Part shown: positions 1 to 64,000 of the stretch, piece after piece
Numbering within the stretch: the first letter of the stretch is position 1
Layout of the letters: each line of letters opens with the position of its first letter
NCBI RefSeq assembly: GCF_001049735.1
Contig: NZ_CVPC01000005.1
Location: forward strand, 372,001-436,000
Source of the DNA: Nereida ignava
GTDB taxonomy: Bacteria; Pseudomonadota; Alphaproteobacteria; Rhodobacterales; Rhodobacteraceae
Length of the DNA stretch: 64,000 bases
Direction of reading: 5' to 3'
Notes under the pieces: generated by a model
What the model was told of the DNA's origin: nothing
The model's database searches: none
Seen by the model: only the letters and a program-made list of their open reading frames with translations
Made by a program: the position numbers and the translations under genes

Positions 1-20
1 ACAAATTTTTCTAACATATT

Positions 21-1214
<1,194 letters not shown>

Positions 1215-1276
1215 ACCGCTAAATTTACAACAGTTACCGCCAGCGCTTGCGACTTTTCACGCAAGCGCGCACCTTA

Positions 1277-1317
1277 CCCTCGTCTGCTTTTTACAAGCGA
1301 CGGGGGTTTTTTTGTTT
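1277..1317 (+). terminator. Rho-independent terminator after ccrM
   Basis: An 8-bp stem (CCCTCGTC at 1277-1284 with GACGGGGG at 1298-1305, one G-U pair) is followed by a T-run at about 1307-1313. A second perfect inverted repeat, GCGCTTGCG/CGCAAGCGC at 1243-1268, lies just upstream. It ends ccrM and reaches the convergent alkB gene end. Confidence 0.8.
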
Positions 1318-2434
1318 AGCGTGGCAGCGGATTTGAGGCGTCATTATAGGGCTGCCAATCCGTGATCTGGGGATAATGCTGTTTGCGCCATTGCCGGACA
1401 CGCGGGTTCATGCGCCTACGCCAAAGGGGGGGGATCATGGCCAGCATCGTCATTACGGGATAACCGTACGGCAACTGCGGAGCCTCTTCTGTGCTGTAAT
1501 TCTGCAAAAGCGGAAACCGGCGGTCAGGTTTGTAATGATGATCGGAGTGCCGTTGAAGATTTATCAAAAGCCAGTTTGATGCCTTATGCGCGGCGTTCCA
1601 TGAGTGGTGTGGCTTTACGTGTTCATATTTTCCGTCACCAATATGCGCACGCGTCAGGCCGTAGTGTTCAATGTAATTCACCAGTTCAAGCTGCCAAATG
1701 GCCACGGCGGCTTGTAATAGAAATAACCCAACCCCGACAAAACCACCCAGCAAAAAGGCAAGCGTGAGCATGCCCAATTGCAGCACCCAGTATTTGAAAA
1801 ACGGGTTACTGGGGTGCGTCCAAGTTTTGGATTTGCGGGCAAGCATCGCCGCTTCTGCCTTAAATGCTGACTGCCAAGACGCGCGCAAAACACGTGGGAA
1901 AAATCTGTGAAATCCCTCGTTATATCGTGCGGTAACTGGGTCACGCGGGGTGGCAACGTAGCGGTGGTGAACCAAAAGGTGTTCAGAACGGAAGTGCGAA
2001 TAGAGCGCCATGGCCAACAAGATGTCCGCCAAAGCACGCTCAACTTTGGGCTTTTGATGCATCAGTTCATGACTGTAGTTGATGCCAACGGTACCGGTAA
2101 TCACGCCCATCCCGACAAACAAAAAGACCATTTCCCAAGTGGCCAGATGCCCAGAGTGTAGCGTGAACCAAAGCACACCAAAGAGCGTGCAAAACTGTAT
2201 TGGTGCCCAAATCAGTGTGATTAAGCGGTACCAAAACAGATCTGTGTCTGGGGTGTGGGGATCCTCGTTCTGCTCGTTTAATCCGGCGAAAGCGTCAATT
2301 ATTGAAAAGAGGTACCATGCGGAAATCGGTAGGGCGAAAACCCAAACGCCACCAAATACTGCACCGATCCAGATCAATGGGATCAGCCCGAGCGATAGTC
2401 AAAAAGGCAAAGCTTTGCTGAATGATGATGCCAT
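1316..2434 (-). CDS. alkB: Alkane 1-monooxygenase (AlkB family), in-frame TGA at codon 12
   Basis: This is a membrane di-iron hydroxylase that oxidises the terminal carbon of medium-chain alkanes. The histidine clusters of the family are present: HELMH, HLLVHH, an isolated NYIEH and HSDHH, with several membrane segments between. The best start is the ATG at 2434, which has a GGAGGG ribosome binding site. Codon 12 in that frame, at 2399-2401, is TGA where a tryptophan (TGG) would be plausible. The rest of the frame is open for 353 residues, so the gene is either disrupted, read from a weak TTG at 2377 that cuts into the first membrane helix, or carries a sequence error. All catalytic motifs are intact. 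Confidence 0.85.
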
Positions 2435-2502
2435 TTGAGAACCCTCCGAAACACTTACTTAGCTACAGTATATTAAAAACAGCTTTAGGCTCAAATATGG
2501 CG

Positions 2503-3540
2503 TTATGCCTTGCGGGCGATATCCCAAACCTTGCGCATTACAGTGGGCAGGGCCGATGGCTGAAACGCATGCTTTTCAACCCAATGACGGCCTGAAACCA
2601 TTGGTACGCCCTCAACGGTTGCGACCATTACGTCCAAACGTAGGTTAAAGTGGGTGAAGGTATGCAGGGTCTGTGCGTTCACTTTTGTCCATTTCACATC
2701 AAGCGGTGGTGCGGCCGATGGCTCGTCGCACCAATCACTGGTAGGCCAGCCTAGCATACCGCCAAGTAGCCCTTTTTCGGGACGGGTTTCGAGAAGTAAC
2801 GCACCTGTATCGCTATGAACCACATAGGCAATTCCGTGGCGGGTTGGTTTCGGCTTTTTGGGCGTCTTCTTGGGCAGCTCGGCGGCAGTTCCGTTTTGAC
2901 GTGCCAAGCACGGTGTCCACCATGGGCAAATACCACAGGCGGGGTTCTTAGGGGTGCAAATGGTAGCGCCCAAATCCATGACGGCTTGGGCGTAGTCCCC
3001 TGCACGTGCGCGCGGCGTCAACTCGGCGGTTTTGGCATATAGTTCAGGTTTTGCTGCAGGCAGAGGCGTATGAATATCAAAGAGGCGTGCCATCACGCGC
3101 TCAACATTGCCGTCCATCACAGGTGACGGCTCATCGAATGCAATCGAAGATACTGCGGCGGCAGTATAGGGGCCGATGCCGGGTAGTTTGATCAGCTCAT
3201 CATAGGTTTGGGGGAAGGCACCGAGTTGGGAGACGGCGCGTGCGCATTTGAGTAAGTTGCGCGCGCGGGCGTAATATCCAAGACCTGCCCAATAGGCCAT
3301 GACGTCAGCATCTTCGGCAGCAGCGAGGTCATCGACGGTTGGCCAGCGTTTTGTGAATTTGATGAAGTAGTCACGCACTGTCGCAACAGTGGTTTGTTGC
3401 AACATGATCTCGGACATCCAAACACGGTATGGATCGGGCTTTACGCCAGCTTGCTTTTCAGCGGGTGGCGTGCGCCATGGCATTTCACGGGCGTTGATGT
3501 CATACCATTGCAGTAGGTCGTCGCTGTTTGGGTGTGTCAC
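2503..3540 (-). CDS. mutY: A/G-specific adenine DNA glycosylase
   Basis: MutY removes adenine mispaired with 8-oxoguanine or guanine. The sequence shows the catalytic glutamate in MSEIMLQQT, the helix-hairpin-helix LPGIGPYTAAA, the catalytic aspartate in VMDGNVERV and an iron-sulfur cluster motif (C-x6-C-x2-C-x5-C). These are followed by a NUDIX-like C-terminal half. I place the start at GTG 3540 (345 residues), because the family begins shortly before the WY-x5-MPWR segment and an ATG at 3603 adds 21 unlikely residues. The gene is divergent from the DciA-like gene, with about 100 bases between the chosen starts. Confidence 0.93.
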   Translation of the reverse strand: MTHPNSDDLLQWYDINAREMPWRTPPAEKQAGVKPDPYRVWMSEIMLQQTTVATVRDYFIKFTKRWPTVDDLAAAEDADVMAYWAGLGYYARARNLLKCARAVSQLGAFPQTYDELIKLPGIGPYTAAAVSSIAFDEPSPVMDGNVERVMARLFDIHTPLPAAKPELYAKTAELTPRARAGDYAQAVMDLGATICTPKNPACGICPWWTPCLARQNGTAAELPKKTPKKPKPTRHGIAYVVHSDTGALLLETRPEKGLLGGMLGWPTSDWCDEPSAAPPLDVKWTKVNAQTLHTFTHFNLRLDVMVATVEGVPMVSGRHWVEKHAFQPSALPTVMRKVWDIARKA

Positions 3541-3638
3541 AAAGGGACGCCTTTTTGGTAAGATCGGAAAGATTCGGAGCGCAGCATCTTGCGTCCGCGC
3601 CACAAATTAGAGCCAAATTCAGTCGGAACAATAATCCC

Positions 3639-4145
3639 ATGCGGCGATACTCTACAACCAAAGGCTTCAAGACGACTTCCTCTCTTTTGCAAAAGCGCAT
3701 TAGAAATGCGTCGGAAAGCCGTGGGTTTGCGCAAGCACGCCTACTGACCCATTGGGAAGAGATCGTTGGCGCAGATATTGCGCAATGCGCCGTGCCGATC
3801 GAAGTAAAGTTTGGCCGTGGTTTTGGTGGGACGCTGACTATTTTGACCACGGGCGCGCATGCCTCGCTGTTGCAGATGCAGGTGCCGCAGATCCAAGATA
3901 AAGTGAATGCATGTTACGGCTATAACGCCATTGCAAAAATTCGGATTACGCAAACGGCGCCAACTGGTTTTAATCAGGGCAGGGTTCAATTCGGGGCTTC
4001 ACAAGCGACCAAGGCACAGCCGCCCGCCGAAGTTACCAAAGCTGCTGACAATGTCGTGTCTGATGTTGCAGATGATGGATTGCGCCTTGCGCTTGCCGCG
4101 CTTGGGGCCAATGTTATGCACAAGTCAAAGCGCAAGAATAGGTGA
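3639..4145 (+). CDS. DUF721 / DciA-like protein
   Basis: This 168-residue protein carries a DUF721 domain in its first ~110 residues, with the typical stretch LTHWEEIVGADIAQ. DUF721 proteins include DciA, the ancestral loader of the replicative helicase, so a link to replication is possible but inferred from family only. I chose ATG 3639 because the domain begins directly after it; an earlier start at 3528 would overlap the mutY start region. Its stop shares bases with an upstream GTG of the following DsbA-like gene, suggesting co-transcription. Confidence 0.75.
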   Translation: MRRYSTTKGFKTTSSLLQKRIRNASESRGFAQARLLTHWEEIVGADIAQCAVPIEVKFGRGFGGTLTILTTGAHASLLQMQVPQIQDKVNACYGYNAIAKIRITQTAPTGFNQGRVQFGASQATKAQPPAEVTKAADNVVSDVADDGLRLALAALGANVMHKSKRKNR

Positions 4146-4150
4146 GCAAG

Positions 4151-4795
4151 ATGAACAAAGGTTTTCTGGCCATAGCAGCCGTAATCGTAGCGGTTGCCGG
4201 GGGTGCTGGTTGGTATTTCGGCGGCCCAAGCGAGCCTGCCGAGGCAGCAGTTGAGACAGTTGCAATGGTGGACGGGGTGCAAGAGATGACCCTTGGTGCG
4301 GATGATGCGCCCGTCGAGATCATTGAATACGCCAGCTACACATGTCCGCATTGCGCGCGTTTTCACGAAGGCCCATTCAAGCAATTGAAGACGGACTACA
4401 TCGATACGGGCAAAGTCAAATTCACCTACCGCGAAGTGTATTTTGATCGCTTCGGGCTTTGGGGTTCAATGGTGGCCCGATGTGGTGGCGAGCAAAAGTT
4501 CTTTGGCATCACCACTGAACTTTATGCCCAGCAATCTGAATGGGCGCGTCTGCAAGACCCTGTTGCAATCGCGGATGCCCTGCGCAAGATTGGCCGTACA
4601 GCCGGTATGAACAACGAGCAATTGGATGCCTGCCTTAATGATGCAGAGCAGGCCGAAACGCTTGTCGCTTGGTATGAGGCAAATGCCGCCCGTGACGGTA
4701 TTTCATCCACGCCGTCTTTTGTGATTGATGGGCGGACCTACTCAAACATGAACTTCGCTGAGTTTCAGTCGATCATCGATGAAAAGTTGAACTAA
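4151..4795 (+). CDS. DsbA-family thiol:disulfide oxidoreductase
   Basis: This is a periplasmic thioredoxin-fold protein that should form or shuffle disulfide bonds. The N-terminus has one hydrophobic segment (residues ~4-22) acting as signal or anchor, followed by an Ala/Glu linker. The active site is CPHC in the context ASYTCPHCARFHEG. The cis-proline segment SSTPSF appears near the C-terminus, as in DsbA-type folds. ATG 4151 is preferred because GGTGAG precedes it; a GTG at 4142 is an alternative. The gene follows the DciA-like gene and ends convergently with lpxK, overlapping it by 4 bases. Confidence 0.88.
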   Translation: MNKGFLAIAAVIVAVAGGAGWYFGGPSEPAEAAVETVAMVDGVQEMTLGADDAPVEIIEYASYTCPHCARFHEGPFKQLKTDYIDTGKVKFTYREVYFDRFGLWGSMVARCGGEQKFFGITTELYAQQSEWARLQDPVAIADALRKIGRTAGMNNEQLDACLNDAEQAETLVAWYEANAARDGISSTPSFVIDGRTYSNMNFAEFQSIIDEKLN

Positions 4796-5772
4796 AGCCC
4801 GAACCGATCCAGCAGCGCGTTAATTTCGGTCTTGTCGTAAAAGGCAAGTCGTACTGGCAAAGCTAACACTTTACTCCTAAAGGCGTCGGGCAATCGCACG
4901 GCGTCTTTTTCTGTTGTGACCAATTGTGCAGGCAGGGCGCGGGCTTCTGCCTCAAGGCGCGCCATCAGAGCAGGTGTTAGAGGTTGGTGGTCGGCCAAAG
5001 CTTCGGCGCGCTTTATATCCGCGCCAACAGCTTTCAGTGTGGCAAAAAACTTCTCTGGGTGACCGATACCTGCAAAGGCCAGCACTGGCAGATCGGTCCA
5101 GACCATACCTGTTTGTAGTGGGACAAGATGCCCTGTGACATGCGGGCAGTGGATGGTTTTTCCCCATTGCTCCTCAAAGGTTTTCTGTGCCGGTTGTGGC
5201 CCGATGGAGAGTAGTAAATCCGCCCGTTTCAGTCCCGCTTGAACCGGTTCGCGTAGCGGTCCAGCAGGTATTGTCCGACCATTGCCAAATCCCTTTACGG
5301 CATCAACGACAACAATACTTGCGTCCTTGGAAACATCAGGGTTCTGAAAGCCGTCATCCATCAAGATGACATCAACCCCAAGTGTATCTGCGAAAGCGGC
5401 CCCCGCTGATCGATCTTTGGCTACAACCGTTGGCGCAAAAGCAGAAAGCAACAAAGGCTCATCGCCTACTTGATCAGCAGTATGTTGAGGGGTGACTAGG
5501 ATAGGTCCGTCAAGGCTGCCCCCATAGCCGCGGGACAAGCAAGCGACGCTGTTGCCACGCTCGGATATTTGTTGAATGAGGGCAATGGCAGTCGGTGTTT
5601 TGCCTGTACCACCGGCGTTGATGTTGCCGATACAAATGGTCTTAGCTTGCGTTTTGGTTTTGGCGGGCTGTGCGACCCGGCGCTTGGTCGCTAAGGCGTA
5701 CAGCGATCCCAAAGGTGACAATAACGCGCCACGAATATCTGTTGGCCGGTACCAGAATGAAGGCGCGCGCAT
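4792..5772 (-). CDS. lpxK: Tetraacyldisaccharide 4'-kinase
   Basis: LpxK phosphorylates the 4' position of the lipid A disaccharide at the inner membrane face. The 326-residue protein has the family N-terminus (APSFWYRP), a P-loop-like INAGGTGKTPTA near residues 50-62 and the DDGFQNPDV motif near 140. It is last in the minus-strand block pmbA-cysQ-DUF4170-waaA-lpxK and begins 3 bases after the waaA stop, so the two are almost certainly co-translated in lipid A-Kdo synthesis. Confidence 0.95.
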   Translation of the reverse strand: MRAPSFWYRPTDIRGALLSPLGSLYALATKRRVAQPAKTKTQAKTICIGNINAGGTGKTPTAIALIQQISERGNSVACLSRGYGGSLDGPILVTPQHTADQVGDEPLLLSAFAPTVVAKDRSAGAAFADTLGVDVILMDDGFQNPDVSKDASIVVVDAVKGFGNGRTIPAGPLREPVQAGLKRADLLLSIGPQPAQKTFEEQWGKTIHCPHVTGHLVPLQTGMVWTDLPVLAFAGIGHPEKFFATLKAVGADIKRAEALADHQPLTPALMARLEAEARALPAQLVTTEKDAVRLPDAFRSKVLALPVRLAFYDKTEINALLDRFGL

Positions 5773-5775
5773 CTT

Positions 5776-6927
5776 TCAGACCCCGATTGCATCAAGTTGG
5801 TCGTTCAGTATCGCAAGTACCTCGTCAACAACAGGTGCAGCTTGGGTCGCGACATCCCACGCACGGTGTGCAAGCGTCGCCTGTCTGTCTGGGGCCTGCA
5901 ACTCGATCACAGCGCGTTCTAAATCCGCGTCACTGCGCACGGGGTGCGTGGCTTGCATTTTGGCCAGTGATCGAAAGGCATCCCCATGTGGCGCGGTGCT
6001 TTCGCCGTGTACGATTGCCGCCCCGAGCGAGGCCGCATCCATCGGGGAACGGCACATCCCATCAAAGCTGCCACCCATAAAGACAACTGGCGACAGTCTT
6101 AGCCAAATGCCTGGGTCTTGGTCAGTATCTACAACCAGTACCTGGCTGGCTTCTGACATTGTCTCGATCTGGCTACTAAGCGCTACATTCCATCCGTTGT
6201 CTGCGAATTTCGCTGCCGTTTCAGTAGCATCATTTTGAGGCATCAAGATCAGAAGCAATCGGTGGTTGCTGGCCATTGCCGTGCGGTGGGCTTTGGAAAT
6301 CCGCTGCATGTCGCGTGGCCCCGCATCAATAGCCAGCCAAGCTGGACGGTTGTGTAGGTGTGCCGCATAACGCTCAATGTCTTGAGGGTTAGCAAGCAGA
6401 GGGGCTGACAGTGGCCGGAGCTGACCCGTGGTGCGAACTGCGTCTGCATTTGCGCCGTTCTTGATCACCGCATTGGCGGCCTCACGATTGAGGGTGCAAA
6501 TTTTGTCAAAATGCGCAAACACTGATTTGCGAAGCCCGAATGGCCACCGTGAGCCACGTCTTTCCGCAGCAGCCTCGCTTAGGTTCAAAAGCGTTTGCGG
6601 AATACGCGCCGCATTTATTTTTTGCACACTGGTTGCGCAACTTGCGTCGCCTGCCCACACCACTAAATCCGGCATCCAGTGTTTTAGTGTTTTACTGATC
6701 CGTGCATCCAGCACTTCGTCAATATGGGTCGGTGTTTGCGGATTGAAAATCACGAACGTGCCATCGCCTCGCTCCTCGCGGATCAAAGGTTCAAGCGCCT
6801 GAATTGCTTGACTGTGGTGTCCGCTTGGGTCCAGCGCAAGTATCAAAGCTCCGCTGGGTCGCGCAGGCCAATCCTTGGGGCCACGGGCTACGCCCGGTTG
6901 GCCAGCAGGAAGGGCTGCGCGGATCAC
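5776..6927 (-). CDS. waaA: 3-deoxy-D-manno-octulosonic acid (Kdo) transferase
   Basis: This GT30-family glycosyltransferase adds Kdo to lipid IVA. Recognisable stretches are PDLVVWAGD, the segment SVFAHFDKICTLNREAANAV, and VVFMGGSF followed by PMDAASLGAAIVHG. It is shorter than typical WaaA and lacks the usual N-terminal membrane anchor. The start is uncertain: GTG 6927 follows AAGG and lies just after the DUF4170 stop, whereas an ATG at 6978 would overlap DUF4170 by 44 bases. The neighbours lpxK and DUF4170 support the assignment. Confidence 0.82.
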   Translation of the reverse strand: MIRAALPAGQPGVARGPKDWPARPSGALILALDPSGHHSQAIQALEPLIREERGDGTFVIFNPQTPTHIDEVLDARISKTLKHWMPDLVVWAGDASCATSVQKINAARIPQTLLNLSEAAAERRGSRWPFGLRKSVFAHFDKICTLNREAANAVIKNGANADAVRTTGQLRPLSAPLLANPQDIERYAAHLHNRPAWLAIDAGPRDMQRISKAHRTAMASNHRLLLILMPQNDATETAAKFADNGWNVALSSQIETMSEASQVLVVDTDQDPGIWLRLSPVVFMGGSFDGMCRSPMDAASLGAAIVHGESTAPHGDAFRSLAKMQATHPVRSDADLERAVIELQAPDRQATLAHRAWDVATQAAPVVDEVLAILNDQLDAIGV

Positions 6928-6934
6928 GTCGGCC

Positions 6935-7180
6935 TTAAAGCCCGAGTTCTTCTGTGGATGAGGCGGGCGTTGCCTCATCACGCAGACGGTGCAAATGCGC
7001 GATGAAGTAACGCATGTGGGCATTATCTACGGTGCGCTGGGCCTCGGATTTCCATGCGTTATACGCGGCTTCATAGTTTGGAAAAATCCCGACGATGTGA
7101 ATGTCGTTCACATCTTTGAAGGCATTCTTGGTGGGGTCGATAAGCTCTCCGCCGAAAACGAGGTGTAGGCGCTGTGTCAT
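6935..7180 (-). CDS. DUF4170 domain protein
   Basis: This small 81-residue cytoplasmic protein begins with the stretch LHLVFGGEL and contains DIHIVGIFPNYEAAY, the conserved core of DUF4170. No catalytic function is known for the family. It sits between cysQ and waaA, a place it commonly occupies in Rhodobacteraceae, which suggests a link with lipopolysaccharide synthesis. The start at 7180 is the only one that fits; longer readings would run into cysQ on the same strand. Confidence 0.85.
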   Translation of the reverse strand: MTQRLHLVFGGELIDPTKNAFKDVNDIHIVGIFPNYEAAYNAWKSEAQRTVDNAHMRYFIAHLHRLRDEATPASSTEELGL

Positions 7181-7253
7181 TGGTTTCTCCGCTTGGGGGG
7201 TAGATAATGTTGCGCGTACCATAATGCCGCAGGCAAAGCGCGTAAATGATCGA

Positions 7254-8051
7254 TCAGGCGAGTGCCTTAATAAGCTCTTTGTGAACCGGTGGCCCTGCCG
7301 CAACCATGCCAGAAAGCTGTGGCATCGCATTGTTGAACACAGGTTCTTCATTGTGTCTGCCTGTGACCGCACCGCCCGCTTGTGTAACCAAAAGGCTGCC
7401 TGCGGCCACGTCCCACTCCCAAGTTGGGCGCAAAGTAAGCATCGCATCAAAACGGCCCTCCGCCACCAGCGCCATTCGGTAGGCAAGTGATGATCTAAAT
7501 GCAGGCTCAACATCAGGCACGTCACCGCGCCAGTGGTGTTGGTCAAAGTTTGGCTTTGCCGCCAGCACAGTGGCACCGCTGATTTCGGTCCGCCCGCTTA
7601 CCGTGATTTCCTGACCGTTCAATTTAGCAGGCACGTCACGGGACGCAGTGTACATTTTGTCGAGCACTGGCAGATAGACTACCGCGGCAACGGGCCTGCC
7701 GTCTTCGACAACGGCCAGCGAATGCGCCCAAGTATCAGAGCCCGCGATAAACGCGCGCGTGCCGTCAATCGGGTCAATAACGAAAACGCGTGGTTTATTG
7801 CGCCGTGAGGTGTCATCCTCGGTTTCCTCGGTTTCCTCGGTTTCCTCGGTTTCCTCGGACAGCCATCCGTAATCAGGACGTGCTGCGGGAAGCGTCCTTT
7901 CCAGCATTTGGTTTACGGCTAAGTCTGCCTCGGTGACGGGGCCCGCATTGTTAGATTTTTCCCAGACTTTCGGGTCAGACTTGAAAAAACCGCGTGCGAT
8001 TTTTCCAGCCTCTCGGGCGGCGGTGACCAATAATTCTAAATCGCTAGGCAC
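7254..8051 (-). CDS. cysQ: 3'(2'),5'-bisphosphate nucleotidase / inositol monophosphatase family
   Basis: The protein is a Mg-dependent, Li-sensitive-type phosphatase, likely CysQ, acting on PAP or a related sugar phosphate. Key motifs are the metal-binding WLSEET (residues ~70), DPIDGTRAF (~95) and WEWDVAAGSLLV (~210). The start is GTG 8051, overlapping the pmbA end by 8 bases. An unusual acidic run of repeated Glu-Glu-Thr follows WLSEET, produced by four tandem copies of a 9-base unit. Related proteins usually have a single short acidic stretch there, so this looks like repeat expansion in a surface loop. Confidence 0.88.
   Translation of the reverse strand: MPSDLELLVTAAREAGKIARGFFKSDPKVWEKSNNAGPVTEADLAVNQMLERTLPAARPDYGWLSEETEETEETEETEDDTSRRNKPRVFVIDPIDGTRAFIAGSDTWAHSLAVVEDGRPVAAVVYLPVLDKMYTASRDVPAKLNGQEITVSGRTEISGATVLAAKPNFDQHHWRGDVPDVEPAFRSSLAYRMALVAEGRFDAMLTLRPTWEWDVAAGSLLVTQAGGAVTGRHNEEPVFNNAMPQLSGMVAAGPPVHKELIKALA
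7821..7856. repeat. 9-bp tandem repeat, four copies, inside cysQ
   Basis: Four perfect head-to-tail copies of GGTTTCCTC lie at 7821-7829, 7830-7838, 7839-7847 and 7848-7856. On the coding strand they specify an in-frame Glu-Glu-Thr repeat. The unit length is a multiple of three, so slippage would change loop length without breaking the frame. Confidence 0.95.
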
Positions 8052-9387
8052 CTGCTAATGTCATCCCGTCAAAAAGCAGCGATGGCACTACGTAGTTTAG
8101 GTGCGCGTGCGCGTCATTAGCGGGGACGATCGTGCCAAGCATTGCCTTGAGATTGCCCGCGATAGTGCACTCGTTGACGGGATATGCGATCTCGCCGTTT
8201 TCCACCCAAAAGCCAGACGCTCCGCGTGAATAATCGCCGGTATTTGGATTGATGGTTGAGCCAATCATCGACGTTACCAAAAGCCCGGTGCCCATATCGC
8301 GGATCAGGTCGCCGCGGCTTTGTGTGCCTTGTGTCAGGCTGATATTGGTCGTGCCTGGGCGCGGTGGTGATGAGGTGCCGCGCATCGCGTTGGCTGTGCT
8401 TTCCAGCCCCAACTGCCGCGCAGTAGCGAGATCAAGTGTCCAGCCTGTCAGGGTGCCTGCCTCGACAATAGCGCGCTGCTTTGTGGGCAGTCCCTCGGCG
8501 TCAAACACACGGCTTCCAGACACACGGGCGCGGTGCGGGTTCTCTGTAATCGACAGATGCTGCGGCAAGACCTGTTGGCCCAATGCATCGCGCAGCCATG
8601 ACGAGCCGCGTGCAATACCTGCCCCGTTCACCGCAGACAAAAGATGCGAAATCAGGCTTGATGAAATGCGCTCGTCAAACAGAACGGGATAGGTACCGGT
8701 CGCAGGCTGTCGTGCGCCTGTGCGTTCAACGCAGCGCTCACCGGCAACGCGGCCAATGTCTGCGGCGCTGCGTAGCTCGTTTTGGAAAATACGCGCATCA
8801 AAGTCATAATCCCGCTCCATTTCAAGACCTGTGCCGCTAATCGCGACGCATGAGATTGAGCGGTCTGTGCGCGCGTAACCCGCATTAAACCCAAGGCTGT
8901 TTGCAACATGAATGTCACGTGCAGAATAGCTGGCTGAGGCGGATTGAACTTGCGCGACACCGTTGATTGCACGGGCCGCTTCTTCTGCGGCTTGCGCGTC
9001 ATCTTGCAGGGTTTTGGCAGATGGCTCTGGACTTGGGTCATGCAATTCTAGGTTAGCAACATCTGTGTTTGTCGCCAGCTGAGCGCGGTCCGCAAGTCCT
9101 GCGTAGGGATCGGCGGGCGCAACTTTTGCCATCGCAACTGCGCGTTCTGCCATTTCGGAAATGGCGCGGTCACTGCTGTCAGAACTTGAGATGCATGCTT
9201 GCTTTTGACCAATGAAAACTCGAAGGCCCAGATCAATCCCTTCGGATCGTTCCGCTTGTTCCAGCTTGCCTTCACGCACATCAAACTCAACGGCAGTGCC
9301 CTGAACGGTCAACACATCTGCCGCATCAGCGCCGGCCTGTTTCGCAGCGTCGAGCAGGGCTTGGCTTAGTCGCGACAAATCGTGCAT
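8044..9387 (-). CDS. pmbA: TldD/PmbA family metalloprotease component
   Basis: PmbA (TldE) is the partner subunit of TldD in a cytoplasmic metalloprotease known for processing modified peptides and CcdA antitoxin in E. coli. The 447-residue length, the N-terminal AADV-x-GTAVEFDVREGKLEQ-type region and the C-terminal GASGFWVENGEIAYPVNE segment match PmbA. The HExxxH zinc motif belongs to TldD and is not expected here. It is the first gene of the minus-strand block and overlaps cysQ by 8 bases. Confidence 0.88.
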   Translation of the reverse strand: MHDLSRLSQALLDAAKQAGADAADVLTVQGTAVEFDVREGKLEQAERSEGIDLGLRVFIGQKQACISSSDSSDRAISEMAERAVAMAKVAPADPYAGLADRAQLATNTDVANLELHDPSPEPSAKTLQDDAQAAEEAARAINGVAQVQSASASYSARDIHVANSLGFNAGYARTDRSISCVAISGTGLEMERDYDFDARIFQNELRSAADIGRVAGERCVERTGARQPATGTYPVLFDERISSSLISHLLSAVNGAGIARGSSWLRDALGQQVLPQHLSITENPHRARVSGSRVFDAEGLPTKQRAIVEAGTLTGWTLDLATARQLGLESTANAMRGTSSPPRPGTTNISLTQGTQSRGDLIRDMGTGLLVTSMIGSTINPNTGDYSRGASGFWVENGEIAYPVNECTIAGNLKAMLGTIVPANDAHAHLNYVVPSLLFDGMTLAGA

Positions 9388-9483
9388 GAGGTGTTCCTTG
9401 GTCTGAAGTTCAGGGTTGCGTATCGTGGTGCTTGCCAGAATAGCAAGTCGGATGTTTTTGCGTGGTGCGGGGCAGTGGCGAGT

Positions 9484-10956
9484 TTAGCGAACCCGCTGAC
9501 CGTTGATATATTGCTCGCCATTTTCGCGCATCTCGATGGTGGTTTGCAAATCAGTTCCGTTTTCTGCAGGCCGCGTAAAGAACCCCATCATCATTTGTGC
9601 GCCAAACAGCTGTTCGGGTGCAAGGATGCCAAGTTGGGCCATCGTGCTCATGACTTCAGTGACGCCACTGAACGTAAACTCGGCCTTGCCTGCCATCGCG
9701 GGCATCGTCAGGTCGATTGGGTTTTGGGGGCCAACAAAGCGCATGTCGCCTTGACCGGTTGCTGTGGCGCCAAGCGCTGTCAGGGTCAGGTCGTTTAGAC
9801 GTGCAGTTTTGGGTGCAAAGGGCCCGCGTCCACCGTTCGTGAATTCACCTGTGCCCGAGATAGACACGGAAATCGTTGCGGCGGACCTGCCCAGACCGCC
9901 CTGTGGATCAAAAATGCTCCAGACGCTTTCGTTGATCTTTAGCCCTGCCAAAACCGCTTCAAGGGCATAGTCTGGCTCCGGCTCGGTTGGGTCAAATGCA
10001 ATCGGTGCAGAGCCTTTGACGCGGACTTCATCAAGCGTAGCGCTGATGGGTAACGGAAGCGCACCTGCCAACGTGAACGTCATATCAGAGGCATCTTGGC
10101 TATATTCAACACGAGTTGCGCTACTTGCGGCACGCGTGCTGCTTTGCGCTTGTCGTACAGTGCCGGTCCATGATCCGGTGCCATCTTGGGCCGAAAACGC
10201 CAGATCCGTCAGACCCGTGTTGTATGTGGTTTCAAACGAGGATTGCGGCGCGAAGGGTGCTTGGCTTGCTAGTGGGTAGGTGCCAGCGGCGCTTGTGGAG
10301 GACCCGGTGAATTGCGGTTCTTGTATGCGCCCGTTTACGTCAAATGCGCCGCCTGAGGTTGGGTCAGAAAAACGGGCAGAAATCGCGACCCCGTCAGCAG
10401 AGATACTTTGAGAAACGGCGCGCAGATCGCCAGTTTTATCTGTGCTGTTGCCCTCCACATTGGTCGCTTGGGCGCGGATGGTACCGTTTACGCCAGCATT
10501 CTCGGCGGTGATTGCATTGGCCGAAAAATCCACAGTCTCTGCATCATATGCATAGCTCAGATCATTGATGTCACCTGATGCAATCATGCTAAAGCCACTC
10601 GTGACTATTTCGCCGACGATCCGCAGGGGGCCGGTATCGTCAGATGTCTCGACAACGCTAATGGCAACTGGCCCACCAAGTGAAATGTCGACGCTGCCGC
10701 CCGCCCGCTGCGTCAGCTTTAGCGGCGGATACGCAAGGCTGGCCATGACGCCATCTTCCGGCGCGCCCAAGCCAAGCGTTAGGCCTTCGACCAAAATGCC
10801 ATCTTCCAGTAAGTTGAACTGACTAAGCACGACTGTGTCAGCGACACTTTTCATATCCTCAGCCCAACGCGCCCAAAGTTGCTCTGGTGTGATATCTGCG
10901 AAAACAGGCGCAGTGGTGCCAATGAGGAGAGCTGAACTGAGAAGAAAACGTCGCAT
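9484..10956 (-). CDS. DUF2125 domain protein, exported
   Basis: This 490-residue secreted protein has a cleavable signal peptide (RRFLLSSALLIGTTAPVFA). After it comes a long beta-rich body typical of DUF2125, repeatedly measuring sums such as GQGDMRFVGPQNPIDL near the C-terminus. Its role is unknown; a periplasmic or outer-membrane-associated location is inferred. ATG 10956, preceded by AGAGG, is chosen over a start at 11046 that would place 30 extra residues before the signal peptide. It is divergent from the crotonase gene, with 93 bases between. Confidence 0.75.
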   Translation of the reverse strand: MRRFLLSSALLIGTTAPVFADITPEQLWARWAEDMKSVADTVVLSQFNLLEDGILVEGLTLGLGAPEDGVMASLAYPPLKLTQRAGGSVDISLGGPVAISVVETSDDTGPLRIVGEIVTSGFSMIASGDINDLSYAYDAETVDFSANAITAENAGVNGTIRAQATNVEGNSTDKTGDLRAVSQSISADGVAISARFSDPTSGGAFDVNGRIQEPQFTGSSTSAAGTYPLASQAPFAPQSSFETTYNTGLTDLAFSAQDGTGSWTGTVRQAQSSTRAASSATRVEYSQDASDMTFTLAGALPLPISATLDEVRVKGSAPIAFDPTEPEPDYALEAVLAGLKINESVWSIFDPQGGLGRSAATISVSISGTGEFTNGGRGPFAPKTARLNDLTLTALGATATGQGDMRFVGPQNPIDLTMPAMAGKAEFTFSGVTEVMSTMAQLGILAPEQLFGAQMMMGFFTRPAENGTDLQTTIEMRENGEQYINGQRVR

Positions 10957-11049
10957 AAACGGGGTACCTCTTTGGCAATAGGGAGTGCTAGGTGTAATGT
11001 TGGTCCGCGGCGCGCAGACTGCAAGTGATAACAGCGTGAAGGGCACGAT

Positions 11050-11658
11050 ATGATACGTTTAGACAAAGATAACGGCCTTTGGACCATTACATTGGCCCGC
11101 CCTGATAAGGCCAATGCGCTGACTTATGATATGCTTGCCGAAATTGTGGATATCGCTGAGAGCGCCCAAGACGCGCGCGCGCTGGTTTTGACAGGCCAAG
11201 GTAAAGTGTTCAGCGCGGGTGCCGATCTTGATGCCGCAAAAGAAGGTCTTGCCACATCTGATGTTTGGGACCGGGCCTCTAGCGCAATTGCAAAGTTGCC
11301 ATGTATGACGATTGCTGCGTTGAACGGCACGTTGGCAGGGGGTGCTTTTGGTATCGCGCTGGCCTGTGATTTACGTGTCTCCGTACCTGCGGCGAATTTT
11401 TTCTATCCGGTGATGCGGCTTGGCTATTTACCGCAACACGCGGACCCCGCACGTATGGTGGCATTGATGGGACCTGCGCGCACCAAGCTGATTTTGATGG
11501 CAGGGCAGAAGATAGATGCGGAAACCGCGCTGCAGTTTGGTTTGATTGACCGCATTTCGACAGATCCCGTTGCCGAGGCCAAAGCGCTTGTTGCCCATGC
11601 GCTTGAAGCTAGTGAAGAGCACGCCCATGCCATCAAGCGTATGTGTCAGGGCGGTTAA
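11050..11658 (+). CDS. Enoyl-CoA hydratase/isomerase (crotonase) family protein
   Basis: This member of the crotonase superfamily acts on a CoA thioester whose identity cannot be read from the sequence. The first oxyanion-hole region is visible as FSAGADLDA and the second as LNGTLAGGAFGIALACDLRVS. At 202 residues it is shorter than the usual ~255, lacking part of the C-terminal helical region. The flavoprotein gene starts on the base after its stop, so the two form an operon. Confidence 0.85.
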   Translation: MIRLDKDNGLWTITLARPDKANALTYDMLAEIVDIAESAQDARALVLTGQGKVFSAGADLDAAKEGLATSDVWDRASSAIAKLPCMTIAALNGTLAGGAFGIALACDLRVSVPAANFFYPVMRLGYLPQHADPARMVALMGPARTKLILMAGQKIDAETALQFGLIDRISTDPVAEAKALVAHALEASEEHAHAIKRMCQGG

Positions 11659-12837
11659 GTGAGCCATTGTACGACTGAAACTGCCGTTGACGCACTTGTG
11701 GTGGGGGCCGGACCTGCGGGGTTAATGGCCGCTGATGTGTTGGGCAAGGCTGGCTACACAGTGCTGTTGGCCGAGCATAAACCCAGTGTTGCGCGCAAAT
11801 TTCTTATGGCGGGAAAATCTGGTCTAAACCTAACCAAGGACGAGCCGTTAGATGAGATGCTTCCGGCTTTTGGTCCTTCTGCAGATCGGCTTGCACCAAT
11901 ATTGCGTGACTTTGATGCGCGTGAAGTTCAGGCGTGGGCCCAATCATTGGGTCAGCCGCTTTTCACAGGCTCGAGCAAGCGGGTGTTTCCCAAAGCCATG
12001 AAAGCATCACCGTTGCTTCGGGCGTGTTTGGCAGAAGTAAACGCGCGTGTCGAAACCCGCTGGCGTTGGCAGGGGTTTGATGGCGCGTTGTCGGTCTTTG
12101 AAACTCCCAATGGTCCGCAGAACGTGAAAGCTAAAGTCACTGTTTTGGCGATGGGTGGCGCTAGTTGGCGCAAACTTGGTTCTGACGGTGCTTGGGCGGA
12201 GGCACTGCCTACTGAAGATATCGTTCCGTTTCAGCCGGTGAATATGGGCTTCCGGGTTAATTGGTCCTCGCACATGGAGGCGCATTTTGGTGCGCCTATC
12301 AAAGCGGTTGCTCTGCACGCGGGCGGACAGGCCGAGCGGGCAGAATTTACTATTTCAAAAGCGGGCATTGAGGGGGGTGGTATTTACCTTGTCTCAAAAG
12401 CGATGCGCGATGGCGCGCGGCTTACGGTTGATTTGTTCCCTGACCTGTCTGTTGATGTGCTGCGTCAAAAGCTTGGTGGGCGGGGCAAGGCCAGTGTGAC
12501 CTCCCACCTTCGCAAGCGCCTCAAGCTTACGGGTGCGCGCCTTGCGTTGCTTCAAGAATTTTGCCGTCCTCTGCCCAATGATCTTGCACCGCTTTTGAAG
12601 GCTGTCCCAATCCTGCATGACGGGCCGCGTGATCTTGATGAGGCAATTTCCACAAGCGGCGGTGTGTCTTGGGCCGCACTGGATAGCAATCTGATGTTGC
12701 GCGCGCGGGCCAACACATTTTGCGCGGGCGAAATGATTGACTGGGACGCCCCAACGGGTGGGTATCTATTGACGGGCTGCCTTGCCACAGGTCGGTGGGC
12801 GGGCCGTGCCGCCGTTGAGGCGCTTGCCGCGATTTAG
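11659..12837 (+). CDS. BaiN/HI0933-like NAD(P)/FAD-dependent oxidoreductase (TIGR03862 type)
   Basis: This 392-residue flavoprotein has an N-terminal FAD-binding motif VVGAGPAGLMAADVLG and the family segment RKFLMAGKSGLNLT. The C-terminal GEMIDWDAPTGGYLLTGCLATG contacts the cofactor in this family. The biological substrate is unknown. The start is GTG 11659, immediately after the crotonase stop, which implies translational coupling. Its end overlaps the convergent GST gene by 4 bases. Confidence 0.85.
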   Translation: MSHCTTETAVDALVVGAGPAGLMAADVLGKAGYTVLLAEHKPSVARKFLMAGKSGLNLTKDEPLDEMLPAFGPSADRLAPILRDFDAREVQAWAQSLGQPLFTGSSKRVFPKAMKASPLLRACLAEVNARVETRWRWQGFDGALSVFETPNGPQNVKAKVTVLAMGGASWRKLGSDGAWAEALPTEDIVPFQPVNMGFRVNWSSHMEAHFGAPIKAVALHAGGQAERAEFTISKAGIEGGGIYLVSKAMRDGARLTVDLFPDLSVDVLRQKLGGRGKASVTSHLRKRLKLTGARLALLQEFCRPLPNDLAPLLKAVPILHDGPRDLDEAISTSGGVSWAALDSNLMLRARANTFCAGEMIDWDAPTGGYLLTGCLATGRWAGRAAVEALAAI

Positions 12838-13418
12838 GGCAGCGCACGTACCGCTTTAAACGAAGGCCGATCGCGCAAACGTTTGGCGTATGCTTGGACT
12901 TTGTCGCTTCCTGTTGGAAAGCCCACACCACGTGCCCAGTTAAGGCAATGTACCGCCAGCAAATCTGGTAAGGTCAACGTGTTGCCTATCAAGAATGTTC
13001 CGGTTAGCCGTGCATCCAGTCGGTCAAGCGATTGCGCAAATTCGGCTTTCAGCGCCTCAGTCACATTTGGGATGCGCATATCCTCGGGCAGGGCGTGTGT
13101 GTGTTTTGCATGCGTCCACAAAACACCGTCGATCTCATCAATGATAAAATGCATATGCGCGTCTTGTTGGGCGCGCTCAATTGTTCCTGCGGGAAACGTA
13201 AGGCCTTGGTGCTTATCCGTGAGGTAGGTCATGATCGCAACGCTGTCGGTGATTGCGGTGCCGTCCACAACAACGGCGGGAATTTTGCCTGTTGGGCTGA
13301 GCTCTAACGCCTGAGCAGATCGGACGGGGGCAGGCACGTGCTCATATTCAATCCCGAGTTCTTCACAAACCCAAAGCACGCGAAATGCACGGGTTGCCAT
13401 TGCACCAACAACTTTCAT
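12834..13418 (-). CDS. Glutathione S-transferase family protein
   Basis: A cytosolic GST-like protein of 194 residues. The thioredoxin-like N-terminal domain contains SPTGKIPAVVVDGTAITDSVAIMTYL, which includes the cis-Pro and the Glu/Asp-Ser glutathione contact, here D-S. The C-terminal helical domain includes TLTLPDLLAVHCLNW. Substrate is unknown. It begins directly after the holA stop codon on the same strand, so it is probably the last gene of the leuS-lptE-holA transcript. Confidence 0.85.
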   Translation of the reverse strand: MKVVGAMATRAFRVLWVCEELGIEYEHVPAPVRSAQALELSPTGKIPAVVVDGTAITDSVAIMTYLTDKHQGLTFPAGTIERAQQDAHMHFIIDEIDGVLWTHAKHTHALPEDMRIPNVTEALKAEFAQSLDRLDARLTGTFLIGNTLTLPDLLAVHCLNWARGVGFPTGSDKVQAYAKRLRDRPSFKAVRALP

Positions 13419-14414
13419 TTATCTTCTTCCCATCATCGCTAGTCTAATTAAGGCGCGTTCCATCAACGCCATTTGGGGCGCTTGATCCGCTGACCTGAGC
13501 TGTAGGTCAGTATTGATCAGCAATTGCAGCGCGTCTTCAAGTTTGATCCGCCCCCATTTTGACGCCTGCCTGCGCAGTTGATCGCCCTTGGGACCTTTGA
13601 TGTAGAGGCTTGCCGGATTGACGGTAGTAGCGTGCAACGTTCGGAAATGTCGGGTGGCGCCAATGCACAAGCCAACCGGTTGCACGCCTTGGCTTTGCAG
13701 TTTTCGCAAAACAGGACCAAGTTGTTCGCTACGACCCTCCGCGACGATATTCAGCGCATCGTCAAGCGCGGCCTCGGTGGACGTGGGCGCACAGGCGGAG
13801 ATGTCATCATGGCTAAGTGGGGTTTCGTCGTTCAATTTGTAGATAACAAGTTTGGTCAGTGTTTGACGGAAATCACCGGGTTCAAGCTCGTTTGCGAGGC
13901 CGGTCAAATGCTCAAGGCTGTCACGATCAATGTTGCGCAAACCGGCATCTGCCAGATCACGCTCAATCTCTTCGCGGGTGGGTGGATTGTCATAGATCGC
14001 TGCGGAATAAGCATTTGGGTGCGCCTCAAAAGCCTTGCGAATTTTCGATGTCGGCTTGAGATTGCCTGCGGTCACGATCAGTTGCGCATCGCCTTCGGAC
14101 CAGTCCTGCAAGGCAGCTAAAATAGCGGGCGCGCTGAGATCATTTGCTTCTTCGACGAACGCAACACGTGGACCGGGGAAAAAACTGATGGCCTTGAGCG
14201 CGTCTAGAAGCATCGCCGGATCTTTGCGGATGTCTGCGCCGCTGATGCGCGAAATACGCATTTCTTCTTCCGCGTTTGGACCAACCAGAGCGGGGATGAT
14301 CTGCTGCCGCTTATCCGCGACGCGCAGAGCATCAGTTCCAAAAATCAAAACACCCGCTTTGCGCGGGTCGGGTTTGCGAAAATAACTGGCCGTATCGCGT
14401 GGGGAAAGCTTCAT
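13419..14414 (-). CDS. holA: DNA polymerase III subunit delta
   Basis: HolA is the clamp-loader subunit that opens the beta sliding clamp. The 331-residue protein begins [17 protein letters not shown], followed by LIFGTDALRVADKR, a pattern typical of alphaproteobacterial HolA. The C-terminal collar domain ends with the conserved LRSADQAPQMALMERALIRLA. It overlaps the end of lptE by 4 bases (ATGA), giving translational coupling, as is usual for this pair. Confidence 0.93.
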   Translation of the reverse strand: MKLSPRDTASYFRKPDPRKAGVLIFGTDALRVADKRQQIIPALVGPNAEEEMRISRISGADIRKDPAMLLDALKAISFFPGPRVAFVEEANDLSAPAILAALQDWSEGDAQLIVTAGNLKPTSKIRKAFEAHPNAYSAAIYDNPPTREEIERDLADAGLRNIDRDSLEHLTGLANELEPGDFRQTLTKLVIYKLNDETPLSHDDISACAPTSTEAALDDALNIVAEGRSEQLGPVLRKLQSQGVQPVGLCIGATRHFRTLHATTVNPASLYIKGPKGDQLRRQASKWGRIKLEDALQLLINTDLQLRSADQAPQMALMERALIRLAMMGRR

Positions 14415-14875
14415 GGCAAAGACACAAGAAGACGCGCTGTCATCTGATCCGCTAGGATCACCACCAACCTGCGTTGCGCATCAAGCTGTGCGGTCTGCGT
14501 TGCAACTGTGGTGCCTGTTGCAGCATAGCTGGTAAAGCTGTCTACGACGCCACTTGTGACAACACTATCATCGGACAACCGCCGCAAAGTATATTGAGTT
14601 TCGCCAATTAGATTGAAACGCGTCGTAACTTGATCCGTTGTGATGCCCACGCCGTCTTCACGGATTTCAGTTTCATAACTAAGCTTGAATAACGGGGATT
14701 GTGCTGTGCCTAACCGATCTTCAAGCGCGTTTCTAAGGTCTAAAGACACGCGGTCGTCTGGTGGATCAAATGCGATTTGACCACGTTTGGCCGCGCCATT
14801 GTGTAACGGCGCAAATCCGCACGCCCCAAGAGCGAGCGGCGCGCCGATGCAAAATAATCGTCTAGATAACAACAT
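14411..14875 (-). CDS. lptE: LPS-assembly lipoprotein LptE
   Basis: LptE is the outer membrane lipoprotein that plugs LptD during lipopolysaccharide insertion. The 154-residue precursor has a signal peptide with lipobox LGAC near residue 19 and the characteristic CGFAPLHNG start of the mature protein. Its position between leuS and holA is the standard one. Its start overlaps the leuS end by 14 bases. Confidence 0.88.
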
Positions 14876-17405
14876 TCACAATCCGTCCGGGAACGACGAT
14901 GAGCTTTTTGGGCTGCCCGCCATCCAGTGCTTTGACCACAGCATTGTCCGCCAGCACCAGTTTTTCAATCTCATCTTTAGACATGTCCGCTGGGACCGCA
15001 ATTTCCGAGCGGCGCTTGCCATTGATCTGGATGGGCAGCGTGACGGTGTCATCCACCAGCATCTTTTCGTCAGCGACAGGCCAAGGGGCTGTCACCACAA
15101 GGCCGGTCTGCCCAAGGGCGGACCAGATATCTTCGGCCAGGTGTGGCGTCATCGGAGCGATCAGTTGGGCCAAAGTGCGCATTGCCTCTTGCTTGGCAGC
15201 AGCACCGGCTTTGGATTTTGAAAGCGTTGCGACAAAACCGTAAATTTTTGCAATTGCTGCGTTGAACCCGAAGGATTCCACACCGCCCGTTACATCATGG
15301 ATGGCTTTGTGCATATCGCGCAGCAGTGCATCGTCTTGGTCGTTGGCGGGTGCATCGGATTGGGCGATGTCCTGAGCCAAACGCCATACACGTCCCAAGA
15401 ATTTATGGGCCGCTTCTGCGCCAGATGCGGTCCATTCAACGTCGCGTTCGGGCGGGCTGTCTGACAGCACAAACCAGCGGGCGGTATCTGCGCCGTATGT
15501 GTCCACGATGATTTGTGGATCAACTACGTTCCGCTTTGATTTTGACATTTTGGCCGACGGAATGATCTCAACTTCTGTTCCATCCGCCAATTTGCCGTCC
15601 GTCACATCCTCGGGGAGGTGATAAACAGGGCGGCCTTTGGTGTCGCGGGTTTGGTAAATTTCGTGCGTGACCATTCCTTGTGTGAACAACGCGTCAAACG
15701 GCTCAACCGCACTTGCTGGTAGATGGCCCGTGATGTGCATCGCGCGTGCAAAGAACCGTGAATAAAGAAGGTGCAGAATTGCGTGCTCAATACCGCCAAT
15801 ATATTGATCGACGTTCATCCAATAGGCAGCCTCATCGCTGTCAATCGGAGTGGTCGCATTGGGGCTTGTGAAGCGACTGTAATACCACGAACTGTCCACG
15901 AACGTATCCATGGTGTCCGTTTCACGCTGCGCTGGCTTGCCGCATGATGGGCAATCGCAATCGCGCCACGTCGGGTGACGATCCAGCGGGTTACCCGGGA
16001 TATCGAATGAAACATCATCAGGTAGGCGGATCGGCAGGTTTTCTTTGCGCTCGGGCACAACGCCGCAAGCATCACAGTGGACAACCGGAATGGGGCAACC
16101 CCAATAGCGTTGCCGTGACAGACCCCAATCGCGCAGGCGATATTGTGTTTTGCCTTGGCCAACGCCTTCGCCCTCACAAAACGCAATTGCTGCATCAACT
16201 GCGGCTGCGCCTGTTTGCTGGGCCTCGCCAGCGAAACCTTTGACGTAGGTCACCACATCGGTTTTCGCGGGCACATACGCTTCGGTCAGCTCAGGTGCGC
16301 TGTCTGCATCAGGCAGATAAATAGGCGTAATCGGCAGATCATATTTGGTCGCAAAGTCAAAGTCGCGCTGGTCATGCGCAGGACAGCCAAAAATCGCACC
16401 GGTGCCGTAGTCCATCAAGATGAAGTTGGCGACATACACCGGCAATTCCCAAGAGGTATCAAGCGGGTGACGCACGCGCAGGCCCGTATCAAAGCCCATC
16501 TTATCAGCTTTTTCCAAAGCTTCTTCGGTTGTGGAGCCCTTGCGGCATTCGGCGTTGAAAGCGGCCAGATCGGCGTTGTCTTCTTCCAGTTGCTTGGCAA
16601 GGGGGTGGTCCGGCGAAATGCCCACAAAGGATGCACCCAAAAGAGTGTCGGGGCGCGTTGTGTACACTTCAATGCCGTCACGCCCATCAGGGCCGTTGAT
16701 CAATGAGAAGCTGAATTGCAGACCGCGTGACTGGCCGATCCAGTTTTCCTGCATCAGGCGCACTTTGGCGGGCCAGTTGTCCAGATTTTCAAGCGCGCCG
16801 CGTAATTCACCGGCCATATCGGAAATCTTAAAGAACCATTGCGTCAACTCGCGGCGTTCAACCTCGGCGCCGCTGCGCCAGCCTTTGCCGTCGATAACTT
16901 GTTCGTTGGCCAGAACCGTCATGTCTTCGGGGTCCCAGTTTACCACGGCGTTTTTGCGGTAGACCAAGTCGGAGGCGAGCATATCAAGGAACAGCGCTTG
17001 CTGCTGGCCGTAATACTCGGGATCGCACGTGGCGAATTCACGGGACCAATCAATAGACAAGCCAAGCGGCTTCATCTGATCGCGCATGTGCGCAATATTT
17101 GCGTAGGTCCAGTCTTTCGGATGGCCGCCGCTGGCCATTGCGGCATTCTCGGCGGGCATACCAAAGGCGTCCCAGCCCATTGGGTGCAGCACGTTGTGAC
17201 CTGTCGACATCTTATAACGCGCAATCACATCCCCCATGGTGTAGTTGCGCACGTGCCCCATGTGCAGATTGCCAGACGGGTAGGGAAACATCTCAAGTAC
17301 GTAATACTTCGGCTTTGACGTATCAGCTTTGGCTTTGAACACGTCTGCAGTGTTCCATTCAGCCTGCCATTTGGCCTCGATCTGTGCGGGGGTATAGCGG
17401 TCCAT
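14862..17405 (-). CDS. leuS: Leucine-tRNA ligase
   Basis: This enzyme charges tRNA-Leu. It is a full-length class I synthetase of 847 residues. The HIGH signature appears as [15 protein letters not shown] near residue 40-52, and the KMSKS signature as [10 protein letters not shown] near residue 620. The editing (CP1) domain lies between, including [13 protein letters not shown] and a zinc-like [12 protein letters not shown]. It starts the minus-strand leuS-lptE-holA-GST block. Confidence 0.97.
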
Positions 17406-17497
17406 GTCGGGGTCCTTCTAAATGCAAACGCCAAGCCGGTTTATGGCTTGGCGTGGTAAGTAAAATGCTTGGGCGCAAAAGGCCAGCCTGTGCAGCC

Positions 17498-17959
17498 TCA
17501 GAGTTTGCTGTCCGCAATCCGCAACTGCCGCGCGCGGGTCAGGATGGCGTCTTCAATAGCGCGGACAGTATCCACATCGGCGGGGCCACTGCGGGTTTGC
17601 AGCGCCACAGTTAGGCTGCGCGCATCAAGAGCGGGATCGCGGACATAGATCGTGGCGCGGTAGGCGGCGCGGCCACCGGGGGGTGTGCCGAATCCCGTGG
17701 CAATAACGCCCGAAAACGGATCAGCAGTTTGAACAGGCAAAAAGTTCAGCACATCAAGCGAGGCATTCCAGATGTATTTATTCACCTCAAGCTTGGTGTT
17801 GGGATCATCGGTATTAGCGAACAAATCCCAGATCGTGCTGGTGCGGGTTTCCTCAACGGCGGCGGCATCTTGTTGTGTGGCACCACGATCCTCGCAGGCC
17901 GCCAACAATCCGCATACCATTACGCTGAGACATATGTTTCTAACTGAAAATCCACGCAT
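17498..17959 (-). CDS. DUF3576 lipoprotein
   Basis: A 153-residue precursor with signal peptide and lipobox LLAAC near residue 21. The mature part contains SIWD/TIWDLF, VNKYIWNASLDVLNFLP and the DPFSGVIATGFG segment, matching DUF3576, a family of alphaproteobacterial lipoproteins of unknown function. It stands alone between leuS and the porin locus and is divergent from the porin. Confidence 0.8.
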   Translation of the reverse strand: MRGFSVRNICLSVMVCGLLAACEDRGATQQDAAAVEETRTSTIWDLFANTDDPNTKLEVNKYIWNASLDVLNFLPVQTADPFSGVIATGFGTPPGGRAAYRATIYVRDPALDARSLTVALQTRSGPADVDTVRAIEDAILTRARQLRIADSKL

Positions 17960-18245
17960 GATCTGCTCTACCTGCCGTTAATTCCACATCACTAATACTT
18001 GTCTATATAACGCAGTATGCGGTCACAAGGTAAATTGCCGTGCGGTGAGCGCAGCCCGCCGACCAGCAATCCCGCACCTGAAATTTCCACCGCTGAGCGG
18101 TTGTGACAAAGTTGCACCACGTTTTGCATAGTTGCGCACAGCCGTTTCGCGTTTCTTGCATTGCGAGCGCCCTCAAGCGAAACACCATCCATACCCTTCA
18201 CGGCGTTCGTGTTGGGGCCATTCTTTTAAACGAAGGAAATACGAG
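17960..18245 (+). promoter_or_regulatory. Porin leader and promoter-bearing intergenic region
   Basis: This 286-base region separates the divergent DUF3576 gene from the porin start. It ends with the ribosome binding site GAAGGA, 9-14 bases before ATG 18246. It must carry the porin promoter, although I could not assign -35 and -10 boxes with confidence. It is the only such leader in the porin locus: the second porin body at 23654 has nothing comparable. Confidence 0.5.
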
Positions 18246-19178
18246 ATGAAAAACATTCTCTTCGCAACGACAGCGCTTGTAGCAACCGCTGGCATCGCAT
18301 CCGCAGACATCAAAATTACTGGTTCTGCTAACGTGGGCTTGAAGTACACAGAAAACCGTGCATCAGCAGCGGTAGCTGCGGCTGATGCAGCTGTAGGCGT
18401 ACCTGCCGCAGCAGCAGTTGTTGACAACAGCGTCGACGACGTAATCGTCCACAACGAGATCGACTTGAACATCGTAGCATCTGGCGAGTCAGACAACGGC
18501 ATCGCTTTCGGTGCTTCTGTTGACCTTGATGCGTCAGAAGCTGACCAGCGCGACACACAGTCTGGTAGTGGTGCAAACGACCCAGAAGTATACTTCTCTG
18601 TGAACGGCTTGACAGTAACTGTTGGCGCTGTTGGCAACGCTGGTGTCGTATTGAACACAGCTGAAGTTGGGTTCGACGGCTTGAACACTAACATCCACGT
18701 AGATGCGGTTGATGATTCAGCTGTAGATGGTGACGTGCACGTGTCATATGCTTTCGGCGACTACACTGTTGCAGCTTCAATGGGGTCTGACTCACAAGAC
18801 AGCGCGTTCTCAGTATCTGGCGCTGCTGGTGATTTTACTTACGCAGTAGGCTTCGCAAGTGATGATTCAGCAAACACAGACTACATGTCATTCGGTGTAG
18901 GCTACACAATGGGTGCATACAACTTCCAAGCGCTGATGGTTAACATTGATAACCCAGCAGGCACTGCAGACGAAGATACATTCGGTTTGTCAGCTGCTTA
19001 CACAATGGACGCAATGACATTTACAGTAGCGATGTCTGATACAGATGCTGCTGGTTCTGATGCTGCATATGGTATCGGTGCTTCATATGACCTCGGTGGC
19101 GGTCTCGCTATCAAAGGTGGTTTCGGCTCAGTCAGCGACAAGAGTGTTGCGGACCTCGGTCTGACAATGTCATTCTAA
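18246..19178 (+). CDS. Porin (expressed copy, mature domain supplied by the mobile element)
   Basis: An outer membrane beta-barrel porin of 310 residues. The signal peptide (residues 1-20, ending GIASA) is followed by DIKITGSANVGLKY and ends with a C-terminal phenylalanine, TMSF, the usual barrel-assembly signal. Residues ~35-60 form an Ala-rich loop and several Asp/Ser-rich loops follow. A 52-bp direct repeat covers codons 4-21 (18257-18308), so promoter, ribosome binding site, ATG and first residues lie outside the inferred element while the mature domain lies inside it. The sequence differs strongly from the second porin body, except at the signal peptide and at the 3' end. ATG 18246 has a clear ribosome binding site. 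Confidence 0.9.
   Translation: MKNILFATTALVATAGIASADIKITGSANVGLKYTENRASAAVAAADAAVGVPAAAAVVDNSVDDVIVHNEIDLNIVASGESDNGIAFGASVDLDASEADQRDTQSGSGANDPEVYFSVNGLTVTVGAVGNAGVVLNTAEVGFDGLNTNIHVDAVDDSAVDGDVHVSYAFGDYTVAASMGSDSQDSAFSVSGAAGDFTYAVGFASDDSANTDYMSFGVGYTMGAYNFQALMVNIDNPAGTADEDTFGLSAAYTMDAMTFTVAMSDTDAAGSDAAYGIGASYDLGGGLAIKGGFGSVSDKSVADLGLTMSF
18257..18308 (+). repeat. 52-bp direct repeat, left copy (inferred attL)
   Basis: This 52-base sequence is identical to 23662-23713; the flanking bases differ on both sides. It encodes porin signal-peptide residues from LFATTAL to ASAD. Inside it, GACAGCG (18269-18275) and CGCTGGC (18287-18293) form an imperfect inverted repeat with an 11-base spacer, a layout compatible with a tyrosine recombinase core site. 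Calling it an attachment site is an inference. Confidence 0.92.
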
Positions 19179-19238
19179 TCTAACGATTAGTATCGACTAT
19201 AGAGAGAGCGCATCTTCGGATGCGCTCTTTTCTTTTGG
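19171..19238 (+). repeat. 68-bp direct repeat at porin 3' end, copy 1
   Basis: This sequence matches 24972-25039 with one difference (A at 19220, G at 25021). It spans the last porin codons, the stop codon and the terminator hairpin. The second copy occupies the same place after the displaced porin, so both porin bodies are bracketed by the same 5' and 3' sequences. Confidence 0.93.
19205..19234 (+). terminator. Rho-independent terminator of the expressed porin
   Basis: A perfect 10-bp stem, AGAGCGCATC at 19205-19214 with GATGCGCTCT at 19219-19228, closes a TTCG loop and is followed by a T-rich tail. Confidence 0.93.
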
Positions 19239-19252
19239 CACTACGCATATGA

Positions 19253-19426
19253 CTAACGTGTGCTGTGCTTGCCAGTATGTTGTGTGAGTTCGGTTCTGAG
19301 GACGAGTATGCGTCTTAGAGAATCACGCTGCTGCTTGGTGCCCTGTAAGTGCTCAGCCAGCCACTTTTTATGCTCGAGCTCTCTGTGTAGCTGCTTGGTG
19401 AGTGCTGCTTCTGTCTTTGCTGCCAT
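19253..19426 (-). CDS. Small charged protein coupled to the recombinase
   Basis: A 57-residue gene, starting MAAKTEAALTKQLHRELEHK. It is rich in Lys, Arg, Glu and Gln with heptad-like leucines and is predicted by eye to be helical. Its ATG shares the A of the recombinase stop codon (TGATG at 19428-19424), the classic arrangement for translational coupling. The family is not recognised. Being co-translated with a recombinase, it might be a directionality factor or other accessory, but that is only a guess. Confidence 0.6.
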   Translation of the reverse strand: MAAKTEAALTKQLHRELEHKKWLAEHLQGTKQQRDSLRRILVLRTELTQHTGKHSTR

Positions 19427-19992
19427 CACAATAGCTCCACTGCATTAGCTAACTGCTCTGGATTTACATCAATATATCTCTGGGTTGTGCTGATATGCCT
19501 ATGTCCAGCTAAGGCTGCTAACAAGCGAACATTGATGCCTGTGTTGGCAAGCTTGGTAATGAATGTTCTGCGTCCACTGTGACTGGTTGCTCCTTTAAGC
19601 CCACAGTCTTTGTATATCTGTAGAAACAGCTGACACATTGTATTTGCGCTAAAGCTGGTGCGTATCTGTGTCATAAACAAGGGATCATCGCTGTTACGCA
19701 GGGCCACTGTGCTGTGATACTCACGTAGTATGCGCCTTAGCTTGCTGCTCACATATACTGTGCGAGCATATCCGCCCTTGGTCTGTGCTCCTTGAATAGT
19801 GAACTGACTGCGTACCTTGCCTCGCTCATCATACACATCGCCTACAACTAAAGCTGCAATCTCTATTGCGCGAAGTCCTGCTAAGAAGCTCACGTGTATG
19901 ATGGTCTGATCGCGTAGTGTGTGCTTGCGTGTGCTGCAGAAGTTGATCACGTTGCGGTACTGAGTGTCTGTTAGGGTAAGTGCTTGTTTCAT
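19426..19992 (-). CDS. Small tyrosine recombinase (catalytic domain only)
   Basis: A 188-residue site-specific recombinase. The catalytic set is visible: Arg in AGLRAIEIAAL, Lys in TKGGYAR, His-x-x-Arg in TSHSGRRTF, His in LAGHRHIS, and the Tyr nucleophile in TTQRYIDVN. The N-terminal core-binding domain of larger integrases is missing; the protein starts directly with MKQALTLTDTQYRNVINF. The start at 19992 is preferred because small recombinases of this type begin with such a KQALTLT motif; a start at 20079 would add 29 unrelated residues. It is the first gene of a two-gene unit with the 57-residue protein. Confidence 0.88.
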   Translation of the reverse strand: MKQALTLTDTQYRNVINFCSTRKHTLRDQTIIHVSFLAGLRAIEIAALVVGDVYDERGKVRSQFTIQGAQTKGGYARTVYVSSKLRRILREYHSTVALRNSDDPLFMTQIRTSFSANTMCQLFLQIYKDCGLKGATSHSGRRTFITKLANTGINVRLLAALAGHRHISTTQRYIDVNPEQLANAVELL

Positions 19993-20903
19993 ATGCCAAT
20001 CTCTCACGCTGTGTGTGCGTATAGCATACGGTCTGATCGATGATCTGGGCGACCAGATATGGGCCAATATGATCTTCAATGATCACAGTGTGTTAGCTTG
20101 CTCTCCCAGCAAATACTTATTTTATGAGAGTTGAGGTGGTGAGCGAAGGCAACGCAGTGCCAGTTTTATTTAGACAGAGCGCACAGTGGATAAATAACTG
20201 TGTAAGGCAAAACAGGCAAATTTTTCAAATAAGGGTAGGCACTGAGCAAACCAAGGCACAGGCAATATAGGCAACAATACAAACTGGATTAAGGTTAGCA
20301 CGCCGACTGTAATAGTGCTGCAAGTCCGTTCTGATGTGAGACGGTGAGCAAATGTAGTGCCAGTTATACGCTTCAATCAACTACCCCATCCTTGTAGGTG
20401 GGATGCTTTAAGTAGCGAAGGTATAAATGTTCAACCAGCCTGCTGCTTTGATTGTCGTAATAGTGTGGTGAATGAGCTGCTGGCGAATGTGTTGGTAGCT
20501 CAGCAAGTGAGATGGATGACAAGCTCGTAAGAGACCCATCAATGTATAAGGTAGCCTGTCTGTGCGGGTCTTATATATGTGTGTGATATGCCAGTAATAG
20601 AGATGATAGCAAAACCTGCTCTTCCAGATATGGTTTGGTAGTACAGACTAACGTAGTGACGCGAATGTGCGTGTGTGTTGGATCGAGGCCTCAATAGGCC
20701 TTGATCTAACTGCTCTGCGAATGCCTATAGATGTATATGAACTTATATTTACTGCGTTAGCAAAGACACCAAGCATAGAGAACTGAGCGTATGCGAAGTG
20801 AACTATGCGAAGGTGATACACAGACACGTGCCGCGTGGATGTGTCTAAAGCAATAGCACTAATGATCCCAGAACACGTGGCTGCGTTGATAAATACATCA
20901 GTT
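19993..20903. other. Long non-coding stretch inside the element
   Basis: About 900 bases between the small recombinase and the small-gene operon show no convincing gene on either strand. The pentamer GCGAA occurs seven times on the plus strand (20143, 20415, 20483, 20661, 20718, 20793, 20808). The sequence AGTGCCAGTT recurs exactly 200 bases apart at 20156 and 20356, each time shortly after GGTGAGC. An inverted repeat CACAGT/ACTGTG lies at 20182-20202. This could hold an origin, recombinase arm sites or a small RNA; none can be proven from sequence. Confidence 0.5.
20681..20706. other. Strong hairpin in the element's non-coding region
   Basis: GATCGAGGCCT (20681-20691) pairs with AGGCCTTGATC (20696-20706) over 11 positions, with one G-U pair and a four-base loop. 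No T-run follows, so it is not a standard terminator. It could be an RNA structure or a protein-binding palindrome. Confidence 0.55.
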
Positions 20904-20916
20904 AAGGAGATGTATG

Positions 20917-21249
20917 ATGGGACTACAAATACTGGAGCACGTACGAGATCAGCTCAAGCAATGTAATGCTCTAAGCACTGATCGCGAGTTCTGCGAGCAA
21001 TGGCTGGGCAAGAGTGAGTGTTATCTACGTACATTAAGGTATGGGCATCTATCCCCAAGTGCTGATGCTATGATGACCTGTGCAAGCAAACTCAGCTGGT
21101 ATGCACGACAGCTCAACAACAGCACTCAAGTACATCACAAGCACTGGGCTGGTGTATTCGATCAGTTGCGTACTGACTGTGTGAGTGCTGTTGAACAACA
21201 AGCACAGCTCAACTGGCGGTTACGTATGAATGGGTCTGCAGCTCAATGA
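20917..21249 (+). CDS. Small protein of unknown function, element-encoded (DUF6626-like?)
   Basis: A 110-residue protein beginning MGLQILEHVRDQL and containing EFCEQWLGKSECYLRTLRYGHLSPSADAMMTCASKL. The pattern resembles small DUF6626-type proteins of marine alphaproteobacterial mobile elements, with an HTH-like feel; this is from memory and uncertain. AAGGAGA at 20904-20910 is a strong ribosome binding site and fits ATG 20917 better than ATG 20914. Its stop overlaps the next start as ATGA, so it leads a coupled small-gene operon. Confidence 0.7.
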   Translation: MGLQILEHVRDQLKQCNALSTDREFCEQWLGKSECYLRTLRYGHLSPSADAMMTCASKLSWYARQLNNSTQVHHKHWAGVFDQLRTDCVSAVEQQAQLNWRLRMNGSAAQ

Positions 21250-21335
21250 TTTTTATCTGTGTAAATCTTGTGGTGGAGTACTTAGCAAATCAACCAGGTG
21301 AATATTTACCCCCACGTCTGCGAGTGCGGCTGTGA
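21246..21335 (+). CDS. 29-residue coupled small protein
   Basis: A short frame of 29 residues beginning MIFICVNLVVEYL. It starts by ATGA overlap with the preceding gene (ATG 21246-21248, TGA 21247-21249) and ends by GTGA overlap with the next (GTG 21332-21334, TGA 21333-21335). This double coupling is the main reason to regard it as real. No function is recognised; it may serve only to pass ribosomes along. Confidence 0.45.
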   Translation: MIFICVNLVVEYLANQPGEYLPPRLRVRL

Positions 21336-21622
21336 CAGCACTTACGGACATACAACGCTCGTTGAATGCAATACGTGCTATAGAGCGTGATAGTAGTACC
21401 GATGTGAGACTTGCGGCACTTGCACTTCTAACTGCTACGACAGCTGATATAGCTAAGGAACTACGAGGTGAGAGTGTGCCTAAACAGACGCCTAAGCAAC
21501 CTATTAAAGCTCCTCCTATTCCTCCTCCAAGTCCAACAAATCAACCGCAGCAAGCGCCGCCACAACACAAGGATGCTGCTCGACCCTTTACAGAGCCAGA
21601 GCAGCAACGTGAGCCAGAATAA
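21332..21622 (+). CDS. Small element protein with proline-rich tail
   Basis: A 96-residue protein with GTG start, coupled by GTGA overlap to the 29-residue frame. The first half is helical (RSLNAIRAIER, VRLAALALLTATTADIAKEL). The second half is a Pro/Gln-rich tail with repeated PPIPPPSP- and QPQQAPP-like stretches, probably disordered. The family is not recognised. No good ribosome binding site precedes it, so translation likely depends on coupling. Confidence 0.5.
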   Translation: MTALTDIQRSLNAIRAIERDSSTDVRLAALALLTATTADIAKELRGESVPKQTPKQPIKAPPIPPPSPTNQPQQAPPQHKDAARPFTEPEQQREPE

Positions 21623-21688
21623 TATTTGACGTTGGGAGCACGTCACCTAACTCACTTAGTACCATAGTGATACTAAAGGAGTTAGGCA

Positions 21689-22048
21689 ATGCCAACATTA
21701 GACGAACTACTCAAGAAATATAACATTGATGCAACGGTGAACCCTCAATCTGGTCCACGTGCAAAACTACTCGCGCAGGCAAACAGAATGCTGTCTCAGC
21801 TGGACAAGTATAAGACTGAGCAAGAGCTGGATGGTGAGACGACACAGTACTGGTGGGCTCCGCAAAGCGTTGACGGCAAGCGCCGTGTGTCAGCACGTTA
21901 TGGTGCTAAGGTGGTTGAGGGTATGGCTACATATGCTGACAACACATTGGATAGTGTGCGCAGCACAATCCAAACGTTCCACAAGCTTATTGAAGACAGT
22001 GATGACGCTACGTGGGCACACGAAGAAGAGCGTCGCAAAAAAAAGTAA
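21689..22048 (+). CDS. Small element protein, possible frameshift donor
   Basis: A 119-residue protein of unknown function, preceded by AAAGGAG with good spacing. It starts MPTLDELLKKYNIDATV and contains YWWAPQSVDGKRRVSARYGAKVVEGM. It ends in the basic EEERRKKK. Proteins of similar look occur in other marine alphaproteobacterial elements as far as I recall, but I cannot name the family. Its last codons form the sequence A AAA AAG TAA, and the next gene lies in the -1 frame from this point. Confidence 0.72.
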   Translation: MPTLDELLKKYNIDATVNPQSGPRAKLLAQANRMLSQLDKYKTEQELDGETTQYWWAPQSVDGKRRVSARYGAKVVEGMATYADNTLDSVRSTIQTFHKLIEDSDDATWAHEEERRKKK

Positions 22049-22467
22049 TACGGCGTGTTGTTCGTATATATGAGCAAGTAGACACTGGGCCGATTTATGA
22101 TGAGTTGGTCCAGTGGATGCGTACCTATAGATCGCTACAAGCTCGTATGTGGTCTGCTAAGGACAGCACGCAGAAGAAGATAGACGATACGCTTGAGGCA
22201 CTGGGTGAGCGTATAGACGAACGTATTACGGAGCTGACTGACAATGAGCGTATGGCGCTGGACTGTTGGAAACACGGCATACTGCCTGGCATATATGAGA
22301 TGGACCGCGAGGCATTGATGCAGAAACCCTATGTGAGCATCCGCAAGATTGAGCGGTGGGATGACGAATATAACGTTGATGATGCTGTACCAACAGATGA
22401 TGCTGAGCACGACACGGGTGTCATCAGTGATCAGCTGCGTGGCTTCTTAGATATGTACAAAGCTTAG
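22012..22467 (+). CDS. Small element protein or C-terminal half of a frameshift fusion
   Basis: The frame encodes up to 151 residues, nominally from GTG 22012. That start lies 37 bases inside the preceding gene and has no ribosome binding site. The body contains IYEQVDTGPIYDELVQWM, a charged helical middle (KKIDDTLEALGERIDERITEL) and the acidic tail DDAEHDTGVISDQLRGFLDMY. The lack of a convincing start suggests that it may be made by -1 frameshifting from the upstream gene, giving a fusion of about 260 residues. Function and family are unknown. Confidence 0.6.
   Translation: MGTRRRASQKKVIRRVVRIYEQVDTGPIYDELVQWMRTYRSLQARMWSAKDSTQKKIDDTLEALGERIDERITELTDNERMALDCWKHGILPGIYEMDREALMQKPYVSIRKIERWDDEYNVDDAVPTDDAEHDTGVISDQLRGFLDMYKA
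22039..22048 (+). promoter_or_regulatory. Possible -1 ribosomal frameshift site
   Basis: A run of eight A residues (22037-22044) followed by G gives A AAA AAG directly before the TAA stop, in phase with the upstream gene. This is the most efficient known bacterial -1 slippery heptamer, used in E. coli dnaX. A shift there leads straight into the downstream 141-codon frame. No clear downstream stem was found, and the upstream GAAGAAGAG is only a weak Shine-Dalgarno-like enhancer. Confidence 0.5.
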
Positions 22468-22586
22468 GAGTGTTTGTCTCAACGCATACAGTCCTAAGCT
22501 CACCTTATAAGCGTACATATCTCTACAGTTATGCGTGTATGCCGTAAGTATTGCTCAAGGGGCAGGCAGGCATAGTGATGCTGGTA

Positions 22587-23540
22587 TCAAATACTCATAC
22601 TGCTGATTGCATCACTTACAATCTCTGTACGTTGATGAAGTAGGTTTGGTTCAAGATGTGCGTAGCGCTGCGTCATCTGTAAACTGCTGTGTCCCAATAG
22701 TGTCTGCACTTCGTACAAGCTTACTCCTTTATTGATAAGCATACTGGCATACGTATGACGTAGATCGTGAATACGAACACCAGTTAGTCCAGCTTTGTCA
22801 CGAGCTGTGAACCAACTTGCATAGAAGCTGTGATATGCGGTGCGTGTATATGGGTTGGTAAACACATAGCAGTCTGGCTTTGTAGGTAAGTCCAATCGAT
22901 CAGCTTGAGTGCGTGTTGCGTCCAGTACTTCGAGTGCTGATGAGCTGAGTATAATGCGTCTTGATCTGCCATTCTTACTGCGAGGCACTGTCCAGACACG
23001 CTTCGCAATATCTACGTCTTGCCAACGCATATTACGTGCTTCACCTTTGCGAGCGCCTGTGAGGAGTAAGAGCTGAACGAATAGATATAAGAACTGATTA
23101 CTGCTGGCACGGCAGGCTTTGAGCAGACTATTGATCTCATCGTCACTCAAGAAGCGCTGTGTGTAATCTCCCACTGTCAGCTTCTTTATGTTCTGCTGAT
23201 ACTGGCTGTATCCAGTGAGATGTCCCCAGTGTCGTGCAAGGTTAAGCATCCTGTTCATTAGGTGAATGTGCTTATTGATTGTGCTTCGCTTATACTCTCG
23301 CAGGATCTGCTGCCTTACCCATACATCCAGAACAGGGTTAGTCAGCTCATCAAGGCTATAGCGACCAAGCTTCTCTCGCATATGCGTGTTGTACACGCTC
23401 CAGTCGTGATAAGCTAAGCGCTTAGTGGCTTTGGCATGCGGGTAATAATGCTCATCGAAGAACGTATTAAGTGTGAGTAGAGGTGCGGCGCTACTATGCT
23501 GGGGATCGCGACTATTAGATCGTCTTAGGAAAGAAATCAT
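22587..23540 (-). CDS. Tyrosine recombinase (integrase) next to the right repeat
   Basis: A full-length phage-type integrase of 317 residues. The N-terminal half holds the SAM-like core-binding domain (TLNTFFDEHYYPHAKATKR and onward). The catalytic domain shows Arg in LLTGARKGEARNM, Lys in PRSKNGRSRRI, His-x-x-Arg in IHDLRHTYA, His in LLGHSSLQ and the Tyr in MTQRYAHLEP. ATG 23540 has a clear AGGAG ribosome binding site, so it is chosen over an in-frame ATG at 23570. The gene ends the element 122 bases before the right repeat, the usual place for the integrase that acts on that site. Confidence 0.92.
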   Translation of the reverse strand: MISFLRRSNSRDPQHSSAAPLLTLNTFFDEHYYPHAKATKRLAYHDWSVYNTHMREKLGRYSLDELTNPVLDVWVRQQILREYKRSTINKHIHLMNRMLNLARHWGHLTGYSQYQQNIKKLTVGDYTQRFLSDDEINSLLKACRASSNQFLYLFVQLLLLTGARKGEARNMRWQDVDIAKRVWTVPRSKNGRSRRIILSSSALEVLDATRTQADRLDLPTKPDCYVFTNPYTRTAYHSFYASWFTARDKAGLTGVRIHDLRHTYASMLINKGVSLYEVQTLLGHSSLQMTQRYAHLEPNLLHQRTEIVSDAISSMSI

Positions 23541-23653
23541 CGTGTGCTCCTGTAAGTAATACAGCAGCATTATGTTCAGCTATATGATTGGACGAGTGCC
23601 GAAATGCCATGTGAATCGTAGTATAAAGTCATCGTTACTGCGATCTGTCATAA

Positions 23654-24979
23654 TCTAATCGTCTCTTCGCAACGACAGCGCTTGTAGCAACCGCTGGCAT
23701 CGCATCCGCAGACGTTACGTTCTCCGGCTCAGGTGAAGCTGGTATCTACCGCACTGAGGCAGCTGATGCTGTAGCTGCAAAGCTTGGTGTGAAAGTTGGT
23801 ACAGCAAGTGCAACCGTCGGCGCATATGCGTATGATTCCACGACTGGTGCGCTAACATACACAGCTGCCACTGGTACTGCCGCTGCAGCAGTAGCTTCTG
23901 AAATCCAAACGACACGTAACTCCATTCAAGCGACAAAAGCAGCTATTGCAGCTCACCAAGCCAATATGGATGCAGATACTACAGAAGCAGATTACAACAC
24001 TGAGAAAGATCTCAAGACAGCTGACGAAGCTGAGCTTGCTCGTCTAGAAGCGGTTCTTGCAAAGCAAGTTGGCACAGCAGCAGCTGCAGCAGTACCAGCT
24101 GGCGACATGACAGCTTACTCTGGCTACCAAGCCGACGTTACTCTCTCAACTGAGACAGACAGCGGTATCAAGTTCACAATGGGCTTCGACCTTGAAGCTG
24201 GCCTGATGGCTGACCAAGACGACGACCGTGAGATGGACACCAAAGACGGTTCTATCGCTAACTCAACACTGACAATGGAAGCTAACGGCTACACATTGGT
24301 AATCGGTCAAGACGAAATCGACGATCTGTATGACGACTCACAGAACGGCGACATCTCACTGTCTGGCAACATGAATGGCTTGTCATTCACAGTTGTACAT
24401 GACTTTGAAGACAGTGTTGTAGCTAAAGCGGCTACATACAAAGCCGCCGTCGCAGCGACGACAGCAGCCACAGCTGCTGATGCCACATACAAAGCAGCTA
24501 CGTTCACAGACGCAGTTGCAGCTGTACACGAAGGCACATCGCTTTCACTCGGTTACACAATGGGCCCAGCAGCTCTGTCACTCGTAAGCACAACAGCTAA
24601 CGACCGTGGCAACTCAGCTACTGAGTTCGGCATCGACTACACAGTGTCAGACACTCTGAGCTTCTCAGTTGACTATGACACACAAGGCAAGCGTGATGCG
24701 ATCGCTACAGTTGGTGTGACATATGCTATCGATGCGCTGACAATCACTGCTAAGTACGCAGATGACAAAAACCACGCTGGCAACACCAACAAAGATGGCA
24801 AAGCTTCTACAAACTTGTCAGTTGCTTACGCTCAAGGCCCAGTCTCTGCGACATTCGCAACAGACGAGTCAAATGCATGGTGGATCAACACACAGTACGA
24901 CCTCGGTGGCGGTGCATCAGCATTCGCGACAGTTGACCACCAAGAGTTCGCTGTAGCTGGTCTTAGCTTCGCATTCTAA
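23654..24979 (+). pseudogene. Displaced porin body without start codon (silent resident copy)
   Basis: An open frame follows the TAA at 23651 and enters the 52-bp repeat in the same frame as the expressed porin signal peptide. It reads LFATTALVATAGIASAD, then VTFSGSGEAGIYRTEA, and ends AGLSFAF. No ATG, GTG or TTG precedes the repeat, and no ribosome binding site or promoter-like leader is visible, so it should be silent while the element is present. The barrel is complete otherwise. Residues ~70-130 of the frame are helical and polar (EIQTTRNSIQATKAAIAAHQ and more), an unusual insertion for a porin loop. It is intact coding potential rather than decayed sequence. Confidence 0.85.
23662..23713 (+). 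repeat. 52-bp direct repeat, right copy (inferred attR)
   Basis: Identical over 52 bases to 18257-18308. The base before it (G at 23661) differs from the left copy (T at 18256), as does the base after (G at 23714 against A at 18309). The offset is 5405 bases. It is the junction between the element and the displaced porin. Confidence 0.92.
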
Positions 24980-25039
24980 TCTAACGATTAGTATCGACTA
25001 TAGAGAGAGCGCATCTTCGGGTGCGCTCTTTTCTTTTGG
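24972..25039 (+). repeat. 68-bp direct repeat at porin 3' end, copy 2
   Basis: This matches 19171-19238 with one difference and covers the last codons, stop and terminator of the displaced porin. It lies outside the 52-bp-bounded element. Confidence 0.93.
25006..25036 (+). terminator. Rho-independent terminator after the displaced porin
   Basis: The same hairpin as at 19205, AGAGCGCATC-TTCG-GGTGCGCTCT, with one G-U pair in place of A-T, followed by a T-rich tail. Confidence 0.9.
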
Positions 25040-25082
25040 GGCCTGCTGCGCGATACGAATAGGGTGCAACGAAGGGTACCCC

Positions 25083-26567
25083 ATGCAGCGACCGTCCGAG
25101 CAACAGCTACAAACTGCGTTCAAATCCGCCCTTGCCGCGATGAACGCCAAAAAGTTCGCGCTTGCGGCCCAGCAATTCCAGAAAATTTTACGCGTCGTGC
25201 CAAATCATGGCCCGCCTCACCTGCATCTTGGAACGCTTTACACCAAAGGCGGTAAGCCGGATGCGGCGGTGACCCATTTGGCGGCAGCGGCCAAGCAGAT
25301 GCCGAAAGAGCCCGCGGTTCATATGCAATATGGTGTCGCCCTTGGTGCTGTGGGGCAGTACAACAAAGCGGTGTCCGCCCTTGGTAAAGCGGAAAAGCTT
25401 GCGCCGGCTTCTGTTGCTGTGTTGGCTAATTCCGCGCATGTGTATCAACTGATGGGCGAATTGAAGAAGGCAGAGTTTTATCTGCGCAAGGCCCTGAAGC
25501 TACAGCCAAATGACGGCAGTCTTTATCGCCTGTTGTCTATCGCGCGGAAGTTCACGCCCGATGATCCGTATCTTGCGAAAATGCTGGCGATCACGCCGGA
25601 GCAATTGGCAAATGACACGGACTGCTGGGAATTAGATTTTGCGATCACCAAGGCGCTTGAGGACACCAAAGCCTATGAGGCCGCGTTCCCTTATCTAAAG
25701 CGCGGCAACGATTTGGTTGCGGCGAATTACCCCTATGACCCCCAAGCGTGGCGCGATCAGGTGGCACAGCTGCAAAGCGCGCAGTCTGGCCTTGATCCTG
25801 CTGCACCTCATCCGGATCATATCAAAGACGCGCCAATTTTTGTGACCGGCATGCCGCGGTCCGGCACCACGTTGATTGAACAGATTATTGCGGCGCATTC
25901 TGATGTGACCAGCATGGGGGAGACGGGGTTTGCCTCTGGCGCGGTTGAGCGGCTTTTGCGCGATGGCAGTAGCTATAAGCCCGTTAGTGATGTAGCGGAT
26001 AGGTTGCGCAGTGACGTGGCGGATAAGTACCTTGCGGATGTGGCGGCCCGTTATCCCGCTGCGAAGCGGACCGTTGATAAATCCATCCAAACGTATCTCT
26101 ACCTTGGGGCGATCAAAACGATCATGCCCAACGCCAAGTTCTTGATTGTTCAACGGGACCCACGCGACAATCTGTTGTCGATTTATCGCAATCTGTTCCA
26201 GGCGGGCACCCACAGATACGCCTATGATTTTGAAAGCCTTGCGGATCACTATTTGGCTTTTCGGGATATGGTCTCGTTTTGGAAACAGCAGATGCCGGAT
26301 GATATTTACATCGCTGATTATGATGCGTTGGTTCGTGATCCCGAAGACAAGGCCCGTGCGCTGATTGCGGCGTGTGGTTTGGAGTGGCAGGATCAGTGTC
26401 TAGAGTTTCATAAATCGACAGGCGCGGTCAAAACGCTATCTCTGGCGCAGGTCCGTCAGCCAATTTACAAGTCGTCGCAAAAGGCATGGCAGCGTTACGG
26501 CGATGGGGTTATGCCCTTGCTAAAGGCTTTGGAAAAACGAGGTATCGATGTCACTGAATGGGATTAA
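25083..26567 (+). CDS. Tetratricopeptide-repeat sulfotransferase
   Basis: A 494-residue protein joining TPR-like helical repeats (residues ~1-170) to a C-terminal sulfotransferase domain. The PAPS-binding 5' loop is FVTGMPRSGTTLIEQIIAAH near residues 255-275, followed by the usual ETGF segment. The later VQRDPRDNLLSIYRNLF gives the 3'-phosphate contacts. The acceptor is unknown; such enzymes modify peptides or surface sugars. The start ATG 25083 follows GAAGGG. The yggS start overlaps its end by 20 bases. Confidence 0.88.
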   Translation: MQRPSEQQLQTAFKSALAAMNAKKFALAAQQFQKILRVVPNHGPPHLHLGTLYTKGGKPDAAVTHLAAAAKQMPKEPAVHMQYGVALGAVGQYNKAVSALGKAEKLAPASVAVLANSAHVYQLMGELKKAEFYLRKALKLQPNDGSLYRLLSIARKFTPDDPYLAKMLAITPEQLANDTDCWELDFAITKALEDTKAYEAAFPYLKRGNDLVAANYPYDPQAWRDQVAQLQSAQSGLDPAAPHPDHIKDAPIFVTGMPRSGTTLIEQIIAAHSDVTSMGETGFASGAVERLLRDGSSYKPVSDVADRLRSDVADKYLADVAARYPAAKRTVDKSIQTYLYLGAIKTIMPNAKFLIVQRDPRDNLLSIYRNLFQAGTHRYAYDFESLADHYLAFRDMVSFWKQQMPDDIYIADYDALVRDPEDKARALIAACGLEWQDQCLEFHKSTGAVKTLSLAQVRQPIYKSSQKAWQRYGDGVMPLLKALEKRGIDVTEWD

Positions 26568-27201
26568 CGAGCGGATCGCGAAGACGTGTGAGCAGTTTGG
26601 GCGCGATGTGGCCGATGTTCAGCTTATTGCGGTGTCAAAAGTTCAACCTAATGCCCGTGTCGCGGACGTGTTGGCCCAAGGACACCGTCTTTATGGTGAG
26701 AATAAAGTGCAGGAAGCAGTTGGCAAATGGCCCGACTTCCGTGATGAGTTTGCGGATGTAAACGTGCATCTGATTGGGCCGCTTCAGACCAACAAAGCCC
26801 GCCAAGCGATGGAGCTTTTTGATGCCATCCATTCAGTCGACCGTCCGAAGCTGGCTGGCACCCTTGCGCGGCTTGCGCAAGAAGTTGGGGCGTGTCCGGA
26901 CTTATTTGTACAGGTAAATACAGGCGAAGAGCCTCAAAAAGCGGGCGTATTGCCTTCGGATGCGGACGCGTTTGTCGCCGAGGCACGTGCACTTGATTTG
27001 CCAGTGAAAGGTTTGATGTGCATCCCGCCGGTAGATGAAGAACCGGCTTTGCACTTTGCGTTGCTGCGCAAGATCGCGGAACGCAACGGTTTGGCGGGGT
27101 TATCAATGGGGATGAGCAGTGATTTTGAGACCGCCATCCAACTTGGTGCCACTCATATTCGTGTAGGATCCGCCATTTTTGGCGAACGTGATTACAGCTA
27201 G
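26548..27201 (+). CDS. YggS-family pyridoxal phosphate homeostasis protein
   Basis: This PLP-binding protein maintains vitamin B6 balance and lacks known enzymatic activity. The 217-residue protein has the PLP lysine context LIAVSKVQPN, the YGENKVQEAVGKW motif, HLIGPLQTNKARQA, GLMCIPP, and the phosphate-binding LSMGMSSDFETAIQLGATHIRVGSAIFG. Length and motifs match the family (PROSC/YggS). It overlaps the sulfotransferase gene by 20 bases. Confidence 0.93.
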   Translation: MSLNGINERIAKTCEQFGRDVADVQLIAVSKVQPNARVADVLAQGHRLYGENKVQEAVGKWPDFRDEFADVNVHLIGPLQTNKARQAMELFDAIHSVDRPKLAGTLARLAQEVGACPDLFVQVNTGEEPQKAGVLPSDADAFVAEARALDLPVKGLMCIPPVDEEPALHFALLRKIAERNGLAGLSMGMSSDFETAIQLGATHIRVGSAIFGERDYS

Positions 27202-27211
27202 GGCAGCAGTG

Positions 27212-27733
27212 TTAATGAATGAGGGAGTTTGGCACGATAAGGCGCGTGCCAAATGTTATCCGTGCCGCGATCCGTTTCAGGTGATCTGGGCGAAACCCGA
27301 TGCAGCCTTCGGTGCCAAACACGGGGCGTCGCCAGCGATGTAGAAAAATCGCAGAGCCACGTTTGAATTCGGCGCGCGGCCAGTTCCAATCAGTTAATAT
27401 CACAATGTCGTAAAGTGGATCAGCCCGCCGCAGCACCTCGTGACTGTGCGGATAGGGCGCGCGAACCATCAGGTTGTAGTCTTCGTGGTGTGGATCATCA
27501 GACCACAAATCACCGGGTCTAATGGGCACGGCCCAATCAGCCGGTTTGGCAATCCGGTCGGGCCGGTAAAGCATCCCGACAATGCCGTGAATACCGACGG
27601 GTGTCGCACCATCGCCTTCACGTTTGTCAGATGAGATGCCGCCTTTTCCGATTGTGCACGGAAAGTACTGCCCCTGAAAACGCAAGCCGCGTTTTGTCAA
27701 AACCAGATCGTTTGGGGTGGTGTAGGGGGTCAC
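27212..27733 (-). CDS. YkuD-type L,D-transpeptidase family protein
   Basis: A 173-residue protein of the YkuD catalytic fold that could cross-link or modify peptidoglycan. The active-site region is IFLHRWRRPVFGTEGCIGF with the catalytic H and C. No signal peptide is apparent, which is common for this short subfamily. It overlaps ribA by 4 bases (27730-27733), following it on the minus strand, so it is likely translated from the same message. Confidence 0.82.
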   Translation of the reverse strand: MTPYTTPNDLVLTKRGLRFQGQYFPCTIGKGGISSDKREGDGATPVGIHGIVGMLYRPDRIAKPADWAVPIRPGDLWSDDPHHEDYNLMVRAPYPHSHEVLRRADPLYDIVILTDWNWPRAEFKRGSAIFLHRWRRPVFGTEGCIGFRPDHLKRIAARITFGTRLIVPNSLIH

Positions 27734-28797
27734 AGTAAATGGCCGGATTTAGCTGCTTTGGTTTTCAAATAGGCGCTGTTCACAGGGTTTTCGCCAACAA
27801 TAAGCGGCACGCGTTCGCTGACGGTGATCCCCATATCCTCCATGCGCGCGACCTTATTGGGGTTGTTCGTCAGCAGCTTAATGTTGCCAACACCCAGCTT
27901 GTTCAAAATTGAGGCGCCAATCCTAAAGTCGCGCTCATCATCCTCAAAGCCAATGCGGTGATTTGCTTCAACCGTGTCAAAGCCTTGGTCTTGCAGAAAA
28001 TAGGCCCGCATTTTGTTGGCCAGCCCGATGCCGCGGCCCTCTTGGTTGAGGTAAAGCAAAATGCCTGCCCCTTGCGCGCCCATTTGCGCCATCGCGCCGC
28101 GCAGTTGGGGGCCGCAATCACACTTGAGCGAGCCAAGCAAATCACCGGTGAAACACGCGGAATGAAGGCGCGTCAGGATGGGTTTATTGGGGTCTATTTT
28201 ACCAACTTCAATCGCGTAGTGTTCGGCTGATCCATCGTCGGGTCTAAAGACATGCACGCGTCCTTCGTTTGACACGGCCATTGGTAGGGCGGCGTGAACG
28301 ATGTCATTGTAATGGGCCGTGTCAGCCTGTGCCAACACTTCGGATGCGGTGAGAATGCTCAGCCCTTCGGCGGATTGCACGCGCACCATCACCGCAGCAG
28401 GCAGCAAATGGGCAGCCTTACAAAGCAAAATGGCGGCTCGGTGTGCCCGCGGGTCTCCGTCGCGCAAGGAACGAAATGGCCCCTTCATAGGTGTGCTTAG
28501 ATCTGTGGCTGGATCGGCGACGCCCCTTATCCAGCGAAGATTAGCATCACTTTGTATGGCAAGCCGTGCGACATCGCCAAAATAAGCCGCTGTTTTAAGC
28601 GTTTCTGCGCGCCGGTGCGTGATGATCAGCTCTGCACCACCAAGGTCCAATGCTTGGCTGAGTTGGTCCGGGCTGAGCGTTTCAGCGGCAAAGGCAACCC
28701 AAAGACCATCATCATCGCGAATGCCCACGCCAAGCCCGATGCGAAGGGCTGCGTGTGCTTGGGCTTTTGCTTGGGCTGGTGTGGGCTGAAAGGGCAT
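27730..28797 (-). CDS. ribA: GTP cyclohydrolase II
   Basis: RibA opens GTP as the first step of riboflavin synthesis. The C-terminal ~200 residues contain the zinc site in HSACFTGDLLGSLKCDCGPQL and the catalytic YLNQEGRGIGLANK region, then LLTNNPNKVARMEDMGI. The protein is 355 residues, longer than the ~200 of free-standing RibA. The first ~150 residues look like a divergent RibB (DHBP synthase)-like domain that has lost clear motifs. It is the first gene of a two-gene unit with the L,D-transpeptidase. Confidence 0.92.
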   Translation of the reverse strand: MPFQPTPAQAKAQAHAALRIGLGVGIRDDDGLWVAFAAETLSPDQLSQALDLGGAELIITHRRAETLKTAAYFGDVARLAIQSDANLRWIRGVADPATDLSTPMKGPFRSLRDGDPRAHRAAILLCKAAHLLPAAVMVRVQSAEGLSILTASEVLAQADTAHYNDIVHAALPMAVSNEGRVHVFRPDDGSAEHYAIEVGKIDPNKPILTRLHSACFTGDLLGSLKCDCGPQLRGAMAQMGAQGAGILLYLNQEGRGIGLANKMRAYFLQDQGFDTVEANHRIGFEDDERDFRIGASILNKLGVGNIKLLTNNPNKVARMEDMGITVSERVPLIVGENPVNSAYLKTKAAKSGHLL

Positions 28798-28946
28798 GGG
28801 CTCAAATGTTACAAGGTTACCAATGCTTGCCCTTTAAATTGAAACATTTGCAACCCTTTTGACACGAGCCTGTGAAACGGCGGGGTAAAACTTGCTCAAT
28901 TCTGCGTTTGTGCCCATTTGTAGATCAATAACTCACGGAGGCCATG

Positions 28947-29633
28947 ATGGCGCAATTGAAGAAAATTCTGCTTGTTGATGATGACGATGATCTGCGTGAC
29001 GCTCTGTCGGAGCAACTCATTATGACGGAAGATTTTGATGTTTTCGAAGCTGAAAACGGCCATAACGCGATGGAGCGTGCCAAAGAGCAGCTTTATGATT
29101 TGGTGATTTTGGACGTAGGCCTGCCTGATACTGACGGTCGCGAGCTGTGCCGTTTGATGCGAAAGCAAGGTGTGAAATGTCCGGTTCTGATGCTGACAGG
29201 TCACGATAGTGATGCGGACACCATTTTAGGGCTTGATGCCGGTGCAAATGATTATGTCACAAAGCCGTTCAAATTTCCGGTTCTATTGGCACGTATTCGC
29301 GCGCAGCTACGCACCCACGAGCAATCAGAAGACGCCGTTTTCAACCTTGGGCCATACACGTTCAAGCCTGCGCAAAAGATGCTTATTACTGAGGACGAAA
29401 AGAAAATTCGCCTGACGGAGAAAGAAACAAATATTTTGAAGTTTCTTCACCGCGCCCCCGAGGGTGTCGTTGCCCGTGATGTACTGCTTCACGAAGTTTG
29501 GGGTTATAATGCCGGTGTAACGACCCACACGCTTGAGACGCATATTTATCGTTTGCGCCAAAAAATTGAGCCTGATCCCGGCAACGCGCGTTTGCTTGTG
29601 ACGGAAAGTGGCGGCTACCGGCTTAACGGTTGA
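28947..29633 (+). CDS. cenR: OmpR-family response regulator, CenR-like
   Basis: A 228-residue two-component regulator. The receiver domain (1-120) has the acidic pocket DDDDD, phospho-Asp in LVILDVGLPD, Thr in MLTGH and Lys in YVTKPFKF. The winged-helix domain (130-228) includes IRLTEKETNILKFL and VTTHTLETHIYRLRQKIE. These stretches are what I remember of CenR, an envelope regulator conserved in alphaproteobacteria; the symbol is less certain than the family. CGGAGG precedes two ATGs, and 28947 is better spaced than 28944. No kinase gene is adjacent. Confidence 0.82.
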   Translation: MAQLKKILLVDDDDDLRDALSEQLIMTEDFDVFEAENGHNAMERAKEQLYDLVILDVGLPDTDGRELCRLMRKQGVKCPVLMLTGHDSDADTILGLDAGANDYVTKPFKFPVLLARIRAQLRTHEQSEDAVFNLGPYTFKPAQKMLITEDEKKIRLTEKETNILKFLHRAPEGVVARDVLLHEVWGYNAGVTTHTLETHIYRLRQKIEPDPGNARLLVTESGGYRLNG

Positions 29634-29722
29634 TCTGGATCAAAGACGTATGCCGCACGGTGTGGCATACATTATTTACCCTTTGATGTTGGGGATACAA
29701 CATTCTCTCCCTGTTGGACTTT

Positions 29723-29754
29723 GCCCTGATCAAATTGGTCAGGGCTTCTTTTTT
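29723..29754 (+). terminator. Rho-independent terminator of the response regulator gene
   Basis: GCCCTGA at 29723-29729 pairs with TCAGGGC at 29739-29745, followed by TTCTTTTTT. It lies between the convergent response regulator and the PPOX-type gene. Confidence 0.88.
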
Positions 29755-29773
29755 GCCTCGGGGACGTGGGCGC

Positions 29774-30370
29774 CTAGTAAAGCTCTGACTGATACATCTT
29801 CTCAATTGCTGCCTGATCTGTTGTATCGACGGGCAATTGGGCGTGATCACGGACCATTTCGTAAAGCGTCCCGACGGGTCGTTTGTCAGGCCATGTGTCA
29901 GGGTTCCATAGTCCCGCGCGCATCGGCGCTTTGCCGCAATGGGTAAAGATTTGTGTGGCAGTAACTTTGGTAACTGTTTTTGGGCTACGGCCATTGATCG
30001 CAAATCGGTCGCAAATTTCAGGATCAGCGGTGATTTCCGCAAGACCGTTCACCCGCAACGTCTCGGTCACTGTTGGGATCATGAACAACAGTGCCACCCG
30101 CGGATCGCCCGCAATGTTGAGAAGCCCGTCGATGCGGTTATTCCCAGGCCGATCAGGGATCAGCAGCGTTTTGTCGTCTTGCACATGCACAAAGCCTATC
30201 GGGTCACCTTTGGGAGATAAGTCCAGCCCATTTGCCCCGCTGGTCGCCATGATCACAAACGGCGAGGCGGCTATGATTGCACGACAATGATGGTCGAAAA
30301 TTGTGATCTCTTTTTGGGCGGCCCGTTCACTAGGGTAACCATACAGATCTCGTAACTCTTGGGGTGTCAT
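29774..30370 (-). CDS. Pyridoxamine 5'-phosphate oxidase-family FMN protein
   Basis: A 198-residue split-barrel flavoprotein of the PPOX class, resembling the MSMEG_1061 subgroup. Visible features are FVIMATSGANGLDLSPKGDPIGFVHVQDD, which shapes the FMN pocket, and PDRPGNNRIDGLLNI with R-x-D after it. The C-terminus contains HCGKAPMRAGLWNPDTW. The substrate is unknown; a true PNPOx role is unlikely for this subgroup. Confidence 0.82.
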   Translation of the reverse strand: MTPQELRDLYGYPSERAAQKEITIFDHHCRAIIAASPFVIMATSGANGLDLSPKGDPIGFVHVQDDKTLLIPDRPGNNRIDGLLNIAGDPRVALLFMIPTVTETLRVNGLAEITADPEICDRFAINGRSPKTVTKVTATQIFTHCGKAPMRAGLWNPDTWPDKRPVGTLYEMVRDHAQLPVDTTDQAAIEKMYQSELY

Positions 30371-30484
30371 CGCGTGCTCCTATTGGGTGGGCGCAGCTTT
30401 GCATAGTGTAGGTAGGCGCTGCAACACTGGCCTTTCAAAGCGGGCTAAGTTACGACTTGGGCAAGTTACATCAGGAGCACCACC

Positions 30485-31273
30485 ATGTCGTTTACTCTCG
30501 CCACTTGGAACATTAATTCAGTGCGCCTGCGCGAGGATTTGGTGCTTAAATTGCTCTCTGAGCAAGCGCCGGATGTGCTGTGTTTGCAGGAGTGTAAGTC
30601 TCCCGTTGAGAAAATTCCCACGGCTGGTTTTGAAGCACTTGGCTACACGCACATGGTTGCTCGCGGGCAGAAGGGTTACAACGGTGTTGCGATCCTTTCC
30701 AAGATCCCAATGGTCGAGGCCGGCGCAGAAGATTTTGCAAGTCTTGGCCATGCGCGCCACATCGCGGGCCGGCTTGAGAATGGTGTGACAATCCACAACC
30801 ACTACGTGCCTGCGGGTGGTGACATCGCGGACCGCGATGTGAATGAAAAGTTTGGCCAAAAGTTGGACTACCTGACAGATATGCGTGACGCGTTCAGGAC
30901 GTCAGCACCGAAGCGGGCTATTCTGGTTGGTGATCTTAATATTGCCCCACGTGAGGACGATGTTTGGGACCATAAAAAGCTGCTTAAAGTCGTCAGCCAC
31001 ACGCCGATCGAAGTAGAGCATTTCAATGATGTGATGACGGCAGGTGACTGGCATGATGTGACGCGCGCGGATATTCCCGCAGGCCGGCTTTATAGCTGGT
31101 GGTCGTATCGCGCCAAAGATTGGGACGCGGCGGATAAAGGACGCCGCTTGGACCACATTTGGGCCACTGGTGACATCAAAGACGCAGCACATAGCAGTCG
31201 CGTGTTGCGTGATGCACGTGGCTGGGAAAAGCCATCAGATCATGCTCCGGTTTTTGCGACCTTTGATCTTTGA
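30485..31273 (+). CDS. xthA: Exodeoxyribonuclease III
   Basis: This base-excision-repair AP endonuclease and 3' exonuclease has 262 residues. Catalytic motifs are ATWNINSVR at the N-terminus, VLCLQECKSP, VGDLNIAPREDDVWD and the C-terminal RLDHIWAT and SDHAPVFATF. ATG 30485 follows a CAGGAG ribosome binding site. It leads a run of plus-strand genes. Confidence 0.95.
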   Translation: MSFTLATWNINSVRLREDLVLKLLSEQAPDVLCLQECKSPVEKIPTAGFEALGYTHMVARGQKGYNGVAILSKIPMVEAGAEDFASLGHARHIAGRLENGVTIHNHYVPAGGDIADRDVNEKFGQKLDYLTDMRDAFRTSAPKRAILVGDLNIAPREDDVWDHKKLLKVVSHTPIEVEHFNDVMTAGDWHDVTRADIPAGRLYSWWSYRAKDWDAADKGRRLDHIWATGDIKDAAHSSRVLRDARGWEKPSDHAPVFATFDL

Positions 31274-31328
31274 CATTTCGACCCACGCTACACATATGAC
31301 CTGCAACTGATATTTAAGGGATAAAGCA

Positions 31329-32243
31329 ATGTTGGAACTTGGTGCCTCGCAGAACGAGCAAGCAGATGGTCTGATTAAAGACGGCTCAGAAGCGACCTTT
31401 ATGCAGGACGTCGTTGAGATGTCTCAAAAGGTGCCGGTCATCGTTGACTTTTGGGCACCTTGGTGCGGCCCTTGCAAAACACTTGGCCCTGCACTTGAGG
31501 CGGCGGTAACAGCCGCAAAAGGTGCCGTTCGCATGGTGAAGCTGGACGTAGATCAAAACCAAGCGATTGCGGGACAATTGCAAATCCAATCCATCCCGAC
31601 AGTCTATGCGTTTTGGCAAGGCCAGCCAGTGGACGGCTTTCAAGGCGCTGTTGCAGGTTCCGAGATTGAGGCGTTTGTCACACGTGTTGCCGCAATGGGT
31701 CCTGGTGGTGAGGATGACGGCCTCGCAGCTGCTGTTGAGGCGGCTGAGGAAATGCTGACTGCCGGTGATGCGTCAGATGCGGCTCAGACTTTTGCAGCCA
31801 TCCTGGAAGAAGAGCCCACCAATGCAGCGGCTTACGGCGGTTTGGTTCGTGCACATCTTGCGCTTGATGAAGTTGAGCAAGCTGAAGCAGTTCTGAACGG
31901 CGCACCTGCCGAGATATCTGCGTCAGCCGAACTTGAGGCAGCACACGCGCAACTTGAGTTGGCAAAGCAAGCCGCCAGTGCAGGTCCGCTTGATGAGTTG
32001 CGCGCAGCGGTGAACGCTGATGAAAACAACCACCAAGCCCGCTTTGATCTGGCCACCGCCATGCACGCAGCGGGTGATCTAGAGGGTGCCGTGGATCAGT
32101 TGCTTGATCTATTCGGGCGTGATCGTGAATGGAACGACGGCGCTGCAAAAGCACAGCTATTTACCATCTTTGATGCGCTTGAAGCAAAAGACCCTATCGC
32201 GTTGAACGGTCGCCGCCGCCTGTCGTCGATGATCTTTGTCTAA
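31329..32243 (+). CDS. Thioredoxin-TPR co-chaperone (CnoX/YbbN-like)
   Basis: A 304-residue protein with an N-terminal thioredoxin domain and C-terminal helical repeats. The redox motif is WAPWCGPCKTL near residues 42-52, so the CxxC is intact, unlike E. coli YbbN. The repeats include EEEPTNAAAYGGLVRAHLAL and the final FGRDREWNDGAAKAQLFTIFDALE, which are typical of the family. It probably protects unfolded proteins during oxidative stress. It lies between xthA and the Lon-N gene on the same strand. Confidence 0.9.
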   Translation: MLELGASQNEQADGLIKDGSEATFMQDVVEMSQKVPVIVDFWAPWCGPCKTLGPALEAAVTAAKGAVRMVKLDVDQNQAIAGQLQIQSIPTVYAFWQGQPVDGFQGAVAGSEIEAFVTRVAAMGPGGEDDGLAAAVEAAEEMLTAGDASDAAQTFAAILEEEPTNAAAYGGLVRAHLALDEVEQAEAVLNGAPAEISASAELEAAHAQLELAKQAASAGPLDELRAAVNADENNHQARFDLATAMHAAGDLEGAVDQLLDLFGRDREWNDGAAKAQLFTIFDALEAKDPIALNGRRRLSSMIFV

Positions 32244-32306
32244 CTAATTCACGCGGGGCACATTTGTCGCGTTGCCCTGCGTCTTTGCAAAGCTATCTAC
32301 TTGAAT

Positions 32307-32945
32307 ATGATGAAAACAGCTGACCTGCCAAATCGCGTTCCCGTATTCCCGTTGCCCGGTGCTTTGCTTTTGCCGCGTGCACGCTTGCCCCTTCATATTT
32401 TTGAGCCACGCTATCTTCAGATGATCGAAGATGCCCTCAAAACTTCTCACCGCTTGATCGGCATGGTGCAGCCCTATGAGGCACGCGGCGAAAACGGTCT
32501 GCACGCTATTGGATGCGCGGGCCGGATCACTGCATTTTCCGAGACAGAAGACGGCCGCTATATGGTGACCCTTGCTGGTGTTTCGCGGTTTCGCGTATCG
32601 GCAGAAGTCGCAGGGTTTTCGCCCTACCGTCAATGCGACGTCTCTTGGAGCGGTTTTGAGCGTGACTTGGGCGCCACTGAGCGGGATCCTGAATTTGACC
32701 GTCCCAAGTTTATGGCGTCGCTTGAAAAGTTTTTTGACGCTTATGATTTGAAGACTGATTGGGATGGCTTGGAGGAAGCGGACGAGGAGTTGCTGATCAA
32801 CTCGCTTTCTATGCTTTGCCCCTTTGAGCCAGAAGACAAACAGGCGCTGCTTGAGGCGCCATCTCTGACGACACGCCGCGAAACTATTGTGACGCTGATC
32901 GAGTTCGCGTTAAGAGGGGGCCAGTCAGAGGAGATGATGCAATGA
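32307..32945 (+). CDS. Lon N-terminal domain (LON substrate-binding) protein
   Basis: A 212-residue protein consisting only of the Lon N-terminal substrate-binding domain, with no ATPase or protease part. It starts [25 protein letters not shown], the hallmark of this family. Function is not established. The start is uncertain: ATG 32307 and 32310 and a TTG at 32301 are in frame and none has a good ribosome binding site. The Trm112 gene overlaps its end by ATGA. Confidence 0.85.
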
Positions 32946-33139
32946 GCCAAGAGGTATCTGGTAAGACCGCTACCAAGTTTGATCCACGTATGCTTGAAGC
33001 CTTGGTCTGCCCGCGCACGCAAGGCACATTGGATTACGATGCTGACGCCCAAGAGCTTATCAGTAAGTCAGCTAAACTGGCCTTTCCGATCCGTGAAGGT
33101 ATCCCAATCTTGTTGGTAGACGAAGCGCGTAGCCTTTAG
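32942..33139 (+). CDS. Trm112 family protein
   Basis: A 65-residue protein of the Trm112/YcaR family, small zinc-ribbon-like activators of methyltransferases. The sequence [16 protein letters not shown] and the ending [16 protein letters not shown] match. Bacterial members often lack one cysteine pair, as here. Its ATG overlaps the stop of the Lon-N gene (ATGA), and this pair is a recurrent arrangement in the group. Confidence 0.9.
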
Positions 33140-34359
33140 ACGCTTTGTCCTTTCATGAGTTTGGGCAAATCGCCGGTCAACCCTGCGGCTTCGCGAATAA
33201 AGCCTCTGCGCAGGGCAGGAACTGCGTTTACGATCCCCATCCCTACGTCACGCAAGCCTCGCAAAAAGCCGTTATCATTTGAAAATAGCGCGTTGAAGCT
33301 GTCGGTTGAGGCAGCAAGAGCCGCAACATCAAAACGACGCCACTGCGCATAGCGTGCTAATACCAAATCGGACCCGATGTCTTCGCCCCTGCGTTTTGCC
33401 AGTGCGAGAACCTCAACAAGACTTGCTACATCTTTTAGGCCCGCGTTCAGCCCCTGTCCCGCAATGGGGTGCACGCCGTGTGCTGCGTCACCCACCAACG
33501 CGATGCGCTGTGATGTGAGGGCGTTGGCCAAGGTCAGTGACAGGGGATAGTGATAGCGTGCGCCCGCAAGTTCAATATTTCCCAGAAAGTCTCCAAAGCG
33601 GGGCTTGAGGTGCTCAATAAAGTCATTGTCGCTCATTTTGCTGACGCGGGTCGCTGTTTCATGCGTTTCTGACCAAACAATAGAGCTTCGGTTCCCACTA
33701 AGGGGCAAAATCGCCAAAGGACCCGCGGGCATGAAAAACTGGTGAGCAATTCCGCCGTGCGGTTTCTCATGTGCAATCGCGCAGACCATCGCAGTCTGTC
33801 CGTAGTCGCGACCGTTGCGCATAATACCGGCGCGCATGGCGGTGCCTGATGTGCGCCCGTCGCATCCGACTAATACGCGCCCCGTATGCATGGTTCCATC
33901 CGCAAGGGTAACAGAAGCGCCAGCCGCGTCGGTGTGCTGCGCGACTACTCGGGCATTCGGCAGATGGACGATCTCAGCATTCTGAACAGCGTTCAAAAAC
34001 GCACGTCGCAAATGCCGATCTTCGACCATAAACCCCATTGGGCCTTCTTCGATTTCAGCATGATCGAAATGCATGAAAAACGGTGATGGACCTTCGCCAA
34101 CGCGCCCATCGGTTACTTTGATTTCAAGCATCGGCTGTGCGTCGTCTTCAAGATCATCCCAAAGACCAATCCCGTTCAACAACCGCTGCGAAGCCAGTGC
34201 GATCGCATATGAGCGACCGTTGAAATTGGACAGCGTCTGCGTCGCGACATCTTCGGCATCAATTAACGTGACGCTCAGCCCTGCGCCTGCGGCTGCCAAA
34301 GCAAGTGCGCATCCGTTCAGGCTGCCGCCGACAATGATCAAATCTGTACTCTTATCCAT
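33136..34359 (-). CDS. FAD-dependent ubiquinone biosynthesis hydroxylase (UbiH/UbiF/COQ6 family)
   Basis: A 407-residue flavin monooxygenase that most likely hydroxylates the ubiquinone ring. The N-terminal FAD-binding loop is [20 protein letters not shown], the middle DG motif is [13 protein letters not shown] and the C-terminal motif is [19 protein letters not shown]. Which ring position it modifies cannot be told. Start ATG 34359 begins directly before the FAD motif; an upstream ATG at 34497 adds 46 unlikely residues. It overlaps the Trm112 gene end by 4 bases and is divergent from the amidase. Confidence 0.9.
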
Positions 34360-34450
34360 GTTGCTGAATATGGGCGTTGGGGCGGGATTGTCCATGCTGG
34401 ATGCAGCGGATAGGTTTCGCCTGAGACAATTTATCTTGGGGTATTCCGGC

Positions 34451-35776
34451 ATGCATAAATGGCAAACAATGACGGCTCTTGATCTTGGGCGTGGCATTGG
34501 CGCAGGGGATATTGATCCTGTTGAGTTGTGCGATGTTTTTCTGGATGCGATTGCGGCCCACCCCTTTACGGATAAAATTTACGCTCGCGTTACCGCTGAC
34601 CGCGCCCGGGCTGAGGCGCTTGCGGCACGGACTCGGCAACAAAACGGGGGCCGACTGTGCCCGCTTGATGGCGTTCCGATTTCTTGGAAGGACCTGTTTG
34701 ATACGGCGGGTACTGTCACGGAGGCAGGGTCAAAGCTGCTTGCAGGGCGAACCCCCGATGCAGACGCTCTTGTTTTGCAACGTGCAACACAAATGGGTCT
34801 GGTCTGTCTTGGAAAAACACATATGTCCGAGTTGGCGTTTTCTGGGCTTGGGTATAATCCCGTCACAGAGACTAGCCCATGTGTGAACGACCATGATGCA
34901 GTTGCCGGCGGGTCATCATCTGGCGCTGCTGCATCTGTTGCGTTTGGTTTGGCCGCTGCCGCGATAGGTTCTGACACAGGTGGGTCCGTCAGAATTCCCG
35001 CCGTTTGGAATGACCTTGTAGGGCTGAAGACAACCCATGGAGCGATCGCAACGAAAGGTGTGGTGCCGCTTTGCCAGCGTTTTGACACCGTTGGACCGCT
35101 GTGTCGTAGTGTTGAAGATGCCGCGGCACTGTTTGATGTGTTGGGTGGTGGCAGTGTTGATCTGGCCCATGCGTCTCTTGAAGGGGTGCGGTTTGGGGCA
35201 TTGCAAACAGTGGTGCTTGAAGGTTTGGAAGATGCGCCGCGCGCTGCTTACGAGGACGCAATCGAAGCCATTGAACAGGCAGGTGCTGTTGTTGAACCGT
35301 TCGAATTTGAGGTCTTGAATGATGCCTTCGCGGTTGCGGGGCCGCTATTTACTGCCGAAGCATATGGCACATGGGGCGAGGTTATTGAGGCGTCGCCAGA
35401 CACGATGTTTGATCAGGTTCGCGAGCGATTTAGAGCCGGCAAAAACGTAGCCGCATCTGATTTCGTGGCGGGTTGGCAAAAGTTGGATCAGATCCGGCAC
35501 GACTATGCCCATCAAGCCGCGCGATTTGACGGGGTGCTGTTGCCGACTGCGCCAATCATGCCGCCAAACTTGGCGAGATTGATCGCAGAGCCAGACTATT
35601 TTATTGAGGTGAATTTGATGGCGCTTCGCAATACGCGCGTGGCCAATCTTCTTGGATTGTGCTCGGTCACGGTGCCTGCAGGCCGCAAATCGAGGGGCCT
35701 CATGATTAATTGTTTGCCGATGCAAGACGCCAAAACACTGCGATTAGCTGCTGCAATAAGCGCAATAGGGGCCTAA
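34451..35776 (+). CDS. Amidase (amidase signature family)
   Basis: A 441-residue amidohydrolase with the Ser-cisSer-Lys triad. The lysine is in VPISWKDLFD, the serines in AGGSSSGAAASVA and GSDTGGSVRIPA. The substrate is unknown; similar proteins are annotated as GatA-like, but no gatB or gatC is nearby, so a tRNA role is unlikely. ATG 34451 is preferred as relatives begin with a similar W-x-TM-x-ADLGRGI pattern; ATG 34469 is an alternative. Confidence 0.9.
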   Translation: MHKWQTMTALDLGRGIGAGDIDPVELCDVFLDAIAAHPFTDKIYARVTADRARAEALAARTRQQNGGRLCPLDGVPISWKDLFDTAGTVTEAGSKLLAGRTPDADALVLQRATQMGLVCLGKTHMSELAFSGLGYNPVTETSPCVNDHDAVAGGSSSGAAASVAFGLAAAAIGSDTGGSVRIPAVWNDLVGLKTTHGAIATKGVVPLCQRFDTVGPLCRSVEDAAALFDVLGGGSVDLAHASLEGVRFGALQTVVLEGLEDAPRAAYEDAIEAIEQAGAVVEPFEFEVLNDAFAVAGPLFTAEAYGTWGEVIEASPDTMFDQVRERFRAGKNVAASDFVAGWQKLDQIRHDYAHQAARFDGVLLPTAPIMPPNLARLIAEPDYFIEVNLMALRNTRVANLLGLCSVTVPAGRKSRGLMINCLPMQDAKTLRLAAAISAIGA

Positions 35777-35886
35777 AAGTCACATAACCGCCCAATACTG
35801 TTGGCTTTTTCTGGACGCAGCGCCCCTGATTTGGTTTAATAGTGGGATAACGGGGCGATAATGATCCCGAACATGAGGCAGTATTG

Positions 35887-37065
35887 ATGTATCCCCAGCG
35901 GTTTAGTGCCCTTCCGGCCTATGCATTTCCGCGTTTGCGCGCGTTATTGGACCACCTGCCGTCCGGCGGTGAACCGATTGCTATGACCATTGGTGAGCCA
36001 CAGCATGCGTTTCCCGAATTTGTCCCCGAGGTTCTTGCGGCCCACGTGTCGGGCTTTAACAAATACCCCCCCAACGATGGCGCGCCAGAGTTACTTGAAG
36101 CCATCGCCTCTTGGGTTGGTCGCCGGTTCGGCGCAAAAGTTGATGCAGCGACTGAGGTCCTAACGCTTAACGGGACCCGAGAGGGCCTGTATAATGTGAA
36201 CATGGCGCTGTGCCCTGAAAGTAAGAACGGGCAGCCGCCAGTCGTCCTTATTCCGAACCCGTTTTATCAAGTTTATGCAGTCAGCACGCTGAGCGCGTCT
36301 GCCGAGCCCATTTATGTAAATGCCACTGCAGAGACCGGCTTTTTGCCTGATTACGCAGGCCTGCCCGAAGATGTGCTTAAGCGTACTGCCATGTGTTATA
36401 TCTGTTCACCGGCGAACCCGCAGGGTGCCGTAGCAACGGAAAGCTATTGGCGCGAGTTGATTGGTTTGGCCGAGCGGTTTGATTTTAAGATTATCGCGGA
36501 TGAGTGCTATTCCGAGGTCTACCGCGACGCCCCGCCGACTGGTGCGCTGGAAGTTGCGCAAAAAATGGGTGCTGATCCCGAGCGTGTCTTGATTTTCCAT
36601 TCGCTGTCAAAGCGGTCAAATTTGGCGGGCTTACGCTCAGGGTTTGTTGTGTCAGGGCCGCAGAACATTGCGCGCATGAAACAGCTGAGAAACTATGCTG
36701 GTACACCACTGCCATTGCCGTTGCAGCATGTTGCTGTGGCGTGTTGGAACGATGAAACCCACGTTGCGGCGTCTCGGGCGCTTTACGCAGAGAAGTTTGA
36801 TCTAGCCGATGAGATTTTTGCTGATGTCGAAGGCTATCAATCGCCCGAGGCTGGCTTCTTTTTGTGGTTGCCCGTCGAGGACGCAGAACAAGCAGCAGTA
36901 AAGCTTTGGACGCAAACGGGCGTTCGTGTTCTGCCTGGTAGTTATCTGAGCCGCGATACGGATGCAGGTAATCCGGGGCAAAATTATATTCGGGTCGCAT
37001 TGGTGGCCCCAAAACAAGACGTGCAGCGCGGGCTTCTTGCTTTACGCGACTGCATCTACGGATGA
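35887..37065 (+). CDS. Class I/II PLP aminotransferase (DapC-like)
   Basis: A 392-residue PLP-dependent aminotransferase. The cofactor lysine is in [17 protein letters not shown] near residue 240. Other landmarks are [19 protein letters not shown], the CSPANPQG segment and a C-terminal NYIRVALV. The overall pattern resembles N-succinyldiaminopimelate aminotransferases, and dapB occurs elsewhere in the window, but substrate is not proven. ATG 35887 is preferred over TTG 35884. Its stop overlaps the first possible ftsK start. Confidence 0.85.
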
Positions 37066-37076
37066 GGAAACGGGAT

Positions 37077-39992
37077 ATGGCACTACGCACACAAGGTGAC
37101 CCTTTGTTCGATACGGACATGCAGGCGGCGATTGAAAAACGCTCGAAAGAGTTGATTGGTCTTGGCCTTTTGGTCTTGGGCGCGCTGAGCTGGGCGATGC
37201 TGTGGAGTTATTCCCCGTCCGATCCAAACTTTATGGTCGCCACAACAGCACCGATCGAGAATTGGCTTGGCCGCTTTGGCGCGGCACTGTCTGGCCCGCT
37301 TTTCATGATCGTGGGTAAAGGTGCATGGGTCATCCCAGCAGTGTTTATCGCGTGGGGCGTGCGCTTTATTTTGCACCGCGGTCAAGAACGTGCGGTGAGC
37401 TGTCTGATCTTCTTTCCAATTTTTGTCGCGATCGCCTCTATCTATGGTGCAAGCCTGACGCCACCTGCGGATTGGAACCACTCGTTTGGCTTGGGCGGAT
37501 TGTTTGGCGAGACTACTCTTGCGGTCATCCTTAGTATCTTGCCGTTTTCCCCCGCGTTCGGGGTCAAGCTGATGTCCCTGCTGACTGGTTTGGGCACTGT
37601 GGCGCTTGGTCTGTTCGTGCTTGGGTTCATCAAAGATGAGCTGCGTGTGATCGGACGTTTCCTGTTGGTGGGTTTGGTTGTCACGTATGCGCAGACGTTG
37701 AAAGTGTTGGGTAAAGGCGCTTCCGGAGCGGGTGTTGCAGCGCGCCACATGGCCGAGCGTCACGCGCAGATGCGTGAGGCACGCGCGGATGCAAAAGCAC
37801 TTGAGGCAGCACACCGTCATGAAACACTTTTACCTATGATGCATAGCGCGGAAGAAAAAGCACGCGTGGCGTCTGTTGTACGTGCTGACCCTGCATTTGG
37901 GGTCGAGCCTACGGTAGCTACAAATGCGGCTCCCTTGGTTGCTGATCCACGCCCCGCGCCGATGCCGGTGGCCGAGCCAAAGAAAGGCCTGCTTGCGCGC
38001 TTGATGCCAAAACCTGCACCGATGCCTGAACCAGAGTTGGTTGAACCGGCTTTAAGTGCTGATTTGTCTGCACCGGATGCGGGCACTGTATCTGCGCGTA
38101 TTTCTGACGCGATTAAGAACCGCGCGCGCGGTGTAGCGCAAGCCGCGCCACAAACTGCGGTGCGCGTTGAGCCATCATTGACGCCCCGTGGCCCTGAGCC
38201 GTTGATTGCCCAAACAACTCCGCCACAGATGTATGCGGATGAGGCGCCAATGTTTCATGAGGCCCTTGATGAGGGGCCAGATGCCTTAGTTGAAAGTTAT
38301 GATCCGGTAACGCCCGATGTGGCTGACCCTTATGCGGCTGTAACTCAAACGCCGCCTATGCAAATTCCCACACCGCAAGCGCGTTCAGTTGTACAGCATC
38401 CTGTGAAAAAAGCGGTCGTGCCATCGCGTCAGGCCAAAGCTGAGGCGCAGCCAGCCCTAGAGTTTGAGGAAAGCGCGAGCCAGTTTGACCTGCCGCCATT
38501 GAACCTGTTGCGTGCGCCAGACACTGTTGAGCGGCACCATCTGTCCGATGATGCGCTTGAGCAAAACGCACGGATGCTGGAAAGCGTTCTGGATGATTAC
38601 GGCGTAAAGGGTGAGATTGTCAGTGTTCGCCCAGGCCCCGTTGTAACGATGTACGAGCTTGAGCCAGCGCCGGGTTTGAAGGCCAGCCGCGTTATTGGTC
38701 TGGCCGATGACATTGCGCGTTCAATGTCTGCGCTTTCCGCGCGTGTTTCTACCGTGCCGGGACGTTCTGTTATTGGGATCGAGTTGCCCAACGAAAACCG
38801 TGAAATGGTAGTCCTGCGCGAAATCCTATCAGCACGTGATTTTGGCGACAGCAGCATGCGTCTGCCGCTTGCCTTGGGCAAAGATATTGGCGGCGAAAGT
38901 ATCGTGGCTAACCTTGCCAAGATGCCTCACCTGCTGATTGCGGGGACAACCGGTTCTGGTAAGTCTGTGGCGATCAACACAATGATTTTGTCGCTGCTTT
39001 ATAAACTTACACCCGATGAGTGCCGCCTGATCATGATTGACCCCAAAATGCTCGAACTGAGTGTTTATGACGGTATTCCACATCTGCTTAGCCCTGTTGT
39101 GACTGACCCTAAAAAGGCAGTTGTTGCGCTGAAGTGGACTGTGGGCGAGATGGAAGAGCGCTACCGCAAGATGTCGAAAATGGGTGTGCGTAATATTGAA
39201 GGTTACAACAGCCGCGTCCGCGACACTTTGGCCAAAGGTGAGCTGTTCAGCCGCACGGTTCAAACCGGTTTTGACGAAGATACGGGTGAACCGATTTTTG
39301 AGAGCGAAGAATTCCAGCCCGAAGTGCTGCCCTACATCGTGGTCATCGTTGATGAGATGGCAGACCTGATGATGGTGGCGGGTAAAGAGATCGAAGCCTG
39401 TATTCAGCGTCTTGCACAAATGGCGCGCGCGTCGGGCATTCACCTGATCATGGCCACTCAACGTCCTTCTGTTGACGTTATCACAGGTACAATTAAGGCA
39501 AACTTCCCCACGCGGATTTCGTTCCAAGTGACTTCAAAAATTGATAGTCGCACCATTCTGGGTGAGCAGGGCGCCGAGCAGCTTTTGGGCATGGGTGACA
39601 TGCTTTATATGGCTGGGGGCTCCAAAATTACTCGTGTTCATGGACCATTCTGCTCAGATGAAGAAGTTGAGGAAATTGTAAATTACCTCAAGGCTTTTGG
39701 CCCGCCTGAATATAAAAGTGGTGTTGTTGATGGCCCTGCGTCGGATCAAGAAAGTGATATCGATCTGGTTCTTGGGCTCGGTGGCAATACCGATGGCGAA
39801 GATGCGCTGTATGATACTGCGGTGCAAATCGTGGTTAAGGATCGCAAGTGCTCGACCAGTTATATTCAGCGTAAACTGGCAATTGGGTACAACAAGGCCG
39901 CGCGCCTTGTAGAGCAGATGGAGGAAGAAGGTCTTGTCTCTCCTGCTAACCACGTTGGCAAACGCGAGATCCTGATCCCAGAGGCGCAGTAA
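37077..39992 (+). CDS. ftsK: DNA translocase FtsK
   Basis: FtsK couples cell division to chromosome dimer resolution. The 971-residue protein has four membrane segments in the first ~200 residues, a Pro/Ala-rich linker to about 470, and the RecA-like motor. Walker A is [16 protein letters not shown], Walker B is [13 protein letters not shown], and the C-terminal gamma winged helix that reads KOPS is present ([30 protein letters not shown]). ATG 37077 is preferred after AGGAAACGGG; an ATG at 37062 overlaps the previous stop. Confidence 0.96.
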
Positions 39993-40088
39993 TACGCGCA
40001 AAAACGAAAGTGTTAGGCGATGTTATTGCCTAGCACTGGTAACTCCGCGAAACAGTGTCATGTAAATGATGCACAGGTTTGGATGCGG

Positions 40089-40697
40089 ATGAATAGAATG
40101 ACGAAAATAGCTAGTTTTGCGATGATGATGCTTTTGGCGCTTGGCGTTTCTGCATCTGCTGCTGAGAAGCTCTCACTGGATCAGATATCGGGCTACCTCA
40201 ACGACATGACCACTGCGCGGGGTGAGTTCACGCAGATCAATGCGGACCAAACTATTTCTACGGGCACGATTTACATCAAACGCCCCGGACGCATCCGGTT
40301 TGAGTACAACCCGCCAGAGCAAACGCTTGTCATGGCTGGCGGTAGTCAGGTGGCGATCTTTGATGGCAAGTCAGCAAATAACCCCGATCAATATCCGCTG
40401 CGCCGCACACCGCTGAACCTTTTGCTGGAACGCAACGTGGACTTGGCAAAACGCGATATGGTTGTGGGACATGAATTTGATGGTACGGCGACGTTTGTGC
40501 GCGCACAGGACCCTGAAAATCCACAATACGGTAGCATTCAGCTGGTGTTCACCGACAGCCCAACGCAGCTTCGTCAGTGGATCATCACGGATGAGATCGG
40601 CTCAGAGACAACTGTGATCCTTGGTCAGCTTGAGATGGACATCCCTCTTGGAGCGCGCTTGTTCAGCATCCCCCAAGAGGCAGAAAATTGGAATTAG
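40089..40697 (+). CDS. lolA: Outer membrane lipoprotein carrier protein
   Basis: LolA carries lipoproteins through the periplasm to the outer membrane. The precursor is about 202 residues with a signal peptide ending VSASAA, and the mature protein starts EKLSLDQISGYLNDMTTARGEFTQ. The concave-sheet segments TGTIYIKRPGRIRFEY and the final RLFSIPQE are typical. In-frame ATGs at 40083, 40089 and 40098 leave the exact start open. It follows ftsK, a frequent neighbour. Confidence 0.88.
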   Translation: MNRMTKIASFAMMMLLALGVSASAAEKLSLDQISGYLNDMTTARGEFTQINADQTISTGTIYIKRPGRIRFEYNPPEQTLVMAGGSQVAIFDGKSANNPDQYPLRRTPLNLLLERNVDLAKRDMVVGHEFDGTATFVRAQDPENPQYGSIQLVFTDSPTQLRQWIITDEIGSETTVILGQLEMDIPLGARLFSIPQEAENWN

Positions 40698-40708
40698 CGG
40701 TTACGCGC

Positions 40709-41293
40709 TTATGCCTTGCCGCAGGCGCGGAGCTGACTGTCATAAGTTACTGCGCGGTTACCGACTTCACGTGAGACCCGTAGCAACCACGGCTTGCGAT
40801 TATAACTACCCCGCGCGTATCCAGTGCGACCCTCATGATAGGCAAGGTATTGATTGCGAGCGTCGTTGAGCGGGATGCCCAAGCCATCGCGCGACTTAAC
40901 CATGTACCACCCCATAAAGTCAGTAGCATCGCCAATACGGTCGCGGCGTGCAGCCCAACGGCGTTGCTCAGAGCGGTACTCGTCCCATGTTGCATCAAGC
41001 GCTTGGCTGTATCCATAGGCAGAACTTTGGCGGCCCATCGGAATAACCCCAAGCGCATAACGATAGGGCGTGCGTGCGTTCGCGATGAACTTACTCTCTT
41101 GGTAAATCGCTGCCATTTGAACGGCGACAGGTACGCCCCACTTGCGCTCGGTCTTGCGCATCGCCGTCAGGTAAGACGGGCGCTGGTTGAGAATGCTGCA
41201 AGCATTATCAAGATTGCGGGGGGCTGAATAATTGCTGCTGCCGCACCCTGCGATTAGCACGCAAAACATCAATGCTCTGGATAGTCGTTTCAT
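40709..41293 (-). CDS. Lytic transglycosylase-like (SLT domain) lipoprotein
   Basis: A 194-residue lipoprotein precursor with lipobox LIAGC near residue 17. The body looks like a lysozyme-fold SLT domain: the putative catalytic glutamate is in AAIYQESKFIANARTP, followed by GYSQALDATWDEY and the Tyr-rich QYLAYHEGRTGYARG. It could cleave peptidoglycan glycan strands in the periplasm. It ends convergently with lolA, 11 bases apart. Confidence 0.78.
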   Translation of the reverse strand: MKRLSRALMFCVLIAGCGSSNYSAPRNLDNACSILNQRPSYLTAMRKTERKWGVPVAVQMAAIYQESKFIANARTPYRYALGVIPMGRQSSAYGYSQALDATWDEYRSEQRRWAARRDRIGDATDFMGWYMVKSRDGLGIPLNDARNQYLAYHEGRTGYARGSYNRKPWLLRVSREVGNRAVTYDSQLRACGKA

Positions 41294-41372
41294 CTGCCTG
41301 TCCCCATTTTTATCGGGTTATGCGTGGAACATAACTCAATTGAGGGATCCGCGAAACATGTTTTGGATTTTG

Positions 41373-42254
41373 CTACACCAGAAACGCTAATGTCAGCGGG
41401 ATCGTGATCAACGACATCACTGTTGAAGCAACCACCAAGCCCGCAACCGCATCTGCGTCCGCACCGTATTTTTCTGCGAGTAGATAAGATGTCACTGCGA
41501 CAGGCGTCGCGATTTGCACAATCAAAACTGCTGCCGCCGTGGATTCTAATCCAAACCATTGCGCGAGAAGAGCTGCGGCGCCGACGCAGACCACAACTTT
41601 AAGTGCTGACAAAATGATTGAAAGGGGAAGGTGCGCTGGCGTGAGGCGGGCCACGGCGACCCCCAAAGTGATTAGCATAATCGGGATCGCCATATCCCCA
41701 ACAAGGCCCAAGGCGTTTGTCAGGAATGTCGGTGTTTCCCAGCCTTGCCACAAAAACAACGCACCCAAAATGGTGGCCGCTACGATAGGCTCCTTGAGGA
41801 CCTTAAGCGGGGAGCCGCCCCCCGCGACCAACCAGATGCCAAAGGTGAACGAGTAGATTGCCATGATCGCGAAAACCACAACCGCATAGCCAAAGCCGGC
41901 CTCTCCAAACGCAAAAAGGCACAGCGGCAGGCCAAGGTTACCAGTGTTGCCCATGATTAACGGGGCAAGATAGGTGCGCCGGTCGAGCTTGCCTATTGCG
42001 ACCAGCCCCCAGCACAGCAGGGTTACCGCGCCGTATGCCGCAACAGTGGCAAGAGACAGCAGCGTTAGCGCGTTTGGATCAATTTCAGTTTGCATCAAAG
42101 CAACAAAGATCAAGCAGGGCACAGATATGGTCATGGCCAGCCGCGTGACGAATTCGACACGATACTCAAAGCCCATTTTCACCCAAACAAAGCCAATCAT
42201 GCCAAGGATAAATACTGGTGCTGTGATCTCGAGAACTGTTAATGCGAGGTTCAC
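41373..42254 (-). CDS. AEC-family transporter
   Basis: A 293-residue inner membrane transporter of the auxin efflux carrier family, with about ten hydrophobic helices. Family landmarks are the N-terminal half-helix ITAPVFILGMIGF, NTGNLGLPLCLFAFG in the middle, and LVGDMAIPIMLITLGVAVARL. The substrate is unknown. GTG 42254 is chosen because AAGGAAA precedes it at proper spacing; an ATG at 42317 would add 21 hydrophilic residues. It is divergent from hspQ. Confidence 0.85.
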   Translation of the reverse strand: MNLALTVLEITAPVFILGMIGFVWVKMGFEYRVEFVTRLAMTISVPCLIFVALMQTEIDPNALTLLSLATVAAYGAVTLLCWGLVAIGKLDRRTYLAPLIMGNTGNLGLPLCLFAFGEAGFGYAVVVFAIMAIYSFTFGIWLVAGGGSPLKVLKEPIVAATILGALFLWQGWETPTFLTNALGLVGDMAIPIMLITLGVAVARLTPAHLPLSIILSALKVVVCVGAAALLAQWFGLESTAAAVLIVQIATPVAVTSYLLAEKYGADADAVAGLVVASTVMSLITIPLTLAFLV

Positions 42255-42339
42255 AAACTGTTTCCTTCGATTTGGGGTTCGGAGCCCTAGACTCACGTTG
42301 TTACAAAGTTTAGGCAATGGCCTCGGGGGTTACAACGCT

Positions 42340-42666
42340 ATGCTCAAAACGCGCGCAAAATACTATCTGGGCCAAATCGTTCGGCATAAAAACCACCCGT
42401 TCCGCGGTGTGGTTTTCGACGTGGATGCAGAGTTTGCCAACACCGAAGAGTGGTACGACTCAATTCCCGAGGAAAGCCGGCCTGTGAAGGACCAGCCTTT
42501 TTATCACCTTTTGGCGGAAAATGAGCAAAGCTACTATGTCGCCTATGTTTCCGAGCAAAACCTGATCGCAGACTACTCCGGAGAGCCAGTTGGCCATCCC
42601 GATTTGGATGAGATGTTTGGCCCCTTCAATGATGGGGCCTACCAACTGCAATACCAGCTAAACTAG
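42340..42666 (+). CDS. hspQ: Heat shock protein HspQ
   Basis: HspQ (YccV family) is a hemimethylated-DNA-binding-like protein that modulates Lon substrate choice. The 108-residue protein begins LKTRAKYYLGQIVRHKNHPFRGVVFDVDAEF and contains QPFYHLLAENEQSYYVAYVSEQNL. ATG 42340 follows a GGGGG-type ribosome binding site; longer upstream frames overlap the transporter and are not credible. It ends 4 bases before the convergent GGT gene. Confidence 0.93.
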   Translation: MLKTRAKYYLGQIVRHKNHPFRGVVFDVDAEFANTEEWYDSIPEESRPVKDQPFYHLLAENEQSYYVAYVSEQNLIADYSGEPVGHPDLDEMFGPFNDGAYQLQYQLN

Positions 42667-42670
42667 CAGG

Positions 42671-44242
42671 TCAGATGCCCAAGGCGCATCCGTCTTTGCG
42701 CGGATCAGAGCCACCTTCCAGCACACCGTTGTCATGCAAAACAATCGCCTGCGCGCCGCCAATTGGGGTGTCTGGTACATCAACAGTATGGCCAAGGCCG
42801 GTTAGTTCGTTGCGCACATCATCGCTGTAGCCGCGCTCAACCTTCAGGGTTCCCTTGTCCGCAAACGAACGGGGCGCATCAATGGCGTTCTGAACTGACA
42901 TGTCAAAGTCGACCATGTTGCTGATCAAACGCGCATGCCCATTTGGTTGATATGCACCACCCATCACGCCGAACGGCATAAGCACGCGACCTGCTTTTTT
43001 GACGATGCCCGGAATGATTGTGTGCATTGGGCGCTTACCGCCCGCAGCCTCGTTTGGGTGACCTTCTTCAAGCGTGAAGCCTGCGCCACGGTTTTGGAAC
43101 AAAACCCCGTAGTTGGGTGTGGCGATGCCAGAACCGAAACCGTGAAATACAGAATAGATCAACGAAACACTCATCCGGTTTTTATCGACGACAGTGATGT
43201 AGATCGTATCTTTGTGAACAGCTTCCGAGATGGCTTTGGGATCAGCCATCGCTTGTTTGGGATCGATCAGGTCGCACAAACGGTCCGCAGTATCTTGGGA
43301 CAACAGATAATCGGTCGGCGTGCCTGTGTCAGCGATGAACCGGTTGCGTGCGTCATAGGCAAGCTTTGCGATTTCGGCTTCAATATGCACGCGCTCTGCG
43401 CCAAACGGGTCCATGGATTTAATGTCAAAGCGCTTCATCATGTTCATCATGAGGATCGCTGTCGCGCCGTGTCCGTTTGGCGGGTGCTCGACCACTTCCA
43501 AATCACCGTAGGTGCCGGAAATGGGCTGTGTGTAATCGCACTGGGTGCTGGCAAAGTCGTCCATCGTGTGCGTGCCGCCAGCCGCATTTAGCGTCGCTAC
43601 CATTTCTTCAGCGACTGCGCCCGTGTAGAAACCATCGCGGCCGTGTTCCGCCAAATGGCGCAACAATTTCAGCTGTCGTGGGTCGCGGAATAGTTCACCG
43701 GTTTTGTAGACCTCGCCGCCCTTGAGGAATTGATCGCGCGCGCTTCCCTGAAGTGCTTCAAGCCCCTCCGCCCAATCAAAGGCAACACGTGGCGCAACGG
43801 GTATACCGTGCTCAGCGTAGTGCATAGACGGTTGCAGCAGAACATCCCAGGGTAGCTGCCCCCAGTCTTTGGAGAGCCGCGCAAAGGCATCAACAGCGCC
43901 GGGAATTGTGACGGCAGAAGCATCGCGGAGTGGAATAGTGTCATGACCGTCCGCGCGTAATTTAGCGGCGGAAAGGCCAGCGGGCGCGTGGCCTGATCCG
44001 TTCATGGCCTTGATTTCGTTGCTGTTTGGCGGCGTGAAAAGAACAAAGCAATCGCCGCCTAGCCCAGTCATTTGTGGCTCACACAGTCCCAGTACAATTG
44101 CTGCAGAGATAGCCGCGTCCATCGCGTTGCCACCCTTTGCAATGATATCAAGCGCGATTTTGCTGCCGATTGGGTGGGATGTGGCCACCATAGCATCTTG
44201 CGCGAAAACGGAAGAGCGGTGTGGTTTGTGGAAATCGCGCAT
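42671..44242 (-). CDS. Gamma-glutamyltransferase family protein
   Basis: An Ntn-hydrolase of 523 residues that transfers or hydrolyses gamma-glutamyl groups. The self-cleavage threonine is in KDTIYITVVDKNRMSVSLIYS near residue 350. N-terminal AFVATSHPIGSKIALDIIAKGGNAMDAA-like and C-terminal MPFGVMGGAYQPNGHARL segments match the family. No signal peptide is seen, in contrast to E. coli Ggt, so it may act in the cytoplasm or belong to the Ywrd-like group. Confidence 0.87.
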   Translation of the reverse strand: MRDFHKPHRSSVFAQDAMVATSHPIGSKIALDIIAKGGNAMDAAISAAIVLGLCEPQMTGLGGDCFVLFTPPNSNEIKAMNGSGHAPAGLSAAKLRADGHDTIPLRDASAVTIPGAVDAFARLSKDWGQLPWDVLLQPSMHYAEHGIPVAPRVAFDWAEGLEALQGSARDQFLKGGEVYKTGELFRDPRQLKLLRHLAEHGRDGFYTGAVAEEMVATLNAAGGTHTMDDFASTQCDYTQPISGTYGDLEVVEHPPNGHGATAILMMNMMKRFDIKSMDPFGAERVHIEAEIAKLAYDARNRFIADTGTPTDYLLSQDTADRLCDLIDPKQAMADPKAISEAVHKDTIYITVVDKNRMSVSLIYSVFHGFGSGIATPNYGVLFQNRGAGFTLEEGHPNEAAGGKRPMHTIIPGIVKKAGRVLMPFGVMGGAYQPNGHARLISNMVDFDMSVQNAIDAPRSFADKGTLKVERGYSDDVRNELTGLGHTVDVPDTPIGGAQAIVLHDNGVLEGGSDPRKDGCALGI

Positions 44243-44314
44243 GACGTGCCTCGCTTATGATCTGGTTGGGCAGACATTAGGCTAAATCTTTGGCTCGTCT
44301 ATGGGGCTTTCGAA

Positions 44315-44797
44315 TTAATGTGGTGTGGGCGCTGGCACTTTGGTGATGATAAAGCTTAGGTGGTTTGTGCCGTTGCTGCGCTTGTACTCAAGATTGTCAG
44401 CCAAGGTGTTGATGATGATCAGGCCGAAACCACTTTCAGGTAGGCGACTTGCCTCAGGTGTAGCTGCTTCAGTTGGCAGCTGCACAGCCTCAGGAATGGC
44501 CATGCCTTTATCAAAGACATGAAACTGCCACGCCCAAACCAGATCATCGGCCGTGACATTGATCGTGCCACAATCTGTGTTGCTGTAAGCGTGCTCACTG
44601 ATGTTGTTCAGAATTTCTGCCAATACCAATTCGGCAATGGTAATTGTTTCGGCGCCACCTAGTGTGCGTTTGGACAGTTGCGTACGAATGCTATGGAGCA
44701 CGCGCCGAATACCTGTCGGAGTGGCGTCGCACTGCACTTCAAAAAGCATATTAGACGCCTCAACGGCGCGCGTTTGGCTCAAAGCTTTTTCACACAT
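44315..44797 (-). CDS. RsbW-like anti-sigma factor / serine kinase (GHKL ATPase)
   Basis: A 160-residue GHKL-fold protein of the anti-sigma kinase type. The N box is AELVLAEILNNISEHAY, the G1 box VFDKG and the G2 box ESGFGLIIINTLAD. It overlaps the upstream STAS gene by 8 bases, so the two form a partner-switching pair. The sigma factor or other target is not in the window. The first 16 residues may not belong, as MLFEVQCDATP is also a possible start. Confidence 0.82.
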   Translation of the reverse strand: MCEKALSQTRAVEASNMLFEVQCDATPTGIRRVLHSIRTQLSKRTLGGAETITIAELVLAEILNNISEHAYSNTDCGTINVTADDLVWAWQFHVFDKGMAIPEAVQLPTEAATPEASRLPESGFGLIIINTLADNLEYKRSNGTNHLSFIITKVPAPTPH

Positions 44798-45125
44798 CTG
44801 CGGGATACGTCACTGGCAGTTGTTTGTGGATTTTGAAAACAGTGTCCATGCGCGTCAGGCTGAAAACCTTTTCGACAGCTGAGGACAAGCAGGCAAGCTC
44901 TAGCGCTGTGCCGTTTGGCATTTGTTTAAGTGCCGCAACGATCGCACCAAGCCCGCTGGAATCAATGAATGTTACTTCGCTAAGATCAAGTATCGTGCGG
45001 CCTGTCTCGTCTTGTGTGGCGGCTCTCATCGCGTCTTTGAATGCAATCGCCGCCATCGCGTCAATCCTTGCCTCTTCGACGCGCAGGATCAATCCTGCTG
45101 GCGTCGTTGTTTGTGTTAGTCTCAC
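44790..45125 (-). CDS. STAS-domain anti-anti-sigma factor
   Basis: A 111-residue STAS protein. The phosphorylatable serine is in VTFIDSSGLGAIVAALK near residue 56. It should bind the adjacent RsbW-like kinase when unphosphorylated and release its target. The start is GTG 45125, preceded by a strong GGAGGG ribosome binding site. It is the first gene of the pair. Confidence 0.87.
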   Translation of the reverse strand: MRLTQTTTPAGLILRVEEARIDAMAAIAFKDAMRAATQDETGRTILDLSEVTFIDSSGLGAIVAALKQMPNGTALELACLSSAVEKVFSLTRMDTVFKIHKQLPVTYPADV

Positions 45126-45249
45126 CTTTTACCCTCCGGTTCACCCTGCAGACGGGTGTAAAGGCCCAACCGTTACCAATTCCTTTCTTGTGCCCGCGTG
45201 ATCCGCAGCGCATTTATCTAAAATGATCACCAAACCAGAGCCGCCCGTC

Positions 45250-45705
45250 ATGATTGATTATCCCGCTTTGCACAAAACCATTGATGCGCTGACTGAAGGT
45301 GAAACAGATGAGATTGCTCTGATGGCGACGGTCGTGTGCGAGGTGCATCACGCGGATGATCGGTTTGATTGGACTGGGTTTTACCGCGTGACAGAACCCG
45401 AAGTTTTGAAAATCGGCCCATATCAAGGTGGGCACGGATGCCTAAAAATTCCGTTTTCTCGTGGTGTTTGTGGCGCTGCAGCGCGCCTTCAGTCCCCACA
45501 GTTGGTTGCGGATGTTCATGCGTTTGAGGGGCATATTGCATGTGCGTCGTCCACGCAGTCTGAGTTGGTTTTGCCCGTATTTGATGGGCATGGTACTCTT
45601 TTGGCGGTGTTCGATTTGGACAGCGATCAGCCTGCTGCTTTTACAAATGAAGACGTGCAGCAGATGACATCTTTGTTGCACCGTGTTTTTCAAAAAGTTC
45701 TTTAG
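45250..45705 (+). CDS. Free methionine-(R)-sulfoxide reductase (GAF domain)
   Basis: A 151-residue GAF-domain enzyme that reduces free methionine-R-sulfoxide. The three active cysteines of the family are visible in GCLKIPFSRGVCGAAAR and HIACASSTQSELVLPV. The substrate-binding DWTGFYRV and GPYQGGHG are also present. ATG 45250 begins at the family's usual position (MIDYPAL); an ATG at 45223 adds 9 residues. It stands alone. Confidence 0.88.
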   Translation: MIDYPALHKTIDALTEGETDEIALMATVVCEVHHADDRFDWTGFYRVTEPEVLKIGPYQGGHGCLKIPFSRGVCGAAARLQSPQLVADVHAFEGHIACASSTQSELVLPVFDGHGTLLAVFDLDSDQPAAFTNEDVQQMTSLLHRVFQKVL

Positions 45706-45790
45706 CCAACTGAAATTTTTATCTTGGCAAAACCAGAATTTTCCGGCTACGTGAAATAACGCATTATTTTTTCACGAAGAGGTTTGAGTC

Positions 45791-46354
45791 GTGCGACATG
45801 AACAGCCGGTCAAAACGCTTGGCGCTGACTTAAGAGCCCTGCGCAAAGCGCGTGGTATGAAGCTGCAAGATCTTGCGGATACGCTTGGTCGCTCTGTCGG
45901 CTGGGTGTCGCAGGTTGAGCGCGATATGTCTGAGCCTTCAATCAATGATTTGCGTGACATGGCGCGTGCACTTGATGTGTCTGTGTCGTCTTTGTTTCGC
46001 GTAAATGCAGCCCCTGACGAGGAGGGGCTGATCGTTCGTGCAGGTGCGCGCCGCCCAATCGGATCACGCGCCGCCGGTCTGGTTGAGGAGCTTTTGTCGC
46101 CCGATCTTAGCGATGACTTTGAGGTGGTGCATTCAAGCTTTGCAGTGGGCGCCGTTCTTGAGCAGTTCGTAGAGCGCCCGACACAAGAGGTTGGGTATAT
46201 TGTGCGGGGCAAACTTGACGTAACCATCGCGGACAAGACGTTTACCCTCTCAAAAGGGGATAGCTTCCGCGTGAAGGGTCAACCTTTCCGGTGGGCGAAC
46301 CCCTACAGTGAAACATGTGAGGCGGTCTGGGTTATCGCACCACCGGTCTATTGA
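45791..46354 (+). CDS. XRE-type transcriptional regulator with cupin domain
   Basis: A 187-residue regulator with a helix-turn-helix at residues ~12-65 (LQDLADTLGRSVGWVSQVERD) and a C-terminal cupin (GYIVRGKLDVTIADKTFTLSKGDSF). The cupin probably senses a small molecule. Its stop shares one base with the GFA gene start (TGATG), and the two GcvT-type enzymes follow, so it probably controls this catabolic cluster. The start is GTG 45791. Confidence 0.88.
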   Translation: MRHEQPVKTLGADLRALRKARGMKLQDLADTLGRSVGWVSQVERDMSEPSINDLRDMARALDVSVSSLFRVNAAPDEEGLIVRAGARRPIGSRAAGLVEELLSPDLSDDFEVVHSSFAVGAVLEQFVERPTQEVGYIVRGKLDVTIADKTFTLSKGDSFRVKGQPFRWANPYSETCEAVWVIAPPVY

Positions 46355-46725
46355 TGCGCGGGTCATGCCTGTGCGGGGGCTGCAGTTTTGAAGTGACTGA
46401 ACCCGTCACGCGAATGGCGGCGTGTCACTGCACACAGTGCCGCAAACAATCGGGCCACTATTGGGCAGCAGGCCAAGTAAGCGACACAGGTATTTCAATC
46501 ACCGGCGCTGTGTCGTGGTTTGCGTCTTCGCAGACAGCACAGCGCGGCTTCTGCCCGACCTGCGGCAGCGTTTTATTTTGGAAACTAGCTGGTGAGCCAA
46601 GCGTTAGTTTCTCGCTTGGGGCCATTGATGGGCCAACCGAGGGTCAGCTTGATGAACACATACACGTAGGCGCCAAGGGCGACTATTACACAATCGCGGA
46701 TGATTTACCGCAAAGGGAGAACTAG
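46354..46725 (+). CDS. GFA-family (formaldehyde-activating-like) zinc protein
   Basis: A 123-residue protein of the GFA fold. Zinc-binding cysteines appear as CLCGGCSFE, CHCTQCRKQSGHYW and FCPTCGS. The founding member condenses formaldehyde with glutathione, though that role is disputed. Here it lies between the regulator and two demethylating flavoenzymes that release one-carbon units, so a part in formaldehyde handling is plausible. The start ATG 46354 is coupled to the regulator stop. Confidence 0.88.
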   Translation: MRGSCLCGGCSFEVTEPVTRMAACHCTQCRKQSGHYWAAGQVSDTGISITGAVSWFASSQTAQRGFCPTCGSVLFWKLAGEPSVSFSLGAIDGPTEGQLDEHIHVGAKGDYYTIADDLPQREN

Positions 46726-46727
46726 AC

Positions 46728-49172
46728 ATGGTGGATTTTCCAACGACAGCGCGGGTTGTTATTATTGGGGGCGGTGTTGTGGGTGTCTCCACACTTTACC
46801 ATCTCGCCAAAGAAGGTTGGACGGACTGTGTGCTTCTTGAAAAGAATGAGCTGACGGCGGGCTCGACATGGCATGCAGCGGGCAACTGCCCCAACTTTGC
46901 GCCCAATTGGGCCGTGATGAACATGCAGCGCTATTCGCTTGAGATGTACCGTGGCCTCGCGGATGAGGTCGACTACCCGATGAATTATCATGTCACGGGT
47001 GCGCTGCGTTTAGGTCACACTAAAGAACGTGCTATGGAGTTTGAAAAAGTTGCTGGACAAGCCCGCGCGATGGGCTTGCAGATGGACATGATCACCCGCG
47101 AGGAGATGAAGGATTATAACCCCTTTGTTGAGACGCATGATCTTGAAGGTATCCTTTGGGACCCGCTTGACGGTGACATTGACCCCGCACAACTGACCCA
47201 AGCGCTGGCCAAAGGTGCGCGAGATTTGGGGGCGAACATCCAGCGCTTTTGTCCAGCGACGGGTGTATCACGTGATGGGGATGAGTGGATCGTTCACACG
47301 GAAAAAGGCGATATCCGCTGTGAGAAAGTTGTGAACGCGGCGGGGTATTATGCAGCGCGTGTAGGCGAGTGGTTCAAGCCTTTCGGTGGCCGCGATGTGC
47401 CGTTGACGGTGATGTCACACCAATATTTTCTGACCGAAGAGATTGACGAGATCAAACAGTGGACCCAGGAAAACGGGCGCAAGACACCGATGATCCGCGA
47501 TGTAGATAGCAGCTATTATCTGCGCCAAGACAAAAATGGTCTGAACCTTGGGCCATATGAATTCAACTGCAAGGCGCATTGGACCACGAAAGAAGATCCA
47601 ATGCCGCACGATTTCAGCTTCCAGCTGTATCCCGATGATCTGGACCGCTTGGAATGGTACATTGAAGACGCGATGGAGCGCGTGCCTTTGCTTGGGACCG
47701 GTGGCGTTGGCCGCAACATTAACGGCCCAATCCCATATGCCCCCGATGGCTTACCGATGATAGGTCCGATGCCTGGCGTGCAAAACGCCTTTGAGGCCCA
47801 CAGCTTTACGTTTGGTATCGTGCAAGGCGGCGGAGCAGGTAAAGTAATGGCCGAATGGCTGATCCACGGAGAGACCTCAAACGATATGTGGGCCGTTGAT
47901 CCGCGCCGCTACACCGCACATGCTGATTTCGACTACAACTTGCAAAAGTCGCTCGAGACTTATGGCCATGAATACGGAATGCATTTCCCGCACAAAGAAT
48001 GGCCTGCAGGGCGTGACAAAAAGCTGTCACCCAATGATGCGACCGTTCGTGCAAACGGCGGCGTCATGGGAGCCTATAACGGCTGGGAGCGTGCGAACTG
48101 GTTTGCCAAAGACGGCGATGATACCTCAATAGAGAGTACAGAAACATGGGACCGCGCAGGTCCATGGGAACCCCGCATCAAAGCTGAAGTAGAAGCGGTG
48201 CGTGACGGTGTCGGTGTTCTGGATTTGCCCGGGTTCTCGCGGTTCATGCTTAAGGGCGAAGGTGCTGCTGAGGCGCTTCGATCCACAATTACGGGCGCGT
48301 TGCCAAAGATTGGCCGGATGAACCTTGCGTATTTCGCAGACACCAAAGGCCGCCTTCTTACTGAGATGTCTGTTGGCCGTTTAGGCGAAGACGAATTTCA
48401 ACTTATCACCGCAGCACCTGCGCAGTGGCATGACTTTGAAGTGCTGCGCGACCGGTTGCCTGATGGTCTTGAGTTGGTGGATATCACAGACGACTATTCG
48501 ACCCTCATTCTGACTGGACCGAAGTCGCGCGAATTGTTGGCTGGCTTGACCGATGGTGATCTGTCGTTGGGGTGGCTAACGATCCAAGATGCAACCGTGG
48601 CTGGTGAACAGGCGCGTTTGATCCGTGTTAGCTTTGCTGGTGAGTTGGGCTGGGAAATTCATGCACCGATGAGCAGTATCAAGGTCATCTATGACGCTGT
48701 GCTTGCCGCCGGTGCAACGCCGTTCGGGATGTATGCCCTTAACAGTATGCGGATCGAAAAAGGTTACCGTGCGTGGAAGGGTGATCTGTCGTCAGACTAC
48801 ACAGTGCTTGAAAGCGGGATGGAGCGTTTTGTGCGCCTCGATAAACCGCAGGACTTCGTGGGCAAAGCGGCTATCGCAGCAGAGCACCAGCAGGGGCGTA
48901 AGAAAGCTTTTGTCACCATGACTGTGGAGGCGGGCGAGCAAGATGCGCCCTATATGGCGCCGGTCTATGCAAATGGTGAAGTGGTCGGTGAAGTCACATC
49001 TGCCGCTTATGGTTATCGGTGTGATCAGGCCATTGCGCTGGGCATGGTTCGCATTGATGCGGCGGTTGCTGGTACTCAGCTTGAGATTGATGTCTTCGGC
49101 AAGCGTATGGCGGCAGTGGTGCAAGAAGATCAGCCCCTTTGGGACCCTGAGAACGCTCGCATTCGCGCGTAG
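46728..49172 (+). CDS. FAD-dependent oxidoreductase with GcvT domain (dimethylglycine/sarcosine dehydrogenase family), copy 1
   Basis: An 814-residue fused enzyme. The N-terminal FAD domain has VVIIGGGVVGVSTLYHLAKEG and STWHAAGN, whose His corresponds to the covalent-flavin histidine of DMGDH and SARDH. The C-terminal ~350 residues are a GcvT-type tetrahydrofolate domain with GELGWEIHAP and MRIEKGYRAWKGDLSSDYT. It should oxidise an N-methyl amine and pass the methyl group to folate. After the His the sequence NCPNFAPNWAVMNMQRYS differs from typical DMGDH, so its substrate may differ from copy 2. Confidence 0.88.
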   Translation: MVDFPTTARVVIIGGGVVGVSTLYHLAKEGWTDCVLLEKNELTAGSTWHAAGNCPNFAPNWAVMNMQRYSLEMYRGLADEVDYPMNYHVTGALRLGHTKERAMEFEKVAGQARAMGLQMDMITREEMKDYNPFVETHDLEGILWDPLDGDIDPAQLTQALAKGARDLGANIQRFCPATGVSRDGDEWIVHTEKGDIRCEKVVNAAGYYAARVGEWFKPFGGRDVPLTVMSHQYFLTEEIDEIKQWTQENGRKTPMIRDVDSSYYLRQDKNGLNLGPYEFNCKAHWTTKEDPMPHDFSFQLYPDDLDRLEWYIEDAMERVPLLGTGGVGRNINGPIPYAPDGLPMIGPMPGVQNAFEAHSFTFGIVQGGGAGKVMAEWLIHGETSNDMWAVDPRRYTAHADFDYNLQKSLETYGHEYGMHFPHKEWPAGRDKKLSPNDATVRANGGVMGAYNGWERANWFAKDGDDTSIESTETWDRAGPWEPRIKAEVEAVRDGVGVLDLPGFSRFMLKGEGAAEALRSTITGALPKIGRMNLAYFADTKGRLLTEMSVGRLGEDEFQLITAAPAQWHDFEVLRDRLPDGLELVDITDDYSTLILTGPKSRELLAGLTDGDLSLGWLTIQDATVAGEQARLIRVSFAGELGWEIHAPMSSIKVIYDAVLAAGATPFGMYALNSMRIEKGYRAWKGDLSSDYTVLESGMERFVRLDKPQDFVGKAAIAAEHQQGRKKAFVTMTVEAGEQDAPYMAPVYANGEVVGEVTSAAYGYRCDQAIALGMVRIDAAVAGTQLEIDVFGKRMAAVVQEDQPLWDPENARIRA

Positions 49173-49188
49173 TTTACTTGGCTTCGGC

Positions 49189-49206
49189 GCGGCCCATTTG
49201 GGCTGC
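49189..49206 (+). other. Hairpin between the two GcvT-domain genes
   Basis: GCGGCCC (49189-49195) pairs with GGGCTGC (49200-49206) around an ATTT loop, followed by a T-rich but interrupted tract. It could be a weak terminator or a processing site that sets different expression of the two enzymes. Confidence 0.4.
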
Positions 49207-49241
49207 GGCTTTCATTTTTATTATCTTTAAGGATCCTTCTG

Positions 49242-51686
49242 ATGAGCTTTCCTGAAAAAGCCCGCGTTGTCATCATTGGCGGTGGCGTAATTGGTTGTTC
49301 TGTCGCCTATCACCTTGCGAAAAAAGGGTGGAAAGACATTGTCTTGCTTGAGCGTAAGCAGCTGACGTCTGGCACAACGTGGCACGCAGCGGGGCTGATT
49401 GCGCAGCTCCGGGCAACGGCTAACATGACGAAATTGGCTAAATATTCCCAAGAACTTTACGGCGAGCTTGAAGCAGAAACTGGTGTTGCTACGGGCTTCA
49501 AACGCTGTGGTTCAATCACGGTTGCGCTGACCGAAGAGCGGCGTGAAGAGATCTACCGCCAAGCTGCAATGGCGCGCGCTTTCGGTGTTGAGGTTGAGGA
49601 AATCTCTAACGAGCGTGTCCAAGAGCTTTACCCGCATATCAACCTCGATGGGGTTGTCGGTGCAGTTTATCTGCCCAAGGACGGGCAGGGCGATCCGGCC
49701 AACATTGCACTCGCGCTAGCTAAGGGCGCGCGTCAGAACGGTGCGCTTATTAAAGAGCGCGTAAAAGTGACTGGCATTGCCAAACAAGGGCAACGTGTCA
49801 CCGGTGTCGATTGGCAAACTGAGGATGGAAATACCGGTCATATCGAAGCAGACATGGTCGTGAACTGCGGTGGCATGTGGGGCCGTGAGGTTGGCAAAAT
49901 GGCTGGCGTTTCGGTGCCGCTTCATGCTTGTGAGCATTTCTATATTGTCACTGAAAACATTCCCGGCATGACGCAGCTGCCCGTCCTGCGGGTGCCAGAC
50001 GAATATGCGTATTACAAAGAAGATGCCGGTAAGATTTTGCTTGGCGCGTTCGAGCCTGAAGCCAAACCTTGGGCGATGGATGGCATTCCTGAGGATTTCG
50101 AATTTGATCAACTGCCCGAGGATTTTGATCATTTTGAGCCAATTTTGGAAAAAGCCGTGGACCGTGTGCCGCTGCTTGCTGAGGCGGGTATTCACACGTT
50201 CTTTAATGGCCCGGAAAGCTTCACGCCCGATGATGCGTATCACCTTGGTCTTGCGCCCGAGTTGGATAATTTCTGGGTAGCATGTGGCTTCAACTCGATT
50301 GGCATTCAGTCTGCTGGTGGGGCGGGTCACGCGCTGGCCGAGTGGATGGATAGCGGTGAAAAACCGTTTGATCTGGGTGATGTGGACATTGCACGGATGC
50401 AGCCGTTTCAGTCGAATGCGAAGTATTTGTATGAGCGTTCTAAAGAAACATTGGGACTGCTTTACAAAGATCACTTTCCGTTCAAACAAAAAGAAACAGC
50501 ACGCGGTGTGCGGCGCTCACCTTTCCATAGCCATATGACAGAACGTGGTGCGGTGATGGGTGAGCTTGCTGGCTGGGAACGCCCCAATTGGTTCGCTCGT
50601 GAGGCGCAGGAGCCTGCGTATGAATATAGCTGGTCGCGTCAAAACTTCTTTGACAATGTCCGCGAAGAGCACATGGCTGTGCGTCAAAACGTGGGCATGT
50701 ACGACATGTCATCATTTGGCAAAATCCGCGTTGAGGGGCCAGATGCCGAGGCGTTCTTGAACTATGTCGCTGGCGGTAATTACTCAGTACCCGTTGGCAA
50801 AATTGTCTATACGCAGTTTTTGAATAACCGCGCTGGTATTGAGGCTGACGTAACTGTGACGCGCCTTGGCGAGACATCCTATTTGGTCGTGACGCCTGCT
50901 GCGACACGTCAGGCGGATCAGGTCTGGCTGATGCGTCACCGTGGTGATTTCAACGTTGTGATCATGGATGTTACTGCCGGTGAAGGTGTGCTGGCAATTA
51001 TGGGGCCGCGCTCTCGTGAGTTGTTGCAGGCTGTATCGCCGAATGATTTCAGCAACGAAGTGAACCCCTTTGGCACGGCCCAAGAAATTGAGATCGGCAT
51101 GGGCCTCGCCCGCGTTCACCGCGTCACATATGTTGGTGAGCTTGGGTGGGAAGTCTATGTCTCTGCGGATCAATGCGGTCATGTTTTTGAGGCGGTCGCT
51201 GAAGCCGGATTTGACCTTGGCGTGCGCCTATGCGGGATGCACATGATGGATACCTGCCGGATTGAGAAAGGCTTCCGGCACTTTGGCCATGACATTACTG
51301 CTGAAGATCATATCCTTGAGGCGGGGCTTGGCTTTGCGGTCAAAAAGGACAAAGAAAACTTCATTGGCCGCGACGCGATTTTGCGCAAACAGGATGCAGG
51401 CCTTGAGAACCGTTTGGTGCAATTCAAACTGAACGATCCAGAGCCGCTGTTGTATCACAACGAGCCTATTTTACGCGATGGTGAGGTGGTTGGATATCTT
51501 TCCTCTGGCGCCTATGGCCACAACGAAGGTGCTGCGATGGGCATGGGCTACGTGCCGTGCAAAGGTGAGACCGCTGCTGAGATGCTCGGTTCAAAATTTG
51601 AGATCGATGTGGCCGGTGTGCGCGTTGAGGCGACAGCACAGATGCAACCTTTCTACGATCCGAAGTCACAACGGGTTAAGGTCTGA
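49242..51686 (+). CDS. FAD-dependent oxidoreductase with GcvT domain (dimethylglycine/sarcosine dehydrogenase family), copy 2
   Basis: An 814-residue paralogue of the preceding gene with the same domain order. The FAD motif is VVIIGGGVIGCSVAYHLAKKGW and the covalent-flavin site TSGTTWHAAGLIAQLR is the canonical DMGDH/SARDH form. The folate domain shows VGELGWEVYVS and CRIEKGFRHFGHDI. It is therefore the better candidate for true dimethylglycine or sarcosine dehydrogenase. AAGGATCC precedes ATG 49242. The exact substrate is not shown by sequence. Confidence 0.9.
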   Translation: MSFPEKARVVIIGGGVIGCSVAYHLAKKGWKDIVLLERKQLTSGTTWHAAGLIAQLRATANMTKLAKYSQELYGELEAETGVATGFKRCGSITVALTEERREEIYRQAAMARAFGVEVEEISNERVQELYPHINLDGVVGAVYLPKDGQGDPANIALALAKGARQNGALIKERVKVTGIAKQGQRVTGVDWQTEDGNTGHIEADMVVNCGGMWGREVGKMAGVSVPLHACEHFYIVTENIPGMTQLPVLRVPDEYAYYKEDAGKILLGAFEPEAKPWAMDGIPEDFEFDQLPEDFDHFEPILEKAVDRVPLLAEAGIHTFFNGPESFTPDDAYHLGLAPELDNFWVACGFNSIGIQSAGGAGHALAEWMDSGEKPFDLGDVDIARMQPFQSNAKYLYERSKETLGLLYKDHFPFKQKETARGVRRSPFHSHMTERGAVMGELAGWERPNWFAREAQEPAYEYSWSRQNFFDNVREEHMAVRQNVGMYDMSSFGKIRVEGPDAEAFLNYVAGGNYSVPVGKIVYTQFLNNRAGIEADVTVTRLGETSYLVVTPAATRQADQVWLMRHRGDFNVVIMDVTAGEGVLAIMGPRSRELLQAVSPNDFSNEVNPFGTAQEIEIGMGLARVHRVTYVGELGWEVYVSADQCGHVFEAVAEAGFDLGVRLCGMHMMDTCRIEKGFRHFGHDITAEDHILEAGLGFAVKKDKENFIGRDAILRKQDAGLENRLVQFKLNDPEPLLYHNEPILRDGEVVGYLSSGAYGHNEGAAMGMGYVPCKGETAAEMLGSKFEIDVAGVRVEATAQMQPFYDPKSQRVKV

Positions 51687-51710
51687 GATAATTCAGTGTA
51701 GAGGCGGGGC

Positions 51711-52358
51711 ATGAATGATACCTATGCCCCGCCCGATATCCCGCTAGAGATTTTACATGACGATCATGAGATTGTCGTGGTGAACAAACCTGAGGGTTTG
51801 TTGAGTGTTCCCGGCAAGGGCGAACATCTGGCTGATTGCCTTGAGGCGCGGGTCCGTGCGGTGTTTCCAACAGCGTTGACGGTCCACCGGCTTGATCGCG
51901 ACACGAGTGGCGTCATGGTGTGGGCGCTGACGCCTTATGCCCAACGTCATATCAATCTACAGTTTGAAAAACGCCGCCCCAAAAAGACGTATGTTGCGCG
52001 GGTGCATGGCAGTGTTGAGGGGGACGAGGGCACTGTAGATTTGCCGATGATCGTCGATTGGCCCAACCGCCCGCTACAGAAGATTTGTCATGAGATGGGC
52101 AAGCCTGCGGTCACCAATTGGAAAGTGATTAAGCGCTTGGACGGCGAGACGCGGCTGCGCATGTTCCCGCAAACGGGCCGGTCTCACCAGTTGCGCGTTC
52201 ACTGCCTTAGCATGGGAAATCCGATTATTGGCGACCCGTTTTATGCGCCTGAAACAGCGGCAGAATATCCACGGATGATGCTGCATTCAGAGGTGTTGGA
52301 ATTGCACCATCCAGACGGTGGGCAGCGTCACCGTTTCCGCGCAAAGGTCCCATTTTAG
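51711..52358 (+). CDS. RluA-family pseudouridine synthase
   Basis: A 215-residue RNA pseudouridine synthase. The catalytic aspartate is in TVHRLDRDTSGVMVWAL, and RMFPQTGRSHQLRVHCLSMGNPIIGD is the second signature. No S4 domain is present, so it is a short RluA type acting on rRNA or tRNA. The start ATG 51711 follows a GAGGCGGGG stretch 24 bases after the GcvT-domain gene. Confidence 0.9.
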   Translation: MNDTYAPPDIPLEILHDDHEIVVVNKPEGLLSVPGKGEHLADCLEARVRAVFPTALTVHRLDRDTSGVMVWALTPYAQRHINLQFEKRRPKKTYVARVHGSVEGDEGTVDLPMIVDWPNRPLQKICHEMGKPAVTNWKVIKRLDGETRLRMFPQTGRSHQLRVHCLSMGNPIIGDPFYAPETAAEYPRMMLHSEVLELHHPDGGQRHRFRAKVPF

Positions 52359-52382
52359 GCAGTGGCAATAGGCGTAACGAAA

Positions 52383-52411
52383 AAGGCCCCGCATGTTGCG
52401 AGGCCTTCTTT
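52383..52411. terminator. Bidirectional terminator between rluA-type and aldehyde dehydrogenase genes
   Basis: AAGGCC and GGCCTT (with inner CGCA/TGCG) form a hairpin at 52383-52406. T-runs follow in both directions (TTCTTTTTG on plus, TTTTT on minus), so it can end both convergent genes. Confidence 0.88.
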
Positions 52412-52429
52412 TTGTTTCGAGCGCAGTGC

Positions 52430-53854
52430 CTATTCGGCGACAAATCCGGACAGTGCTTTGACTTCAAGGAATTCATGCAGACCGAACGCACCACCTTCGC
52501 GGCCATTGCCTGACTGCTTGTAGCCGCCAAAAGGCGAGCCTTGAGCAAAGCCTTTGCCGTTGGTTTCAACCATACCTGAGCGCAGTTGACGACCCACGCG
52601 CATACGCTTTGCATCGTCCGAGCTTTGCACATAGTTGGTAAGACCGTAGACAGTGTCATTTGCCAGTGCGACAGCTTCTTCTTCGGTGTCAAACGGGATG
52701 ATTGACAGCACAGGGCCAAAAATTTCGGTCCGCGCAATTTCCATGTCGTTGTTCACATCAGCAAAAACTGTCGGGCGAACAAAATAGCCGCGGTTCAAGC
52801 CGTCTGGGCGACCTGTGCCACCAGCGACGAGGCGCGCTTCTTTCTTGCCAATCTCGATCAGGTCTTGGATTTTGGTGAACTGTGCTTCTGACACGACGGG
52901 GCCGATGTGCTCGCCTTCTTCAGATGCAGGGCCGACACGTGTTGCTTCTGCTGTTGCTGCGGCTTGGATGACTGCTTCATCATAGCGGCTGCGTTCGACA
53001 AGCATACGTGTGGGGGCGTTACATGATTGGCCGGAGTTGCGGAAACAGCGTGCCGCTCCGCGGTTTACAGCATCTTCGTCTGCATCGGCGAAAATGATGT
53101 TTGCACCTTTGCCGCCCAATTCAAGGCTGACCCGCTTGAGAGTGTCAGCAGCGGCTTTTGAAATTGCGATACCTGCGCGTGATGAGCCTGTGAAGCTGAC
53201 CATGTCCACATCAGGGTGGCATGAAAGCTGTGAGCCAACGCCGGGCCCATCCCCGTTCACCAAGTTGAACACGCCGGCAGGAAAGCCCGCTTCATGCATG
53301 AATTCAGCGAACAAAATACCCGACAGCGGGGATACTTCGGATGGTTTCAGCACAACTGTACAGCCGGTCGCGATGGCGGGGATCACTTTTAGGATGATCT
53401 GGTTCATTGGCCAGTTCCAAGGCGTGATCAACGCACAAACGCCAATCGGCTCCAGAAGTGTAGCCTCGGTTGGTGTGTGCATTTTTTCAAATTCAAACCC
53501 GTCAAAGGCTTTCAAGAAGCCGTCGATGTGCCATGTGCCGGCGCCAATTTGCTGAACGCGCGCAAGTTGCTGCGGTGCGCCCATCTCGGTTGAGATTGCT
53601 TGGGCCATGTCTTCGGCGCGGGACACGTAAATGTCGCGGAACTTTTGCAACAATGCCACGCGGTCAGCTTTGTCTGTTTGGGACCAGGCGGGAAATGCGG
53701 CTTTCGCTGCTGCGACTGCTGCATCTGTGTCAGCCTGATCACCGATGGCGATCGTGGCGCATACTTCCTCGGTTGAGGGGTTGATGACATCCATCGTTGC
53801 AGCACTGTTGGGGGCGACCCATTGACCGTTGATGTAGAATTCCTGAGTGTTCAT
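52430..53854 (-). CDS. NAD(P)-dependent aldehyde dehydrogenase
   Basis: A 474-residue ALDH-superfamily enzyme. The catalytic cysteine is in CFRNSGQSCNAPTRML and the general-base glutamate in LELGGKGANII. The nucleotide-binding FTGSSRAGI and C-terminal FGGYKQSGNGREGG are typical. It resembles broad-specificity or betaine-aldehyde-like members, and a role with the adjacent methylamine-type cluster is possible but the gene is convergent, not in that operon. Confidence 0.92.
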   Translation of the reverse strand: MNTQEFYINGQWVAPNSAATMDVINPSTEEVCATIAIGDQADTDAAVAAAKAAFPAWSQTDKADRVALLQKFRDIYVSRAEDMAQAISTEMGAPQQLARVQQIGAGTWHIDGFLKAFDGFEFEKMHTPTEATLLEPIGVCALITPWNWPMNQIILKVIPAIATGCTVVLKPSEVSPLSGILFAEFMHEAGFPAGVFNLVNGDGPGVGSQLSCHPDVDMVSFTGSSRAGIAISKAAADTLKRVSLELGGKGANIIFADADEDAVNRGAARCFRNSGQSCNAPTRMLVERSRYDEAVIQAAATAEATRVGPASEEGEHIGPVVSEAQFTKIQDLIEIGKKEARLVAGGTGRPDGLNRGYFVRPTVFADVNNDMEIARTEIFGPVLSIIPFDTEEEAVALANDTVYGLTNYVQSSDDAKRMRVGRQLRSGMVETNGKGFAQGSPFGGYKQSGNGREGGAFGLHEFLEVKALSGFVAE

Positions 53855-53922
53855 TTTGCGCTCCCTGACGGCCTAAATTTTGTGCACACTGTCACGAGGA
53901 GGCGGGTTCGTTCAAGCCTCAG

Positions 53923-54504
53923 TTACGTCACTAACATGCGGGTTCCGACCTTTACGTGTGGATAAAGCATTTGCATGTGATCATTGCGCAGTTTGATGCA
54001 GCCAGTCTCATAGGCCAGCCCAATTGACCACGGTATGTTGGTGCCGTGAATGCGGTAGTATGTGGGGCGCCCGTTCACTGCCATGTAAAGCGCTGCCGCG
54101 CCCATGGGGTTACGCGGATCGCCGCCATCAAGCCCGCCTTTGTATTGAGCATAAAGATCTGGCCGTCGTTTGAGCATACCGGGCGTCGGGGTCCAGCGGG
54201 GCCATTCAGCTTTGCGGTGAATTGTGGCGCGACCTCTGAAATCAAGGCCTTGTTCGCCCAAGGAAACGCCCACGCGCCACGCCACACCACGCTTGCGAAT
54301 ATGAAAAAGCTGAAATCGGTCTGACAACACCCGAATACTGCCTACGCGCCACGAGGCAGGGACTTTAACCATCGCGGGTTTGAAATGCTCTTCCAGCTCG
54401 TACGCGCCATTCGGGTCTTTCGCTGCACGCTTAAAGAACGCCGCAGCAGGAGAAGCTACAAGCAAGGCAGGTGATGCAAAAAGAAAAGATCGCCGAGAAA
54501 TCAT
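53923..54504 (-). CDS. Periplasmic L,D-transpeptidase (YkuD)
   Basis: A 193-residue precursor with an RR-containing signal peptide (SRRSFLFASPALLVASPAAA), suggesting Tat export. The YkuD active site is IHGTNIPWSIGLAYETGCIKLRNDH with catalytic His and Cys. It should form 3-3 peptidoglycan cross-links or attach lipoproteins. ATG 54504 is chosen since it begins the signal peptide; an upstream ATG at 54612 adds 36 residues that overlap the pnp terminator. Confidence 0.88.
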   Translation of the reverse strand: MISRRSFLFASPALLVASPAAAFFKRAAKDPNGAYELEEHFKPAMVKVPASWRVGSIRVLSDRFQLFHIRKRGVAWRVGVSLGEQGLDFRGRATIHRKAEWPRWTPTPGMLKRRPDLYAQYKGGLDGGDPRNPMGAAALYMAVNGRPTYYRIHGTNIPWSIGLAYETGCIKLRNDHMQMLYPHVKVGTRMLVT

Positions 54505-54610
54505 AACAAGACACCGTTTACGCTTTCTATGGTTAACATAAGGCAAAATGCGGGCGCAAAACGAAAGCCGCCGCATCACAAAATTTTGCCTCAGACAGCG
54601 ACCAGATAAC

Positions 54611-54640
54611 AAAAAGCCCCACTATTTCTAGCGGGGCTTT
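54611..54640 (-). terminator. Rho-independent terminator of pnp
   Basis: AAAGCCCC (54613-54620) and GGGGCTTT (54633-54640) form an 8-bp stem, followed on the minus strand by a T-run. It lies 27 bases after the pnp stop. Confidence 0.9.
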
Positions 54641-54666
54641 GAGATGATTAAGCGGTGAGAAAGAAT

Positions 54667-56817
54667 TTACTCTTCTTCGTCGCCTTTTTTCTTTTTCGGC
54701 TCTTCTTTGATCTCTTCTCCAGTTGCTTGATCCACAACTTTCATAGAAAGGCGAACCTTGCCGCGGTCATCAAAGCCCAGCAGTTTGACTTTTACTTCCT
54801 GGCCCTCTTTGAGGACGTCGGATGGGTGGTTCAAACGGCGGTTTTCGATTTGGCTGACGTGTACCAAGCCATCGCGCTTACCAAAGAAGTTCACGAACGC
54901 ACCGAAGTCGACGATTTTGACGACTGTACCGGTGTAGACCGCGTTCACTTCTGGCTCTGCCACGATGGAATAGATCATGTCGTAGGCTTTTTGGATGGCT
55001 TCTGCGTTTGCAGAGGCGATCTTGATGATGCCGTCATCGTTGATGTCGACTTTAGCGCCGGATGTTTCAACGATTTCACGGATCACTTTACCACCAGAAC
55101 CGATGACCTCACGGATTTTATCCGTTGGGACCTGCATTGTTTCAATGCGCGGTGCGTGAGCAGAGAATTCACTCGCGCCAGACAGCGCTTTGTTCATCTC
55201 GCCAAGGATATGCATACGACCGTCTTTCGCTTGGTCGAGTGCTTTTTCCATGATCTCAGGTGTGATGCCTGCGACTTTGATGTCCATCTGAAGTGATGTG
55301 ATGCCTTTTTCGGTACCCGCCACTTTGAAGTCCATATCGCCAAGGTGATCTTCGTCCCCAAGGATATCGGTCAGGATCGCGTATGATCCGTCATCTTCAA
55401 GAACGAGGCCCATCGCCACACCAGCAACAGCTGATTTAAGCGGCACGCCAGCGTCCATCATGGACAAAGAGCCACCACAAACTGACGCCATTGAAGACGA
55501 ACCGTTTGATTCAGTGATCTCAGACACAACGCGCACAGTGTACGGGAAGTCTGTTGCAGCTGGCAGAACAGCCTGAAGAGCACGCCATGCAAGTTTACCG
55601 TGACCGATTTCGCGGCGGCCGGGAGGGCCAAAGCGGCCAACTTCACCAACGGAATAGGGAGGGAAGTTATAGTGCAGCAAGAAGTTCGACTTATACATGC
55701 CCTGAAGGCTGTCGATCATCTGCTCGTCATCGCCTGTGCCCAAAGTGGTCACAACCAAGCCTTGTGTCTCGCCGCGTGTAAACAGGGCTGAGCCGTGTGT
55801 ACGTGGCAAGAAGCCAGTTTCACAAACGATGTCGCGGACTTCATCCGTACGACGACCATCAATGCGCTTGCCGTTTTTCACAACATCACCGCGCAGAACG
55901 CCACTTTCGAGTTTCTTGAGCGCTGTGCCAAGGTTCTCGTCTGCGAGCTGCTCTTCTGACAGGCTTGCTTTGATTTCTTCTTTGACGGCGGCAACAGCGG
56001 TTGTGCGCTCTTGCTTGTCACCGATCGCATATGCCGCGCGCATTTTCTCTTCGCCAGCGGCTTTAACTGCTGCGAACAAATCGCTGTAGTCAGGTGCCTG
56101 GAAGTCAAACGGCTCTTTGGCGCAATCTTCAGCCAAAGCAATGATCAGATCGATCGCTGGTTGGATTTGCTCGTGAGCAAATTTCACAGCGCCAAGCATC
56201 TCGGCTTCAGTAAGCTCGTAAGCTTCTGATTCAACCATCATCACAGCGTCTTTTGTGCCAGCAACAACCAGATCAAGGCGTTGATCAGGGTTGTTCTTTA
56301 GATCGTGCATATCGTCGATCTCTGGGTTCAAGATGTAATCGCCATCTTCATAACCGACGCGGCACGCAGCGATTGGGCCCATGAATGGAGCACCAGAAAT
56401 GGTCAGCGCAGCAGATGCCGCGATCATTGCAACCATGTCGGGGTCGTTCACGCCGTCGTGCGACAGAACAGTACAGATCACCAGAACTTCGTTTTTGAAG
56501 CCAGGAACAAACAACGGACGGATGGGACGGTCGATCAGGCGCGATGTCAGTGTTTCTTTTTCTGTTGGGCGGGCTTCGCGTTTGAAAAAGCCACCGGGGA
56601 CTTTACCAGCAGCGTAGTATTTCTCGTTGTAGTGCACTGTCAGCGGGAAGAAGTCTTGGCCCGGCTTTTGTGCTTTTGCGAAGGTGACGTTCGCCATTAC
56701 GGATGTCTCACCGTAAGTAGCGATAACAGAACCATCAGCTTGGCGAGCAACTTTGCCTGTCTCAAGCGTGAGGGTTTCTTCACCCCATTGGATAGATTTT
56801 TTCGTGACGTTAAACAT
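54667..56817 (-). CDS. pnp: Polyribonucleotide nucleotidyltransferase
   Basis: PNPase is a phosphorolytic 3'-5' exoribonuclease of the RNA degradosome. The 716-residue protein has two RNase PH domains ([25 protein letters not shown] in the first, [15 protein letters not shown] in the second), then a KH domain ([17 protein letters not shown]) and an S1 domain ([16 protein letters not shown]), ending in a Lys/Glu-rich tail. The start follows AGGAAA. It lies downstream of rpsO, the classic neighbour. Confidence 0.97.
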
Positions 56818-57094
56818 ATACGTTTCCTAGTTCGGCCCGCGTGGGGCCATTAGCGTAGAGGGCGAATTCCCTCTGATCCCGATATCTTATTTGGTGGGCG
56901 CTGGAATCCGGGCGCCAACTTTCAGATAGCGGCGCAATACAACAGAAAGGGCAGTTTGGGAAGCAATACCGCAAGGCCGCAAATATTCCGGCGTATTGCG
57001 TCCGAAAATGGCCTTTGGGGCGGTAGGATAGAAAGCAAAAAGGCCGCCTGATTTAACAGACGGCCTTTTAGTATTCGACTGGTTTGAAATGCGC
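56818..57094 (-). other. rpsO-pnp intergenic region
   Basis: A 277-base gap between rpsO and pnp with no gene. It holds the rpsO terminator near its upstream end and a ribosome binding site for pnp at its downstream end. A pnp promoter is expected in it but no boxes are clear. Confidence 0.5.
57038..57069 (-). terminator. Rho-independent terminator of rpsO
   Basis: AAAGGCCGCCTG and CAGACGGCCTTT form a 12-position stem with one mismatch, followed by T residues on the minus strand. It lies about 25 bases after the rpsO stop and implies that pnp needs its own promoter or read-through. Confidence 0.85.
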
Positions 57095-57364
57095 TTAGCG
57101 GCGCAGGCCCAAACGCTTAATCAGGTCTTGGTAACGTGCTTCGTCTTTGCCACGGACATAGTCCAAAAGCTTACGACGCAGAGCAACCATTTTCAAAAGG
57201 CCACGGCGACCGTGGTTGTCTTTTTTGTGTGTTTTGAAGTGCTCAGTCAGGGTCGCGATGCGCGACGACAAGATTGCAATCTGAACTTCGGGGGAACCAG
57301 TGTCACCCTCTTTGATTGCGAAATCTTTCATAATCTGTGCTTTTGTTTCAGCTGTAATCGACAT
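57095..57364 (-). CDS. rpsO: 30S ribosomal protein S15
   Basis: S15 binds 16S rRNA helices 20-22 in the small subunit. The 89-residue protein is full length, with [42 protein letters not shown] and the C-terminal [13 protein letters not shown]. The start is ATG 57364, preceded by AAGGAGA; a longer frame to 57466 is not real. It is followed by pnp as in most bacteria. Confidence 0.97.
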
Positions 57365-57523
57365 CGGGGTCTCCTTTAAGGTTAGAGTGATGGCGCAAGC
57401 CGAGATGTCGTTCAGCAGGGCCCATGGAGGTATCCACACAAAGCGTGGATGAGGGCGTATAGGCACAGATGGCTGTAAATGGAAGCGATTCTTTGCGCTC
57501 TGCTCACTGCGTGACAGCCTAAC

Positions 57524-57835
57524 TTACTCCGCAGCGGGGCCAATCACCGTTCCGTAAGCATCCGACATACTCATCACCACCAAATCGGAGACATCCCCAA
57601 TGGCGTTAGACGTGACTGTCCCAATAGTTTGCCCCGCCAACAAAACCTCGGTTGTGCCGTTCAGGCGTGGCCGCAGTTGCACTTCACTGGGATCATAGGT
57701 TTTCTCATCATCAATAATCATAATCAGTTGGTCTGTGTCGGGCCTGAACTCCGCAATATTGCACGGATATTGCCATGCCCATTGGGCAAAGCTTAGCGGA
57801 CGGATTGATGGCTCTGGCGATATTAGTTTTAACAT
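57524..57835 (-). CDS. Hypothetical protein
   Basis: A 103-residue protein beginning MLKLISPEPSIRPLSFAQWAW and containing DQLIMIIDDEKTYDPSEV and VVMSMSDAYGTVIGPA. No signal peptide, membrane segment or known domain is recognised. The reading frame has host-like codon use and stands between rpsO and the DUF1643 gene on the same strand, so it is probably real. Confidence 0.6.
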   Translation of the reverse strand: MLKLISPEPSIRPLSFAQWAWQYPCNIAEFRPDTDQLIMIIDDEKTYDPSEVQLRPRLNGTTEVLLAGQTIGTVTSNAIGDVSDLVVMSMSDAYGTVIGPAAE

Positions 57836-57947
57836 TTTAACCCCTACTCAAACTATCGCCCAAAGACGGGTGATCTGTGGCAAGGATGTGGAGGTGTCCG
57901 CCGTGAACTGTGGCAAGAGTTTGGGCTTTAGCGAGATTTGTTTGCAG

Positions 57948-58454
57948 TTAAGTCCAAAGTACAGGTTTTTGACTGTAGGCAATATAAAGCGGGTGTTTGG
58001 GGTGCCCGTCTTTGGATAAGCCCAAATGCGATAGCGGTTTGCCCGTCTGATCGAGTAGTCCTTTCACAACGGCACCCCGCTCCATAAAGGCACCGTGTGT
58101 TCCCCATGCGCACACGATTTGATCTGCGATGAACGCCGCCTGCGTGATTGCGGCGTCATTATTCGGACCGATTGGGTCTCTTGAAGCGCGCATTTTGCGT
58201 GGATCTGTGTCACGCCACGCAAAGATGTTGGTCACACAAAAGCTGCCAAAGCCCAAAGTCCGCGCACGCCTTTCACAACGCTCAACAGTTGGGTCGTTTT
58301 GCACCTCTGTTGCGGTGGATGGGTTCAGCATAACGAACAAAACGTGCTCTTGGGATTGGTCCCAGGTGCGCGTGAGGGAGTAGCGGTATTTCTCACAATC
58401 GGAATAGACCGCTACGGACGGCGCATCATCTTTGATATGTGTTCGTGTGATCAT
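57948..58454 (-). CDS. DUF1643 domain protein
   Basis: A 168-residue protein of the DUF1643 family, whose function is unknown. The hallmark [28 protein letters not shown] and the later [13 protein letters not shown] are visible, and the C-terminus contains [13 protein letters not shown]. It begins by ATGA overlap with the truB stop, so it is translated together with TruB. Confidence 0.9.
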
Positions 58455-59362
58455 TCGGCAGGTAAGTTAAACACCCGCGAAGGATGTAGGTTGCCCGCTT
58501 TGAAAATACCAACAGCGACAGGGACGCCTTGGTGGCTTACCCACGCTTCTTCGCCATATTCCGCTGCGCCAAGCGCCATGGCAGGGTTGCCGTTGCGAAA
58601 CCGCGTGGCCGCTGCTGCATCACATGTCAGATGTGGCAGATCACTCAGGCCCAACTCAAGCGGGAGCAGCCGGTCGTCAATATCAGCGGTACGCGCAAGC
58701 TCTTCAATGCGCTCAAGACTAATCGCGTGTTCTACGTCAAAAGGGCCTGACCATACACGGCGTAACCATGCAACGTGACCATAACAGCCCAACGCGTCGC
58801 CCAAATCACGCGCGACTGATCGCACGTATCCGCCTTTGCCGCAGGTCATCTCAATAATCGCGTGATCCGCATCCGGCCGGTCACTCAGGATAATCTCGTC
58901 AACAAAAAGTGGACGTGCGGCAACTTCGAAGTCTTCGCCATCACGGGCAAGTTTATAGGCGCGTTCACCATCGATTTTCACGGCTGAAAATTTTGGGGGC
59001 ACTTGCTCAATATCGCCCAGAAATGCCTGAAGTTTTGCTTTGATGCCATCGTCCGTGGGGCGGGTGTCAGAGCGTGCGATGATTTCGCCCTCTGCGTCAT
59101 CAGTGTTGGTTGCCTCACCAAATTTCACGGAAAACTCGTATGCCTTAAGCGCGTCTGTGATGTAGGGAATGGTTTTTGTGGCCTCACCCAGCGCTACGGC
59201 CAGAACGCCGGTTGCATCAGGATCAAGCGTGCCTGCGTGCCCTGCTTTTTTGGCATTAAACGCCCAACGCACTTTGTTCACCACAGTCGTAGACGTGGGG
59301 CCTGCGGGTTTATCAATGATGATCCAGCCGCTGATGTCGCGGCCATTTTTGCGTCGTGCCAT
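58451..59362 (-). CDS. truB: tRNA pseudouridine(55) synthase
   Basis: TruB makes pseudouridine 55 in the T-loop of tRNAs. The 303-residue protein has [21 protein letters not shown], the catalytic aspartate in [23 protein letters not shown] and the RNA-contacting [14 protein letters not shown]-terminal extension (PUA-like) follows. It lies in the rbfA-truB-rpsO-pnp neighbourhood and overlaps the DUF1643 gene by 4 bases. Confidence 0.96.
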
Positions 59363-59376
59363 GTAAATACTCGGTG

Positions 59377-60102
59377 TTAGTGTGAGGCAGAGATGATCGG
59401 TCCCATCGGCTGACCAATATCAGAGCGGCCAAGGGATGGGGCGTGCAACTTGCTTATGCGCCCGTCAAAGTAAAGCGCGTTGGGTGTTTTGAGGGCATCT
59501 CTGAAAAAGAGCGCCATCTGGTGGAACGTAACGGCCCCGTTCGACATGACGAAAAAGGCAGTCTTGCCATTGTCTGTAGTGCCGACGCCATTGCGGATGT
59601 TGGTAAAGGTACTTTGCGGTAAAAAGCGGGGATGCAATTTGCCGTCAATCACAAACATCGGACCGGATTGTGTAGCGTGGACACAGGACTGTGGAGATTG
59701 CTGAAAAGCGAGGGTTTCAATAACCTGAACAGCGCTGGGCGTAATGCACAGGATCCCGTTTGGTAGCAGTCCGAAGTTGCCGGGGCCTGCGTTTGGGATG
59801 ACTCGCATGATTTCAACGCCGTCCTCGACATAGTAGCCGACGGGTGATCGATCCGGGTGATACATGCCTGCGTTCATCGCAAAAGGCAGGGGGCCTTGGG
59901 TGGCCTCAAGGCGGCGGAAACTGCCGATAACCTCACCATCATCACCCTTCAGATGCAGTCGCAACACAGACGGGTCGTCCACAGTACAAACGGTATATTC
60001 AGCACCTTCATGGCTTTGAACGGCGCATGTCGTTGGTTGAACATCTGCAAGCGCGCATGTGCCCGCGGCCCAAAAGGCCAACGTGAGAAGCGCACGCCGC
60101 AT
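59377..60102 (-). CDS. Phosphodiester glycosidase (NAGPA-like) family, exported
   Basis: A 241-residue precursor with a signal peptide ([18 protein letters not shown]). The body matches the family of NAGPA/YigE-type phosphodiester glycosidases: [59 protein letters not shown] and the final [15 protein letters not shown] cell-surface sugar phosphodiester is a likely substrate. ATG 60102 starts the signal peptide, 4 bases after the rbfA stop. It is inserted between rbfA and truB, which are usually closer together. Confidence 0.82.
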
Positions 60103-60106
60103 TGCT

Positions 60107-60523
60107 TTAGTCCTCGGCGTCGTCGCTGGTCGCTTGCGCATCACGGCGCACAACGTCTTGGGCCAGCAATTTCTTGGTCGCATCAATTTGATCGTAGGTG
60201 TCATCGGCTAGAAACCGCAGCTCGGGCGAAAAGCGTAAGGTCAGCTTTTTATCAAGCGCGTGCCGCAACTCACCTTTGTTGCGCTTAAGTGCGGCGATTG
60301 CCTCTTCCTTTTTGTCCCCGCCCAATGGCAGCGCGTAAACAGTCGCGATCCGCAAGTCGGGGCTTACGCGCACTTCGCCAATAGATAGATACAGCCGGTT
60401 CAGGTCTGGATCATGGATTTCTCCACGGGTCAAAACCTCCGACAGAGTGCGGCGAATAAGCTCGCCAACGCGCAATTGGCGTTGGGACGGAGCACCAGAG
60501 TTATCAAATTTGTTCTTTGCCAT
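60107..60523 (-). CDS. rbfA: 30S ribosome-binding factor A
   Basis: RbfA assists late maturation of the 30S subunit. The 138-residue protein has SQRQLRVGELIRRTLSEVL at the N-terminus and a KH-type fold with the LTLRFSPELRFLADDTYDQ segment. Start ATG 60523 is correct for the family; a long upstream frame on the same strand only shadows dapB. It opens the rbfA-truB operon and is divergent from dapB. Confidence 0.94.
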   Translation of the reverse strand: MAKNKFDNSGAPSQRQLRVGELIRRTLSEVLTRGEIHDPDLNRLYLSIGEVRVSPDLRIATVYALPLGGDKKEEAIAALKRNKGELRHALDKKLTLRFSPELRFLADDTYDQIDATKKLLAQDVVRRDAQATSDDAED

Positions 60524-60598
60524 ACGCGGGATGTATGACGGATGGCCTTCCTTGCCAAGCGCAGGTGTCGTAGGACGGTACGGAATATGGAGAGAATG

Positions 60599-61408
60599 AT
60601 GACTGATTTGCCGAAAATAGTGGTAACGGGTGCTTCTGGCCGGATGGGGCAGATGCTGTGCCAGACAATTTCCCAGAGTAATGCCTGCACATTGGTTGGT
60701 GCGATTGAGCGTGCGGGTCACGATTGGATTGGCCTTGATATCGGCGTTGCGATGGGTGGTGCTGACATGGGCGTGATCGTCAGCGACGATGCTCTTGCCG
60801 CATTTGCACAAGCACAGGCAGTTATTGATTTCACCGTACCCGAAGCGACAATTGAGTTTGCGGCCATCGCTGCACAAGCCCGTGCGGTGCACGTCATCGG
60901 CACGACGGGCTTCACGGACGAGCAGATCGAGCGGCTTGAGCCGGCCAGCCGTCACTCGGTTCAGGTGCGCGCGGGAAACATGTCTTTGGGCGTTAACTTG
61001 CTGACGAAACTCACCCAAATGGTCGCCAAAGCGTTGGATGAGGATTTTGACATCGAAGTGATTGAAGCCCACCATCACCACAAAGTGGATGCCCCAAGCG
61101 GAACTGCATTGATGTTGGGCGAGGCTGCGGCAGCGGGCCGTGGTGTTGCACTGAGCGATGTGCGCGACGCGGGACGCGATGGCATGACGGGCGCCCGCAA
61201 ACGCGGCGATATCGGCTTTGCCGTGGTCCGCGGTGGCGATATTGTTGGAGAGCACGACGTGATGTTTGCCGCCGCTGGTGAGCGTATTGTGCTGCGCCAC
61301 ATGGCAACAGACAGAGTGATCTTTGCGCGCGGTGCCCTAAAGGCTGCGCTTTGGGGTCAGTCGCGCGGGCCTGGGCAATACGATATGTTCGACGTTTTGG
61401 GCCTTTAG
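60599..61408 (+). CDS. dapB: 4-hydroxy-tetrahydrodipicolinate reductase
   Basis: DapB performs the second step of the diaminopimelate/lysine branch. The 269-residue protein has the NAD(P)-binding [14 protein letters not shown], the [16 protein letters not shown] segment, the [13 protein letters not shown] region and the catalytic [27 protein letters not shown] precedes ATG 60599 at better spacing than the ATG at 60596. It is divergent from rbfA. Confidence 0.96.
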
Positions 61409-61473
61409 GCCGCTGATTGATCCAAATTGGCATGCCTTACGTAACAACAGTGTATGTCAACGAGGATCGCGCC

Positions 61474-61839
61474 ATGGGCTTGGGAAATGTCTTTGCCACT
61501 ATTTTGATTGGAACATATGCGCTTGCGTCTGCAGCGCAGGCCGATGGTTTCGCGAAAATTGATAACGAAGAACGCTTTCGAAGCGTGATCCAAGGCAAGT
61601 CACTTCACTATCCGGGCATTAAATTGCGTGTTGAAGAAACGGGCGAGATTATGGGCCGCGCACTTGGCCGTGCGGTGACTGGCGATTGGGCGTGGCAATC
61701 AGGCTATTTTTGCAGAAATCTTAAGTGGGGACCGCGCGACATTGGCTACAACTGCCAAGAGGTGCGCGTGAACGAAAACAAGTTACGTTTTACATCAGAT
61801 CGTGGCGCAGGACGTTCGGCGGTTTTATCTCTGCGCTAG
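61474..61839 (+). CDS. Small exported protein of unknown function
   Basis: A 121-residue protein with a signal peptide ending ALASAAQA. The mature part contains FRSVIQGKSLHYPGIKLRV, the pattern ITGDWAW-like VTGDWAWQSGYFCRNL and CQEVRVNENKLRFTSD. Two cysteines could form a disulfide in the periplasm. GAGGA precedes ATG 61474. Similar proteins next to dapB are sometimes mislabelled as dihydrodipicolinate reductase. No function can be assigned. Confidence 0.7.
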   Translation: MGLGNVFATILIGTYALASAAQADGFAKIDNEERFRSVIQGKSLHYPGIKLRVEETGEIMGRALGRAVTGDWAWQSGYFCRNLKWGPRDIGYNCQEVRVNENKLRFTSDRGAGRSAVLSLR

Positions 61840-61857
61840 CGCTGCCTTACATCTTGA

Positions 61858-62046
61858 TCAAAAGTCGATCGCGATGCCTTTCTTTTCCCAATCACCAAAG
61901 CGAACAGGTTCGGGGCCATCGCGGCCACCAAGTTCCTTGGGCAGTGCGTCGGCTTTTGCTTTGGCGCGGCGCTCTTCGGCTTCGGCCAGCGCGCGTTTGG
62001 CGGCTTCAGGAAGATTTTGGTGCGGGTCATTTGTTGCGTCAGTCAT
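61858..62046 (-). CDS. DUF1674 / SdhAF4-like protein
   Basis: A 62-residue protein matching DUF1674, the bacterial relatives of succinate dehydrogenase assembly factor 4. The ending GGRDGPEPVRFGDWEKKGIAIDF is the family signature, with a charged helix before it. It may bind flavinylated SdhA, but no sdh genes are in view. Start ATG 62046 fits; longer frames overlap the rsmB start. Confidence 0.88.
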   Translation of the reverse strand: MTDATNDPHQNLPEAAKRALAEAEERRAKAKADALPKELGGRDGPEPVRFGDWEKKGIAIDF

Positions 62047-62093
62047 GAGCGTGATATAGGCCGCAAGCAATTGTTGATCAAGGATATCACCAC

Positions 62094-63362
62094 ATGGCGG
62101 ATCAAGGACTGGCTCCACGGCGCGCAGCGCTTAAACTTCTTGAGGCTGTTTTGGCCCAAGGGCGTTTGCTGGCCGAGGTGAGCAATACCCTCGATCACCT
62201 CAAGGCAGAGGACCGCGCACGTGCGTATCGTCTGGCCGTTCAAACACTGCGGCACCTTGATAAATGCGACCGCGTTCTGAAACCGCATTTGAAAAAGAAC
62301 CCTCCGCTGATCGTGATGAATATCTTGCGATTAGGCGTTGTGGAGATCTGCGAAGACGGTGCTGCGGCGCACGGTGTGGTGAACGCAGGCGTCACGCTGA
62401 CTTCGAAATTGCCGCGGGTCGGCGGCCTTAAAGGTATGGTGAATGCTGTGTTGCGCCGCGTGGCCGAAACGGGTCCGGATGCTTGGGCAAAACTGCCGCC
62501 CGCCCGCATGCCCAACTGGCTGCGTGGCCCGCTTGTGGCGGCGTGGGGCCGTAGCAGTGTCGAGGCTATGGAAAAAGTCCAAGCCGCAACGCCACCGCTC
62601 GATATTTCTTTGCGTGGTCGCGACGGTGATTTGACGCCCGAAGCTGTGACGCTTCCCACAGGATCGGACCGTCTTGCTGCGTTTGGGCAAGTCTCAAAGC
62701 TTGATGGTTTCGATGAGGGTGCTTGGTGGGTTCAAGACGCCGCGGCTGCCCTTGCTGTCAAAGTGCTTGCCCCCAAAGCAGGTGAGCGTGTCTTGGACCT
62801 GTGTGCAGCACCGGGCGGCAAGACGATGCAATTATCTGCGGCTGGCGCGGATGTGGTGGCCGTTGATGATAATGCCAACCGTCTCAAGCGGGTTGAGGAA
62901 AACCTCAAGCGTGTGGATTTGAAAGCGCAGCTGGTGACCAGTGATGTGTTTGAAGTGAGCGCGGATGAGCACGGGCTTTTCGATGCTGTATTGCTGGATG
63001 CGCCGTGCTCGGCAACCGGTACGATGCGCCGACATCCGGATTTGCCCCACGCCAAAGACGGCAGTGATTTTGGTGCGCTGATCGATTTACAGGCCCGAAT
63101 GCTTGCGCACGCGATGCGCCTTGTGAAACCGGGTGGCCGGCTGGTTTTCTGCACCTGTAGCCTGCTGCCCGATGAGGGTGAGGTCCACATCGATGAGGCG
63201 GATCTGACAGGCTGGAGCGTTGACCGTGCGGCGCTGTCGGTTGAGGGTGTTGAACCAAATTGGATCAGTGAAGAGGGCGGTTTGCGCTTGCGGCCTGATT
63301 ATTGGGCTGAACGCGGCGGCATGGACGGATTTTATATCGTGTGCCTGAACAAAGACGATTGA
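62094..63362 (+). CDS. rsmB: 16S rRNA (cytosine(967)-C5)-methyltransferase
   Basis: A 422-residue RsmB-type enzyme with a NusB-like N-terminal domain (~1-140) and a methyltransferase domain. AdoMet motif I is LDLCAAPGGKTMQLSA and motif IV with the first cysteine is LLDAPCSATGTMRRHPD. The second cysteine is in VFCTCSLLPDEGE, and the protein ends DGFYIVCLNKDD. AAGGAT precedes ATG 62094. It is followed by the heparinase-like gene, a common order in Rhodobacteraceae. Confidence 0.92.
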   Translation: MADQGLAPRRAALKLLEAVLAQGRLLAEVSNTLDHLKAEDRARAYRLAVQTLRHLDKCDRVLKPHLKKNPPLIVMNILRLGVVEICEDGAAAHGVVNAGVTLTSKLPRVGGLKGMVNAVLRRVAETGPDAWAKLPPARMPNWLRGPLVAAWGRSSVEAMEKVQAATPPLDISLRGRDGDLTPEAVTLPTGSDRLAAFGQVSKLDGFDEGAWWVQDAAAALAVKVLAPKAGERVLDLCAAPGGKTMQLSAAGADVVAVDDNANRLKRVEENLKRVDLKAQLVTSDVFEVSADEHGLFDAVLLDAPCSATGTMRRHPDLPHAKDGSDFGALIDLQARMLAHAMRLVKPGGRLVFCTCSLLPDEGEVHIDEADLTGWSVDRAALSVEGVEPNWISEEGGLRLRPDYWAERGGMDGFYIVCLNKDD

Positions 63363-63466
63363 TGACACCTTGCGAGCAACGGGCTAACCTGTGACAAAAC
63401 CGGCCATATCGTAGGATGTGGTGTTGGGGTGTTGCGGCATAAACGTCGCGTAGTCGGGTGAGTTAG

Positions 63467-64000
63467 TTGAGCAAAAAACAAGTTCCAACGATGGCGGATC
63501 GTTTTCATGCGTGGCGTGCTGGTAAATGCGCTGCAGCCACGGGATTTGTAGGCCAGCCTGAGCCCCGGAGTATCGGCAGTTACAACAAAGGCCGCCAGAT
63601 CGTGGCAGGCAACCTGATGTTTGCAGGAGAATTGATCGAAGCGCCTGATACATCGCTTTGGGACATTGAAATGCCGTCCGCTGATTTCAGTAGTGAGGCT
63701 CACGGGTTCTTGTGGCTTGATGATCTAGCCGCGGCAGGTGATGCCAAGGCCCGCGATCTGGCGGGACGGTGGCTGTCTGAGTGGATCGCAAAGTACCCTG
63801 CACCTTCACTGCCCGCATGGTCCCCTGAGGTAACAGGGCGGCGCGTGATCCGGTGGGTGAACAACGCGCTGTTTATTTTGCGCGGTAGTGGCGCGGATAT
63901 CTCTTACGATTACTATACATCTCTTTCCAAGCAGACTGAATTCTTGGCCCGCCGCTGGCGTGTTTTGCCAAGTGGTTTAAGCCGTTTCGAAGCGCTTGTT
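63467..64000 (+). CDS. Heparinase II/III family protein (5' part, runs off the window)
   Basis: The first 178 residues of a polysaccharide-lyase-type protein. Visible landmarks are GQPEPRSIGSYNKGRQIVAGNLMFAGELIEAPDTSLWDI and GFLWLDDLAAAGDAKARDLAGRWLSEWI, which are typical of the alphaproteobacterial group next to rsmB. TTG 63467 lies after a stop and a GGGTGAG stretch, and ATG 63491 is an alternative. The catalytic part is beyond the window end, so the function is not confirmed. Confidence 0.75.
   Translation, partial: MSKKQVPTMADRFHAWRAGKCAAATGFVGQPEPRSIGSYNKGRQIVAGNLMFAGELIEAPDTSLWDIEMPSADFSSEAHGFLWLDDLAAAGDAKARDLAGRWLSEWIAKYPAPSLPAWSPEVTGRRVIRWVNNALFILRGSGADISYDYYTSLSKQTEFLARRWRVLPSGLSRFEALV

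Follow-up and report, generated by a model that had tools for sequence, protein, structure and literature searches.

An apparent porin switch within signal-peptide codons, and its probable mobile form in Nereida ignava

Known surface switches

Several Mycoplasma surface lipoproteins are switched by site-specific recombination that links one promoter to silent genes: Vsa in M. pulmonis, Vpma in M. agalactiae (with the recombinase Xer1), and Vsp in M. bovis. The passages of PMC2268961 that we draw on place a recombinase gene near each of these systems. They put the Vpma site before the start codon, at -1 to -72; in Vsa, the joined segment also takes in the ribosome site and the first part of the coding region, with 714 nt of coding sequence in common (PMC2268961). 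The porin locus described here is similar to the systems in those passages: it has silent surface-protein genes, one expression site, and a recombinase nearby. As in Vsa and Vpma, we found one expressed copy, silent copies that lack a start, and an apparent recombination site that they have in common. Unlike the Mycoplasma switches (again as those passages describe them), the joint is at codon 5, the protein is an outer-membrane porin, the silent bodies are sometimes hundreds of kb off, and one form is an inserted unit.

Other systems have some of these properties. In the sap S-layer locus of Campylobacter fetus, one promoter serves several genes with a conserved 5' part, by inversion; this is a different class of protein, and we know of no tyrosine recombinase of the Int1 clade (see below) or inserted element in sap. 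The invertible tail-fibre segments of phages Mu and P1 and the R64 shufflon combine a constant N-terminal part with alternative C-terminal parts, whereas the porin switch would exchange nearly the whole mature protein, and its constant part would be the cleaved signal peptide. The elements e14 (in icd) and SXT (in prfC) integrate inside coding sequence and supply a missing part that is nearly equal to the lost one, but the element studied here supplies a different porin body. Phage PA-2 alters the cell surface with its own porin, Lc; Lc is a complete gene, while the porin of our element has no start until it is joined to the resident one. We found no description of such a porin switch in the mainly open-access literature searched.

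In this group of bacteria, a porin can be the main protein of the outer membrane: in Ruegeria pomeroyi, one porin accounts for about 49% of the outer-membrane proteome (PMC9938194; orthology to the porins below is not implied). A dedicated porin exchange would be a direct route to variation in receptors and uptake, and the phage receptors of these bacteria are little known. It would also account for start-less porin frames, which annotation may have passed over, and would link the integration of mobile elements to phase variation through one clade of recombinases.

The inserted unit in the window

The window is the whole stretch of N. ignava DNA that we analyzed (64,000 nt); its features are listed in Table 1. 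A 52-bp direct repeat lies within porin signal-peptide codons, and its two copies are 5405 bp apart and identical at 52 of 52 positions. A perfect 52-mer that is present twice in 64 kb is not due to chance. The original prediction was that this repeat bounds a unit with two tyrosine recombinases inside, that the host's start runs in frame into the element's porin body on the left, and that the porin on the right has lost its start. All of this was borne out.

Table 1. Features of the porin locus, in window coordinates.
Feature	Coordinates	Strand	Match or remark
Native left flank: leuS (14862-17405) and DUF3576 lipoprotein-like gene (17498-17959)	14862-17959	-	
Expressed porin: the unit's body, in frame behind the resident start and first codons	18246-19178	+	Porin_4, 1.9e-25
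Left 52-bp repeat copy (left attachment joint), spacer TCTTCGC at 18259-18265	18257-18308	+	
Left porin 3' end and terminator-like hairpin	19158-19238	+	91% near copy of 24959-25039
Int2, short tyrosine recombinase	19426-20079	-	Phage_integrase, 1.8e-25; phrog_216
DUF6626 protein	20914-21249	+	PF20331, 1.9e-36
orf96, no family assigned	21332-21622	+	Relatives within G117 and G552 units
orf119, no family assigned	21689-22048	+	Weak likeness to DUF6641-like protein of L338
orf151, no family assigned	22012-22467	+	Relatives within G117 and G552 units
Int1, tyrosine recombinase of the porin-associated clade	22587-23570	-	Phage_integrase (PF00589), 1.1e-35
Proposed recombination site, start-less side: arms 23656-23663 and 23671-23678 flank spacer TCTTCGC	23656-23678	+	
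Right 52-bp repeat copy (right attachment joint)	23662-23713	+	
Resident porin body, open but start-less	23663-24979	+	Porin_4, 1.8e-10; 3' flank as in G001
Native right flank: TPR/sulfotransferase gene and YggS-like gene	25083-27201	+	

The left copy of the repeat directly follows ATGAAAAACAT, with GAAGGAAA upstream, and the left porin is complete. The right copy directly follows CTAATCG, there is an in-frame stop just upstream, and no ATG, GTG, or TTG occurs between that stop and the repeat. (The earliest listed start in the right porin's frame is a GTG at 23789, beyond the signal peptide.) When the flanks were joined in silico (18246-18308 with 23714-24979), the frame was restored and gave one open porin of 442 amino acids. 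Conversely, the predicted circle junction supplies no start to the left porin body, in agreement with the expectation that the element's porin would be start-less in a circle. We judged the right body to be the resident one by the match of its 3' flank to G001, the other genome of the genus.

The structural model of the left porin is 16-stranded, and its best matches in the PDB are the porins of R. blastica and R. capsulatus. The two window porins also have about 68 bp in common at the 3' end and terminator.

We rejected two other accounts of the unit. Plain tandem duplication does not explain the start-less right copy or the split of relatives at the same codon. A tRNA attachment site fails as well, as there is no tRNA in the window.

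Int1 and the apparent crossover site in related genomes

Both recombinases match the Phage_integrase family. In Int1, R174, K199, H268, R271, H294, and Y303 are invariant across 19 Int1 relatives; we take these to be the catalytic R-K-H-R-H-Y set of tyrosine recombinases. All 25 loci of the Int1 clade (from 24 genomes) have a Porin_4 gene within about 0.5 kb, while a scan with the same porin profile found a porin beside none of 155 more distant recombinase loci. We infer that Int1 is the switching enzyme. Int2 is absent from most Int1-clade loci in our locus maps (which show recombinase matches of at least 38% identity) but could be the enzyme, or a partner, in the window unit.

A porin that lacks the leader start is present in 22 of the 24 Int1 genomes (in G031, there is a chance ATG at the joint). 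In G129, a contig end cuts the porin at the crossover site, and G144 has two porins, both with a start, and no start-less one. As a control, we read 30 porin loci among 61 relatives. Two of these (L359 and L361, those from Int1 genomes) were start-less; 25 of the other 28 had a leader-type start, and L350, L367, and L376 were not classifiable by start pattern. The silent bodies are open, with dN/dS of 0.09-0.54 across 12 within-genome pairs.

These data bear on whether the locus is a fixed relic: an ancient insertion or tandem duplication whose recombinases are dead and which chance has preserved. In G104, Int1 is a fragment of 120 amino acids, so decay of the recombinase does occur. But in the window, the catalytic residues of Int1 are intact and the two repeat copies still agree at all 52 bp, and the start-less bodies have remained open with dN/dS below 1. 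We consider a relic very improbable, and we infer that porin switching still occurs.

Within a genome, the expressed and start-less porins begin to match at one base, where ATGAAAAAGGTT meets CTCTTCGC. Of 26 within-genome pairs, 15 are at least 95% identical over the opening 24 nt, a level that 1.8% of 1249 cross-genome pairs reach (G129, G513, and one of the G552 porins are not in the comparison, and short contig ends were misread in G412 and G142, which affects 3 of the 26 within-genome rows). This repeat is almost missing from G046 (0.54) and is weaker in G289 (0.71-0.83), LSUCC0031 (0.79), and G640 (0.83). At the start-less sites, an inverted repeat surrounds a 7-bp spacer at the apparent crossover point: on average, 4.3 of 8 arm positions pair (n=20), whereas the leader sites average 1.68 of 8 (n=25). 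Four of 8 pair at the window's start-less site; those of G384, G224, G174, and G117 show no symmetry (2 of 8).

Could the shared breakpoint reflect an assembly artifact, or conserved porin leaders that recombine by ordinary homology? The leader motif LFATTAL is conserved across the family, and many of the genomes are drafts, with contigs that stop at or next to the crossover site in G412, G129, and G142. Such ends could mean that both states occur in one population, but plain repeats or a mixture of strains would be other possible causes. Against an artifact, this 5' breakpoint is found again and again across many genera, also in the single-contig assemblies G369, G046, G513, and G552; in every case a recombinase from a single clade lies next to it; and leaders are far less alike between genomes than within one. 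We find this explanation hardly credible.

The proposed switch and the origin of the unit

The native neighbors leuS and the DUF3576 gene recur in G001 and in most relatives, and we read the arrangement of this locus from the maps of the 24 Int1 genomes. The native locus is split at the crossover point in 10 of them. In 7 others it is whole, with a silent porin and Int1 elsewhere, and 4 (including the window) have a direct unit of 5.1-5.6 kb at the native locus; 3 were left unclassified. Across most relatives, the Int1 clade accompanies inverted or remote silent porins, up to hundreds of kb distant. Taken together, the split, remote, and direct-unit arrangements look like a recombinase-driven porin switch, often by inversion.

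We propose that Int1-clade enzymes, tyrosine recombinases from this bacterial family, cross over inside the Porin_4 signal-peptide codons (LFATTAL). A crossover in the 7-bp spacer (TCTTCGC or similar) would exchange the upstream parts. In this way a single promoter, along with its start codon and first four codons, could be joined in frame to alternative porin bodies, and the unjoined bodies would remain silent and start-less. Sites in opposite orientation would give inversion, and direct sites would give excision or integration. The window would show the case of direct sites. A 5.4-kb element that carries Int1, Int2, DUF6626, three small genes, and a porin body without a start would have entered the resident porin gene, so that its body now lies behind the resident start and the resident body is intact but silent. 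As judged from sequence, we think it quite likely that the Int1 clade switches porins through this signal-peptide crossover and that the window unit is an integrated direct form. The benefit would presumably be a change of surface receptor. Because each genome predicts an exact alternative joint, the switch is directly testable.

Is the unit mobile? The original prediction was of a mobile element that swaps porins. In its favor, the insertion is in frame; G001 has a one-porin locus without the unit, which is the empty site that the prediction called for (at 88% identity in leuS, G001 is not of the same species); and a unit with the same gene order is at the same place in two other genera, in Marivivens donghaensis (G117) and in G552. 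The Int1-free genome G395 also has a one-porin locus. The unit combines direct-repeat joints and a terminal integrase gene with an empty site in a congener of another species, as expected of an integrative element. But most Int1 relatives lack an inserted unit, so the general phenomenon is the porin switch, of which the mobile unit is one form.

Alternatively, the switch could be resident: the second body and the recombinases have long been in the lineage, the window has a direct-repeat arrangement that deletes but cannot invert, and G001 is the deleted state. Besides the rarity of the inserted arrangement among Int1 genomes, this would fit with the two porin bodies being each other's closest relatives in many of them, which implies that the second body there was made by local duplication and did not arrive from outside. 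In the window, though, the two bodies have no mutual blastp match at 1e-10; GC per kb is lower in the unit (0.45-0.48 at 19-24 kb, versus 0.51 over both porin ends and 0.50-0.57 outside); gene order is shared with those two other genera; and Int1 identity tracks leuS identity weakly (rho 0.22, over 252 non-independent pairs). We view a purely resident switch as unlikely, though not negligible. The window unit is probably a mobile form of the porin switch, and it would presumably move between cells. A broader version, in which we have about as much belief as doubt, is a mobile, family-wide switch with its site in porin signal-peptide codons. The incoming cassette would itself be the surface switch, the displaced body would be stored without a start next to the recombinase, and later inversions or excisions could recall it. 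Receptors would then vary both within a clone and through gene transfer.

The unit does not look like a prophage or a phage satellite. Among 8 window proteins, the only significant phage families were integrases, plus a weak unclassified family for DUF6626, and none of the 8 matched a structural, packaging, or replication family. There was no DNA match among 50,697 phage records. The viral-contig relatives listed for Int1 reach at most 37% identity in their best segment, and the porin profile found no porin at the 80 loci scanned with it (another set, of 14 loci, lay outside the scan). Single-sequence scans of viral contigs gave no relatives of orf119, orf151, or Int2, and nothing was confirmed with the porin alignment and one short pattern. 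We rejected a phage origin given the lack of a DNA match, the distance of the viral Int1 relatives listed, and the 80 porin-free loci. We also rejected a plasmid origin: Int1 matches 2611 plasmid records, and the 20 listed are 35% identical over 87% of the query. Beyond those 20, two plasmid records have best places of 60-80% for Int1.

Porins of the window and the proposed crossover site

On re-examination, the sequence and its domains bore out the original prediction's account of the repeat, both porins, and both recombinases (see table). The left porin begins MKNILFATTALVATAGIASAD, and the right porin opens within the same signal-peptide codons, without a start. A stop directly upstream shuts its frame, and the earliest listed start lies beyond the signal peptide. 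Joining the flanks in silico restores the frame (a 442-aa porin), and the predicted circle junction would leave the left body without a start. The two bodies do not match each other by blastp at 1e-10. GC content is 0.45-0.48 across 19-24 kb of the window. In the structure predicted for the left porin there are 16 strands (mean pLDDT 78); among PDB entries, it best matches the porins of Rhodopseudomonas blastica and Rhodobacter capsulatus.

Coordinates of the features discussed
Feature	Location	Position	Strand
Left porin, start	window	18246	
52-bp direct repeat, left copy	window	18257-18308	
Int2 (short tyrosine recombinase)	window	19426-20079	-
Int1 (larger tyrosine recombinase)	window	22587-23570	-
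52-bp direct repeat, right copy	window	23662-23713	
Right porin, start-less body	window	23663-24979	
Right porin, earliest listed start (GTG)	window	23789	
Direct porin pair	G144, L049	5269-11572	
Int2-like piece, 90 aa	G369, L088	3902-4171	
Int1 fragment, 120 aa	G104, L063	~9971-10333	
Element-like locus	window genome (G000), contig C15, L338	23000-40000	

In many genera of relatives (genomes numbered with G), expressed and start-less porins share one 5' limit of identity: ATGAAAAAGGTT followed by CTCTTCGCTACTACTGCCCTGGT in the expressed copy, versus unrelated DNA followed by (C/A)TCTTCGCTACT. The first 24 nt reach at least 95% identity in 15 of the 26 pairs taken within a genome, versus 1.8% of 1249 cross-genome pairs; the 26 take in three rows spoiled by contig ends (also counted in the cross-genome set), three pairs from G289 (Rhodobacteraceae bacterium XHP0102, with three porins), and G104, which has a fragment of Int1 only. 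Identity is truly lower in G031 (0.92), G640 (0.83), LSUCC0031 (0.79), G289 (0.71-0.83), G104 (0.67), and G046 (0.54). For the 30 nt upstream of the site, identity is 0.17-0.37 in most pairs (exceptions are G384, 0.47; G224, 0.60; G104, 0.53; and G144, 0.90).

Start-less sites have an inverted repeat around a 7-bp spacer, which is clearest in G640 (CAATAGTA-TCTTCGC-TACTACTG). Mean arm symmetry is 4.3/8 at start-less sites (n=20) versus 1.68/8 at leader sites (n=25); because this register was picked as the best among 66, P=4.5e-7 should rather be taken as ~3e-5, and flanks that are related do not count as independent. (An earlier count of 22 start-less sites gave a mean of 4.05. The set of 20 omits G142, which was empty in the 22, and the misanchored G552; both sets are without G513, G129, and two contig ends of G412.) At seven start-less sites, symmetry is just 2-3 of 8. 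The right arm, ACTACTGCC, codes for part of TTAL. This site pattern is as predicted by strand exchange in a short spacer: the upstream half would swap partners, and the downstream half would remain with its porin body.

Int1 relatives and their porins

Int1 has matches at E<=1e-30 in 23 of 394 genomes of the family. Eighteen of these, the window's included, are 42-100% identical to Int1 (19 loci); the remaining five are G104, with its fragment, and G120, G266, G277, and G328, at 31-34% identity. Searching the order (390 genomes, 15 hits) brought in G412, G513, G552, G564, and G640, plus the weaker G467 and G515, and searching the class (385 genomes, 5 hits) brought in four weak ones only (G677, G707, G837, and G929); the samples overlap. 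With Rhodobacterales bacterium LSUCC0031, from a scan of named genomes, the clade totals 24 genomes, of which G012 and G025 are MAGs, and 25 loci.

All 25 loci have a porin within ~0.5 kb of Int1, and this porin is start-less in 20 (it has a start in G031, G129, G174, G259, and G144). Among 160 control recombinase loci, a porin is present at the five of 48-57% identity and absent from the other 155 (27-40%), as judged by a profile that derives from porins of this family and could overlook more distant ones; some control loci are also short. By the same profile, there is no porin within 1.5 kb of the four recombinases at 31-34%. The six weak genomes from the order and class searches have porins on contigs other than the recombinase's.

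These sequence comparisons give good support to a porin switch that is linked to a recombinase and has its site in the signal-peptide codons, and the window's unit is likely a mobile form of it. We infer that Int1, not Int2, would perform the switching, that switching probably still goes on, and that phages may select for it. The mechanistically closest system is mycoplasma Vsa/Vpma switching (PMC2268961), from which the porin switch differs in where the site lies, in the class of protein, in distance, and in mobility. A survey of conservative site-specific recombination reports none in its 4 alphaproteobacterial samples (PMC5903667).

Arrangements of the native locus

By our reading of the gene maps, three states of the native locus cover 21 of the 24 genomes (leaving out G031, G412, and G640). 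Four have a direct unit within the locus: the window (5405 bp), G144 (5.1 kb), G117 (Marivivens donghaensis KCTC 42776; 5.6 kb), and G552 (~5.6 kb). In ten, the native halves are apart at the site (G012, G235, G289, LSUCC0031, G174, G513, G259, G142, G129, and G046); the halves are on separate contigs in G012, G235, G259, G142, G129, and LSUCC0031. In seven (G369, G564, G384, G154, G148, G224, and G025), the locus is whole, with Int1 and a silent body elsewhere. Direct units aside, same-contig expressed/silent pairs are in opposite orientation in 10 of 10 cases (G046, G148, G154, G174, G224, G369, G384, G513, and two in G289), separated by ~6 kb up to 0.76 Mb (G369, assuming that its one contig is circular). 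The native-locus porin is reversed in the group of G117, G552, G129, and G046.

Some assemblies break at the site. In G412, the Int1 contig and two porin contigs end there, with 92 bp in common; a G129 contig begins there; and two G142 contigs overlap by 127 bp beside it. These breaks are compatible with mixed populations, and also with plain repeats or mixed strains.

Several loci are unusual. One contig of XHP0102 (L047, L056) combines a single complete porin and two start-less bodies with two different Int1 genes, which is possibly a three-way switch. In the direct pair of G144, unlike in other direct units, both porins have a ribosome site and ATG, with 27 identical nt upstream; this unit has no match to the int2-DUF6626 block. 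The Int2-like piece in G369 (43% identity), between the complete porin and YggS, may be what remains of a unit like the window's. G104, whose Int1 fragment is near an intact native locus holding a second complete porin, is perhaps a decayed switch system.

The sole other genome of the window's genus in the search, G001, has one porin in the same order as the window (holA-lptE-leuS-DUF3576, porin, TPR/sulfotransferase, YggS, LDT, ribA, response regulator) and no Int1 match at 1e-30. The site is unoccupied in G001, although that genome belongs to a different species (leuS 88%). Its post-terminator sequence (GGGCCGCGCTGCGCGATAC) is like that 3' of the right window porin (GGGGCCTGCTGCGCGATAC) and unlike that 3' of the left one, which puts the right body at the native position. 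The left body therefore arrived as part of the unit, and a near-duplicate terminator came along with it. G395, of the same genus as G235, also has a single porin, intact order, and no Int1.

Probable mobility of the unit and upkeep of silent bodies

Where no contig end cuts them, the start-less frames stay open, and their last residue is F, as in outer-membrane proteins. dN/dS is 0.09-0.54 in the 12 less divergent within-genome porin pairs, for which it was computed; these include G144 (two complete porins). This range fits selection on both bodies, as one would predict were each of them expressed some of the time. Expressed and silent porins of a genome are often mutual closest relatives, so many silent bodies came from duplication.

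G117 and G552 repeat the window's gene order (int2-DUF6626-orf96-orf119-orf151-int1), and G289 has int2-DUF6626-int1; the majority of clade loci are without the int2-DUF6626 block. Between G117 and G552, identity is 65% for the expressed bodies and 46% for the start-less ones, the pattern expected if bodies move along with the unit. Int1 identity tracks leuS weakly (rho 0.22 over 252 non-independent pairs, with some leuS pieces partial), and in G289 and G513, of the same genus (leuS 94%), the Int1 proteins are no more than 52% alike. These observations, with those on DUF6626 below, would favor gain by transfer.

Of 374 family genomes, 21 have DUF6626, and the window genome has it four times. 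The element-like locus L338 has DUF6626, an Int2 relative (56%), a T4-type clamp-loader-like ATPase (phrog_168, 6.1e-22), a DUF6641-like protein, and a 1091-aa helicase (ResIII/SNF2). Because DUF6626 is found there with the Int2 relative, ATPase, and helicase, Int2 and DUF6626 are part of a wider set of element-like loci. Two further DUF6626 copies, on contigs C19 and C24 of the window genome (L337, L339), are each followed by a similar ~120-aa protein.
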